Below are positions 1 through 64,000 of a stretch of 64,000 bases of DNA, piece by piece; the stretch's first letter is position 1; each line of letters starts with the position of its first letter. This stretch comes from Protula sp. h YS-2021 (Eukaryota; Annelida; Polychaeta; Sabellida; Serpulidae). The notes under the pieces were generated by a model. That model saw only the letters and a list, made by a program, of their open reading frames with translations, did no database searches and was not told the origin of the DNA. The stretch spans positions 17,502,603-17,566,602 of the forward strand of contig OX457027.1 in the NCBI GenBank assembly GCA_949752745.1, in the 5' to 3' direction. A program made the position numbers and the translations under genes.

Positions 1-3123
<3,123 letters not shown>

Positions 3124-3739
3124 AAAAATAACGTTAGTGTCAATGAAAGCTCGTCTGGTCTTAGGAGTTTGTCTATAAGAACCGCATGCATTCTCATATC
3201 AGTGCTTAACTTGACGAAATGAGTGTAAAATCAGTTGCAAAATGTTAAGGGGAGGGGTGTCGGGATGGAGGGAGGGTGAGGGAAGTCGAGTCTTGACATG
3301 GTATTGCTCGAAAGCGGATTCACGCAGTCGATTCCAGTCTTCTCACGGGGCTGTTGATTACTCACTGGGAGACGATTGGTGTCAAATCGCAACAGTTAAG
3401 TTACTGCGAGAGAACAACGACGAAGCTAAATCAGGAATGCATGCTAAATTCTATTAGTGTTCAGTGTCCTAAGAGCTTCGACTGAGCAGTTCTACGTGTT
3501 ATGTGAAAACCGGATATTCGTGAAAAGGAAAACCGCACCCATGCTGTGCTTGAGATCTTTCACAATTTCTTATTTTATAAAATAGAGCCAGGATGAAAAT
3601 TATTTTGGAACAGAAAATGGTCATACCACAGATTAACTTCAGATCGCCAGTTTTGTACAAACTTAAACTCGTCACTTCGGTTTTATGTCAGCGTGTTCAC
3701 ATTTACAAGTAATGCGTTTACACTGTCATTTTAATTCGT

Positions 3740-3745
3740 AATAAA
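3740..3745 (+). terminator. Candidate PSMD7 poly(A) signal AATAAA
   Basis: AATAAA lies about 620 bp after the PSMD7 stop codon and before any other gene. The interval 3124-3739 is read as 3' UTR with no other feature seen. Confidence 0.5.
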
Positions 3746-3759
3746 AAGAAACATTGGTT

Positions 3760-4840
3760 GATATGTTGTTTTATTGATCTGAAAATGTCTATCATAATCT
3801 CGTACATGAAGAACGGACATTTCGCAATTGTTTTACGATCTGTCTAAAGACCGCTGGTGGTTCAAAGGAGTGAAAGAGCGTCTGCAAAGTACTTGCTTTG
3901 AAAATTAATTTCTGGCAAATTTCTTATTTAGTACCCAAGAGTTTCCAGAGACATGGCGCCATACGATAACACGGTCAAGTTTAAGGTACACTCGAAGAAA
4001 ATGAGTATCCTTGTGTAAAACATTTAACATTATTATATATATTCTGTGAAAAAAAAAAACAACTGGGACAGTATTAACAGACATTGAAAATAATATTCCA
4101 AGCAAATATTTTTCTTTTAGCTGGTGTGAAAGAGTAGTATGTTCTTGAAGGAATTATTATGAACCATAAGACCCAGATCGTCAGTATTTTCCGGTTTTTT
4201 TTTTTTTTTGCAGAATTTCGATGAAAATTTAAAGAATACTTTTTCAGATAGAAGATCCCCTTAGGCAACTCAGTGACAATATTTGTCGCTTTCGCTGTTT
4301 TGCCTAGTATTCCTGTGTCCATTTACCGTCTTGGAATTATTGTAACTATAAATTATATTTGTACAATTGACTCCAATGATGAAAATATACCCTTTCTGCA
4401 TCAATACACAGTTGTCCATTTATCATTACATTGACGCTTCAGTTCACCGAACTACCTCATTTCAGGATGAGGTTTCCAAACAGGCCGCATGAACGACAGA
4501 TATAATTAAGGTCGATGTTTAAGAAGCCTTGAATTTTTCGAATCATGAAAGTTAGGGTTCGACTTAACACCCTTAATTCCGTCTTAGCCCTGAGCCAAAA
4601 ATTGGCCAAGTCTTAACATCCTTAACCCTGTCTTAGCTCTCCACCAAAATTGACTAAGGGCTATTCCTATTTCCTTCCGTCGGCAAACAATTCCTCCCAT
4701 CACTTCAGCAACTTAGTGGAGAAATATTTACTGCAGTTATGTTTGGTCTAGTTTTCATCAGGGTCAACAAAATTTACTTGGAAAATGGGTGAAAATCTTG
4801 TATATAATTATTCCTATACAGCGCAGTTTGTCCACACTTT
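3760..4840. other. Intergenic, no gene seen
   Basis: AT-rich sequence between PSMD7 and the satellite-like block. It has a T-rich tract near 4195-4210. No ORF with family resemblance, RNA gene or clear repeat was recognised. Confidence 0.5.
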
Positions 4841-4849
4841 GCCATTAAG

Positions 4850-6100
4850 TTTTCTTCCTTTGGTATTGCAATTCGGGGGAATTTTCAATTTTTCGGCAGC
4901 CATTTTTCAAAATGGTTTTATTCCCACTAATCGATTCGTCTCCAATTTTGTGTGAATGTTTCCTAGACGGTTCAGTCTTGAAAAATTATTTATTTATTTT
5001 TTTTTTTTGCGATCCACCACAAATTAGCGAAACGGGGGGGGGGGGGGGGGGGGCATTTTCCCCACTATTTTGATCGGACTGCCTTGAAATTTTGCACAAG
5101 TGTTCAGTGGTCTGTCCTCTCTTATAAAGCATCTTTGTTGGCGATTCACCAAAAATTGGCTAAATGGCGGGGTTGGGGGCATTTTTCTCTAGCCAATTTT
5201 CAAATAATGTTCACTAGTTACTTTTTTTGGCAATCCGCCAAAAAATAGGCTAAATGGGGCATCTGAAAAATATTAAATAGCCAATTTTCAAAATGCCTTT
5301 TCTCCCACAATTTTGACCGGATTTCTTTCCAGTTTCTATGCGATTGTTCCCTATATAATTCTCTCTTGAAAGTATACATTTTCTGTCGATCCGACAAAAA
5401 ATGGCCAAATGCGGGTGCATTTAATTTTTTGGCTAGCAATCTTCAAAATGTTCTACTCCCACAATCTGGAGCACACTACCTTTACATTTTGCACGAATGC
5501 TTATTGGGCAGACCTGTCAGGACATTTTTACACGAACCACTGAAAACTGGCCTAAAAGGGAACATTTAAAATTTTTCGTAGTCAACTTCCAAAGGTTTTT
5601 TTTTTCTCCCATAATTTGATTGGATTGCTTTCGAATTTTACACACATGTAAAATCTTTCTCTTGAAAGATTACATTTTTGGCGATCCAACAAAAATTGAC
5701 GGACATTTTTCGGTAGCCAGTTGTCAAAATGCTTCTTCTGCCACAACCTGGACAGGACTGCCTTCAAATTATGCATAAATATTCAATAGGCGGTCCTCTT
5801 TTGAAATTGGCTAAATGGGGGAGGAGGGGGGGGGGGGGGGCATTTAAAAAAATTTAATAGTAAATTTTCAAAATGCTTTTTCCGCCACAATGGTGATCGG
5901 TTTTATTCCCAATTTTTCATTATTGTTTCCTAGATGGTTCTCTCTTGAAAAAAAATAATGTCACTTCGCCAAAAATTGGGGTAAATGGGGCAATTATTAT
6001 TTTTTGGTAGCCAGTTTTCAAAATGCTTTTGCTCACACAATTTGGATCAGGTAACCTGTAAATTTTGTACGAATGTTTACTTTTTGGCAACCAGCTGAAC
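4850..6100. repeat. Degenerate tandem array, ~150-bp unit
   Basis: A phrase like TTTTCAAAATGCTTTT(C)TCCCACAA recurs near 4903, 5284, 5440, 5590, 5720, 5866 and 6013, each followed by a CTTTCAAATTTTGCACGAATGTT-like segment, a TCTCTTGAAA segment and a GGCGATCCGCCAAAAATTGGC segment. Copies are strongly diverged with indels. Two poly-G tracts (near 5035-5053 and 5828-5840) interrupt it. No coding potential is seen. Confidence 0.65.
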
Positions 6101-6262
6101 TCATTATCACAATCACATAAATCCGCTCTAGAAAATTAATATATTTGTAGTCCGGATATTAAAAAGAGCTTCTAATAAGAGTGCAAAGATATGTTGAAAT
6201 TTCACTTTATAAAAACCCTATACATGCGCTGTAACTCGATGATACATCCTGCAAGCGTGCTA

Positions 6263-7072
6263 CAGTGAAATCTCGTTAAACCGACATCGCTGGGACTGAG
6301 CAAAAACTGTCGGTTAAACGATATGTCGGTTAAAAGGTACTGGCTGTTTGAAACTCGTAAGAAAGAAAAACTGTATCCATATCATATTTTATTAATAATA
6401 TGCTATACCAAAATACATTTACAACACTACAACACAATTGCAATTGATGAAATTGCCATTCGCAAAATTGCAGTTGATTAAATTGCAATGTAAAATTTCT
6501 GCTCAAATTGCAATCAAGTGAAATGAGTAACAGACATGAAAAAGACATGTGAAGTTTAAACCGTACGAAATAATCGCTCTTTTGTGTTCTGATTAATCGA
6601 ATTCTAAAGAATCGTTTGAGCTATTGAGCAACTCTTTTTTAATGTCTGATCACAAGTTTGTTCATGTAGCATTGTTTTTTGTAATGTAACGATTACACGC
6701 AAACCCAAACATCTTTGAAATCCCGAGTAGATGTCATAGCTTTGAATGGCCTGAGTACTGACGAATAGGCTTCTGTGTGTACATAGCTTCTGTGATGTTA
6801 GTAGAAACAATGGCTCAAATGTATAACATCACAGTGAAATGACAATAGGTATAATATCGTACAAAAGGGACCTGTCAATCATCATTATTTGTCGAAAAAA
6901 GGGGCTGAAAAAAATTTGTTCAACAACAAAATTTACGTCGGACAAACGATATTTGTTGTAAACCGACGTTATATAATGGGGGTCAATGGGGTAAATCCTT
7001 CGGGACCGTGAAAACATGTCGGTTAAAACGATATGTCGGTTAAAGCGATGTCGGTTTAAATGGATTCGACTG
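6263..7072. mobile_element. Non-autonomous pogo/Tigger-like element
   Basis: Ends are CAGTGAAATCTCGTTAAACC on the left and, reverse-complemented, CAGTCGAATCCATTTAAACC on the right, each followed by GACATCGC and further GTCGGTTAAA-type subrepeats. Both ends abut TA, as expected for Tc1/mariner/pogo insertion. The 810-bp interior has no transposase ORF. Confidence 0.75.
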
Positions 7073-7178
7073 TAGTTGTAAAAGGGTTGGACTGAAATCG
7101 AATGTAAGTCAATCTGGCTAACTTCCAAGTTCGGTTAATTTTTCTCGGTCCGAAGGTCTTCAAATTAAACGTAACCGA

Positions 7179-7180
<2 letters not shown>

Positions 7181-7271
<91 letters not shown>
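7181..7271. repeat. (AT)n microsatellite, about 45 units
   Basis: An uninterrupted alternating AT run of about 90 bp. The short ORF through it is only a Tyr-Ile dipeptide repeat and is not a gene. Confidence 0.97.
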
Positions 7272-7272
<1 letters not shown>

Positions 7273-7489
7273 CCGGAAATAGCGCTAATGGCCAAAAATA
7301 AAGAAAAAATGCTCCCTTTTGATGCTATGATTTGCCATATTTTTTTCGGAATTGCCGAATTATTTCTGCAACAACAACAAAGTACTTTTTCTGTTTGGCT
7401 GGTATCTGCAGTATACAAAATAGTTTTAAGCTGTTACACCGGATAGTTCAAGCTTAGTTTAATATTTACCAATTGTGCATGTAGTATTC

Positions 7490-8990
7490 TTAAATGTCAA
7501 TGCATAATATCCACTCACTACCTCTAGCAGTAAGTTTTGGTCCTGCCATACTGGAGTTATCGCATACTTCTCGTAATACATAAAAACTCTGACCTTCACA
7601 CGAATTCGTTAATGTGAAAACCAAATAGCGCGGCCAGTGCACAACAACATCAGTGTACTCGAGCATATCAAACATTTTTTTATCAACCAGCCATTGCCGT
7701 TTGGTTTTTGTAAAGGGCCCGACAGTCCTCCCCATCCCCTCTTGTCCCTCTTTCGGTTTAGAAAATTTCATTTTGACGCTTTCCTTCTGTTTCAGAATTA
7801 TAAAACCTTCATCTAGTTTCTGAAAGGGGGTGGTACGTAACTTGACTTATGGTATCTTAATCCTCAATCTCTACATACGTGCAGGTGTTTGTCTGTTTGT
7901 TTGGTGTTTAACGCCCCGTTCACCAAGTAGGATGGGTATATTAGGACGCACTTGCTAAAGGAACAAGTGGGAAAAAAAGAAGGAAGAATGAAGAAATGGT
8001 AAAAGAAGACTTACAAAGAAAGAAATTCCGATTAGTCGCCTCTTACGCCATGCACACCTGTAGGTGTAGCAACATGGAATGTGGTAACTATAAACTGCGC
8101 TTATACTCTACGTCTTTTTTAATCCCTGTCCAGAATGCAGTCGCTGCAAACAGGTTTTAGTCTATTTTTTATACGGGTCCTTGAGACGGTCACGGACAGG
8201 CAGGTTTCACCGTCCGTCTTTTTATACGTCGCTACATGGCTAATTCCCTACTTTATTGGTGATTTTTTTTTTTGCTTACCTCGGAACGGCTCTGCATCGG
8301 CACCAACCCCCCCCCCCCCCCGCTGCCCCGCTCATTAATCTGTGTGCTATCGGACATAATCCCAACAAGTTTGAAACTGATCTGACTAGTCGGTCGAGAG
8401 TTATCCTGTTAACAAAGTCTAATGACCACAACACAAAATGACGTTGTATGAGGTCTTTTGTTGCGCTATATATACCAAACTTAATATGAACTGTTGGACA
8501 CACCCAAGACATTATCCTAACAAGTTTGAAGCTGATCCGACCCTTCATTTTGAATTTACAGTGGCGCCGCATTTTTCACATTTTGATGTCTTATGACGCT
8601 ACGAGTTGTCCAATATGCGTCACATAAATAGCATCCAAGGGAACGACCCAAGGCACAATCCCACCATTTTTGAAGCCGATCCGACTCGTCGTTCGCGAGT
8701 TATCCTGTTGACAAAGTCTAGTGTCCAAGATGTTTAAAGACGTCATATGACGTCATACGTTGCGCTATATACACCAAATACATGAAGAACTGTCGGGACC
8801 ACTCTAAAACAACGTTTCGTTCTGCTGTTTTGTTCTGTGGCGGACCAGCTCAAGGCATAATCCCACCAAGTTTGAAGCTGATACGATGCTTCGTTCAACA
8901 GTTATCCTGTCAACAAAATTCGGGTCTACAACAGACACACACTACACACACAGAATGCACAAAAACACAATGTTTCCGCTCTACGTGGGG
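7490..8990. repeat. Dispersed repeat 'Y', copy 1 (intergenic)
   Basis: Diverged similarity to 13870-15640 inside LDHD in the same order. Shared blocks include the GTTTGTTTTTTGTAAA-like segment, the ACTTGACGTCTTTTTAATCC-like segment, and about three ~190-bp subunits with GCGCTATATACACCAAA, AAGTTTGAAGCTGATCCGAC and GTTATCCTGTCAACAAAG motifs. A poly-C tract is at 8308-8321. A perfect 16-bp palindrome built from two GACGTC cores lies at 8739-8754. No protein similarity was recognised. Confidence 0.6.
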
Positions 8991-9073
8991 AAAACCTAAT
9001 GACTAGAGGATATGTCTCCTTCACACAAACAAAGTCTCAACAACCGCACTAGTTTCTAAAGGGCACCACGTTG

Positions 9074-9242
9074 TCACATAAACACTTTCCCAGGGTTCAT
9101 TAGATTTTTCGGGTCCAATGCGCCCTTCAGCTGTTTCATTGCTGCGATTCCCACATCGCCTATCTCCTTCACTAGGAATTCCCTCTTCCCCAGGCCAATG
9201 CCGTGCTCTCCCGTGCAGGTGCCATCTAACGCCAATGCTCTC
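9074..9242 (-). CDS. LDHD: LDHD terminal coding exon
   Basis: The last coding exon starts after TTACAG and completes the GA of the preceding exon to Glu. It encodes [19 protein letters not shown] and ends NPGKVFM-stop, the usual C terminus of the family. A possible minus-strand AATAAA is at 8252-8257, far downstream, so the 3' end is uncertain. Confidence 0.95.
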
Positions 9243-12200
9243 CTGTAACATTCAGAGAATTAATCAAGAAATTTGGTTCCCGCAGGGAAATCCAATACAT
9301 TGGTTTTTTTATTTTGAAAGAAGTTCGGCTAAAAATATATTTTATTCACATTTTATAAAACTATAACATTTCCGTCCCATTCGCAAATCCATATAAATTA
9401 AATCTTCACTTTTATATTTAACGATTTTTCACGAACGAGGAATAAATCGAATACAAGTATTGATATACATGTATATTACCATTACACTAAAGGACCACTT
9501 TAAAATGTTTCGCAATCGGCTACAAGGCCCCTCTGTGCACCCCCTTCTTCCTTATAAAGTGGCGCACTGCGCCCCCTCCTTCCTTACATGTAGCGCCACT
9601 CTGTGCACCCCTCCTCTTATAATGTGGCGCCCCACTGCGCCACCCTTACAACGTGGCGCCACTCTGCGCCTCCTCCCATTAAAATGTCTCGCGGCTCTAA
9701 GTTCTCTCCTCTCCCCCCCCCCCACCCGGTTAAATGTGTCGCCGCTCTGTGCCCCTCACAACGCAGGGCCGAGTTGTGCCCCCTCATCCTCGACGGTATT
9801 ACAAACGTGTGCGCGAACACATATATGATGAATTATTTAATGAACCTTTTCCGATTACGTTCAACACAGGTTACACATAAAGTCGGTTATTCACACACTA
9901 CTGAGGAACCACATGCCTTGCCTATGCATTTAAAATACATCGGGTAATATGACTGTTCCGTGGCCCGCTGAATTTCACTGGTCGGGCCGAAGTACGTGCC
10001 AAATGGTCCAAAATACGGGCCGGGTCAGAAAAAATAGATGTATAACAACAACTACGAGTACATAGCTGTACACAGACTAGGCACTCTTTGACTTGGCCAA
10101 ATTTCGTGTCTATTTCCAATGCTGCAAATGAGACTGCTTTCTATGTTTTTTTTTTTTTTTTTTTTGGTTTATTTCAGCATGTTTTTTACTCCTTATGTTT
10201 TTTACTCCTTATTTAAGCATTTCAGTGTTTGTCAAACCGGTCCCTCACAAATGACAAAATATTGTGTTTGGTACTCGAAGCCAACTTTGTCCACCCCGGC
10301 CCTTCCTAAAGTGCCAGGGAGCACATCTCACAACAATTTCGGGAGCCAAAATTTCCTAATACACAGCCCTTTACAACTTAATTTCATTTGCAATAAATCT
10401 TCTATAGAATGAGACTGAGAAATTAAAAAAAAATTAAGAACGTAGTTGTGGGTAAGAAAGTAATGCACATGTTTTACAGTAAGACAGGATATTTGCAGGA
10501 AGCACATGCGCATGCGGTCAGGAAATTCGAAGCCAGTTAATTAATTTCACTTATTAAATATTTTGAGTTGCCGAAATCACTCGCTGTATAATCTAACAGA
10601 ATGGCATATATTTGCCGAATCTTCAAATACTCACTCAGCCACGCGATTAGCAAGCGCTTTGGCCTCTTTTATTTCCTCGGGCTTTCCAGTATCAATAAGT
10701 ATAGTCGTGTGGAAGTTGCCATCACCAACGTGACCCACAATAGGCCCTACGTACAGCGAGAATGACAGAATCAGAAATCAACATATTGAAGGCCCATTGT
10801 TGACAGCCAAGATACATCAAACATATTATTGGCAAGCAGTAATTATACAGCAACCAACGTCTAAATATCTCACCGAACCGGCCTTCGTGTTTTTTTTTTT
10901 TTTTTTTTTTTTTGCTTTTTTTTTTGGGGGGGGGGGGGGGGGAGGGGGAGGGGTAGGGGTGATAGTTGTTGTTAGTTACATACAGCAAAAGGGTGTTGAC
11001 GATCACACAGGGAATATCCATGCTATGTACATATATATATAGAATTACATTCTGCGATCTTCCATGTCATGGCTTTTTATGATAAACCTACTGTTTAGCA
11101 GGTATGACGAGGCCGGTTTTTCCGATTATAAAATGCCAGGTAAGTCGGATATTGCTGACCCTGACACAGTTTAATAGCTCCAAACAAACCTATGTTTGTG
11201 CTGTTTCCAGTATTAGTCTAAAGATAATTTATTCAAAGACAAAGAAACATAAAGCACTAATATTAAAATAAATAAACAAGAAGAAAAAACAAATCCGAAA
11301 CAATAACAGGTAATTGACGGCGACCAACGTAGTGATACGAACACAGTGCAACTTTTCACAGGCGAGCCTTTTGCACACCCACAGACGGCGCTGATATTGG
11401 GACTTTCGGATATGCTGACAAACACACTGGCGTCAATGAGTCTTTCAAATTGTCAGAGAGATGTACTCTGAACTCACACACAGCTGTGTCACAACACTAA
11501 GCTGTAGTTACTACGGATATCAGGAGTATCCCTATATGTATCGTGTCACTACGTCAGTTGAGTAAATAGCTCGTTAGTAGCAGTCACCTAGGCTTGTGGG
11601 ATGGGCTTACAGGAGACTTGCACTCGTAAATCTCCCCCCCCCCCCTGGACTAACTATATTCCACTCACTCTGCAATTCTTGTAGCGAGGTATTTAGCTTC
11701 TCTCATCTCTGATTGGTTATTTGGATCAACCAATATAATCGAGTGGAAATTTCCATCTCCAACATGACCTACTATGGGACCTGCATAAAAGTCAAAACAG
11801 AATACGCTTTATAAGATTTTTTCACTTGAATACGCTTATGTGTTGGTTGCCAAGGACGCTGCAATTCCTTGCTACGGGAAGCGCTGCAAATGGACATAAC
11901 GACCGGAGCAACATAGTGTCACAGCACATGACGTCACAAATGACACATACAATCCATAAAAACAATTGCAGGGATAATCCTGGTCGGCGCCATGGCGCAT
12001 CGATTTTCTATACGAGGCACGCGATTTTCGCAAATGGCATACAAGACTTTGAGCATGCGCCGCAACTGTCCAAAATGCGATTGTTTAGTTAGTGGCTGTT
12101 TGCATTCGCTCTTTTATAACAATGTTTAAAAATCAGTCGTGTATTACCAATAAATAGTACGAACCGCTATAGCGTGTGTTTCATTACGGCAGGCATTAGC

Positions 12201-15200
12201 AGACTCTCCCCAAAAATGATGGCGCACCATAGCTGGAAAATGGCGCGTCTTTTTTTTTTCTTTTGGCCGTGCGCCTTTGGTAAATGCCGCTATATTTCAA
12301 GAATTGTCCCTGTAATTGGCTTTATGCGCAACACAATTATGTGGCACTTCAAAAACATTAAAACACTCAAAGAAAATTCTCTTTTGCCATGAAAGAAGGC
12401 AAATTATATATCGAACTGGAACAGAAACCTTTACGAGGCTGGGATTAATTTAATGACTTGAAGCTCACTTTAGCCACTGAAACCATAAATGCAAATCCCG
12501 TTTTCATGTGTTTTTTATTTATTAACTCCGTAGAGGGGTTTGGAATCTAAAAATACGTTCAAAATCGCTCCAAATTTAACGGTTTCCTCTCATTTTTTTT
12601 GTATATGTAACCTTGACCCATGGTCAAGGTCAAAATTTTATTCTATATTATACATAAACCGCAAACTGTTACCACAGAGGGGATTGATCGAAAATGAGGT
12701 CAAAATCGCTCTAACGGTTTGCGAGATAACACGTCACTTGACCGTAGACCTAGAAAATGTGGGTCAATGTTCAGATCCCGAAGTTGCAGTGCAAGAATGA
12801 TGTCACAACATCCAACGGTTCCCAGATTACACTTTCCCAAATAACGTCCCAAATGACCTTTGACCTGGAAAACGTAGGTGAAAGTTCAAAGCAAGAAGTC
12901 ACCCTAATGTTGTAACCCCGTAGAGAAGATGGAGTCCAAAAATGAGGTCAAAATCGCTCTATTTCTAATGGTTACACAGATAACACACCTCGCGTGACCG
13001 GTTACCTCGAAAATGAAGTCCAAGATCAGATCACGACGTTACCCTTACTGTAATGTGAGATAATGGTGAAGCCTGGAAACGAGGTCAAATACTCTAATGG
13101 TTTCCCAGATAACACAGGTTGAAAATCTAGGTCAAAGTCCAGATCACGAGTTACCTTTATGTAGTTGTAGAAGGGATGAAATGAGGTTAAAAAACTCTAA
13201 TGTAAACGAAAAAGGATATGAGTGTACTTCGCTTGTAGGTCATTTTACCACGAGATTATGGGAATTTCCCTGGTATTATTATGCCTGGATCGGGTTCTAA
13301 AAATAAGCTATCACGCTTCTCAGATGTCTACTATATCTTTTAAAATTTTACCATTGCTCTCTACGACTCTTTTCCAATATTTTATGGCTGTGTAAAGAGC
13401 TACCAAGCCCGGATCACCTGCGTTTTCCTGGAAATAAAGGCCAGAACCAAATTTAGATGAAAACTGCACCTTCAGGCTTGTTTTGGCAGCAGGTCGTGAT
13501 AAACTGCCACACAGCTTTTTTTCGATTTTAAAACGTCATATAAGTTCGGTGCTGGTTAATCTGTAGCAGTTTACTAGCTCCCAACTACTTGTTAATCCTG
13601 TGTCCAGTGTTATTCTAAAGACAATTTATTCAATGATAAATAAACAGAAAACACAGTTATTAAAATAAATAAACACACACAAAAAAAGCAAAGAAACAAT
13701 AACAGGTAAATTGACGCCGACCAACCTAGTGATACGAACACAGTGCAACTTTTCACAGGCCAGCCTTTTGCACAACCACAGACGCGGTTGATATTCAGAC
13801 TTTCGGTTATGAGAAGCTAAGAAACACATTGGTGTGAATGGGTCTTTCAAACTACAGCGACCGGTACAAACCAACATCAGTGTGTCCGAACACGTTAAAC
13901 ACTTTTATTAGCCAGCTACGTCCCGTTTGTTTTTTGTAAAAAAAAATAAATGCACCACCCCCACCCTACCATCCTTTTCCTCTGATTGCTCTGCCTTAGG
14001 TTTACAAAGTTTAATTGTAACAATTTTGTACCATTTCAAATTATCAGACTTTTTATCTTCTATAAATATATCTGAATACGTATATATGATTTGCTCAGAA
14101 GTTACCAAACCTTTATCTCATTCCTAAGATGTCCCTGAGATGTCCCGTTCTCATAACCTGACTGGTGGGTATTTTAATCCGCTGTCGGGTGGGCATCTTA
14201 ATCCTTAATTTCTATATACGTATAAATACAAGTTAAGCAGTGCGACATGTGGTCACTTTAAACTGGGATTATACTTGACGTCTTTTTAATCCGGGTCTGG
14301 AAGGTGGTCAGCACAGAGGTTTTACCGCCAGGCGTCTTTTTTTATAATCCAGGTCACGATTGCCATATATGGAATAATTCGGCGGTGAACACGGTTTTCT
14401 TGTCAGCCGGGTAAAATCAATAGACAGTCCTGCAGAGGCGTTCAAACACGACCATAACAGAAAAATCCCATAGAAAATGCTGTGTCATGCTATGTCCGGC
14501 CAGCCAACTTATGAACTGGTTAAAAAAGGTACCACCTACCCTCTCAGTCTCCCTGCTGCTCATCAAACCCCACTCGCTCACGTGCTCACCTCGGAAAGGC
14601 TCTGCATTCCTCTCACTACCCCCTTACTTCTTACCGAATCTCCCTGCACCAAAACTTGTATCAGAAGCTGCTTACGCCCGAGTTTGCAATCACGTTATGG
14701 TGTTATGTGGCATCACGCATTGTCCAATACGCGCCAGCTACAATAGCAACTGGCAGTCTAACTCAAGGAATACGGCATAAGTTGAAATTTTCGCCAGGAA
14801 TTAATTTTCGCTATTTTCGCATGGCACAGGAAATTCGCGAGCATTAATTCCGGCGCAAAGTTATGCCAAATATTAGATAAAATTTTATGCAATAAATATC
14901 TTGCAAATGTTTATCACCTTCCATAATATCCATTGTGTATGGTCCCATGTACACTTCCAGCAGAGTGACCTTCCCCCCCCCCCCCCCTTCCCCGGAATTC
15001 ATGGGAGAATCGGTTGAGGCGCGATGTTTGCATGAAGCCTTGCATCAACTACTACAGCATCCAGCAGTCCCACCCAAGTGATGACCCCACCAAGTTTTAC
15101 CCCACTCATCACTCGAGAGTAGTCGTGTCAAGGAAGCCAAGTGTCCACAACACGTTTTGACATCACATGACGTCATGCGCTGCGCTATACGCGCCAAATA

Positions 15201-18200
15201 CATAACGAAGTGTCGGACACATTCAAGGCATTATCCTACCAAGTTTAAAGCTGATGCGATGATTCATTCTGCAGTTACAGTGAGACGCATTTTTTCACGT
15301 TTTGACGTCACATGACGTCACACGTTGCAAAATATTGGTAAAATCAAAAGCATACGGCGGACCCATTCAAGACGTAATCCCACAAAGTTCGAAGCTGATC
15401 CGACTTGTCCATCCAAAGGAATTATCCTACCAAGTTTTAAGTTGATCCAACGTTCTAACGTCATATAACGTCACGCATTGTCCAATATATGTGAAATACA
15501 ATTCCAACCGGCGGACCAACCAAAGGCATAATTGCACCAAGTTTGAACCTGATCTGACCTTTCGTTCATGTTAACATAATCAAGTGTCTACAGCAGACGC
15601 ACGCACATACAGAAATACAAAACAAAATGGTTCCCATTTACGAGCTGTGTCACAAAACTAAGCTATCGTTACTACGGATATAAGGAGTTGCACTGTATGT
15701 ATCGTATCACTACGTTAGTTGAGTAAATAACTGGTTAGCAGCAGTCACCTAGGCTTGTGGGTGGGACTGATAGGTGGATTTCACTCTCCCTGGACTAGCT
15801 ATACTCCACTCACTCTGCAATTCTTGTAGCGAGGTATTTAGCTTCTCTCATCTCTGATTGGTTATTTGGATCAAACAATAATTTTACATTTGAATTCTGC
15901 CATACATGGTTGGCTAAATTTGCAGTTCGTTAAGTGAAGCGCTGCAGATGGACATAAAGGTCGGACCAATGTTAAAGTGTTGCATCACAGGGAATTACTT
16001 ACAAAATGATATACACTGAGTGACGAACAAAAGCGACGGAGAAAAGCAGAAGATACTGTCCGATCAAAAGCCGGACAATTGCAGGAATAATTCTGGATTG
16101 CGCCATGGCGCATCGATTTTCTATACGGCACGCGACTTTCCCAGATGGCAAACAAAATTTTTCAGCATGAACAGTTCTGACGTGTGTTTCAATACGGTAG
16201 GCTTTAGAAGATTGTTCAAATGAGGACGCATCATGGCTCGAAAATGGCGCATATTTTTTAGTTTTTTTATTTTTGCCTTGCGCCTTTGGGAAACGCCGCT
16301 AGATTTCAAGAATTGTCCATGCAATCGTTTTTATCTGAGACACAATTATGTGCCTTCTCAAAAACATTTAAACGCTCAGAGAAAATTTTCTTTCTTCCAT
16401 GACAGAAAGGTAGCCAATAAAAGCCACAACCACTAACCCCCCCCCCCCCCCACACACACATTTATGATAATTACTTCTCTATCTGCCTTTGATCATTTTA
16501 CATATATTACATAATACATAAATTATACCGAATACTTAAGTGCTGTCACCTTTTTCAAATAGTCGAGAATTGCTGTGTTTTAAGGTTTGTTATGTATATT
16601 CGCATACACACCTATGAGAGAGGATTCCTTTATATCTTCCTTCGTCTGCACGATGATTTCCGGTAAGTTTGATATCGGAACACACACATCGGTTGTTAGC
16701 GCCTAATTAAAACATTAATACAGGCATGTAAATGATATAAGCGAACTCTACTATGCTGAGGAGGACCTCGGGTCTTTCCAGAAAATATAATGAAATATAA
16801 TGGGTAGTCTGACACCGAAGGATGAGTAAACTTTGTAGACTCTGACGTCTTCAATTATCTCCGAAATGTTAAGTTAAACAGAAATCGCTCGTGCTGAAGT
16901 TATTTGATCTGGAGCACTTAGATATACATGCAAATCATTATTGTGTGAACAATCTACATTTAGGAAGCTACCCTGGACCCAGGCCGCAGGTTGAGGCACG
17001 CGTAGAAGGCATTGTGTCTGGCCGTCCACAGCCGCTTTCTGTCCTCGGGATCAGAGGCGTATTCAAAGTCTGAGCCGCCATTCATGTGTGCTATCTCACC
17101 TGTAGGTGGATGATAAATAAACACGGGCGTCTGTATTAACGTCACAGCTTCACCGAACAAACTCCGACTCGGCGAATTCTTAACACACTGTACATGCTAA
17201 TGACATTATTCTAACAGCGGAATCTCAGCGAAGCTCCAACTCTAATATTTAAAATATAAACATCACTTGTAATCCTTTAATTCCAATTTTACATTAACCT
17301 TAAGGTACTGCACAAAGGAAACCCCTCCACCGGACGATTTACAAAAGCTCTGACACGATGCTTTACGTACCGACTTGTTTTGCCTGGTCTACAAGCTCTG
17401 ACACGATGCTTTACGTACCGACTTGTTTCGCCTGGTCTACAAGCTTTGACACGATGCTTTACGTACCGACTTGTTTCGCCTGGTCTACAAGCTTTGACAC
17501 GATGCTTTACGTACCGACTTGTTTCGCCTGGTCTACAAGCTCTGACACGATGCTTTACGTACCGACTTGTTTCGTCTGGTCTACAATCTTTGACACGATG
17601 CTTTACGTACCGACTTGTTTCGCCTGGGCTACAAGCTCTGACACGATGCTTTACGTACCGACTTGTTTCGCCTGGTCTACAAGCTTTGACACGATGCTTT
17701 ACGTACCGACTTGTTTCGCCTGGTCTACAAGCTTTGACACGATGCTTTACGTACCGACTTGTTTCGCCTGGTCTACAAGCTCTGACACGATGCTTTACGT
17801 ACCGACTTGTTTCGTCTGGTCTACAATCTTTGACACGATGCTTTACGTACCGACTTGTTTCGCCTGGGCTACAAGCTCTGACACGATGCTTTACGTACCG
17901 ACTTGTTTCGCCTGCTCTACAAGCTTTGACACGATGCTTTACGTACCGACTTGTTTCGCCTGGTCTACAAGCTCTGACACGATGCTTTACGTACCGACTT
18001 GTTTCGCCTGGTCTACAAGCTCTGACACGATGCTTTACGTACCGACTTGTTTCGTCTGGTCTACAATCTTTGACACGATGCTTTACGTACCGACTTGTTT
18101 CGCCTGGGCTACAAGCTCTGACACGATGCTTTACGTACCGACTTGTTTCGCCTGGTCTACAAGCTTTGACACGATGCTTTACGTATCGACTTGTTTCGCC

Positions 18201-21200
18201 TGGTCTACAAGCTTTGACACGATGCTTTACGTATCGACTTGTTTCGCCTGGTCTACAAGCTTTGACACGATGCTTTACGTACCGACTTGTTTCGCCTGGT
18301 CTACAATCTTTGACACGATGCTTCACGTACCGACTTGTTTCGCCTGGTCTACAAGCTTTGACACGGTGCTTCACGTACCGACTTGTTTCGCCTGGTCTAC
18401 AAGCTCTGACACGATGCTTTACGTACCGACTTGTTTCGCCTGCTCTACAAGCTTTGACACGATGCTTTACGTACCGACTTGTTTCGCCTGGTCTACAAGC
18501 TTTGACACGATGCTTTACGTACCGACTTGTTTCGCCTGGTCTACAAGCTCTGACACGATGCTTTACGTACCGACTTGTTTCGTCTGGTCTACAATCTTTG
18601 ACACGATGCTTTACGTACCGACTTGTTTCGCCTGGGCTACAAGCTCTGACACGATGCTTTACGTACCGACTTGTTTCGCCTGGTCTACAAGCTTTGACAC
18701 GATGCTTTACGTATAGACTTGTTTCGCCTGGTCTACAAGCTTTGACACGATGCTTTACGTATCGACTTGTTTCGCCTGGTCTACAAGCTTTGACACGATG
18801 CTTTACGTACCGACTTGTTTCGCCTGGTCTACAATCTTTGACACGATGCTTCACGTACCGACTTGTTTCGCCTGGTCTACAAGCTTTGACACGGTGCTTC
18901 ACGTACCGACTTGTTTCGCCTGGTCTACAAGCTCTGACACGATGCTTTACGTACCGACTTGTTTCGCCTGGGCTACAAGCTCTGACACGATGCTTTACGT
19001 ACCGACTTGTTTCGCCTGGTCTACAAGCTTTGACACGATGCTTTACGTATCGACTTGTTTCGCCTGGTCTACAAGCTTTGACACGATGCTTTACGTATCG
19101 ACTTGTTTCGCCTGGTCTACAAGCTTTGACACGATGCTTTACGTACCGACTTGTTTCGTCTGGTCTACAATCTTTGACACGATGCTTCACGTACCGACTT
19201 GTTTCGCCTGGTCTACAAGCTTTGACACGGTGCTTTACGTACCGACTTGTTTCGCCTGGTCTACAGTGGCGCCCTCCGATCCGTGGAACTCCAAGAACAG
19301 CGTGGGGGTTTCTCTCAGCGACAATTTACTGTACTTGTTACACGCATGTATTTGTACTTCATCCAGAAACTCTGAAAAGTAAAAATAAAACTTGTGGACA
19401 ACCTTGTGAGCATTCGAAGAAGTATTCAAAGTATTCAAAGAAGTATTCAAAGTATTGAAAGAAAGTACCCTCTGTGGCAGTATAACTCACGTGTTTACTG
19501 CATCAAAGACTAGAAAACACAGACGATTTGAAACTTATCCCTTTTTGAAGATGAGTTTACACCACCAGTGACTGTGTATATACAGAGAAACACACAACTG
19601 AGAATGGGACATAGTAATAGTTTTTAGCGAGAAGTTGAAGTCCTGACCTATTCTTGCGACAGGGATTCCGCTCTGTAGCGTCATCACGGTGGTGTCCACC
19701 GCTGATTGGACATCAGGGAACCCACACACGGCAGCCACCGTCTGTAAATACATCAACGCTTTACGACAACGACGACCATATTGGGTGGCACCTGCCAAAG
19801 GAACAAGTGGGAAGAATACGGTAAAACAGTAGTAGCTTTCCTAATCATGTATTCCACAAGAACTCACCTTACAGGCTCGTGCTACCAGTGTTCTGGACTG
19901 CGTGAGCTATTTCGGATCATTCCACTCGTTCGTGTGCTTTTACCATGATATATACATAATGATTAAACTAGAGCAGTGTACATAGCCCACATATTCCCCA
20001 CTGCCCCCCCCCCCCCATCATCAGTTAATCAAGAGCTGAAATTTTCCAAGCCCAGTTGGTGCATTTTCCTTGGACGCACCCGGCCCATGTACAATACTGA
20101 TCTGTGTTTGTTCCCATAGAAGCTACATACCAAGTTTCATTAATATCCTTGCAGCAGTTTTTAAATTATCGTGTTAACAAGCTGTTGATGACAGACCGAC
20201 AGATCGACACCCGGTCGATTCGCATATATCCCCCCCCCCCCGGAATATACTACGTAACTCGCACTGGGTTTAACTCAACACTCCGGTCAATTATATTATT
20301 AGAAAAACCATTACCGTCCTTTTGATTTGGAAGTATACCGGATAATAGCACAAATTTGTCAAAACGCATACATGTTTTTGGCGAATCTCAAAATGGTTGA
20401 GGACCATCGAGAAATCGTGCTTCGTATATCTGTACGCGTTCAAGACTGTTAGAACTAGTGTTTTTTGTGTTAGCGTTAAAAACTGAGGTCTTAATTTTTT
20501 GGTTCCGCCAATGTTCTGGTAAATCACCATAAAAGGAGATAGGCAGGCCAGACTAGTATAAGGACCATTCATGTTACACCTGAAACGATCCAGTCTAAAC
20601 TCTCAGTAGTAGGGTTTTGAAAATTGGGAAAAGTTTATTTATTTACTTATTTATTATTTACTTTATTATTATTGCTATTTTTTATTTATTTTTTTAATGG
20701 GGGATGGTAAAAATTTCCGCCATTTCATTAGTTTTCGTGAATGACAAGTAACGGTAACAGTAAAGTAGTGCAAGTACCGTAGTAGTACTAGTGGTAGTAC
20801 TAGTAGTAGTACTTCCAAAGTTGTCCAGCGCCCATACGTGGCCACATGCATACATATGGACTGCGCAGAAGCCCATAACAGGCCACAAAAGGTCACAAAA
20901 GCCTTACTAATTTCAACACTTACTGATTCTGGAATACCATAGAGTTTTAACGTTGCTTTTGTGATGAATCCCAATGTGCCTTCGGAGCCCACAAACAAAT
21001 TGGTCAAGTTATATCCAGCCGATGTCTTTCTGAAAAATAGAAAACCCGTCTCACTATGTGCCTAAAGGTTGATCACTCCACAATGTTTTTTCAAGATATT
21101 AAATTGCTTGCAAATGCATGCAACGCAACTCTTCTAAGGCAGGATTTCAAAGAATGACTTTGTAAACCGGTAGGACACTCTGTTTCACATATTTTGTCAA

Positions 21201-22919
21201 GTGGAAACATAGTTTTATAGTAGGCTGATATTTGTTCACAGGCACATGCCCATCAATGACACCTCCCTATACATAATGATAACACCACACGAGCAGAAAG
21301 ACAGATCCGAAAAAACCCTCCCGCAGCCTGCAAAACTGGTAGCACGAGCCTGAAAAAGTGCAAGGCTAAGAGAGGGTTTTGTGTGGTTTTATTTCTATTT
21401 CACGATTTTTTTATACAAATATATTAAGAGGTCTTTTCGCTCCTCTGTAATATGTATTTCTCAGGTTTTATTTCAGCACGTACTTTGTTCTCCTGCCTTT
21501 ACCAGCTGTGTGAATGACGTCACCATTGGCCAACACCACCTCCAGGTTCATGACGTTGTCCTTCATCGTTCCGTAGCGCACGGCGTTCGTGCCTGATGCG
21601 CTAGTGGCCGCCATGCCACACAGCGACGCATGCGCTCCCGGGTCTAACGCAAAAATATTTTACTTCCGTTGTCATTTCAAGAACGTATTCGACAAAATGA
21701 ACCGCGCAGAGTCAAGCCTAAATGCTGTAGACATGGGCCATTACAACCATCGACTAGCAAACGATATGCAGTTGAATTGTTTACGAGTTCTCAACATATA
21801 TCAAAGACAGAAGTTTCACACATGTTTCCACGGAGAAAGCTCACATATTCTTTACTGCATTTATTTACATTAAACATGCATACCGACAGGAAACCAAAGA
21901 CCAGTGTCCCTGAGGTAGCTATTTAGCATCTCCCTCGTCACTCCCGGTTGTACGGTCACATCAAAATCTTCTGCATGCAAATTCTCAATTTCTGCCATCT
22001 TTGTGAGGTCAAAGCTTACTCCACCCTGTAATTTAATGTTACGATAAATAAGACATAAGTTAACTTACGTCCAGTTACGATACATTAGTGATGACATAAG
22101 ATAAATTAGACATAAGTTAATGACAAATTATACATATTTAAGCTTCGCTAAATTAAGGCAAAAAAGTCCAGAAACGAGCCGGTGACAGACAACTAGAGGA
22201 GGAACTAAGGACACGGATTTGCAGCGGCAGGTCAGTTCTCTAGAGAGCTATTAACTCACGGGTGGGGCGGTTGTCCCTCCTTCCAGTCCCGTGCCTGTGC
22301 CAAATGGAACCATAGGCAAGTTCTTCTCGAAGCAGATTTTAGCACAAGCACTGACTTCTTCGGTACTTCGAGGAAAAACTACTATTTCTGGTAAGGACAC
22401 CCTGCAAATTTAATGAAAATATCCTGAAGTGGTTTGCATTTATATCTAGTAATGAAAGATCCCGACAACAAGGATTGCTGTGTGCTGTTTGGAAAGTGAT
22501 TCTTTCATCAACTATTATATTATATATATATAACAGTTGATATTACAAAACGGACGCATTCACTTGGGAACATAAAAATTTTTTACTTTTTTTACTACCT
22601 CATCAATATGAAAATTAAGTGCGCGATTGTAAAGGCATGCCTCCAGGTCGAAGTAGAAATTTAAAACCTGGTAAAACAGCATTTTAAGAAACGAAGTATT
22701 AGATCTTGATAAAAAGTTTAACTTGTGACATGGAATTATTTAGCGCAAGGTGCCTGCAGAATTGTGCTTTGTTCTTTTATTTAACTATTTAAAACAAAAA
22801 CTATCTGCGCATAATTACGGAAAATAGGATTCATCTCGTCCATGCTGTTCTCGTAGAGCTTGTGACGTAGATGTATTCTCACTCCCCACCACAGAAATTA
22901 AGCTTTCCACCACACTGCT
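9074..22919 (-). CDS. LDHD: D-lactate dehydrogenase, mitochondrial (FAD-linked), 5' end not located
   Basis: The protein oxidises D-lactate and related D-2-hydroxyacids to 2-oxoacids, using FAD, in mitochondria. Exons in transcript order: 22919-22819, 22401-22260, 22025-21884, 21643-21484, 21029-20924, 19741-19648, 19371-19243, 17099-16972, 16702-16612, then either 11780-11669 or 10746-10635, then 9242-9074 with TGA. With one alternative exon these give 457 residues in a continuous frame; the human protein is about 507. Landmarks in order are REQHGRDE, the FAD-binding [70 protein letters not shown], the metal-binding GHVGDGNFH and [13 protein letters not shown]. Spacing between blocks matches human LDHD at each junction checked. 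The exon for the N-terminal targeting region was not found upstream. It is convergent with PSMD7. Confidence 0.95.
9520..9790. repeat. Degenerate GC-rich minisatellite in LDHD intron
   Basis: A ~30-40-bp phrase like TTATAATGTGGCGCCACTCTGCGCCCC recurs about six times with differing spacers. The three overlapping ORFs here are compositional artefacts. The rest of the intron (9243-10634) holds T-rich tracts near 10147-10166 and no recognised gene. Confidence 0.6.
10635..10746 (-). CDS. LDHD: LDHD alternative exon C (GHVGDGNFH segment)
   Basis: A 112-nt exon with acceptor TACGTAG and donor GTGAGT. It encodes [19 protein letters not shown] and then a diverged helix ending ANRVA. The His-containing GHVGDGNFH motif forms part of the catalytic metal site in this family. 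It has the same length and same entry and exit phases as exon B at 11669-11780, and about 24 of 37 residues match. Either one, but not both, keeps frame with the last exon. Confidence 0.93.
10890..10950. repeat. Poly-T/poly-G tract in LDHD intron
   Basis: A T run, a second T run and a G run follow one another. The ORFs through it are poly-Phe/Gly or poly-Lys/Pro and are not genes. Confidence 0.9.
11170..12410. repeat. Duplicated LDHD segment, copy 1 (X-Z with exon B)
   Basis: This stretch matches 13560-13870 (X) and 15640-16430 (Z) in the same order. Shared blocks include AACAATAACAGG, GATACGAACACAGTGCAACTT, GTCACCTAGGCTTGTGGG, the exon B 3' half, GCGCCATGGCGCATCGATTT and a CGCCTTTGG..AATGCCGCTA segment. 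Here X and Z are contiguous. In copy 2 they are separated by repeat Y. Confidence 0.8.
11669..11780 (-). CDS. LDHD: LDHD alternative exon B (GHVGDGNFH segment)
   Basis: A 112-nt exon with acceptor TTATGCAG and donor GTGAGT. It encodes [19 protein letters not shown] and then a segment ending ATRIA. It is intact and in frame with its neighbours, and is the mutually exclusive partner of exon C. A nearly identical, 5'-truncated copy lies at 15814-15877. Confidence 0.93.
12540..13280. repeat. Degenerate ~190-bp tandem repeat in LDHD intron
   Basis: The phrase AAATGAGGTCAAAATCGCTCTAA-GGTTT-CAGATAACAC-TGACC followed by GACCTAGAAAAT-GGTCAA-GTTCAGATCACGAAGTTACC recurs three to four times with diverged spacing. 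No coding potential. Confidence 0.6.
13560..16430. repeat. Duplicated LDHD segment, copy 2, split by repeat Y
   Basis: X (about 13560-13870) and Z (about 15640-16430) match 11170-12410. Between them lies a second copy of repeat Y (about 13870-15640), also found at 7490-8990. This order suggests a local duplication followed by insertion of Y. It contains the truncated exon at 15814-15877. Confidence 0.75.
15814..15877 (-). pseudogene. Truncated third copy of the LDHD alternative exon
   Basis: The 3' half of exon B (from its DPNNQ codons through the GTGAGT donor) is repeated here essentially unchanged, but the homology stops just upstream. The GHVGDGNFH codons and the splice acceptor are gone. 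It belongs to a larger duplication (X-Z block). It cannot serve as an exon as it stands. Confidence 0.85.
17341..19264 (-). repeat. 48-bp minisatellite, 40 copies, spanning an LDHD 5' splice site
   Basis: The GACACG core recurs every 48 bp from 17352 to 19224 with no indel: 39 steps, 40 units. On the LDHD sense (minus) strand each unit reads GTAGACCAGGCGAAACAAGTCG, then GTACGTAAAGCATCGTG and so on. In the exon-proximal unit the first 22 nt are the true exon end (19264-19243) and GTACGT is the true donor. By hand count 34 of 40 units keep GTACGT; six have ATACGT or TATACGT instead. Variant units recur in ~5-unit and ~11-unit blocks (higher-order repeats). Because 48 is divisible by three, long ORFs appear in three frames; these are artefacts, and the LDHD frame hits TAA just past the donor. 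Confidence 0.97.
19243..19371 (-). CDS. LDHD: LDHD exon whose 3' end is the first minisatellite unit
   Basis: The acceptor is TTTTCAG. The exon encodes [17 protein letters not shown], then [13 protein letters not shown], and ends VDQAKQV plus one base before GTACGT. Joining to 17099-16972 restores exactly the same 17-residue spacing between HGS and NG as in human LDHD, which confirms the donor choice. Confidence 0.95.
19742..20923. other. LDHD intron, no further gene seen
   Basis: Contains poly-C tracts (near 20003-20015 and 20230-20240), a TTTATTTA-rich stretch at 20630-20695 and a short GTAGTACTA repeat near 20780-20815. No exon or known element was recognised. Confidence 0.5.
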
Positions 22920-24900
22920 CTGGTAACAGAAAAGATTATCCAGGGACAATGACCCAAATTTATTTAGACCAACATCTGGAACCGTTGTGATAAAATAGCG
23001 CAGTGTGCTTGGCCTAAATTAAGACTCAAAAGTGAACACATCTTTGTGGCAGACCGTCGATGCTGGGATGTCCAGTCAATTCTAGTTTGCGAAAACATAA
23101 GCCAACAAGACCGTCAAGTTACGGTGCCCAGGTTGCGTCCAAGTAACAAAACACGTACTGGCACTGCGATTCTATCTTATATTTTACACATCCTCAACAT
23201 CAATTTCGTTCTGGGCTGCTAATTCTAGCTTGTGTCTATTCCATAAACGACATCATAGTTGAATAAGGTGCAAAGGTGCCTTAGCCATTTTATTCGGTGT
23301 TATTGTGGCTTTAGAGTGGGGGAATCAGTATAAATGTTCTGAAACATTTCCTGATACTTTTTCAAACTTTCAAATTGGGCCTTATAGCTTCTGAGAACTT
23401 CTTTAAACCAAACTCACCAATCTCGATGCAAAATAGGTGAATGTTTATCATTATCTCACAAAGTGTTGCTCCGTCAATTTTTGAATCATTTCAGAAATAA
23501 TAAATAAACAGGGTTGTGTATCACCAATATATGCACACATATATTCACCATGCAAATTTCTAAAAGCCCTGGCCTTATAGTTTCTGGGATCATGTCTGGA
23601 CAAAACTCCGGTCTCGATGTACAATGTGTAATTATTTGTATATTTTTTAGAAAGAACATACGCAACATTCTTAAGCCGACTTGAAAAATAATTAGACGGT
23701 GCAGATCTGCACCGTATATGCTTTCACTATGTAATATTTCAACGAGATTGACCTTATAATTTCTGACACCTTGTCTCGAGTCTCGATCTATGCAAAGCGT
23801 GTAATTTTTTAGGAATTGTTGACAAAGTACTGTGGAGCCAATTTTTACCCATTTTGCAAATAATATAATGTTCTACATTTTCAGTATATATTTCTTGCGT
23901 AAAGTTTAAAAAGGATGGGTTTCTGAGCACTTTTTAAAAGAAAACTCCCAAGTCTCGCTGCATAATCTACCCATTTCCAACAAAGTTCAGATCCTTAAAT
24001 TTTACGTCAATTTAAAAATAACAAGACCGTGTGCATCTTCAATCCAGATATTGCCACTGAATACAGTTTAAAAAAACTGGGACTCGAGTGGTAAATTTTA
24101 TCATTTTAGGGCAAACTGTCGATCGTAAATTTCTGGCCCAATATAACACGACGTATGGGTGTGTGTGTGAATGTGTTTGTGTGTTTCTAAATACTGGCCT
24201 AAAAGATTCTGAGTGGTATCAGGACAAATTAGACAAACAGGAAGAACCTTCTTTTATAACTTGTACCTTTTTTTACACAGTTATTAAAATCCTTTAATTA
24301 AGTACGTCTTATGCATTTGTGGTTCTATGAATGAAAAATTACAGTTTTCAAGCGGCATTAATTGAGAAATCAAGTTACGTGCAATTCAAGTCGTTACAAT
24401 TATTGCACATCTGGAGTGTGTAATTGAAAAGCCCCACCCTGACCAATCGTTTAATATGTCAAGCAACATGGGATTTATTGGGGATATAACCGACTCAAGA
24501 AGATGTTTGGACGTTGTTGATAAGTCAAGCAACGAGTCTGAGTTTATTTCAGTTTGTAATTTGTACAGGGACAGGTATGTAGAGTCGTTAATAGCACACA
24601 GACCCGAATAAGTAATTACTGAACTTCTATCATGTAGAATAAATAGAATATAAGTAGAAGTTACAATGACATGCCATTAATTTACAGGAAAATAAAAAGG
24701 CTATAATTTTATAAGTTCTTTTTGAATTGTGATTTCAAGTTTAAATTGTAGGGAAATGATGTAAAATATTGATAAATTAGCTGTGTATTTGCTGTGGCGT
24801 TAGTAGTATTGTACAGAATTTGTAGAAGTTCGAATAGAAATGGTAAAGTTGTTATAAATTTGTATTAATTAATAAAGAAGAAGTAGAAAGAACTGTTTCT
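22920..24900. other. Region upstream of placed LDHD exons; degenerate satellite-like monomers
   Basis: Between about 23290 and 24290, diverged monomers share phrases such as CCTTATAGTTTCTG, TGTCTGGACAAAACTC, GTCTCGATGTA and ATATATTCACCATGCAA. The same phrases occur in the 38.5-39.6 kb array. The missing LDHD first exon should lie here or further right, but I could not find it. 24300-24900 is AT-rich and featureless. Confidence 0.45.
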
Positions 24901-24940
24901 GGTGTCCTTTACCGCTGTTCAGTTACACTCTTGTCTGACA

Positions 24941-26014
24941 AGGGTGTAGGACAACAGACCAACGGACAACTGACCAACGCTTTAATGAAAAACACAGACA
25001 ACTGAATAACTTCAAGATATTTTGCGGTTTTTTTTGTCGCTAGAAAATGCCAAGAGTTGGGCTTCAACCCCGATCCGACGACTGTCATTACCGACTTTGA
25101 AATGGCAGGGATGAGTGCGATTACTGCGGTATTTGTTCCACACGTTAACGTTCACGGCTGTTCCACTTGACGCAGAGTACGTGGCGGAAAGTGCAGTAAC
25201 TTGGGCTAGTACCTCTGTACCGCGCTTCCGAAAACTGTGTCTGTACTGCGGGATGCTAGATGGATTGGTATTTTTGCCAGTCGACAAAGTCGCTGAGGGA
25301 ATTGAATTTATTCGGGACGCCGCCCCTGACGAGATGTAGGAACTCATTTCCTACTGCGATCACACTTACGTCACCGGCACTTTTCGTCAGGTCCGACCAC
25401 CACCATGGAATGATGGTGGTGGTCGGTACTGCTACCTGCAATTCTCCACCGCGTTCCCCTGATATTTGAGACGGAGAAGTGGAATGTCCATGACATAACT
25501 GTCGAGGATCATCATCGCACCAACAACTTGTGCGAAACGTGGAATCGTGCATTACTTCACCTGGTAGGCCACAAGCGCCCTACATTCTTCACCACCGTTG
25601 TGGCTCTTCGAAAGGATGCGGCTCTGGTCGTGACCAAGATCATGCAAGACGCACTTGGCCAACCACCAAAAAAGCGCACAAAGCGCAATAACGCGGAATT
25701 CCAAAGGTGCACCCAAGCTCTGTTGGAAGGATTACGCCGAAGGACGTAAAACGGTACAAGACTTACTGACAGGAATTGGACACAGTGTTCGTTTTGGACA
25801 GTAGTTCTTTTTCTTTTTTGTGAAGCAACAGTGCCCCCATGACATATTGGAGTACCCTCCCGCGAGTGATAAGTAGCCTGTTGAATTTATTTCTCATGCA
25901 TTTAGCAGCATGCGGGAAGAAAGAAACAAATAAAATAAAAGAGTTGGTCATTTGCCCGTTTTTTTTTTCATTAAGGCGTTGGTCACTTGTCCTTTGGTCA
26001 ATTTGTACGTACCC
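24941..26014 (+). mobile_element. MULE-type DNA transposon remnant
   Basis: The 9-bp target duplication TGTCTGACA is exact at 24932-24940 and 26015-26023. Terminal inverted repeats of about 75 bp align through GGACAA-TGACCAACGC-TTAATGAAAAA. Inside, on the plus strand, lies a broken MULE transposase: FNPDPTTVITDFE-MAG, then VDKVAEGIEFIRDAAPDEM with a stop, TYVTGTFRQVRPPPW, and a frame change to HHRTNNLCETWNRALLHLVG. At 1,074 bp with at least two frame breaks and internal losses it is inactive. Confidence 0.9.
25030..25749 (+). pseudogene. MULE transposase pseudogene
   Basis: This is a partial transposase catalytic region. It holds the ITDFE motif with one DDE aspartate, and the HRTNN-CE-WN motif characteristic of animal MULE-related transposases. 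Interrupted by an in-frame TAG after APDEM, a TGA after the TAFP codons and a frameshift before the HHRTNN segment. The last open stretch ends at 25749. Confidence 0.85.
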
Positions 26015-26282
26015 TGTCTGACAATAAAAACAGTACAATACTACAAGCATGCTTACACACCATTTTCTGTTAGAATGGCATCCAATTATAATGGTGCACT
26101 TTAATAATTTTATCGATCATGAGGGCAATCCGTCTGAGGCCATTAATGTTTAGAGGGCAATTCGTCTAGAAACCATTCTGAGTACTTATCTGGACAAAAC
26201 TCAAAAGTATCGCTAGAAAAATGTGGAAAATTTTATCCACTTTCAATAGCTACTGATCCGTCAGTTTAATGACAACAACAAC

Positions 26283-26560
26283 ACAGTGGTTCCCCGATTA
26301 TCTGTTAAGTTCGGGACCGAGGCAAAACCTGGTGGATAGCGAGGGTGGCGGATAATCGACGGTGATGTTTTGCCACCCAGTTAGGTTTGTTAAAATACAC
26401 AAAAATAAGCAAATTTTCTTTTTAATTAAGCAGCACTATGCAACTATGACACATTTTCAACTGCTAACCATTTTGCTTTCTCTTTTAAAATGTCATTTAT
26501 TGTTCTTTTTTTAATGCCCAGTCGCCAAATTTCAAAGAAATGGTCACTAACTTGTTGCTG
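26283..26560 (-). mobile_element. pogo/Tigger-like end with transposase HTH fragment
   Basis: The left edge, CAGTGGTTCCCCGATTATCTGTT, is an inverted match to CAGTGTTCCCCCGATTATCTGTT read on the minus strand from 37066. On the minus strand at about 26530-26450 is a pogo/Tigger-like helix-turn-helix fragment ending KKRTINDILKEKAKWL. A stop follows shortly, so only a relic of the transposase remains. Confidence 0.55.
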
Positions 26561-26653
26561 AGATTAACTACTAAAGTTTGCTGAAAACTAGCAAATTTCT
26601 TTTTCCTTTTTTTTTCTTTTCTGTTAAGAATCACGATAATCGCGGCCTCTTTA

Positions 26654-26720
26654 AAGATTCCATTTTGAAGTTAGTTATATGATTTGTTTAATCATATAAC
26701 TAACTTCAAAATGGAATCTT
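26654..26720. repeat. Perfect 31-bp inverted repeat with 5-nt loop
   Basis: Arms AAGATTCCATTTTGAAGTTA... and its exact complement ...TAACTTCAAAATGGAATCTT flank the loop TGTTT. There are no mismatches over 31 bp, in a region where everything else is diverged. Confidence 0.95.
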
Positions 26721-26965
26721 CAAATGAAATTTTGAAATGAAAAAAAAGTGACAAAGATCGGCTTTTACATCATAGTTTATGCTCATACTGCGCCAAACTG
26801 GATAAAGCAAAACGCGAAACAATTTTAAATTCCTATATTAAAGCTGCAAAGGCACGACTGTCGCCTTGATTTGAAATAACATTTTGATTTCATTTAATAC
26901 ACGACCTCCCTGTGTTTGCTTATCTCCCGTTTAAACATGATCAACATGATCACTTCATTACTTAC

Positions 26966-27306
26966 TGTAAAAACCGCTGTTAAGGATTTTTTATTGTGTT
27001 TTTTTTAAATGTGTGGTATCTCATTTATCCTATTGTACCTGTACTCCAAATGTGTGGATTTCCTTTGTTTTAAATATTGTATAGTTAAAAGAAGCTATTT
27101 TTTTGCAAAGGAACGCCTTGATATACGCAAGCATCTGCAGTGTAAATACTCCCTTCCCCCCCCCCCCCCCACCCATGAGATAAAATGTCCCCTTTTTCCG
27201 GACTCCCTCTTTGATAGGGCGCCCCAGCAAATTTGGTGAATGTGGGCTAGTGGGGTAAATCCTGTCATTACATAAAACCACTCCTTTGAACTTTGCACAC
27301 CTGTCA
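26966..27306 (+). repeat. Left LTR of BEL/Pao element
   Basis: Direct match to 35580-35942, from TGTAAAA through CCAAATGTGTGGATTTCCTTTG, a C-run, ATGAGATAAAATGTCCCC and CACTCCTTTGAACTTTGC to CACACCTGTCA. The two ORFs inside are LTR sequence. Confidence 0.8.
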
Positions 27307-27372
27307 TTACGGTTATGGTGGTAACACGTCATTGATTGACGTGAAACGACGCAAGGCCTCGTCAGTTAAACG

Positions 27373-28060
27373 ATGACCCTCTCCAAGCGGCGAGTTCCCC
27401 CCTCTGCTCCCATGCCCATAGATCACGCTGATAAACGTCAAATGAGAACGAATGACGCACCAGCGAAGACGTCATACTGTGACTTCCGAGACAGCGCCTC
27501 CCAACCATCAGATGTCGCATTCTTGCGCCTGGCTAACGCCCTACAAGAGAGTTTGAATCTCCCGAAGACCGAGATTCAGACTTTCTCAAGCCAAACGATG
27601 TCAAGGGGCTGAGGGATCTCTATCTTGACCTACAGAAGTGCGAAATAACGACGTCACAGACGAGGTTCGGCTCGGACGTCGACAACTTCGAGAACATGAA
27701 ACGAATTGTCCATCTCTTACCATACTTTTCAACGTCTATGTATGGATTGGACTTAGTGTGTGAAGAGCGAGTGAGTTCTCCAAGATCCATGCTAACAAAC
27801 CCTAGGGTAACTACTGTCCACGCAGAGCGAGATGTCCAAGAACGCTAATCGAAAGTGTGCATGCTGTTGTGGAAATTGCGCTGACCTAGCGGGGAGAGAT
27901 GGGCAACGGTTAAACGATTACGGCTGTGCAACAACTGTTTGAAGCGGAATCACTCTGGTCGCGATTGCAAGAAGCCATCTAAGTGCAACGTCGTAGGATG
28001 TGCGAGACCTCCTGCACTCTTGGAAGACTAGTGAAGCTGTTTAGACCACAGCTGACGTGA
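27373..28060 (+). pseudogene. BEL/Pao gag remnant with zinc knuckle
   Basis: A first piece includes NALQESLNLPKTEIQTF. A second, out of frame, reads VKGLRDLYLDLQKCE and MKRIVHLLP. A third, at about 27929-28031, has a CCHC knuckle CNNCLKRNHSGRDC, then SKCNVVGC. The order and motifs match Pao-clade gag; the frames are disrupted. Confidence 0.75.
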
Positions 28061-28119
28061 CAGTGACCAACTGCATCCAGAAAACAGAGACTTTGCTTGG
28101 GATTATTCCAGTTGAAGTG

Positions 28120-28725
28120 ACGGGTACGTACGGTCGCTGTCAAAACCTACGCTCTATCTGACGACGGTTCACAACAGACGTTTTGTGACGAGCGCTGCTA
28201 CAGATGCCAGACGAAAAGGGCAAAGCAATGACGTACGAGGTCCTCACCATCACATCCCAGCAGCAAAAGAATTGCAGCAACGCCATCGTGTTGAACAGAG
28301 TATGTTCGGTTAAAAAACTTGGAATTTCTTCCGACCCCACCCCAAAACAATCAGACATCACTCAGTACGCCCATCTGAAATATCAAAATCCCATAGTTAG
28401 AAACTACAGATGTGATGCTGCTCATTGGATGCGATTCTCACGCGCAGGTCCCCCTAGAAGTGAGGAGTTCAGGCATCGAGGCGGAGGCCTACACGACCAG
28501 TACAGCTCTCGGCTGTGTGGAGCGCGGCCCGTCCAACGGGAAGGGGTATATGGTAACGAGCGTTAACTTCCAGATACGCTTAAGAAAAGCGTAGAAAAAA
28601 TGTGGACGACCGACTTCAGTGAGTCACTCAACTCAGACAAAGCCGGGTGGTCAGTGGAAGACAGGCGAGCGGACGATATGATGAAAGACTCAGCTACAGT
28701 GGAATACGGGCATTACACACTGGAC
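28120..28725 (+). pseudogene. BEL/Pao protease and RT-linker remnant
   Basis: Contains VAVKTYALSDDGSQQTFC, a retropepsin-like region, though the canonical active-site triplet is not intact. It is followed by VLNRVCSVKKLGI, PLEVRSSGIEAEAY and, near the end, GWSVEDRRADDMM with EYGHYTLDSP, which precedes the reverse transcriptase in Pao elements. At least three frames are needed to read it. It continues at 29110 after the small LINE insertion. Confidence 0.75.
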
Positions 28726-28738
28726 TCACCTTGGAAAG

Positions 28739-29096
28739 TTAGTTAGTTATTGATTTAACGACACCGCCAACCTATTGCAGGTCATATTGTGTCATTCCTG
28801 GTAACTTTGTCGCATTTATACTTTAGTGATTAAAAGTCAGTATAAGATAAAATCTTAAACACACTAAAACGCTAGAATAAATGGTAATCTATACATACGA
28901 ATATAAGTTATTCGGTTTTAAAAATTCTAAGACCTTGTTAGAATTTACTTTTTCAAAGGGCTCTCTCATACAGTCAACTCTGTAACAACGGGGACGAATG
29001 TGATTGAAGTCTATACAATCTATCAAGATGTGTTTCACTGTATTCCGTTCCTGACAACTTATACATTCGGGTTGTGTTTCACCTCTTAAGAGGTGT
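28739..29096 (-). mobile_element. Nimb/I-like LINE 3' fragment (small copy)
   Basis: The 3' end on the minus strand is AACTAACTAA, the tandem tail typical of I/Nimb elements. It encodes the C-terminal LLRGETQPECISCQERNTVK zinc-binding segment and then VLEFLKPNNLY-stop. It is flanked by TCACCTTGGAAAG at 28726-28738 and 29097-29109, a 13-bp target duplication. The 5' end is truncated within the ORF. Confidence 0.85.
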
Positions 29097-29109
29097 TCAC
29101 CTTGGAAAG

Positions 29110-29491
29110 ACAAAAAAAATTCACCTTGGAAAGACCAAAATTCCGAAATGCCTAGCAACAACGCCTGGAAAAGGATCCAGACCTCCATCGCAAGTAAACC
29201 GAACAGATTAACGACTATATGGAAAAGGGTCACGCAGAAGAAGTTCTTCCCAATTTCAGGCTTTCAACAAAACTTTGGTACTTACCTCACCAGCCCGAGA
29301 CAAACGAAAACAAGCTAGGCACGGTCCGTGTTGTGTTCGACGGAGCAGTGACGTTCCAAGGCGTTTCGCTGTACAGCGAACTCTTACAAGGTCCCGATTA
29401 CTTCAACAGTCTCGTGGCAGTATTGATTCGTTTTCACCAGGAGCACGTCGTCGGCGCCGCAGACATATACAGCACGTTTCACTAAGTGAAG
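29110..29491 (+). pseudogene. BEL/Pao reverse transcriptase, N-terminal part
   Basis: Reads EKDPDLHRK, stop, then TEQINDYMEKGHAEEVLPNF, WYLPHQP, RVVFDGAV and LLQGPDYFNSLVAVLIRF, ending AADIYSTFH, the classic first half of the Pao RT. The insertion at 29492 interrupts it; the remainder resumes at 32645. Confidence 0.85.
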
Positions 29492-32400
29492 TTAGTTAGT
29501 TACATGGTTTTTTTAACGACACGTTGTGTCTTCACAGGTTCATAACGGATAAAGGGTTAAAAATGTGCGTTGGATATTAAAAACAGTGAACAATCTAAAG
29601 CATGTCTATAAAATAAAAGCAAATAATATAAATACTAAAATTACTGATACGGGAACGAATGTCTTGCAAGTCTATGCAGTTTATCAAAATGTTTTACTGT
29701 ATGCCTCTCTTGGCAACCCGGACATTCCGGCGACAGTTCGCCTCGAAGCAGGTGTTTATGTATGGTGTAGGTATGCCCTATTCTGGCTTTACATATTACC
29801 ATATCATCCCGAACAATGTTTAGGGATGGTAATTTACGTCCCACAACCGGGTTAATTTGATGCAGTTTATCATTGATTTATTCATTCTAATACTGTTGCC
29901 ATTTGCCCTTTACTTATCTAGAAAAATGCAGTTTGTAATCTAACGATGGGATAAAAAGTTTTGAATATCTAAAGACTCTTTAGCAGCTTTTTTTTTTTTT
30001 TGTTTTTAATAATTTTATTGGTTTCATAACATTACAAAAAGAACATATTACAGCATTCACAGTCAACCACTTATTCTGAAATCATGCTTCACCCACGATT
30101 ACGAGCGTTTGACTGTGGAAATTCGAAAATATAATGTGCAAGTATTCATTACTTAGGTTTAACGTTAATTTAAGCAATATTACAGAATCGCTTTAAAATA
30201 TACATAGAGCAAGCACTGGTTAACCAGATTTATTACGTTTTAATCATTTTATACGTATAAGTTAAAAGATATTAACTATTTAAAAAAATAAATAAAAATA
30301 AAAAATAAATAAAAAAATGATTTGAAATTTTCTGGCAATTCAACATAAATGTTAAACCATTTAGACTCAAAGTAGCTTTGTTTTAGATATAATTTATCTG
30401 AAAAAACCTTAATCCTGATTCTTTGATAAAATTATTTCGTTATGAGCTTTTTTGTATTTCTTACACATGTATATGTAATGTTTGATAATCATTGATAAGT
30501 TGTCAAGTCTGACGTTTTGAAAGCCAAATAGGAAGATTTCTTTATTAAATGCGATTTTATCAGCGTTTTCAAGCTTCAGCCATCTTAGACAGTTGGATAT
30601 TATTGACTGTGAGGGTGGACATTCCCACATATAGTGTTCAATGGTATCTTCAAACTCGCAGTAATCACACTGTGGGGATTGTCTTATTCGCCAGTCATAT
30701 AATTTCTTATTTGTTGCTAAGATATTGTGCGTAATCTTCAAATACAGTGAAAGGAGCCAAGTTTCTTTGGTTGCTTGTTTTAGTGTAATAATGCTGCCCA
30801 GCACTTTTTCGGGTGTGATATGCTTACTTGCCCAATACTGAACACATGTTGGTTCTTCTTTCTAAAGATTGATGAAAAAAGGTAAGTGTTCTCTGCTTTT
30901 GCAGCTTTATCAGCTGCCTCGTTGCCTGGGATTCCTACGTGGCTTGGAACTCAACCAACCGTATTACCTTTCCAGCCCTTACAGCTTCGTCGTGTTTTTC
31001 TTCGAGGTCAAAGATTACAGGATTTGATATTTTCAAGTTTCCTATTGATTCTTTTACTGACATGGAGTCAGCGCAAAACATAACATTTTTGTAAGGACTA
31101 ATTTTGACAATTTGCATGCCTAACTGGAGAGCTCTGACTATGGCAGTGAAAATTGAAGACCCATCTGGGAGTCTGGTTTTCAAAATATTGTTGTCTGTGA
31201 CAATTGATGCCGCAGTTTGTCATCACGTTTAGAACCATCAGCATACATAAAGTGGTAATCTTGGTAAACTTCCTTGAGTTCTGCGAACTATGATCGGAAC
31301 ACACATGGGTTAGTTTGTTGTTTTGGGAATTCGGATAGCGTTTTTAATACTGAGGGCTTAACTAATTTCCATTTAGAGTATTTGTAATTGGCAATGAGCT
31401 GATGCCCGCTTCTTGCAGCTGTGGTAATACTCTGGCTCCAAATGGAAGGATGGGACCACTCTCAAAAAATTGCGAAAAGTCCGGGCCAAAAACGACTTGA
31501 TGGGTATGGTTTTGTCTGTTAGCGTACAGTTTTACAACGTATTGCAGAGCTAGTTTCAATCGACGAATGTTAAGGGGTTGTTCATTTGCTTCCACGTGCA
31601 AGCTGTGAGCCGGAGAGGTTCTAAAAGCGTTTAAGCATAGTCTGAGATCCTGGTTTTGTATCGGGTCAAGCATCTTCAGATATGAGGGTCTAGCTGAGCC
31701 ATAGATCACGCTACCATAATCAAACTTCGATCTGACAACATAAGTTTAGTGTCCCTGTCTGCTCCCTAGTCCTTAGCAGACATGCATCTCAGCAAATTTA
31801 GTGCCTTTTGTCACTTTCTTTTCAACTCTTTTATGTGTGGAAAAAATGAGTCTGGAATCGAAGAATATGATTTGTTTGACTACTGGTATTTCAGTGTCAG
31901 AAATATATAGAACCCGTTCGTCATGCTGTTTACGTTTCTTGCAAAAATGCATACAGGCCTTTTTTGTTTGAGAAAAATTAAAACCGTTCTTATTCGCCCA
32001 GTCTTGAAGAGAGTTGATGTTTTGTTGAAGGCGACGTCGCATTAGATTCATACTTTTGCCTCTGCAAGAGATGGCGAAATCATCCACAAAGAGTGAACTC
32101 TATCCCCCGTTTTACAGTATCCCTTATACTATTAACTTAAATCAGAAATAGTGACTCATGAGGTGTACTTTTAACCGGTGTGTTTATGAAGGTTTTGATT
32201 TGTCATAGTTTTTTGCTTTGTTGCGCCGAGAAAACTTGAACAAGCATATCGCCTGAGCGTAAGCGTTTTACGGTATGTTGAGAGCCAACAGCTAATGTTA
32301 TACCCTTTTCTATGGCAAAGAGTAAAAGTTTGAACGAACCGTTCTCGGGAGTAATTATTATAAGTTCAAAAAAAAAAAAAGGCGTCGGAGGAGACTCGAT

Positions 32401-32633
32401 ATCTATGTGGGGGCGCTTGTTTGCGCCCCTCGGTGTCTATATTTCGGTAAACTGTATATTTATTTTTTCTGTTTCTTTTTATTTTTCAACACAATCCAGA
32501 TAATTTATTTTTGTTTTTGTTCAGCCCTGCCAGCCCCGGCCCTACTCTGACCACCGAATCCGGCAGCGGGGGTTACCCGCCAAGGGCTAGGATACCTGGA
32601 ATACTACAAGCACCTGTGTAGGAAAGCTCGACG
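29492..32633 (-). mobile_element. Nimb/I-like LINE, internally deleted, with nested L1-like insertion
   Basis: An exact 11-bp duplication, ACTAAGTGAAG, flanks it at 29481-29491 and 32634-32644. On the minus strand, from the right, come a GC-rich 5' UTR-like end (about 32520-32633), an RT part starting at the FVDDFAISCRG catalytic box (about 32090), RT thumb sequence (31709-31362), an RNase H part (DGSSIFTAIVRALQL, CADSMSV, IPGNEAADKAAK, about 31183-30900), and, left of a nested element, the GRKLPSLN...HLLRGELSPEC C-terminal region. It ends AACTAACTAA. The RT fingers and upstream ORFs are missing, and frames are broken. Confidence 0.85.
29988..30860 (-). mobile_element. L1-like LINE 3' fragment nested in the Nimb element
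   Basis: The minus-strand ORF (30804-30409) has LYLKITHNILATNKKLYDWR and QCDYCEFEDTIEHYMWEC, the zinc-binding C-terminal region of L1/Tx1-type elements. A poly-T run at 29988-30001 is its poly(A) tail in antisense. The copy is 5'-truncated and splits the Nimb RNase H to C-terminal region. Confidence 0.8.
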
Positions 32634-32644
32634 ACTAAGTGAAG

Positions 32645-33857
32645 TATCAGAAAGCTCTACGCTTTCTGTGATGGCCGAACGGAGAATGGGGATCAGAACG
32701 CCAAGCCAAAGGGGTACCGAATGACTGTTTACATATTCGGGGCGAAGTCGTCACCCAACTGCACTACTTACGCCCTTCGCAAGACAGCTGATGACAACAA
32801 ACAGCACTACAGTGATGAAACTGTAAATAGCGTCTCGAAGAGTTTTTATGTTCACGACTTTTCAAAGTCAGTTCAAAGAGACAAGAACGCCGTACAAATG
32901 TCTACAGAAATGAAATCGCTCTTGAGTAAAGGAGGGTTCAGACTGACCAAGTTTATCAGCAACAGCCAAAACGTCCTCGACAACATACCGAGCACAGAGC
33001 GCGCCGCCTCTGTAAAAGAAAGTAACTTGTGCGGTGAGTCCCCCAACGAGCGCGCTCTGGGCGTGCGCTGGAACGTGTTCCGTGATGAGCTCACGTTCGA
33101 CGCAAAGATCCCGGAAAAGCCCGCGACCCGGCGTGGTATTCTCTCTGCCGTAAGCTCTCTGTTTGACCCACTGGGCCTCACTGCACCAGTCACGTTGACG
33201 GCAAAAGCAATTTTGCAAGATTTGTGTCTCCAGAAGTTGACGCCGGATGAAGAAATTAAAACCGCCGAACGTAGCAAGTGGGAAAGGTGGCTGGAAGCGC
33301 TTCCAAGCCTAAAAAATGTGATAGTTCCCAGGTGCCACAAACCAGTGAACTTTGGCTCGATTACTGATACGCAACTGAATGTTTTCTGTGACGCGGCAGA
33401 GACAGGATATGGGGCTTGTGCGTATCTAAGATTAACAAGCGACCGGAATGACGTCACGACGTCGCTAGTTGTCAGCAAGTCACCCCCTAAAACAAGTGTC
33501 GATCGCGAGGCCGAACTATCGCAAGTCGTTCTAGCAAGTCGCCGCTGCAAACAAATAGCTCAGGAATTGGAATTTGGTGACACAAACAGTGTTCTGGACA
33601 GACTCAATGATCACGCTCGGCTGCATACAGAACGAATCGCGTTGGTTTAAAGTGTTCGTGGCAAATCGTTTGGTAGTAATTCACGAGAACACCAATGCCA
33701 ATCAGTGGCATCACGTGCCGACCACAGAGAATCCAGCCGACTTGGCGTCTAGAGAAATCGACACAGAGGATAATGTGAGGTTAAAGTTGTGGCTAGAAGG
33801 ACCAGCATCCCTTAAGCAATGGCCAACAACAGGAAAAGTCCCTCGCGTGGAAGAAGA
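32645..33857 (+). pseudogene. BEL/Pao reverse transcriptase C-terminal part and RNase H
   Basis: The long open stretch (32721-33650) reads YIFGAKSSPNCTTYALRKTA, GGFRLTKFISN, ERALGVRWNVF and RRGILSAVSSLFDPLGL, then FCDAAETGYGACAYLR at the RNase H start. The RT catalytic box is YVHD where the family has YVDD, so an active-site aspartate is lost. After EFGDTNSVLD a frame change leads to VTQTVFWTDSM and NPADLASREI in RNase H. Confidence 0.88.
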
Positions 33858-35020
33858 CGATGATTAGACTAGAAAACACGTCACGATTAACGCGGTTACG
33901 ACTAAAGACGTTCCGATTCAAAGATTACTCTGACTGGCACAAGTTACAAAGAGCAGTGGCGTGGATAAGACGGTTCAAGACGTACTGCTTTGTGAAGTAC
34001 CTTAAACGTGACTGTGACGCATCTAAGTCAGAGCTGACCGTCGAGGAAATACGTGACGGTACAGACTCGACAATCAGCTGCGTTCAACGCCAGCACTTCG
34101 CTGATGAAATAAAAAGATTACAACGCGGATAGGCTGTACTGAAAGAAAGCAAACTCGCCCCTCTGACTCGGGAAATTTACTGAATCCTGCGTGGACGGGG
34201 ACGGTAAAGAAAGTTATAAGAAGCTGCATTGACTGCAGGAATAGTCGTCCCTGTCAGCGGAAATGGCCCCGCTGCGGCCTGAGCGGTGAACCCCAGACAG
34301 TCCCCCATTGACCAACGTGGAAGGGGATTACTTTGGGCGCCTGACAGTGAAGGTGGGACGGAACCATTGCAAGAGGAACGGTGTGATTTTTACGTGCATG
34401 GAAGTTGCCCACACCCTCGACACCGAAGGGAGATAAACTGGCATGTTAACCCCCCCCCCTCTCCCCCACACGCGAGTCACGCCGGCGGAGTATGAGGAGC
34501 GCATGATACGCTCTGTACGGAAGATCCTCAAGTCATTCGCGGGAGAACAGTTGCTTACCGACGAAGCTCTACTTACCTTGTTTACAGAAGTACAGAAGAT
34601 AATGAACCATCATCCCATCACGTATGTGAGCCAAGACCCATCCGATTCAGAACCCCTATCCTCCAATAAACTGCTTTTTGTTACGGTCTAACTCGTGTTT
34701 TTCCTACGAGACGTTTGATAACAATGAAACTTACGCACGGCGACGGAGGAGACAAGTTCAATACCTCGCGAATGTCTTCTGGTGCAGCTGGATTCGCGAG
34801 GCACTTACAAACCCTGCACACGCGCGAGAAATGGCAGCAGCCGCACAGGAGCATGCGAGTGACGAGAACGTACCACGTAGGCAGTGGCCAATCGGAAAAG
34901 TGGTGTCTAGTAACGTCGGAAGAGACGGTTACATCAGAAGTTGCGCAGGAAAACGGTCAAAACGGAACTAGTCAGACTGATTTTAAAGCTATACCAAAAA
35001 GCCAAGACTAAAATTGAATA
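33858..35020 (+). pseudogene. BEL/Pao integrase remnant
   Basis: Pieces in order are SDWHKLQRAVAWIRRFK, SCVQRQHFADEIKRLQ, VIRSCIDCRNSR (zinc-binding remnant), TVKVGRN-HCKRNGVIFT, ERMIRSVRKILKSF, EVQKIMNHHPITYV, and YARRRRRQVQYLANVFW with PRRQWPIGKV at the C terminus. Several deletions and frame changes remove most of the catalytic core. Confidence 0.8.
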
Positions 35021-35579
35021 GAAAGTAACAAGATGTTTAAGAGAATGTTGAATGCTTACGTTGTGTATCGTATGACTGCCTAACTTGTTTAAGTTCCACT
35101 GTGGCTTTGGCTGCAAATTATCAAGAAAAAAACACTCTGTCAAAATATCGCTTCTGTTTTTTTTTTGGTGAAAAAAAAAAATTGAACCCCGGCCCCATGG
35201 GTCGAGGTCCAAAAAAGTCCAAACATGGTCTTTTTTATAATTAATATCGACAGTTTTTTCAGTGTCACTACCTTTTGATAGCTTTATGATGATATTTCAT
35301 TGATGTCGTGCAATTTGACGCGTTTCGGTTCAGTTGAGATGCGTGCGCATGAGCATCTATACCTAATATGTATTAATAAGTCTACTTTGTTTGCATGTGA
35401 CCAAGTCACAATGTGTGTCGTCTAAGTCTGGAGGTATTCGGTGGTTTATAGAGAAGCTGTTCATTGTGTTAATACCAATTGCATATACCCCTGTCATGCT
35501 GTCATCGGAAATATTCCATAGTTTCCGGAAAGGACACTCGTCGTGTTATAAAAATAGGGATATTTTCATGGAGGCGGAC

Positions 35580-35942
35580 TGTAAAAGGCGCTGTTGGCGA
35601 TTTTTTATTGTTTTATTTGACATGTGTTGTATCTCATTTTTGCTTTTGTACTTTTATGTATTGTTCATTTTAACCTAACTCCAAATGTGTGGATTTCCTT
35701 TGTTTTAAATATTGTATATTTAAAAGAAGCTATTATTTGCAAAGGAACGCCTTGATATACGAAAGCATCCGCAGTGTAAATACTCCCTTTGCTCCCCCCC
35801 CCCCACCCATGAGATAAAATCTCCCCTTTTTCCGGACTCCCCCTTTGATAGGGCACCCCCAGCAAATTTGGTGGATGTGGACTACTGGGTAAATCCTGTC
35901 ATTACATAAAACCACTCCTTTGAACTTTGCACACCTGTCATC
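35580..35942 (+). repeat. Right LTR of BEL/Pao element
   Basis: Direct repeat of 26966-27306 with scattered substitutions and small indels. 35021-35579 between integrase and LTR shows no recognised domain. Confidence 0.8.
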
Positions 35943-36889
35943 ATGGTCAGAAAGCAGTACTGTGTTGTTATTGGGCGATAAGGATGCGCCCACGGGAACG
36001 GCCATGTAGGGTCACTGCTGATCCCTACTCAATCCCTACCCCATACGATACGCAAGGCCCCATCAGGCTGTGGGTCAATCAGAACTCCAGATTAGGGCCG
36101 GTAACAGATGTTGAGGAGCCGCCCTAAGGGTTCAAATTTCATAGAGAATTTAGCAATGTCTTCAGTTCTGGAAGGAGGGTTTAACGTGACAAAAGGGTCT
36201 TAAAAACGGATAAAAACATCAGGTTCTAAAGTGGACAATTAACTAAAACTCAAGTGAGTTTAAATACAAAGGTGGTTAAAAAAATAAAATATGCGATGAA
36301 AATCTTAGAAAGTTATACGTAGGAGTCCAATAGTTTTTGGTAAGAATTTACTTACATCAATATGGTTTGCTGTAGTGAACAATCACGTTACCTTGTTTTG
36401 TGTCTTGTTGAAGCCTGTAATATCGCTGCATTATTCTCCGTAAGATTTGTCATTTTTGTAAGTTGTCGGTGCTTTCCAGCGTTTTCTCTCGAAATAACAG
36501 CGGTTTGTTTGTGTAAAGTACTTGCTTTCAATCAGTGATCAAGTATTAATCTGTGTTGTAAATAGAATTCATTTATGCAAATACTTGGGGTTTAACGCTT
36601 GCTTTCAATTTGTATTATTTCCGTTACCGTTTGTCAGCACGTTGAATCGCTGAATAGTTGGCGTTCACGCCACCGACGCACCATTAGTTCTGTGGGAATC
36701 GCGGACGTTAACTGGGATAAAACGTTAAAATAAACGCGTCAACAAAACTTTGGTGTTTCACTCCTCGACTTTCTCATATTTACAATTGACTATGGACAAG
36801 TGGCAACCCTAGATTCCACATACACATAAAATAAACATGTTTAATTATGATTAAAATTAATTGTGGACCGTCGTCAGATTGGAGGAAAA

Positions 36890-37066
36890 TCGGGAGTGAT
36901 TTTACTTAGGAAATGACCGTTTGTTTGCCAATAAAGCTGACGGATAGCGAGGATGGCGGATAAATAACATCAGCGTCCGTAGGACGGGAATCCGTTCCAC
37001 AGAATATCTAGCAGTTGGTGAAGGTGGCGGAAAACAGGGGAACAGATAATCGGGGGAACACTGTAA
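36890..37066 (-). mobile_element. pogo/Tigger-like terminal segment, right partner of 26283
   Basis: Ends ...GGGGAACAGATAATCGGGGGAACACTG followed by TA. Internal phrases GACGGATAGCGAGGATGGCGG are shared with 26327-26352. It brackets the BEL/Pao stack with the left end at 26283. 35943-36890 between them has no recognised feature. Confidence 0.55.
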
Positions 37067-37142
37067 TAATAATAATAATTTTGCTACTTACAAAGTACAT
37101 AATTTTGTCAAATAAAAAAATGTAAAAAATAAATCACAACAA

Positions 37143-37148
37143 TTTATT
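37143..37148 (-). terminator. Candidate poly(A) signal for the 37263-37563 exon
   Basis: TTTATT on the plus strand is AATAAA in antisense, about 115 bp past the stop codon. Confidence 0.35.
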
Positions 37149-37262
37149 AATATTTTACATGTACCTCAGCAAAATAGAGAACTTGTATGCACAGGTAAAA
37201 GCTTGATCGTTTATATCTGAATCAACAGCAACATGAAATGTTTACGGTCTACGAAAAAGTTA

Positions 37263-37563
37263 ACTCAAAAAGTTAACTATTAAATCCTGATTGGCTATTA
37301 CTTTCATTCTAAATTGACTTTGCCAAAACAGTTCAGTTATTTCACCGTTTTGCTGGCAACTTGATAAGAAGTCAAAGACTGTTTGTTGTTTAGTTTGACT
37401 ATCATGATTTTTACTGAGAACGTTGAGGACATCATTGATCGTGTCAATGGCGTGATCTGCGTTTTCGCACACCCCTAGCGTCTTTCGAATATCCTGCAAC
37501 ATCGCGATGGCCTTTGGAATGGATGGAGTCCTGGGAGTCCTCATAGGCAGCTCAGTCTGGAAG
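37263..37563 (-). CDS. Unidentified terminal coding exon (candidate)
   Basis: Minus-strand frame open upstream to 37796; a good acceptor (AAAATTTAG) at 37564 gives an exon of about 100 codons. It reads FQTELPMRTPRTPSIPKA, DIRKTLGVCENADHAID, NDVLNVLSKNHDSQTKQ, then FWQSQFRMKVIANQDLIVNF and ends LS-TAA. It is predicted largely helical, with no compositional bias. A minus-strand AATAAA lies about 115 bp downstream (37143-37148). I do not recognise the family. It may be the last exon of a gene whose other exons lie to the right, or a retrocopy. ATG at the MRTPRT position could alternatively start a short ORF. Confidence 0.4.
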
Positions 37564-38283
37564 CTAAATTTTCGGCAGTTTAACGAACAAACAAAAGATA
37601 TGCAGATCATTAAAATTTGTGCCTGTTTTAAAAAAGGGTATATTGGGCATTCAGAAAATGTCTGAATAATAGAGACTGGAATGGAGGATTCGTGCTCAGA
37701 ACACACAAAATTTTTTACCCCTATCAGAGTAACAATGGAAGTAGTCGTAGTTTTGACAGAGAGAGATATACCGAGTACGTGTAAGAAAGAGCTCACTCAG
37801 AGCTAGAAGATAGAAAAGGTCCGTTGGGACTAGTCACAATATAGTCCTGAATGACCCATAGCCGGCATATAAAAGAGTAGAAGAGAGAGTCATCTGGGAC
37901 TAGTTGCAATATTATGAGAGACACTTATTCAGTATCTTAAGGATATTCAGTAGTAAAACGAGTAAAGTAGGTTTCGGTCTTTCTGCCTCAAATTTTCCAT
38001 TCTATCATCCTTCCCAATTTCCAGTCTGGAAATTGTACGAAGGAGAGCAGATAGAATTCCTTAGAGTAGATCATAACTGGTGACAACAAAATGTACAAGG
38101 AGGGAAACATGAAACTGAACAGCGCATCGTAATTGGCAAATTGAAAATACTTTCTTTTAATGTGAAAACAGCGTCTGCGTTGGTTATTCTATGTTCATTT
38201 TCAAACTAGAAGCCGCGCAATTCACCACGACATTGTTATTACAACTAATGGTAATCTTTTGCAGATAACAGACCAATTTGTAA

Positions 38284-39876
38284 CAGGTTGAGACTTCGTA
38301 ATATTTCATGGTCGCCCTTTAGGCGACCAACTTTAAAAAGTTAGTCGCCTGGCACAAAAGTTAGTAGCCCGGCGCAATTTTTGCAAAATTTGTGTAGCTC
38401 GCCTCACATGAAAACAAGAAAATATTTAGGGAATACACACGGCCCCAACCCCCCAATTCGCCGACTGACCCGCCTAGAAAACATTAGCAAGTCCTAATTT
38501 GATCAATATTTGGCCGATTTCAACAATAATACGAAAAAGCACATCTGCAATATGTACATATATTTCAACTATATGGGGTTTCAGAAGAATGTCCTTTGTA
38601 GATTTAGAGAACTGTCTCGGACAAAACTACACTTGTATGCTAAGTGAATGCATATATTTTATGAATTTCTAACAACTCATATTTTGTTCCATTTTTGGCC
38701 GATTTCAACAATAATACGAAAAGGCACATCTGCAATATATATATTTCCACTATGCAAAGCAACAAAAGCATGTGCCTTTATAGCTTTGGAGAAATTTCGC
38801 GGACAAAACTCCATCTATATACTAAGTGAACGCATAAATTTTGTCAAGTTTTAACAAGTACAACTTTGGTCAATTTTTGGCCGATTTCAACAATAATACG
38901 AAAAAGCACATCTGCAAGCTATATATTTCCACTATGCAAGTTAACAAAAGCATGTGACCAATAGCTTTCGAGAACTGTCGCGGACAAAACTCAATCTCTA
39001 CACAAGTGAACGCATAAATTTTGTCCAGTTTTAACAAGTCCTATTTCGGTAAATTTTTGGACGATTTCGACAATAATACGAAAAGGCACATCTGCAATAC
39101 ATATATTTCCACTATGCAAGGTAACACAAGTAAGTATTTGTGAAACACAAGGAGGCCCCAACCGCTCCCGAAATTCATAGGGGTATAAAGCGATGACGGA
39201 CAGACGGACACCCCAAATCTACAGGCCCCAATCCGAAGGGTTGGGGCCTAAAAAGCATGTGCCTAATAGCTTTCGGGAACTGCCGCGGACAAAACTCCCT
39301 CTATATACTAAGTGAACGCATAAATTTTGTCAAGTTTTAACAAGTCCTAATTTGATCAATTTTTGGCCGATTTCAACAACAATACGAAAAGGCACATCTG
39401 CAATATATATATTTCCACTATGCAAGGTAACAACAGCTGGTGCCTAATAGCTTTCGAGAACTGTCGCGGACAAAACTCTATCTCTATACTAAGTGAACGC
39501 ATAAATTTAACAAGTCCTAATCTGGTCATTTTTTTGTCGATTTCAACAATAATATGAAAAGGCACATCTGTAATATATATATATTTTCACTGTGCAGGGT
39601 AACAAAATCATACACCATATCGTTGCGGAGAACAGGCCCAGACAAACTCTACAAAACAAATGTTGACGGACAGAAGGTAACTCATTAGGCCCCTCCCCTT
39701 TCAGGGGTTGGGGCCTAAAAACAACAAAATGGTGTTAAAAATAATCAACAGTTATTACCTGAAAATACTCAGAAAAAAGTTAGTCGCCACTCGGGCGACC
39801 AACTCGAAAAAGTTGGTCGCCCGAGCCAAAATTTGGTCGCCACGGACGACCAGGCGACCGCGAAATCTCAACCCTG
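38284..39876. mobile_element. Terminal-inverted-repeat element with internal ~180-bp array
   Basis: The left end CAGGTTGAGACTTCG and the right end (reverse complement) CAGGGTTGAGATTTCG are inverted partners. Each is followed by GGTCGCC-type palindromic blocks such as GGCGACCAACTTTAAAAAGTTAG. The interior is an array in which GATTTCAACAATAATACGAAAA recurs at 38516, 38701, 38883, 39063, 39369 and 39539. A TTGTA flank on both sides may be the target duplication. No transposase is seen. Confidence 0.7.
38440..39650. repeat. Tandem array of six ~180-bp monomers
   Basis: Each monomer carries GGCCGATTTCAACAATAATACG, ATATATTTCCACTATGCAA, TAGCTTTCGAGAACTGTCGCGGACAAAACTC and AAGTGAACGCATAAATTTTGTC. 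Spacings are 185, 182, 180, 306 and 170 bp; the 306-bp step contains an extra insert with a GGACAGACGGACACC segment. Short ORFs inside are periodic and non-genic. Confidence 0.85.
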
Positions 39877-39907
39877 TTGTATTTTAACCAATCACGAGGT
39901 GCTGTTC

Positions 39908-40030
39908 AGGTTGAATAAGCCAAATCACACTTTGGGCGTTGCGAATAAAATGCACAAAAAATACTGCATCTGGAATACAAACTAACCGGGTAAAAATGAA
40001 AGAAATGACAGAGATCTCGTCTAAATGTTA
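39908..40030 (+). repeat. Dispersed short repeat family, one copy
   Basis: The AAATCACACTTTGGGCGTTGCGAATAAAATGC phrase followed by AACCGGGTAAAAATGAAAGAAATGACA recurs at 51925-52040 and 53940-54030 (same strand) and at 42540-42620, 53340-53460 and 54170-54290 (opposite strand). It is probably a short non-autonomous element. Ends were not resolved. 40031-40496 shows nothing else clear. Confidence 0.6.
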
Positions 40031-40496
40031 AATTTTTCTTGCACCTTTGAGTAATCGCGTTTTTAACAACCCGTATGCTACTTTAAGATCAATTAAAAGT
40101 TCTAACAAATTGGTTTAAGCTTCAATTTCTGTTATGTTGCGAATATGAACTGTTTTTGCTATATTTCTTCTATATTTTTCTATCCGTGCGTTTACGTGGG
40201 CAATAACTGATTCCAGAACCGCATAACTGATTGGTAGCTAGTCCGATGCAATGCGCAAAGCAAAAACAAGAGATATTTTCACAAGAGATATTTTCACAAC
40301 ATTCTCCACGATCAGCCTACGATCAACCTAGATCCTGGTGCCAACTGATGAAACATTACTTCTGCTCGATCTGTACAGACAAAACATTTACAGCTTATAA
40401 GCTTCCTCGAAAATTGACTTTTTAAAATTTGTCGGCACAAGCATCTGCTCGCCTCCATGTTTACCCACAACGCATGAAATGTAAACAACAAAATAA

Positions 40497-41203
40497 ATGG
40501 CAACCCCAACCAAGTTATTCTCATATCCTTGCCTACACTACCTCATACTAGTCATTCTGAGCTTTCTCATCAAGCTTGAAACAACTCACTATGTATCAGC
40601 TCGACAGACCAGTCAGGGTTCCGCAGCGTCATACTTGGTAAAGCTGGGCATTAGCACCCTTACTCGGCAACGCAAGCTACGTACGCTGTACCACATCAAA
40701 AGTAGTAAAATCCACTCCATGCTATACCTTGCCCTAATTTTGATTTTCCACGCCGCAGATGTAGAGTCCAACCCAGGTCCTAGAAAGCCAAAGTATCCAT
40801 GCCAGATCTGCGAAAAAGCGGTAACTTGGAAACAACGAGGTGAAGCATGTGACGACTGCGAGAAATGGTCCCATACAGACTGTCTTAACATACCAACAGC
40901 AATCTACAACACCCTTCACAACTCGTCGTGGATCTGCTCTAGCTGTGGTATGCCAAATTTCTCGACCAGCCTATTTGCAAGCACAACAGACATAGACTTG
41001 TCCAAATCGTTTTCTTCCCTAGAAAGCTCTGTCAATACCAATAGCAGCCCAGGTCCACCTGTCATTTGTTCCTCACCAAGGAAGTCTGGTGAGAAGCTAC
41101 CCGATACTCCTGAAGTTATGAAAATTGTCAACATCAATTTCCAGAGCGTTAAAAATAAGATCCCCCTGATCTTCCTGACTATATATGCCACGGCTCCCAT
41201 GTG
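40497..41203 (+). CDS. CR1-type retrotransposon ORF with 2A-like motif and PHD finger
   Basis: ATG at 40497 opens a 235-residue frame. Residues ~10-25 are hydrophobic (signal or membrane-like), with a second hydrophobic stretch at ~75-86. DVESNPGP at 40758-40781 is the 2A-like motif (D-V-E-x-N-P-G-P). It is followed by a PHD-type zinc finger at residues ~100-150, CQICEKAV, CDDCEKWSHTDC and WICSSCG, then a low-complexity serine region, and VNINFQSVKNKIP, which is where the CR1 endonuclease domain should begin. The frame then ends prematurely because an internal deletion removes the endonuclease and most of the RT. The ORF itself is unbroken. As a truncated element protein it is unlikely to act alone. 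Confidence 0.8.
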
Positions 41204-42150
41204 AACCTATTCGCTGACAACAGCATTCTATACCGCCAAGTTAACAACTTAGACGAAGCCCAAGCCCTACAAGCCGACTTAGAGAATCTCCAGCCCTGGG
41301 AACAAGACTGGCAGATGCGCTTTCACCCTGCAACATGTCACGTCATGTATATCAATACTAAGAGGAAAGTCATCCGATACAACTACTCCATCCACCACCA
41401 AGTTCTTGAAGAAGTTGAGAGTTCCAAATACCTCGGCGTCAATCTACAAAGACATTTAAATTGGAACAAGCACATTGATGCCATTAGTAACAAGGCAAAC
41501 GAGACCTGCTCATTCCTAAGACGCAATCTTTCTCGCTGCCCCCGCCAAACCAAGGTGAACGCTTATAAAGCCATGGTTAGACCTGTCGTCGAATATGCAA
41601 GTTCTGTGTGGGACCCACACACAGAGTCCAACATCACCAAGCTAGAAATGGTCCACGCTATGTCACAGGTGACTACCACCGGCCTCATAGTGTGACACAG
41701 ATGTTAGACCAGCTGCAGTGGACTTCCCTACAAGAAAGAATAACACAAGCTAAGGTCGTTCTGATGTATAAGATTATCAACGGCCTAGCAGATGTTCCAA
41801 GTTCCCACCTAGTGCAAACAGTATCCACTCGCGGTCTAAATCACCATATAATGGTACCCTTCGCAAGGACGCAGTTATACCAAAAGTCATTCTTCCCTAC
41901 ACCTATCCGCCTGTGGAACCTCCTTCCAAACGAAGTTGTGGCCTGTTCCAGCGTCGAGACTTTCCGAGGGACAGGTCCAGACTATCACCCTCACCTAGAA
42001 GCACAAGTGATGATTTTAGTTCCACTGTACATACGTCTGGCACCAGCATTCTGCACATTAACAATTGTTTTTGCTTTGAGTTTTGCATCGAACTTGTGCG
42101 TGATACACCAGAGGTGGACTGCACAGTAACAGAAGAAGAAGAAGAACTGG
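41195..42150 (+). pseudogene. CR1 reverse transcriptase C-terminal remnant and 3' end
   Basis: Starts within the RT at HVNLFADNSILYR (family F/YADD box, here FADN), then LENLQPWEQDWQMRFHP, SSKYLGVNLQRHLNWNKHID and YASSVWDPHTESN. A frameshift near 41660 leads to LDQLQWTSLQERI and PIRLWNLLPNEVV. The 3' end runs into GAAGAAGAAGAAG. The second DD-box aspartate is changed to asparagine, and with the deletion upstream the element is dead. Confidence 0.88.
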
Positions 42151-43092
42151 GTCTAGAACTGCCGTTTATCTGGCCAACTGTAACCGGTTCTCGTGAAGAA
42201 AATCGTACCCGAGCCACACTTCGGGTACGCCCTTGACCTTTTTGAATAGACTATAAACAACATTTTAAAATTTGAAGTCAGTAACTTTCTCATAAAAAGT
42301 AGTAATATATGATAATTTGTATTGTAAAATATGATAAATTGAACAAAAAGACAGGAAACTCTTAAAGAATGTGGTTTTATATTTGGCAGAAGCATCAATG
42401 TTTCGACTGCTGTTTTGACTGAAAGTCTTCAAAGATATATATTTTACAAATCAACGAGTGAAATGCTTTATATCAAAGTATTTTCAACTCAATATTAGTA
42501 ATTGTTTACGTAAACGCACCAAGTCGTATCTCTTTGTTTAACCCGGTTCCCCCGCAGTCGTAATTCAAGTCTTTTAACAGCATTTTAATCGAAACACCCA
42601 AAGTGTGATTTGACTTATGTTGCCATGTTCAATTATGTCGTAAACTTGATAAATCAGATGCAAAACTGCCAACGTTTTTTTGGCTCAAATCACTTATTTT
42701 GCAAAAGTTGTCAAATAAAAGTTGTTTTTAGCCACGGAAGCTGTTCTGGTCCATTTCGCCAATTTGGATCTACTGTAACCATTCGTTCCCCTCCCCCTCG
42801 AGCGTTCGAAACTGTGGATCGGCTTGCTTCCTGAATTATCGCACAGAAAACTTACAGTTCCCATTGATCTGGAACTTGTCACACATCGTTCTGAAGCAAC
42901 ACTGAAGCCATAAAATATTTTGTGGTAAATATTGGTGCATTTTAAAACAAATGCCATTGTTAGCCTTAAAATTTTAAATATTTTTCAATATTTTTATTGT
43001 TACTACGAATAGGTTGCGTTTTTTTCACCGTCCCTTGCTCTAGAGACACTGAAGCATTTCACTATTACAGGGTAAAAGAAAACCCCCAGTAT

Positions 43093-43123
<31 letters not shown>

Positions 43124-43680
43124 GGACTTTGCATGAAATGTGTTGCCATGTGTGTTAAAAAAAGGTCAATTTTGAGGCCCGACGCGGTCCGCGCGGAGTG
43201 GTAATTTCGGTAAAAAGGAGTAATTTCCATTCAGTACTCCGTGTTTCCCCAAAAAGGAATTTTTCGGAATTTTTCTCCTTGTTTGGCTAAAAATAGGGAC
43301 GTTATTTCAAAATTAGCATTCCACATTTAAATTTACACGCGTGGTAGCTGAAGATTCCGCTAGGCACAGAAATTACGAAGCATGTAAGGTTGGGTAATAT
43401 ATCAAATCCGATATCGAGCAAACCTCGACACCTACTTAATTCTTACACTTAAAGATTTCGAAAAGAAGAAGCTTATTATGAGTAGAGCAAAAACTCTACG
43501 TCAGTCTCATATGTTAAAGGATACATATATAAAAATCGGACGAGGCTAAGATCAATTTGGATCGTACTTATCACAGCGACCGCTCGAGATACGAATGCGA
43601 TCGCGTTCGTTGAGAACGTTGCCTAGTACGGAGCACAGTTTGGTTACGTGGTGACGTAGACTTACGTAAAAAGTCACAAA
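42151..43680. other. Intergenic between retroelements
   Basis: Has a copy of the dispersed short repeat (42540-42620, minus), a GT-run followed by poly-G at 43090-43125, and otherwise no recognised gene. Confidence 0.45.
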
Positions 43681-43689
43681 GCTTTAGCT

Positions 43690-44196
43690 AAAGCATATCG
43701 TAGACCCAAAAACCTAAAAGACTTGCTTGTCAGGGCAGCCCTCCCGAAAGAGAGAGCTGCTGAAACCAAAAAGAAGAATGTATGTATTAATACGAAGTGC
43801 AGATACTGTCCCAAGATAGACAGATCTGGAAGACTAGAGTGTACAGCTTCAGGGCGTACATATACAGCTAAAAAGAACGTCTGTTGCAAAAGTAGCAACC
43901 TAATTTATGTCATCACGTGTTATACATGTTGTTTGCAATACGTAGACTAAACAGGCAGACGTATAATGGATAGATTCCAAGGACATTTTGGGGGTATCAG
44001 CAGAAATGACTTATCCACTTTACTTGTAGATCACCTTAATAGGTGGGACCATAAGGGGATTGATGATATAAAAATTCATGTAGTAGACTTTATTAGTCTG
44101 AACCCCTCTAAAGACGCTGCCAAGGGTCTTAGAATGAAAATAGAATTGAACTGGATTCAACGCTTGAGGACCGCTTTTCTAAGTGGGCTCAAGTAA
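43690..44196 (+). pseudogene. GIY-YIG endonuclease domain of a Penelope-like element
   Basis: Reads KAYRRPKNLKDLLVRAAL, a CRYCPKI cysteine motif, then NLIYVITCYTC-LQYVD, the GIY-YIG core in its LIY...QYV form. A TAA stop interrupts it, followed by RIMDRFQGHFGGISRND, VDHLNRWDHKGIDDI and ELNWIQRLRTAFLSGLK. The layout matches the C-terminal endonuclease of Penelope-like retroelements. No matching RT was found upstream, so this is a fragment. Confidence 0.75.
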
Positions 44197-44215
44197 ATAG
44201 ATGGATAGCCGTTTT

Positions 44216-47145
44216 CCCTATCAGCGTGGGTATTAAAATGCTTAGCCTTGTCAATCATAAAGTTACATATATAACACCAGATCTTACTTTACCCGAAACG
44301 GAAGAAAATAAACGTCTAATACGAGAACTGAAGCACAGAAACGCTAACGGAGAGGTTAACCTTATCATAAGGAGAGGACAAATAGTACAAACATCTGCTC
44401 CAAATCAGTCTGTTGGAGATATAATTTCTATATGAAAATCAAAACCTTCACGGCCAAGTAAAAGTAAAGAGTATGAATTCCCAACAATGTACTGTACAAA
44501 TATCAGAGCACTATCGAAAAAAGTAGATCAACTTGTAAGTGAAATGAAACATATTAAAGCCAAAATTGCTATTATAATCGAAACCTGGCTGGACTACACA
44601 ATACCTTAACAAACTTATTTCAATCGAGGAATACATGATCCGAAAAGACAGATAAACTAAAAAGGCGGAAGGATCTGCATCTATCTCGAATCAACACTAC
44701 AATGCGAAAGATGCAAGCAATATGAATCTTACAATATTGAAAGCCTATTGGTGGAACTAGTTTCAACTCCCCGTGATGCCAAACCAACAACTGTTATAAG
44801 GGTATATCATCCTCCCCTCGCAAAAAGCAGAGAACTCTATGAACATATCTCCAACGGTCTTGACTTAATTCTAAGCAACACCCGCAGTGCGCTGTATTTA
44901 TCATTGGCGACTCCAATAAATTCCCCGACAAATATTTAAAGAATAGTTTTGGACTAACTCAAGTGACAAATAAAGCTACACGACAAACTTCAATCTTAAA
45001 CAAGGTTTATACTAACTGTGGGGAATATATACAAGAATCCATGATTGCACCACACGTAGGGAAATCTGAACATCATCGAATCTGCATAAAGTTTAATAAT
45101 AAAAGTGTGATAAACGTCAACCGTGTAAAAACCACATTAAACAACGCGTAAATAGCAAGAACGCACAGAATATGCTTGTATGCGAACTATCAAAAGAAAA
45201 CTGGACGAAAATGTACAAAGCACGCTCTTGCAAAGAACAATTTGAAATGTTCGATGCAGCAATGACAGCACACCTCAGTTTAAATCGCTGATCATCCGCC
45301 GCCCAAATCCCTGAAATCAGCAAACAGAACGCTGTATAATATCCTGAGAAACAAAAATAATTACCTGAACAAAAAGCTACGACGGGCTTACTACTAATCT
45401 AAAGTGAGGTATTTGAGGGAGAACAACCAGAAGAAATCACCAGCATCAGCAAAGGAACTAAAACGTCGGTCTTTCCCAAACTCGCGAATGATATTTGTGA
45501 TGGCAACCTATACCAACTCGCAAACGAGATGAACGACTTCTTCCAAAGTGTGTCGAATCACCTTCCGCCTCTGGAAGAAGAAAATAGATATACAAGCATA
45601 CCTCTTATTATCTGCATATCTCTGTTGAAGTTGAAAGACAGCTCATGAAGATAAAACCCGGAAAAGTTGCAGGACCTGACGACATTGGCTCCTGGATGCT
45701 ACAAGATCTAGCCAGTATTCTATCTCCACAATAACGTGCTTATCAACAGCTCATTAAGAGAAGGATTTATCCTCCGAAAGCGGAAGATAGCAACTGTCCT
45801 ATCCCTTCCTAAGAGAACACCAACTAATTCTATAAGCAAAGACATCAGACCTATCTCATTGACAAGCCTAATTGCAAAAGCATTAGAAAAAATTGTTATA
45901 AACGAGTTACGAAAACATGCCAAACCAGACGAAAAGCAATTATTGTACGATTTGTATAAAGCAGCAGATGAGAATAATAGTGTCCGAATTGTAGTTTTGG
46001 ACTACGCCAAAATGTTTTACCATATAAATAACCACATTATGATGTTAAAAATAAAACAAACAGGTGCACCTCCCTCAATCGTGAAATGACTAGCAGCCTT
46101 CCTTACCAGGATTGAATCCATGCCATATGAAGGGTGTTCTGCCAGAGGGTGCTATTTTCGGAATGGAAGGTTTCATCATTATGATAACAGATTTAAACAC
46201 CTCTTCATTTATATAGATACGTCGATGACAGTACTGTTTACAAAATAATTCCGGCTGGATGCAACACCTCCCAAATACAGCAATCTGTCGATATTACGAG
46301 CCAATGAACTAAAGGCTACGACATGAAAATAATCCCAAGAAAAAGAAAGAGACGTTTATAAACTTCAGCTGTCACAAGCCTTGTCTACCACCTATCGAAA
46401 TTGATGGCGAGGCCATTCAAAGAGTAAATAGCATCAAACTTGTTGGTATAACGATTCAGAACAACTTGAAATGTCGACACCTTGGTTACAAATGCAGCAA
46501 TTAAGTTAAAGTTTCTTGCACAATTAAGAAGATCAAAAGTCCACCAGAAAGAGCTTGTTAACTTCTATACTTCTATAGTCCGGTCTCGACTAGAGTATAC
46601 GGTCCCTACGTGGGCAACAAACCTCACCAAAGAGCAATTCGAAGCCTTAGAAAAAATAATAGCTCTTTCCCTTACTTATGAAGACGCTCTATCCTCATTG
46701 AAGCTCAAAACACTTAAACAGAGAAGACGTTATACATGCAAAAAGTTGTTTGAAGAAATAACAAATGAAGGTAACGTCAGTCGCAACCTATTACTTCAAC
46801 AAAAAAGAATATGCACAATACTAGAGAACATTCCTTCTACCGACTGTGAAAACCGAGAGATACAAGATCTTTTTCGTACCATATGGACTATTTAATCTTC
46901 AATAACTCAAATAAACACGAAACCAGTTTAAATATTATAATAGCTAAGGCTTACAAGTGACAATATTAAATGTTGAAGGTTTTTTCAGTTTTAAAACAAC
47001 TGAAATTGGGAGAAGTTAATACTATAGAAGAAGCTCTGAACATTCCATGCGACTTGTATTCAAGTAATATTTATTCTTTTATATAGTTTATATAATTAAG
47101 CTGTCATAGTTGCAAATCGAAATAAACTACTGCTACTACTACTAT
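44216..47145 (+). mobile_element. CR1/L2-like LINE, decayed
   Basis: An N-terminal piece (44226-44435) has RLIRELKHRNANGEVNLIIR. Then come endonuclease remnants (44480-45150: AKIAIIIETWLDYTIP, VIRVYHPPLAKS, SEHHRICIKF), an RT core (45630-46090: KIKPGKVAGPDDIGSWML, RPISLTSLIAKALEK) and a C-terminal region (46482-46895: RSRLEYTVPTWATNLTKEQ). Multiple stops and frameshifts. The 3' end has AATAAA and a short (CTA)n tail near 47120-47145. Confidence 0.8.
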
Positions 47146-47789
47146 TCTTGTATTCTCGTGGGGCATGATTTTTTCATTCCAGAGGATGCGCGTGGAACAG
47201 ACTTTAATTCAGTTAACGCTGCATGAGAATGACATTACCCAAAAAAAAATATAGCAAAACCCTAATTTTACGAAAACTTATTCACTGCAAGAAAGGAAAC
47301 GCAAAATGCATTCTAACATCTGTATATATGTCATAATACTTCAGCAAAGCACACAGCGACTTTTTATATGTAAATAACAATTTAACCGTTGTTGTATAAC
47401 AACTGACCACTGAAAGGACCTGTTTACCGAACCGCCATAGAGGTTAGCTGTAAAACAACTCAATTAAACCAGAAACCTGACTCCCTTGCGTTGTTTTCCT
47501 AAAGCTAACAACTGCGTGCTTGCGATCTGTTATCACATCTTTTTAATTGGCAAGCCTACTGGAGATTCCACAGAAATAATACTAGTGAAAGAAACTACTT
47601 TTTAAAAATATCTATCTACTTTGTGCTTGTACATAACAGAGATATTTCTTCAGAGGTCATCTGTTTAATAACAACGATTGCGATGGGACCATAATATCAC
47701 GTGATCCCAGATTCTTAAACTGAAATGAACTCAGGCATAAAAAAGTATGATGGGAACCGATTACATTTTCGAAGAGAATGATTCGAGTA

Positions 47790-48045
47790 GGGAAGAAAGG
47801 AGAGAATTGGGCCAAGCCTAGAGGATAGAACGAGAGAACTGGGTCAAATGAGTATAAACGAGACAACTGAGCCAAGCTTAGAGTATAGGACGAGAAAGCT
47901 GGGCCAACTGAGTAAAAACGAACGAGAGAACTGGGCCAAGCCTAGAGTATAGAACGAGAGAACTGGGCAACTGAGTATAAACCTACTAGAGAACTGAGCC
48001 AAGCCTAGAGTACAGAGCGAGAGAACTGGGCCAAATGAGAGAACT
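47790..48045. repeat. Minisatellite, ~57-60-bp period
   Basis: CGAGAGAACTGGGCCAAGCCTAGAGTATAGA alternates with CGAGAGAACTGGGCCAACTGAGTATAAA over about four to five copies with small indels. Confidence 0.75.
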
Positions 48046-48259
48046 GGACCAATCCCCTCCGATTTGAAATTTTTATATTTTTAAACGTTTCAAGCAATTC
48101 TTAACATTTTAGTTTTTTTACCTTCTGTTCCCCCTTTGAAAAAATTTCAAAATTGACTGTTTTTTGGCCAAAATGTTTTTCTTGACACATTTTTTTTTTT
48201 ATAATCCATACATTAACAGTCATACATATGTTCAGTTGACTAACTTTTTGCTGTTGTTA

Positions 48260-48665
48260 ACACTTCCACGGTTCCACGATAGAACATCTTGACTGACTCA
48301 CGTTGGCATGAGTGAACCCGTTGGGTACTGTGTTAAGTACCATGTTAAGTTGACTGACCTCATTGTTGTTGTTATCATTATTGTTGTTGTGAACATTCAC
48401 ACGGTCGCACGATAGAATATCTTGACTCACGTTGGCATGAGTGAACCTGTTGGATACTGTGTTAAGTACTGCGTTAAGTTGACTGACCTCATTGTTGTTG
48501 TTGTCATGGTTGTTCTTGTTGTCATTGCTGTCATTCTTATGTCTATCATGGTTGCTGTTGCCATTGCCATTGTTGTTGCCATTGTTGTTGTCATTGTTGT
48601 TGCCATTGTTGTTGTTGTTGTCCTTGTTGTCATTGTTATGGTTGCAGTTGTTGTCATCATATATA
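48260..48665. repeat. Tandem ~140-bp duplication and (TTG)n-rich tract
   Basis: Two near copies share CACGATAGAAxATCTTGACT, GTTGGCATGAGTGAACC and TTAAGTTGACTGACCTCATTG. A TTG/GTTGCCATTG-rich tract follows. The ORFs here encode only Asn/Thr/Leu-rich low-complexity sequence. Confidence 0.85.
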
Positions 48666-48892
48666 TTTACATTCAAAGACTTTTTTATCATTTGAAAGTT
48701 GGAACTAAAAGGATGTATTAATGCAACATTTGTTCGAAATCTTACCATTGGCCACAAAGTCTTCAAAGACACTTAAAGCATCCATACACTTCAGAAGTGA
48801 ATGGAGGATGGGAGGTGGAGATGGAAAGCCCTATAAAAAGGCCTATCACGGAAACTTTAGAGGAGTGTTCTATTGAATGCCAAAGAGTCAAC

Positions 48893-49429
48893 ATGGATGA
48901 AAATAATGCACATACTTGAAAAGAATGTGGTGCGTAAAACATCAGCGAAGCAGCTTTACTCAAACATATGAAACACTGTGGCAAGGGTGGCGATGACAGC
49001 AGTTCTGACCGTTAATTAGAAACAGACTTTATTTGGCATGATATGGTTCAAGAAGTGTATGATGACAATGACGACAAATTTCAAGAAAATGTTTTAGAAT
49101 ATGAAGAACAATGGCTTGAAGATGCGCGTGAAAGACCAAGTGATAACCTTCGATCCATTTATAAGCGTGGACTAAAACAACTGTTTATTAGGCTATTCAA
49201 ATGTACCGAACGTCTAGAGCAAAGCGAACATTATAAAAACATTTTAGAAGACTTTAATTACTTTGTTGATGAAAAACATTATGAGTATTCAAAGGCACTA
49301 AAGGTGGCAATAAGAAAAAATGATCAGTTCTTTGAAGAGCTTCTGGATAAAGAGGAGGATGATGACAGCGACAAAAAAGTGATATGGACTGTGAGGTGGA
49401 ACAGAGTAAAACAGATGAACAACAAATAA
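48893..49429 (+). pseudogene. C2H2-finger protein pseudogene, repeat-associated family
   Basis: Before the open stretch, the frame reads a degenerate finger (KECGA, then ISEAALLKHMKHCGKG) with three in-frame stops. From 49043 a 128-residue open frame follows, with IWHDMVQEVYDD just upstream, YEEQWLEDARERPSDNLRS, RLEQSEHYKNILEDF and a Lys/Asp-rich end. I associate this acidic helical domain with multicopy mollusc proteins that follow a single zinc finger, from memory and without a search. The stops in the finger indicate a dead copy. Confidence 0.6.
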
Positions 49430-52280
49430 ATACTTATTTGACTAAATTTTATAAATCAACAAATGTTGTAATATTGTTATTAATTGAAGAGCTCTCTTCA
49501 AAGTGTATCAATAAGCTATTCAATGTATGTCTTGCTTTTTTATGTATAAACGCAGTTTCAACATTCTTCGCATATAAACTTCACCAAAGGTAATGTTCTG
49601 CTGAATACAGTGGTGAAAAAATGGTTGAAATCGGTACAGTAGTTGTGAAGTTATGTTCGTTTGAAATTTTAATAAATGACATCAGCAGCAACCCAACTGA
49701 TAACCAGTAAAAATTAAAAAAAAAACTTGCAAAATTTACGTCAACTTTCCGGCTTAAATCGTCCATATGCTGGAAAATCCTCCAAACGTCCAAAACATGG
49801 CCTTATATATCAGCGTCCGTACGCACGTACGTCATACAATGACGCTTGATGATAAATTTTCACAAGTCCAAACTCGGAAGAGAAAACATGGCTAAATCTT
49901 CTGCTAAACAGCGGAATATCTCACCAAATATCTTTTCGTTGATAAACGGAAAACATCAAGTTAAGTATCAAGTATATACATACAAGTTTTCCGGTGATAT
50001 AACTTGCTACGTGACGCTACCAAGCTTGCTATATCACTCACTCGCATAGCAGACACACTGACAAGTAGCTCCAGGATCATGACAATAGTACACTCTATTT
50101 TCTATTTATTTTGGCCTTATTAACTTAACCCTTTTCTTTTTTCTTTGGATGCAGCATAGGGTTGTTACACAAACGAATTTGTTGATAATATCTTGTGAAA
50201 CACATTTAATACAACATCTGGGTGAACATTTGACTTCATCATAAGCTGAGTGGTTTTTATTGTTTGTGTTTATGATTATTGTTAAAATGCAAAACAGTTC
50301 GTTCGCCTGTTGTTACAGTTTGTTTTGATTTTACAACTTGCAACTACGGCATAGATTATTTTAGTAGTATTCTGGAATACCCGAGTAGCAGTAGCAGTAC
50401 TCAGACAGTGTCACTGGCTACTACCACAGTTTTATAACCCTGATTAGCTGTTTTTTGTCATCAAGCTCAAAAGCATCGGCTTTGTTTCTCAATCAACAAT
50501 AAACTAAGGAAAGTTTCATTTGCATTTTGATTCCTGGTACTGAACTTCAAATGTTCTAGAATTATTTTCACTCTTCTTAAACGTACGAAAATGAAAGAGT
50601 CCGCTCTATATCTTTATCTAGCACATTATGATTGTTGCTTTAGATTTTTTGGATTCATTTGTCTCAACAGGGCAGAGATTCGTTATTTCAAAGCTCTTTT
50701 ATCTGGTTTGCGCATAATATTGACCAAGTTAGTTTGCTTGTTGGGGTATCCCACATCTGACATAATGAATGCTACTATTCAATTAGGGTTGTTAGAGGTT
50801 GAAAGATTTGGTATTGTCACACACGTAAGCAAAGCAGGTACGAAGATCAGGTAAAGGTTTACATATCAGTTTAGTCACCAGAGCGTTCTGAAGCGCAGCA
50901 GAGAGTTCTTTACGTATGGATGACTAAAGAAAATAGTTTCTTCCCCAGTTATTTCAGTCGTTTTCCTGCACTACAACGTGATGGTGGTATTTCCCACTTT
51001 ACTAGCTTTTCTTCGATGATTCTTTTAAGTGTGGTCCTTTTTCTTTTCTGGTATTCTCAAGCGTCAAAATTTATTTAGAAACCTGGTGGTATTATTCTGC
51101 AACATAAGATAAATAATAAAATAACAAGTTGTGCAACCATTTTGAACTAAAATAAGGATTGTTTTCCTAATACTATAAGGTCGTGCATCAGTTTTTTTCC
51201 TTCAAAAGAATTTTTAAAAACTTTACATAGCAACGTATTAGTATTTTATTATCCATAAATGTTATCTTTCTATGTATTCACTAAATTTTGTAATTTTCAT
51301 TGAAATAGGCCCGCTCTAGTATAACTTATTTAACTTCAACTACGCCTTTCTTTTTTCAAGCATTAAATCAAAATTCTGTTCAGTATTATAATGTTAAGTC
51401 TAAATGTCCATTTCTTCTATAAAATGCCTTGTTTGAAAAAAAGAATAAATAAATCAAATAAAATCAAAATACCCATATTTTCTCATTTTTAAACCAACAA
51501 TTTGAGATATCCCAGTAACCATGCAGTGTGAAAGCATGTGCAAAACAGTTATGGGAAACTTTTGTTTCTTAAAGCAACCCTGTTGTTCAGAAAGGCCAAG
51601 CATGCTGCATTTTAATGTGTTACACACAAAATGTAACAGGAAAGGCCAACACCTACTATATCGGAAGTTAGTTCAAACCATGCACACAGCCAGCTTAGGC
51701 CTAGCCTTTTTGACTTCCGTTCAGCCTCTTTCTGAAATCTAACAACATGGTTAGGGAGTAGTTTTCTCAGTTTAATTGATTTAACTTCTTTACAGTCATC
51801 TCATGTAGTATTTCTGTAACTAAACAGGCTGAAGGAACAAACATTATTTATTGAAACCTTACACACATAAATGGCAATCCCGATAGACATAGGGGTGTAC
51901 CTGTTCACTAATAATTCACAACACATGCAATCACACTTTGGGCGTTTCGAATAAAATGCGCAAGAACTGTGAATTACGACTGCGAGTGAACCGGGTAAAA
52001 AATTAAAGATATGACATAAAAATGTAGAAGAGATTAAGTAAAAACAGCTCATACTCGGAACAGAAAAAAATTCCTGGGGACACCATGCAATGCATTGTGG
52101 GTAACTGAGGGCATAATGAGCGATATTTGGAGTTTATCGCACAATTTTATACCAATACAATGCTTTCGATATTTAAGCTTAATGATAACATTTTTCTAAA
52201 CGGTAGAAACTATTTAAAGAACTTCCTGGCATATGGCAAGTAGGCCAAAATGTATGCGATCGGCCCTGAACAAGAAAAAC
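49430..52280. other. AT-rich intergenic region
   Basis: No gene, RNA or complete element was recognised; only a copy of the dispersed short repeat at 51925-52040. The small ORFs at 50591 and 51521 show no family resemblance. Confidence 0.5.
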
Positions 52281-52281
52281 G

Positions 52282-53098
52282 CAAGGGTTGGCATATTTAA
52301 CACATAGGTGGTTTAAACACGTGTTTTACTCCGGTTTAAACTGTCATGTCATAAATAGGTTTAACACCGTCAGTCGGTGTTAAACTGTGTAAAACCCAAA
52401 ATACAAAAAAGAAGTGTCATTTTCTCCGTTTTGGGTCGGATGCATGTACGCTTATCTATTTATTTACTCCCAGGTCACTGTGCAATCAATGCCCCGAGCG
52501 GACGCATTGCCAGTAGACTATTTTGCCCTGAGTTGCAGTTATTAGCACACTCACAAAACTAACACAGGACCGGCTCAGAAGCAAACGCCTTTTAATCGGT
52601 GCTTTTCTAACTTGGCTTTGTAAATAACTGCCGGAGTTACAGGCTGCCGAATGTTAAGACCCTGCTACTTGGGGCATGTAAAGAGTTACAAAGTTCCCTC
52701 AGATTTTGTCATCTGGCCGTCCAGCTGCTATCCTCACCTTCGTCATCAGCTACCATCGAACGCATATTTTCTAACTTTGGTGCAATTCACTCGAAAGTTC
52801 GAAATAGATTGGGTACAGAACGGGCTTCAAAACTGTTTTTTTTTTTGCTACAGAATGTTACGTGGGAAAAAAGAAATTGACTATTTGTTGTTGTAGTTGT
52901 TCGTTGTTTGTGCGAGTTACTGTCGACAAACTGACATATTTTACATTGGATGTAGATCAGTAAAGTTACGGAAATAAACGCCACCAAATTTTGATTTTCT
53001 AGTTTTTGACGGTTTAAACCCTTTAACACGTGTTTAACACAGGTTTTACACCATGTCATGTCACTAATACCTTTATGACGGTGTAAAAGCCAACCCTG
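52282..53098 (+). mobile_element. Second hAT copy, upstream of RPL14
   Basis: The left end CAAGGGTTGGC and right end GCCAACCCTG are inverted partners, flanked by weakly matching 8-mers (GAAAAACG / GAAAATGC). On the plus strand at about 52740-52890 it encodes SSNAYF-type shifted sequence, but in the correct frame ATIERIFSNFGAIHSKVRNR, then after a frame change near a T-run FCYRMLRGKKEIDY. Protein motifs closely match the PSMD7-intron copy at 922-2296. Only ~800 bp remain. Confidence 0.8.
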
Positions 53099-53552
53099 GA
53101 AAATGCCCTGCTATATTTGGTATAAAACAATGAGAAACTATGCGTTTTACCCGGACGCAAGCACTGGCACTTTTTGATCACCTGATGAAAATGTTAATTG
53201 CCATTGGTGGATGTAAAGTTGTGACGTGAACTTGTCCAAGAATTGATACTGAAAACTATTTGTTAAATTTTAATAAATTTTTTAAATAGCATACGGATAG
53301 TTAAAAACACTACTGCTCTTAGGTGCAAAAGAAATGTGACATTGATACGAAATCTCTCTATCATTTCTTTCATTTTTACCCGGTTAGTTTTGTTTTCGAA
53401 ACGCAGAATTTTTGCGCATTTTATTCGCAACATCCAAAGTGTGATTTAGCTTATGTTTGCAGTTTGTCGGCAGTAAACCAGTTCACGGTTGAGTGCGCAT
53501 GCCCAGTAGGAGAAACTCGCAGGATTCCAGCGTGAAAAAAAAATAAACGAAT

Positions 53553-53570
53553 CTTTTCTCAACCATGGCG
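53553..53570 (+). promoter_or_regulatory. RPL14: Candidate RPL14 TOP/TCT start and two-codon first exon
   Basis: CTTTTCTC directly precedes AACCATGGCG and the donor GTACGG. The C at 53553 fits a TCT-type initiator (Y-C-TTT-Y) and a 5'-terminal oligopyrimidine tract, and the ATG has a strong AACCATGG context. This gives a 12-nt 5' UTR and Met-Ala before TFTRF, in phase 0 with exon 2. Confidence 0.6.
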
Positions 53571-56500
53571 GTACGGTGTCAAAAGTTGATTAGAATGTGG
53601 AAGAAGAAGAATATATTCATTATGGATGTCTAGCTCAAAAACAGCGATATATCTATTTCAAAGCGATTTTGATGTTTTCTCTTTGATTTATATGTTTCCA
53701 AACTTATCTGCTATTTTACACCCCAAAAACTGGAGTCCTGTCTTTTTGTAATTCTCATAGACGAAACTGTGAATTCGCTTATTTACCTGTCCGATACGTG
53801 CGCGCGCGCACCTCAGTTAACGGGCCTGTCGCCCAGATATTTATTCCTAAATGCTAATGTATTGCTTTGTAAACATTAAGAGATTTTTTGTTCATCTGTA
53901 TTGCAATTTGATTTGCCAAATGCTCTCAACGGCGGTTTGTTGCAAGCCAAATCACATTTGAGTGAAAAACATTCGCAAAAATTTATTTTGATTACAAACT
54001 AACGTGGTATAAATGACCGAGAGATTTAGCCTAAATGTCCAATTTCTCCGCCCCAAAGAGCAGTCGTGTTTTTTAACAATCCGTGTGCTATTTTGCAAAA
54101 TTGTTAAAGGTTTTAACATGTAGTTTCATTTTTCATGTTCCGAGTAGGAGCTCTTTTTGTGACATTTCTTCTATCAATTCTTTCATTTTTTTACCGGGTT
54201 TCCGTGCGGTCGAAATCCAAAATTCTTGCGCATTTTATTCGAAACACCCAAATTGTGATCAGGCGTATTAGAACCTTAGTTTATGTGACGGTTTGAACTG
54301 TCGGTAATTTCCGGTGGGTGCCTTAGTCCAACTGCCAAGTCTAGGCTTACAGTATAAAGAAGAAGAATGCATTAAAATCTGAATTTCTTTGCATACATGC
54401 ACTTTGAGTTTTTAGTCCCCCGCCGGGGGACTATAGTTTTCGGGTTTGTCTGTCCGTCCGTCTGTCGACACCTTTTTTGTTAACACGCTGAAGCCTACAT
54501 TTTTCCACCGATTGATAAGATATTGTACACATGGGTAGTACTGGAACGAACAAGGATCGGTATTGTAAATGAGCCATGTCGGCCCAAGGACATTGGCCCA
54601 GCTGAACTTCACAAATTTTCCCAATCCTTACTCAGTTGAATGAGTTTGTTAACACACTCAAGCCTACAATTCTGGATCGATTGTTGAAATCTTTTAGTTA
54701 GATATAGGAAGTATTGGAACCAACAAAGGTCGGTATTGTAAATAAGCCCTGTCGGCCCAAGGACATTGGCCCAGCTGAACTTCAGAAATTTCCACTACCC
54801 TTACATACTGGAATGAGTTTGTTAACACACTCAAGCCTACATTTTTGAAACAATTGGCAAAATGGTATACACATAGGTAGTATGGGTAGTAACAAGAATT
54901 GGTATTGTAAATGAGCCATGTTGGCCCAGCTGGAATTTTAAAATTCACGAATATTATACGAAGAGTTGTAGTCCAACCTAACAAAATCAAATACTGGGAT
55001 TGTACGCCGGCGGGGGACATAGTCAGTTTCACTGACCCACTTCTTTTTTTTTTTAATTGTTTTATATGTTAATCTTTATTCATTAAAACGTATTTGAATA
55101 TGTTTCCAGCAAAGTCGAGTGTTCTTTTTTTTATTTCAGCTGTTCAGAAGTACGATCAAAATTGTCTCCCCGAGCAAGGGGAGACATATCGTGCTTGTAC
55201 GTGCTGTCTATGTCAGTTTGTTGTGAACAAAATGTTGTGTGCAAGATATCTCGACAACGAAAAGTCGAATCGACTTGAAACTGAACTTGTTTATTCCTTG
55301 GTTGGGTCGGACGGTTCTGTCAACTTTTGACACATGCCACGTCGTGTTTTTTGTTCGAATTCATGAAAAATCATCGAAATGACAGCATTGTTTTTCGAGT
55401 ATTGGAACTTTACGTATTTTCTGCATCGTGTCCAGGCTGCATCTGCAAAACTATTAATTGGATTGTTTTAAAATTTCACAGATGAATAGAGCATATTCAA
55501 TATATTTTTATCCCGATTCATGAAAAAATAGTCAAAATTAGCGTTCATACAATTTTGTCTCCGTAATGGAATACTTGTGTCCGACTATATCTCCGAACCT
55601 ATAGGTCGGATTGTTTCAAAATGCCACATACAGATAGAGTACACATTGACTTATTTCAAAACATCGCGTTTTGATGTAATTTTGTCTGCCAAATTGAACG
55701 TGTCGTCCGGAGTGTCTCGAAAACTATTTTTTTTATTTTGTTAAAATTTCACACGCGGATACAACAGATATTGACGATTGACCAAATATCTTCTTTTTTT
55801 TTTTAATATAAAACTTACTATTGGAAACATATTTTTTTATTTCCTAGCTATTCTTTATTTTTTTTTGTATATTTACTCTTCATTACAGACATTCACACGC
55901 TTTGTGGAGATCGGGCGTGTAGCCCACGTTGCTTTCGGTCCTGATGCCGGAAAACTGGTCGTCATTGTTGATGTCATTGACCAAAACAGGGTAGGTTTAA
56001 TAGTTTATTTTATTATTTTATTTTATGAGGGGAGTGGGTGGGGGGCTTCAAGGAGTCTTAATTTATTATTGGGCAATTTGGCTGTGATGTAATTATTTCA
56101 AGTAAAGGGGTGGCGTACGGCAGAGGTCACCGATTTGTAGCTCTCGGCCAAAGTTGGCTAAACCGGTTAGACGGACAGGGCGATGGGAATTGTGGATAAG
56201 CCGTGCTCCATTACAGCGAGGGGCTACAATTTGCGTGCGCCGTATAGAACACCGATGCGCCACGGGGACGCCAGAATTATCACTAACATAAAAATATAGG
56301 AGATCTTAACTGCAAGAGGTTGCGTTGGGGACGATCTTCCGTCCGCCCAGGGCTTATCTCCTTTATCGTTTCGCATAGTTGCTAGCTCAGTGAGAATATG
56401 AAAACAAGCTTATTTTCTTGAGTGAAAACTAATCGCAAAATATTAACCAAACGTGTTTCTCTTAACGATTTTGTCAGTGATCCTTTGGAGCTTTTTTTTT

Positions 56501-57821
56501 CCAATTCTTCTTTCGTATTTCTTCTGTTAATAGATGTGCTGGAAACCACTGATCACTATTTTCTATGAGCATGGCAGTGACCGTTGTTATCGGTCATTGC
56601 CGCTGAACAGCTTTGGATTTCTAAAATTGATTTCTATTCGTAGTTGGAAGCATAAATAATAAATTCTACTTCTTTTTACGACAAGGCACTTGTTGATGGT
56701 CCGTGCAGCGGAGTGACGCGAAAAAGTATGAATTTCAAGCAGTTGCATCTGACCACGTTCGTGTTGAAAATTGGCAGGTCTTGCAGGTACGGATATTAGC
56801 TTTATCTGGCTTAGCCTTGCAATATTAAAATGCTATGATAGGTCCCCGCAGCAGTGAATTGATGTGATGTGTTTCCTTGTCTTACGTATCTAGAGGCATT
56901 AGTTTCTGTGTTTAATCGAAGGTCTGAAGATAACTGCCATCTTTTTAGTCCCGTTGTTAATATGCATACATTATGATGACCTCAAGTTTTAAGGATTAAA
57001 GAGTGATCTTTTAGCCATTGAGGCGTGATACGGGGCCGTGACATTTCAGGACTGGTGTGCTTGCCAAGGCGTGGGACAAGGCCGAGATAACCAAGAAGTG
57101 GGAGGAAACGACATGGGCCAAGAAACTGGCGGCAAAGAAAAAGGTAAACACAGTTTTTTTTCATTAGTGAACTGAGGATATCCTCACATGTTGTTTATGC
57201 TCGATGCCTTGTTATTTTTTTAAGTTAATGTAACAAAAACCCGTTCATATCGTCTTGGGTAAATACGTGTGTGATGTTAATTACTCTGATCTGACGTCAC
57301 CGTGTATTAGAAGATTTTGCATGAATTTCCGGTTTTACGGGTTGAGTTACTTTGCATAAATGAGTCTCGTCTAATTTCTTTCAGAGAAGCGAGTTGAGCG
57401 ACTTCGACCGATTTAAACTAATGAAAGCGAAGCAAGCGGTGAGTGAAATAACATACTGTGGTGTTTGAATTTTGACATTGGCTGGTTGACATGTTTCGTT
57501 TTTCCTGTTTTTTTTTTAATTCTGTGATTGGAAACTTGAAGTAAAGACGGTTGATTTTTGTCAAATTTTGAATATGAAAAAAAAAAAAAGAAAAGAATTT
57601 CCTTCTTAGTATAAGCATATTCCAGACTTTCGTCTCCAAAAACAAGCATGCTGAAATTTAGTGTCGTAAAGTCACTATTGTTTTTTCCTCATGTGTGTGA
57701 TATATATTTTTTTCAGAGGAACCGTTTGATAAACATCGAGTTCGGAAAACTGAGAAAAGCTGCGAAAAAATCTCCACCGACAAAGCCGAAGCGCGTGAAC
57801 AAGAAACCGAGTAACAAGTAG
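53553..57821 (+). CDS. RPL14: 60S ribosomal protein L14
   Basis: A structural protein of the large ribosomal subunit. Exons are ~53553-53570 (proposed), 55889-55990, 56686-56786, 57050-57143, 57385-57438 and 57717-57821. Joined in phase they give about 153 residues: [19 protein letters not shown] and [15 protein letters not shown], then [59 protein letters not shown] and a basic tail ending KKPSNK-TAG. It lacks the Ala/Lys-rich C-terminal extension of vertebrates, as is usual in invertebrates. Exons 2-6 are certain. Exon 1 (ATG GCG, then GTACGG donor) is inferred from phase and the TOP-like context. Intron 1 holds repeats including a satellite-type element. Confidence 0.95.
54414..55035. mobile_element. 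Short element with internal ~170-bp repeats (family Q), copy 1
   Basis: Opens AGTCCCCCGCCGGGGGACTATAGTTTTCGG and closes GCCGGCGGGGGACATAGTCAGTTTCACTGAC. Three internal units begin TTTGTTAACAC-CTCAAGCCTACA-TTTT near 54478, 54650 and 54820. The same plan recurs at 59399-60445. It lies in RPL14 intron 1. Confidence 0.65.
55090..55780. repeat. Diverged tandem-like repeats in RPL14 intron 1
   Basis: Phrases such as GGTTGGGTCGGACGGTTCTGTCAACTTTTGA and TTGTTTCAAAATGCCACACAC-GATAGAGTA recur within the interval and again at 58210-58340. No coding content. Confidence 0.45.
56851..56937 (+). ncRNA. Candidate C/D-box snoRNA in RPL14 intron
   Basis: A 5-bp terminal stem (GCAGT at 56851, ACTGC at 56933) encloses a C-box-like GTGATGT (56864-56870) and a D box CTGA (56924-56927), about 87 nt in all, inside a ribosomal-protein intron, the commonest place for such RNAs. 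The C box deviates at its last base and sits a little far from the stem. No guide target was matched. Confidence 0.25.
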
Positions 57822-57910
57822 CGCGCCGTCTGCGGATGCATATAAAGACACAACGTTACCGTGCAAAAACTGACAAAGAAAAAAAAACGACCTGTATGCA
57901 ATTTCATTGA

Positions 57911-57916
57911 AATAAA
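57911..57916 (+). terminator. RPL14: RPL14 poly(A) signal AATAAA
   Basis: AATAAA lies 90 bp after the RPL14 stop codon. Confidence 0.85.
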
Positions 57917-57999
57917 TATGCAGAACAAAGGTCTACATTCGGTCTTTCATTTGAATGAAGTCTTGACCCATTATCTTTTTGACAAGTATGTTTTTTTTT

Positions 58000-59395
58000 T
58001 TTGGTTCAAAACTGTTAAGAAGCCCATGTAAAAAGTCTGCGTGGGACGCTCACCAATTAGCGCGTACAATTTTGAGAAGCTTATGCCCACGCTAGTGTCA
58101 TCAAAGGTTTAGTAATTATATGTCCCCGGAAAGATGAGGGATCCATACTTTTCGTCATACAGTCGTGAGTAGAACTACCGAGTACGGCGTAAGACGTCAG
58201 AATGTAAGCTGTTTTTATACTTGGGACAAGACCTTGTGTGCGAAATATATCGATAATGGAAAGTTGTATGGGCTTCAGATTGTATATAGGTTTTCCTTGG
58301 GTCACTCGGACGGTTCTGTCAACTTTTGATGGGTGTGGCATAAAAGTGTGTGACGTCATTCACGTTGAAACTGTGTTGCCGCATCATCATCCTTTTAAAG
58401 GAATATCTGTTTTTTTTTTTGTCGAAAAGCTCTTTTTTAGTTGTTATAAAAGCCCTTTTTTTTCTTTTGAGAAAGCCGTATTTTATCCCGTTTTATCCTT
58501 AAATACTTTTTTATACTTTTTAGAAATTTTCATCCTTTTTTCATACTTTTCTCGCTTTTCATCCTTTTTTGTGTTGATACTTTTTTTCGTTCAATATAAC
58601 TTTTTTCCTAATTAGTTGTATGTTTTTTCTTTTCTGCTAGAATTTGTTCTCAGCCCAGTCGTAACCCTTGATTAGGTCATAATATTAACCGCTCTAACAC
58701 TGTGTGTGTAATGTGCAACTTTTTTGCAGCGTCTTTTGCTAAAATCAATAAATCTGTAGTAAAGGGGTATTTTTTCATGGAACAGAAACGTATATCGTGA
58801 GCGTAATCAATATCTTATCACACTGTAAAATATCCATTATTCTAAATAATGTTAAGTAGTTCTCATTTCTTTAATGATTTTGAACAACTTCAATCTATAA
58901 TTTGGAGTTGCATGTCCCTAGGGACCATCGATAAAATACGTATGCATATTTTTTTTGACACCCCTATTTGCACTAAATTGTGACGTCATCATGGGATTTA
59001 ACTTTATAAAGTTCGCATCCAACTACCACCCCCCCCCCCCCACACTTGCCCGGTGCATCTGTAATTTATGGGTGGTTCTTTGTCTTATTGCATGATTTGA
59101 TTTCTTTTAGGAGGTGTTTTTAAATTTTTAAAATTTTCAGCAAAATATAAATTATCTTTTTTTTTCATACTTTGCCCCCTAAATTTATCCTTTTTTTCTT
59201 GATGACTCCGTGGCAACACTGTTATAACATTGTCTTTGAGATTCGCAAGCTGCTCAACATCGGAGAAAGTTCAATCTTGTTGTTTCTGCTGAGCAATAAA
59301 CTCCTATAGGAAATTTGGAAAGACGTATGGCGTCATTGCGTAAAAAGATATTGCGTGATATATTTGCTCGAGCCAACTATAAACTTTTCTGTTGT
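58000..59395. other. Intergenic, T-rich, no gene
   Basis: Includes a copy of the GGACGGTTCTGTCAACTTTTGA repeat (58210-58340), many T runs (58410-58640) and a poly-C tract near 59028-59041. No gene recognised. Confidence 0.5.
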
Positions 59396-59398
59396 TTT

Positions 59399-60445
59399 TT
59401 AGTCCCCCCCCGCCGCGGAGCGGGGGGGGGGGGGAGCTATAGTATTCGGGTCCGTCTGTGTGTCTGGTGGAAACACAAATTTGTGCACGCGATATCTCAG
59501 CCGCTATTCGACCTTGGCTTTTGATAGTTGCTTCAGTGAAAAATATATATATTGAAGTTGTGCGACGTCGTATTATTTTTCGATTCGATCAAAAAGCGAC
59601 GAAATGGCGACTTGTTGAAAATAGGCAATTTTTTTAGTATTTCTGTTGCCTACAGTGCATCTTTGTGCACGCCAAAACTCAGCCGCTCTTCCACCCTGGC
59701 TTTTGATTGTTGCTACAGTGAAAATATATACATACTGAAGTTGTGCGACGTCGTATTTTTCGATTCGACCAAAAAGTGACGAAATGGCGACTTGTTGAAA
59801 ATAAGCAATTTTTTGTACAGTGAAACCCCGCTATTAGGGACAAAAAATTACTAATAATTTTGTCCCTAATGGCAGGGTGTCCCTAATTTCGAGGTGTTGT
59901 TAATTTGAGTTCTATCTGACAACTACAACTGAAATCTTTGGCTATTTTTCTCACATTGTCTTTACATGCACTGTGTTCAATGAAATGTACTCAATACCCA
60001 CAGACAACAACACAGAAAAAACCCACTACCGAATAACAAGCTGATAGGAGTAGATAACGCACGAAATAATTACAGCGATTTGACTGTCCACAACAGAGAG
60101 GTTGTTTTAAATGTGTAACCGTACTTACGGGATGAAAAGAGTGTCCCTAATTCTGAATAGAGGGGTGTCCACAATACAGAGGTCCAGATATAAAGGAACT
60201 CTATGGCGTTTTAATAATTCAGGGGTGTCCACAATAAAGCGGTGTCCATATCCGGGGTTTTACTGTATTTCTCTGGCCTAAGGTGCAACTTTTCTGCTCG
60301 CGAAATCTCAGCCGCTGTTCAACCCTGGCTTTTGATTGTTGCTACAGTGAAAATATATATATTGAAGTTGAGCGACGCTTTTTGGTTTAATTTGAATTTC
60401 CTCTCCAAACGATAGTTCGTGGTGGGGGACATTCATCAGTTTCAC
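59399..60445. mobile_element. Family Q element, copy 2, interrupted by a Tigger-like insertion
   Basis: Starts TAGTCCCC...GGAGCTATAGTATTCGGGTC and ends GTGGGGGACATTCATCAGTTTCACTGA. Internal units of about 170 bp carry CTCAGCCGCT-TTC-ACC-TGGCTTTTGAT and GAAGTTGTGCGACGTCGTATT. The third unit is split exactly by the insertion at 59818-60265. Confidence 0.75.
59818..60265. mobile_element. 448-bp pogo/Tigger-like non-autonomous element
   Basis: Ends CAGTGAAACCCCGCTATTAGG and (reverse complement) CAGTAAAACCCCGGATATGG, both flanked by TA. Removing it rejoins a repeat unit of the host element, so the boundaries are firm. Interior repeats of GGGGTGTCCCTAAT/GGGGTGTCCACAAT and no transposase. Confidence 0.9.
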
Positions 60446-60763
60446 TGATAACTTGTTTGATATTGTGTCACGTGGCATGATGCATCTTGATTTGATCTGT
60501 GCCATTGCGATCCAGTGCGTGGTGCATGTAGTCATCATTTTTTCACTGTAAAACATTGTGTTGAGGGGACTCCCTCATTCTTAGTCACAGTCTACTCTCT
60601 ATAAAAAATTAACGTCAAGCCTGCTCCTAGAGCTGACTCTGTTCCCTAATTAAAATTGAAGCTTATTTACTTGTTGATGTGCATTTATCTGGCCAACGAC
60701 ATCTTATTTCAAAAGAAATTCGAAAGCAAAACGAAACTAGCGTGCAGCACTTTGAGAATAATA

Positions 60764-60769
60764 TTTATT
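60764..60769 (-). terminator. C1q gene poly(A) signal
   Basis: TTTATT on the plus strand, AATAAA in antisense, 50 bp past the stop codon. Confidence 0.75.
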
Positions 60770-60818
60770 GCAAAATTGAATTGTGCATATTTCTTAAATT
60801 GCGACTGAATATTTTAAG

Positions 60819-63800
60819 TTACTGAATAACCCACAGCAGTCCTCCAGAAAGCACGTTGTACCTGAATCCCGCTTCGCCGTAAATGGTGCCCAAAGAAGGA
60901 CCCGGCTGTAAAAGAACATAACATTCACTCGTATTATCTGCAGCATATTGTAATGGCTTTATGGTGTGCCATTAATTTGTGTAATACTGTATTTTCAGTT
61001 CAAACAAGCATATCCCGGGACAAGACGGCCAGCCGAAACAACAGTTAAAGCATTGAAAGCATTGGTCTGGTAGCGTACAATCTGGAGGAAAATCGAAAAT
61101 ATTAAAGCAGATATACAGCGAATTTAAAACGGTACGAGCAACCATTTCGCAGCTTGAACCGCTTTAAATTACTGCCTTGAAATATCTGAAGTTTGATATT
61201 CCGCTAGTTATTTTACGGTTCGCTAGCCCAGTAAAAGCCAGGTAGTGCACTGTCGATTGACTTCTACGCGTAACATATAATTTCGTGTGCATAAGAAACA
61301 ATCTGTGCAGTTTCAAAGCGATTTAAACACATTCCAGTTTCCAATTGATGTTGTTCTACCATTAAAAAAATAACAAAAATCAAACAAAGTATTTTGGAAA
61401 TTTAAAAAATCAGTGCATGTCATGGTGGATACACTGGGACAAGTGCCTGCATGGTCTGGAGACTGAAAGAAAACAGGACGAGGAATAAACAGTTTGAAAA
61501 TGATAACAGCATTTTTCACTTTTTTAAACCAAATATCGAAAACTTATATCGATATCGAACAAGTATGATATAAAACACAACCTATGAGCTTCTGTGCATA
61601 AGCAACATATGTGTGGAGTTTCAACGATTCAGTCAACACTGCAGGAGCAGATACATTTCAGATATACTTGTATGTTATATAAATGTATAAAAAAATATAA
61701 AATTCCTAAAGATGAATATATATTTTTGAGAATTTTCCAAAGCATCACTCTTGAAAGGCTTAGGCCCAAATCAGTTAGAGATTTAGCGGTTTAAAAATTG
61801 AGTTCTAAACATTTTTGAAGATGTGCCAAGTTTTGCAAAGTAAGTCTGATAGTTGGCCACTAGTGGAGCATTCCTGTCTAATATCAAAATAATCTAAACA
61901 AAACTCCAGGAGCAGAAGCATTTTGAAAGCACATGCAAAAAGGACGATAGATAAATACAGCCCTATCTCATTAGAATAGTATGAATGACCTTTAAAAAAT
62001 CGTGACCTATAGTTTACGGCTTAGACTGCTGCCAGGTTGAAACAATGCAAGACTACACGCAACGATTATATCGATTCACAAAAAAAAATATACGAAAAAA
62101 TCGAGTTTCTGAATGTCGACATTACTGGCCTGTTTTTACTAAATTTGATTGGACAAACTTTGATGTCATCGACCAAAAACGAACAGACTCAAATTTCCAC
62201 TCAAATTACTCCCACGCTCTGGGTCAATTCGTTATGGCCTGGTGAATCAAGTATTGTCCAGTCAGAATGTCAGAGATAAAATTTTATCAAATCTGACTCG
62301 ACAACACTTGATGTCATCAGTGAAAACGAACAAGCTCTTTGAGCTCTGTATACCGAGCTCACCGACTCCGTTTTCACAAGTACATTTATGACGTCACTTA
62401 CAAGAGCATAAACAGTGTTCCCCGCTGAGCACTCGATAAACACACCATTAGAGGCATGGTCATAGCCATCCACAGACATGGCACTTGCAACAGTTGTTCG
62501 GGTTGTCCCGTCATCGAGTACAATATTTACTGAAAATAGAGAAATTCAAGTCACCACACGCTTCTTTTACTGAGTATTAGACCTCAAGTAACACACAAAA
62601 CAAATAGTCTTTTTTCTCGACCTCATCGGGAAAAGTATTTATTCGAGGTAACAGTAGCCAAAACCGTTGTCACATTTGTATGCATCTCATTCTTTGTGAA
62701 GTATTTATTACTTTCTTTCTCGTTCCTTTCAGCAAATAATAATTCCGGGGACGGCTATTTATATTCTGCGGAACGAAACGGAATAAGGCAAGAAACGAAA
62801 CGAAACTACTAAGAAATGTCACAAGAATACATCACAAGATCAAGAATTATTATCTACACATTATCTACTCCCAATAAATATTATAATTTTCAGAATGGAT
62901 CGAAACGAGAAAAAATAGTGGAAATGAAAGTTTCTAACAATTTTTTTTTGCCATGCAATATTCATTGCGTAAACCTTTTTCTCAAAGATAACTCACAATT
63001 ACAAACGCTTGTGTTTTAATGACGTGGTTGAAGAATGAGTAATATGGGAGCCAAAACCTAAGCATGACTAAACAGACAAACGGTATAATAATTTTTTGCC
63101 GTTCACCAACTTTAATAAGTGTGTTGGAGTACTTATCACAAAAATATACAAATTTTAAGAGACTTGAAGTTACCGTGTTGTACGAATTTAAAAATGATTC
63201 CGTTAATTTGATAAATGCTTGAAAAAAAAAAACAATCAAGGACTTATTTGCACTGAGGATATAATGAGTTTGTTAGTTTTAAATGTGAATTTTTATGTGG
63301 GGAATCACCTCCATGCAAAACTGCATTGTGTTCCGTTTCGTTCCACAAAATATAAATAGCCTTTGATTAGTGAAATGTGCGGTTAAGTGGTCGAATAGGT
63401 TCTAAGTAAACAGGGGGTTGGGCGAGCAAGTTGGCAGCCAAGCAAGGAGTCAGTAAGAGGGAAATCAGGCCCAAAGTAAATAGTTAAACAGGACCAAACC
63501 TCATGGCCAAAAAAAAAAAAAAAAAAAAAAGCGTAACGTAACTGGCTAAATAGGTCCAGACTACATGAGAAAGCAGGTAGGTGATTGAAAACCTTGTGTC
63601 TTTTGTTGATTTGAATCTTAACGGTACAAATAAGAGCAGACGTTATGTAAACCGTACCGAAATGCTGCTGTGCACGAGCAATTACTTTACAACGTGCTGG
63701 ATTATCACGAACCTTGAGCAACCCTGAGAGCATCCGATTTCACAGATATATGGAAATAGTAATATCCACCAACAGGACAAGTGAAGCGTCCATCAGAAGC

Positions 63801-63925
63801 GTACAGACCACCAACATTGCTGATGATGTCATCGTAGATTATAATAGTATCTGCCACCAATTCAAGTGTTGCAGAAGCCGAGGCGCTAAAATAAATTGGA
63901 GTCTCTGGACTTGGCTTAAAGCTTT
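60819..63925 (-). CDS. C1q-domain-containing protein, C-terminal exons
   Basis: C1q-domain proteins are secreted trimeric lectin-like recognition proteins, greatly expanded in bivalves, where many act in innate immunity. Minus-strand exons 63925-63713, 62529-62402 and 60905-60819 join in phase. The first has PIYFSASASATLELV, IIIYDDIISNVGGLY and GRFTCPVGGYYYFHISVK, the hallmark first half of the C1q fold. The second has VNIVLDDGTTRTT and NGVFIECSAGNTVYAL. The third ends EAGFRYNVLSGGLLWVIQ-TAA, near the usual domain end. The first donor (GTTCGT) is weak, the second (GTAAGT) strong. The signal peptide and any collagen or coiled-coil region lie off the right edge. Poly(A) signal at 60764. Confidence 0.85.
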
Positions 63926-64000
63926 CTAAAACAAAAATCACGATATTATCCTTATTTTGTCATCGTTCATATATCTTCAACAGAATATCTATACCCGGTA

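Follow-up and report, generated by a model that had tools for sequence, protein, structure and literature searches.

The window, the whole stretch of 64,000 nucleotides that was analysed, contains an LDHD gene in which the end of exon 8 and the start of intron 8 are repeated in tandem, giving 40 copies of a unit that spans the 5' splice site. This array is a further case of a known kind of structure and stands out by its regularity, its near-identical donors and the uniform stop codon that follows them. It is probably a mutational by-product that was seeded by a duplication and grew by multi-unit blocks, with splicing taking place mainly from copy 1 and the decoy donors being mostly ignored. 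A function of the array is possible but not indicated.

The LDHD gene and its splice-site minisatellite

LDHD lies on the minus strand of the window and its assignable exons run from about 22919 to 9074, with exon 2 assigned by eye. The conceptual protein has 424 residues, of which the first two are not encoded by exon 3. It comprises exons 3–12 and has full-length similarity to a solved member of the family, since it aligns without gaps to the mitochondrial D-lactate dehydrogenase structure 8jdc_A (E 1.7e-179, residues 4–423). Exon 8 (19243..19371, minus strand, 129 nt, EFLDEVQ...DQAKQVG) is delimited by the acceptor acttttcag before 19371 and the donor GTACGT at 19242, which directly follows the terminal letters CAAGTCG. 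The frame is continuous on both sides and agrees with the 8jdc_A alignment. Frame and alignment also place exon 9 (16972..17099, minus strand), which begins with GTGAGATAG (Gly-Glu-Ile). The intron between them (intron 8, 17100..19242, minus strand) has a length of 2143 nt, and 271 nt once 39 units are subtracted. That length is near those of four of the eight other measured LDHD introns (234, 240, 276 and 269 nt); the remaining four have 454, 1182, 2426 and 4831 nt.

In a tree of 14 LDHD proteins the query groups with Capitella and two further proteins (support 97/97). Branchiostoma, fish, frog, two hemichordates, two crinoids, Octopus, Owenia and one other protein fall outside this group. 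Annelids are not kept together in this tree because Owenia, also an annelid, is among the latter. The query is 70% identical to LDHD of B. belcheri, which equals its identity to that of Capitella. By this comparison the gene is possibly that of an annelid and most likely not that of an amphioxus.

The array (17345..19264, minus strand) starts 22 nt upstream of the end of exon 8 and runs from 19264 down to 17345 as 40 units of 48 bp in register, without a single indel. TRF on the window gives 17345–19265 with period 48, 40.0 copies, 95% match and 0% indel. The original prediction had placed 40 copies at 17341..19264; the copy number and upper edge hold, but 17341 overshoots by four bases, as both TRF and the register end at 17345. 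When cut in register, copy 1 occupies 19264..19217 and copy 40 occupies 17392..17345, and the cut agrees with the predicted composition of the unit: the last 22 nt of exon 8, which form the exonic part of copy 1, joined to the first 26 nt of the intron. The donor hexamer reads GTACGT in 34 of the 40 copies (the real donor and 33 decoys) and ATACGT, with a G to A change at +1, in copies 4, 5, 11, 12, 22 and 23. The 39 decoy positions, 33 GTACGT and six ATACGT, are thus spread over 17365..19194 on the minus strand at one per 48 bp, and the earlier estimate of about 33 intact donors among the 39 intronic copies turns out to be exact. The window contains 34 occurrences of an 18-base donor pattern, all of them within the array, and 100 shuffles gave none.

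The units differ at 10 of their 48 positions and by a mean of 2.04 positions (4.2%) between pairs. They fall into 13 types in the order ABCDDEFGBHDIEJKHHLGBHDDEJKEHLJKHHEJKHHEM. Copies 1 and 40 each represent a type that occurs once, as do 5 of the 13 types, and the block JKHHE of copies 30–34 is repeated exactly in copies 35–39. The string is self-similar at lag 11 (3 of 2000 shuffles as good) and at lag 5 (27 of 2000), both values being uncorrected for the 24 lags listed. Long open frames also cross the array, with 725 and 470 amino acids on the plus strand and 678 on the minus strand, because a stop-free frame of the 48-bp unit is open in every copy.

The contig that holds the window measures 103 Mb, and its assembly comprises 218 contigs and 863 Mb. 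An assembly-wide search found the unit at the LDHD locus only, and a dispersed repeat or satellite was rejected since the matches found (at least 39) are confined to the array and the exon. Elsewhere in the window, every stretch differs from the unit by more than 16 mismatches. We likewise rejected a retrocopy or second LDHD gene showing the spliced junction, because the C-terminal half (208 residues) gave seven matches, all seven of them in the LDHD locus. As genome background we took 20 stretches of 10 kb that were not selected as genic, 18 at arbitrary round coordinates and two adjoining the window. TRF arrays with a period of at least 15 and at least 10 copies numbered 22 after merging and took up 9.4% of these 200 kb, in 11 of the 20 stretches and with a maximum of 38% in one stretch. 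In a genome this rich in minisatellites, it is unsurprising that an array has caught one splice site, and this needs no special cause. What counts against the by-product reading here is that 9 of the 20 stretches have no such array, that the window has only one with at least 10 copies and that the stretches were not picked for genes.

Reading frame and the donor of copy 1

Read in the LDHD frame, each of the 40 units carries a stop codon at one fixed place behind the donor (35 TAA, 5 TGA). In copy 1 the codon TAA comes right after G-GT-ACG, and when exon 8 is extended to decoy 1, 2, 5 or 39 the first stop is this same codon. Since the first stop is already reached within copy 1, any decoy would yield the same protein end. 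As far as the frame goes, this bears out the prediction that use of a decoy would meet a stop directly and shorten the protein.

Of 120 homologs, 119 have a spacing of 34 residues and one has 33 between an FHGS-type and an LWxARH-type motif across the junction of exons 8 and 9. These homologs are the best of 8000 scored proteins; none derives from a transcript of the present species, and the named ones are mostly from vertebrates. The query has 34 residues when donor 1 is used, and the family spacing is obtained with donor 1 only, which indirectly supports the copy 1 donor (GTACGT, 19237..19242, minus strand) as the functional and putatively authentic 5' splice site. Frame and phase of the sequence also agree with the original placement of the real donor at 19242 in the exon-proximal copy. 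We infer main use of copy 1 from this spacing, the intact gene and what has been reported for amphioxus mirages. In its exonic part the unit codes for residues that are common to homologs (DQAK-x-VGE in P0002, P0003 and P0100). It matches the homologs, so the exon is the source of the repeat and came first.

Origin of the array and choice of the donor

We propose that the array began with a tandem duplication that by chance took in the last part of LDHD exon 8 together with its 5' splice site. Duplication of blocks of several units would then have brought the array to 40 copies in this minisatellite-rich genome, and its spread was presumably recent. Exon 8 would be recognised from its upstream acceptor and from exonic signals, so that the donor nearest to the exon body wins, and the decoys would be removed together with intron 8. 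Splicing that slipped to any of the decoys would meet the one stop given by the frame, and the resulting mRNA would probably undergo nonsense-mediated decay.

Little in the donors themselves sets copy 1 apart. With an 11-nt U1 5' end, copy 1 and 28 of the 33 intact decoys are calculated to form U1 duplexes of −6.7 kcal/mol, while the other five intact decoys reach −5.9 and the six ATACGT copies −1.1. Donor strength was therefore rejected as the reason for the use of copy 1. Masking of the decoys by RNA structure was also rejected, since the predicted unpaired probability of the 9-nt donor has no consistent direction: it is 0.016 in copy 1 versus a decoy mean of 0.005 at a span of 60, 0.001 versus 0.003 at a span of 100, and 0.001 versus 0.001 at a span of 200. 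The donor contains the palindrome UACGUA. That neither U1 energy nor predicted accessibility gives copy 1 a reason to win counts against the by-product reading. Since strength and accessibility do not mark copy 1, its position remains, being nearest to the acceptor and body of the 129-nt exon, and we infer that exon definition selects it.

The equal U1 pairing of 28 of the 33 intact decoys would also suit a rheostat, in which the 33 near-identical decoy donors bind U1 and divert a length-dependent share of splicing to the early-stop product, so that copy number sets LDHD output. We consider this unlikely, although decoy use would indeed hit the stop in copy 1 and, in the human gene ABCA7, the length of a VNTR is reported to be inverse to expression, with retention of a single unit observed (PMC5954066). 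Amphioxus mirages, by contrast, are reported without splicing disturbance (PMC3087553, PMC3902484). Moreover, the units of the LDHD array carry no trace of selection that keeps decoy donors, nor of selection against them, as the 9-nt donor contains 2 of the 10 variable positions and 1.9 are expected, a comparison of low power. Against the by-product reading, the change at +1 in six decoys might be taken as a sign that decoys are selected against, although the location of the ATACGT copies in three repeated blocks suggests few events. If decoys did act in this way, LDHD output would be set by copy number and there would be heritable variation in expression among animals. We hold it rather improbable that 34 near-identical 5' splice sites compete in cis in steps of 48 nt, with copy number as a dial for LDHD and length variation as a source of heritable expression differences. 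The decoys could play a dosage role, yet no result here backs this, and the same applies to the tuning of U1 occupancy, transcript level or splicing speed that the original prediction raised. Still, the by-product reading may be wrong in taking the decoys as mostly ignored, since the comparable ABCA7 array is tied to altered splicing and lower expression.

The unit might instead contribute coding sequence. It holds TTGTAG/ACC...GTCG/GTACGT, which delimits a candidate 18-nt in-frame microexon (DQAKQV), and each such exon spliced within the array would add six residues. When placed between exons 8 and 9, all 39 intronic 18-mers keep the frame open, and the pyrimidine fraction before AG in five unit acceptors (0.47–0.53) lies within the range of 11 LDHD acceptors (0.47–0.82). 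Nevertheless, the pyrimidine runs ahead of AG are short, and the distance from a donor to the AG of the next unit is only 30 nt, which would force splicing to pass over units. Among the 120 homologs, none of which derives from a transcript of the present species, no spacing exceeds the 34 residues found in all but one of them, and a ladder of microexons seems extremely improbable. It also seems very unlikely that the assembler invented the array or inflated its copy number. Near-identical long arrays are difficult to assemble, but the units form 13 types whose order is non-trivial and contains block repeats, there are no indels, both edge units are of once-occurring types and the contig spans 103 Mb, all of which argues against such an artefact. 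The exact copy number may still be wrong.

Relation to known splice-site repeats

Mirages of amphioxus are described as minisatellite-like tandem duplications of exon-intron boundaries that are unstable in length, with units of 10–72 bp in Adh3 and 150–160 bp in globins (PMC3087553). Their reported hosts are Adh3 and the globins BflGb6 and BflGb9 (PMC3087553) as well as TnC, while PGBD5 is likened to mirages (PMC3902484), and mirages reportedly leave regular splicing undisturbed (PMC3087553; PMC3902484). In BflGb9, it is the 3' boundary of exon 2 that is reported as duplicated. The LDHD array likewise has a tandem unit of minisatellite length (48 bp in 40 copies) that lies across a boundary (22 nt of exon and 26 nt of intron) and retains splice signals in many copies (GTACGT in 34 of 40). 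Judged by the block repeats inside and the unique types of copies 1 and 40, its interior is homogenised to the exclusion of the edge units, although this is a weak test. The 40 copies compare with 6 and 3 repeat units described for two BflGb6 haplotypes (PMC3087553). The gene, LDHD, is a different one as well, and in the LDHD tree the query groups with Capitella rather than Branchiostoma.

The VNTR in intron 18 of ABCA7 is described as consisting of 25-bp units that begin with the exon-18 donor, in 12 to about 427 copies in people (PMC5954066). As in LDHD, the exon is directly followed by the repeats, which are intronic and carry the donor GT. The ABCA7 unit begins at GT and leaves the exon sequence unrepeated, whereas the LDHD unit includes 22 nt of exon. 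Use of the decoy donor one unit downstream reportedly causes a frameshift and an early stop in ABCA7 (PMC5954066). VNTR length correlates with lower expression there; links to expression and to skipping of exon 19 are reported, and the authors state that they found no link via nonsense-mediated decay (PMC5954066). A minisatellite with multiple splice donors in human IFI6 (6-16, G1P3) goes back to a 1995 paper that is relayed in PMC4526556 and PMC2572611. Two downstream repeat units are said to serve as donors in IFI6 and the three mRNA species to encode isoforms, whereas in LDHD any decoy would, by the frame, lead to an immediate stop.

Other repeats are more distant. One paper counts 792 human introns that lie in tandem repeats and also treats dual-specific AGGT sites (PMC10809524). 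UBC and VCX3A in human resemble LDHD in that splice sites are repeated with the tandem unit, but their repeated AGGT reportedly doubles as 5' and 3' site and it is coding repeats that are spliced, whereas the LDHD array is intronic. In the 48-bp consensus the donor reads CGGT and AGGT is absent, so that the array is not of the UBC type. Repeats at exon-intron boundaries of human paralogs have been discussed in relation to new introns (PMC2812944). Minisatellite-like repeats are also described within intron 1 of earthworm metallothionein genes, where the account of the repeats does not mention splice sites in the unit (PMC12783039). A search by title and abstract found no splice-site minisatellite in LDHD or in an annelid, which is weak evidence of absence as little of the subscription literature was covered.

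As a by-product, the LDHD array would be a very regular and possibly annelid addition to the short list of splice-site minisatellites. The original prediction saw in it a natural test of how a donor is chosen. This is fair, but such arrays have already been published (mirages, ABCA7, IFI6). With nearly the same donor every 48 nt, exon definition predicts use of copy 1 and intron definition predicts use of copy 40, which gives the shortest intron (271 nt). The two models thus point to opposite ends and the array can be used to separate them. The array may also pose a hazard to its host gene, as the ATACGT of copy 4, 144 bp from the real donor, could be copied into donor 1 by gene conversion.

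Two versions of LDHD exon 11

On the minus strand, LDHD exon 11 occurs in two versions, at window 11780..11669 (exon 11a) and 10746..10635, which are homologous to each other. Each is 112 nt long and is bounded by AG and GT splice signals. Both contain the GHVGDGNFH motif, and the pair are candidates for mutually exclusive exons.

The block around exon 11a is itself duplicated as three pieces (window 15643-16407 versus 11482-12397, 79-85% identity). At 15643-15880, approximately the 3' half of exon 11a and its donor are preserved in the copy, but the GHVGDGNFH part is absent. Furthermore, a repeat of about 285 bp lies on both sides of exon 11a (window 11167-11449 and 13567-13851, 82% identity) and is perhaps the remnant of a mobile element.

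Open frames and minisatellite content

Since the 48-bp unit is divisible by three, three long open frames cross the array. Two are on the plus strand (725 aa, window 17281-19458; 470 aa, window 17304-18716) and one is on the minus strand (678 aa, window 17289-19325). Gene finders could predict false repeat proteins there. The genome of Protula sp. h YS-2021 is minisatellite-rich in a 200 kb sample: 20 stretches of 10 kb from the same assembly (L016-L035) contained 22 merged arrays with at least 10 copies, which make up 9.4% of the bases.

A rotifer LDHD-like protein

Inspected by eye, the LDHD-like homolog P0001 (Rotaria sp., 644 aa) looks like a partial LDHD joined to a second, fuller LDHD. 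This double layout may have arisen by fusion of tandem genes, or it may be a merge made during gene prediction.
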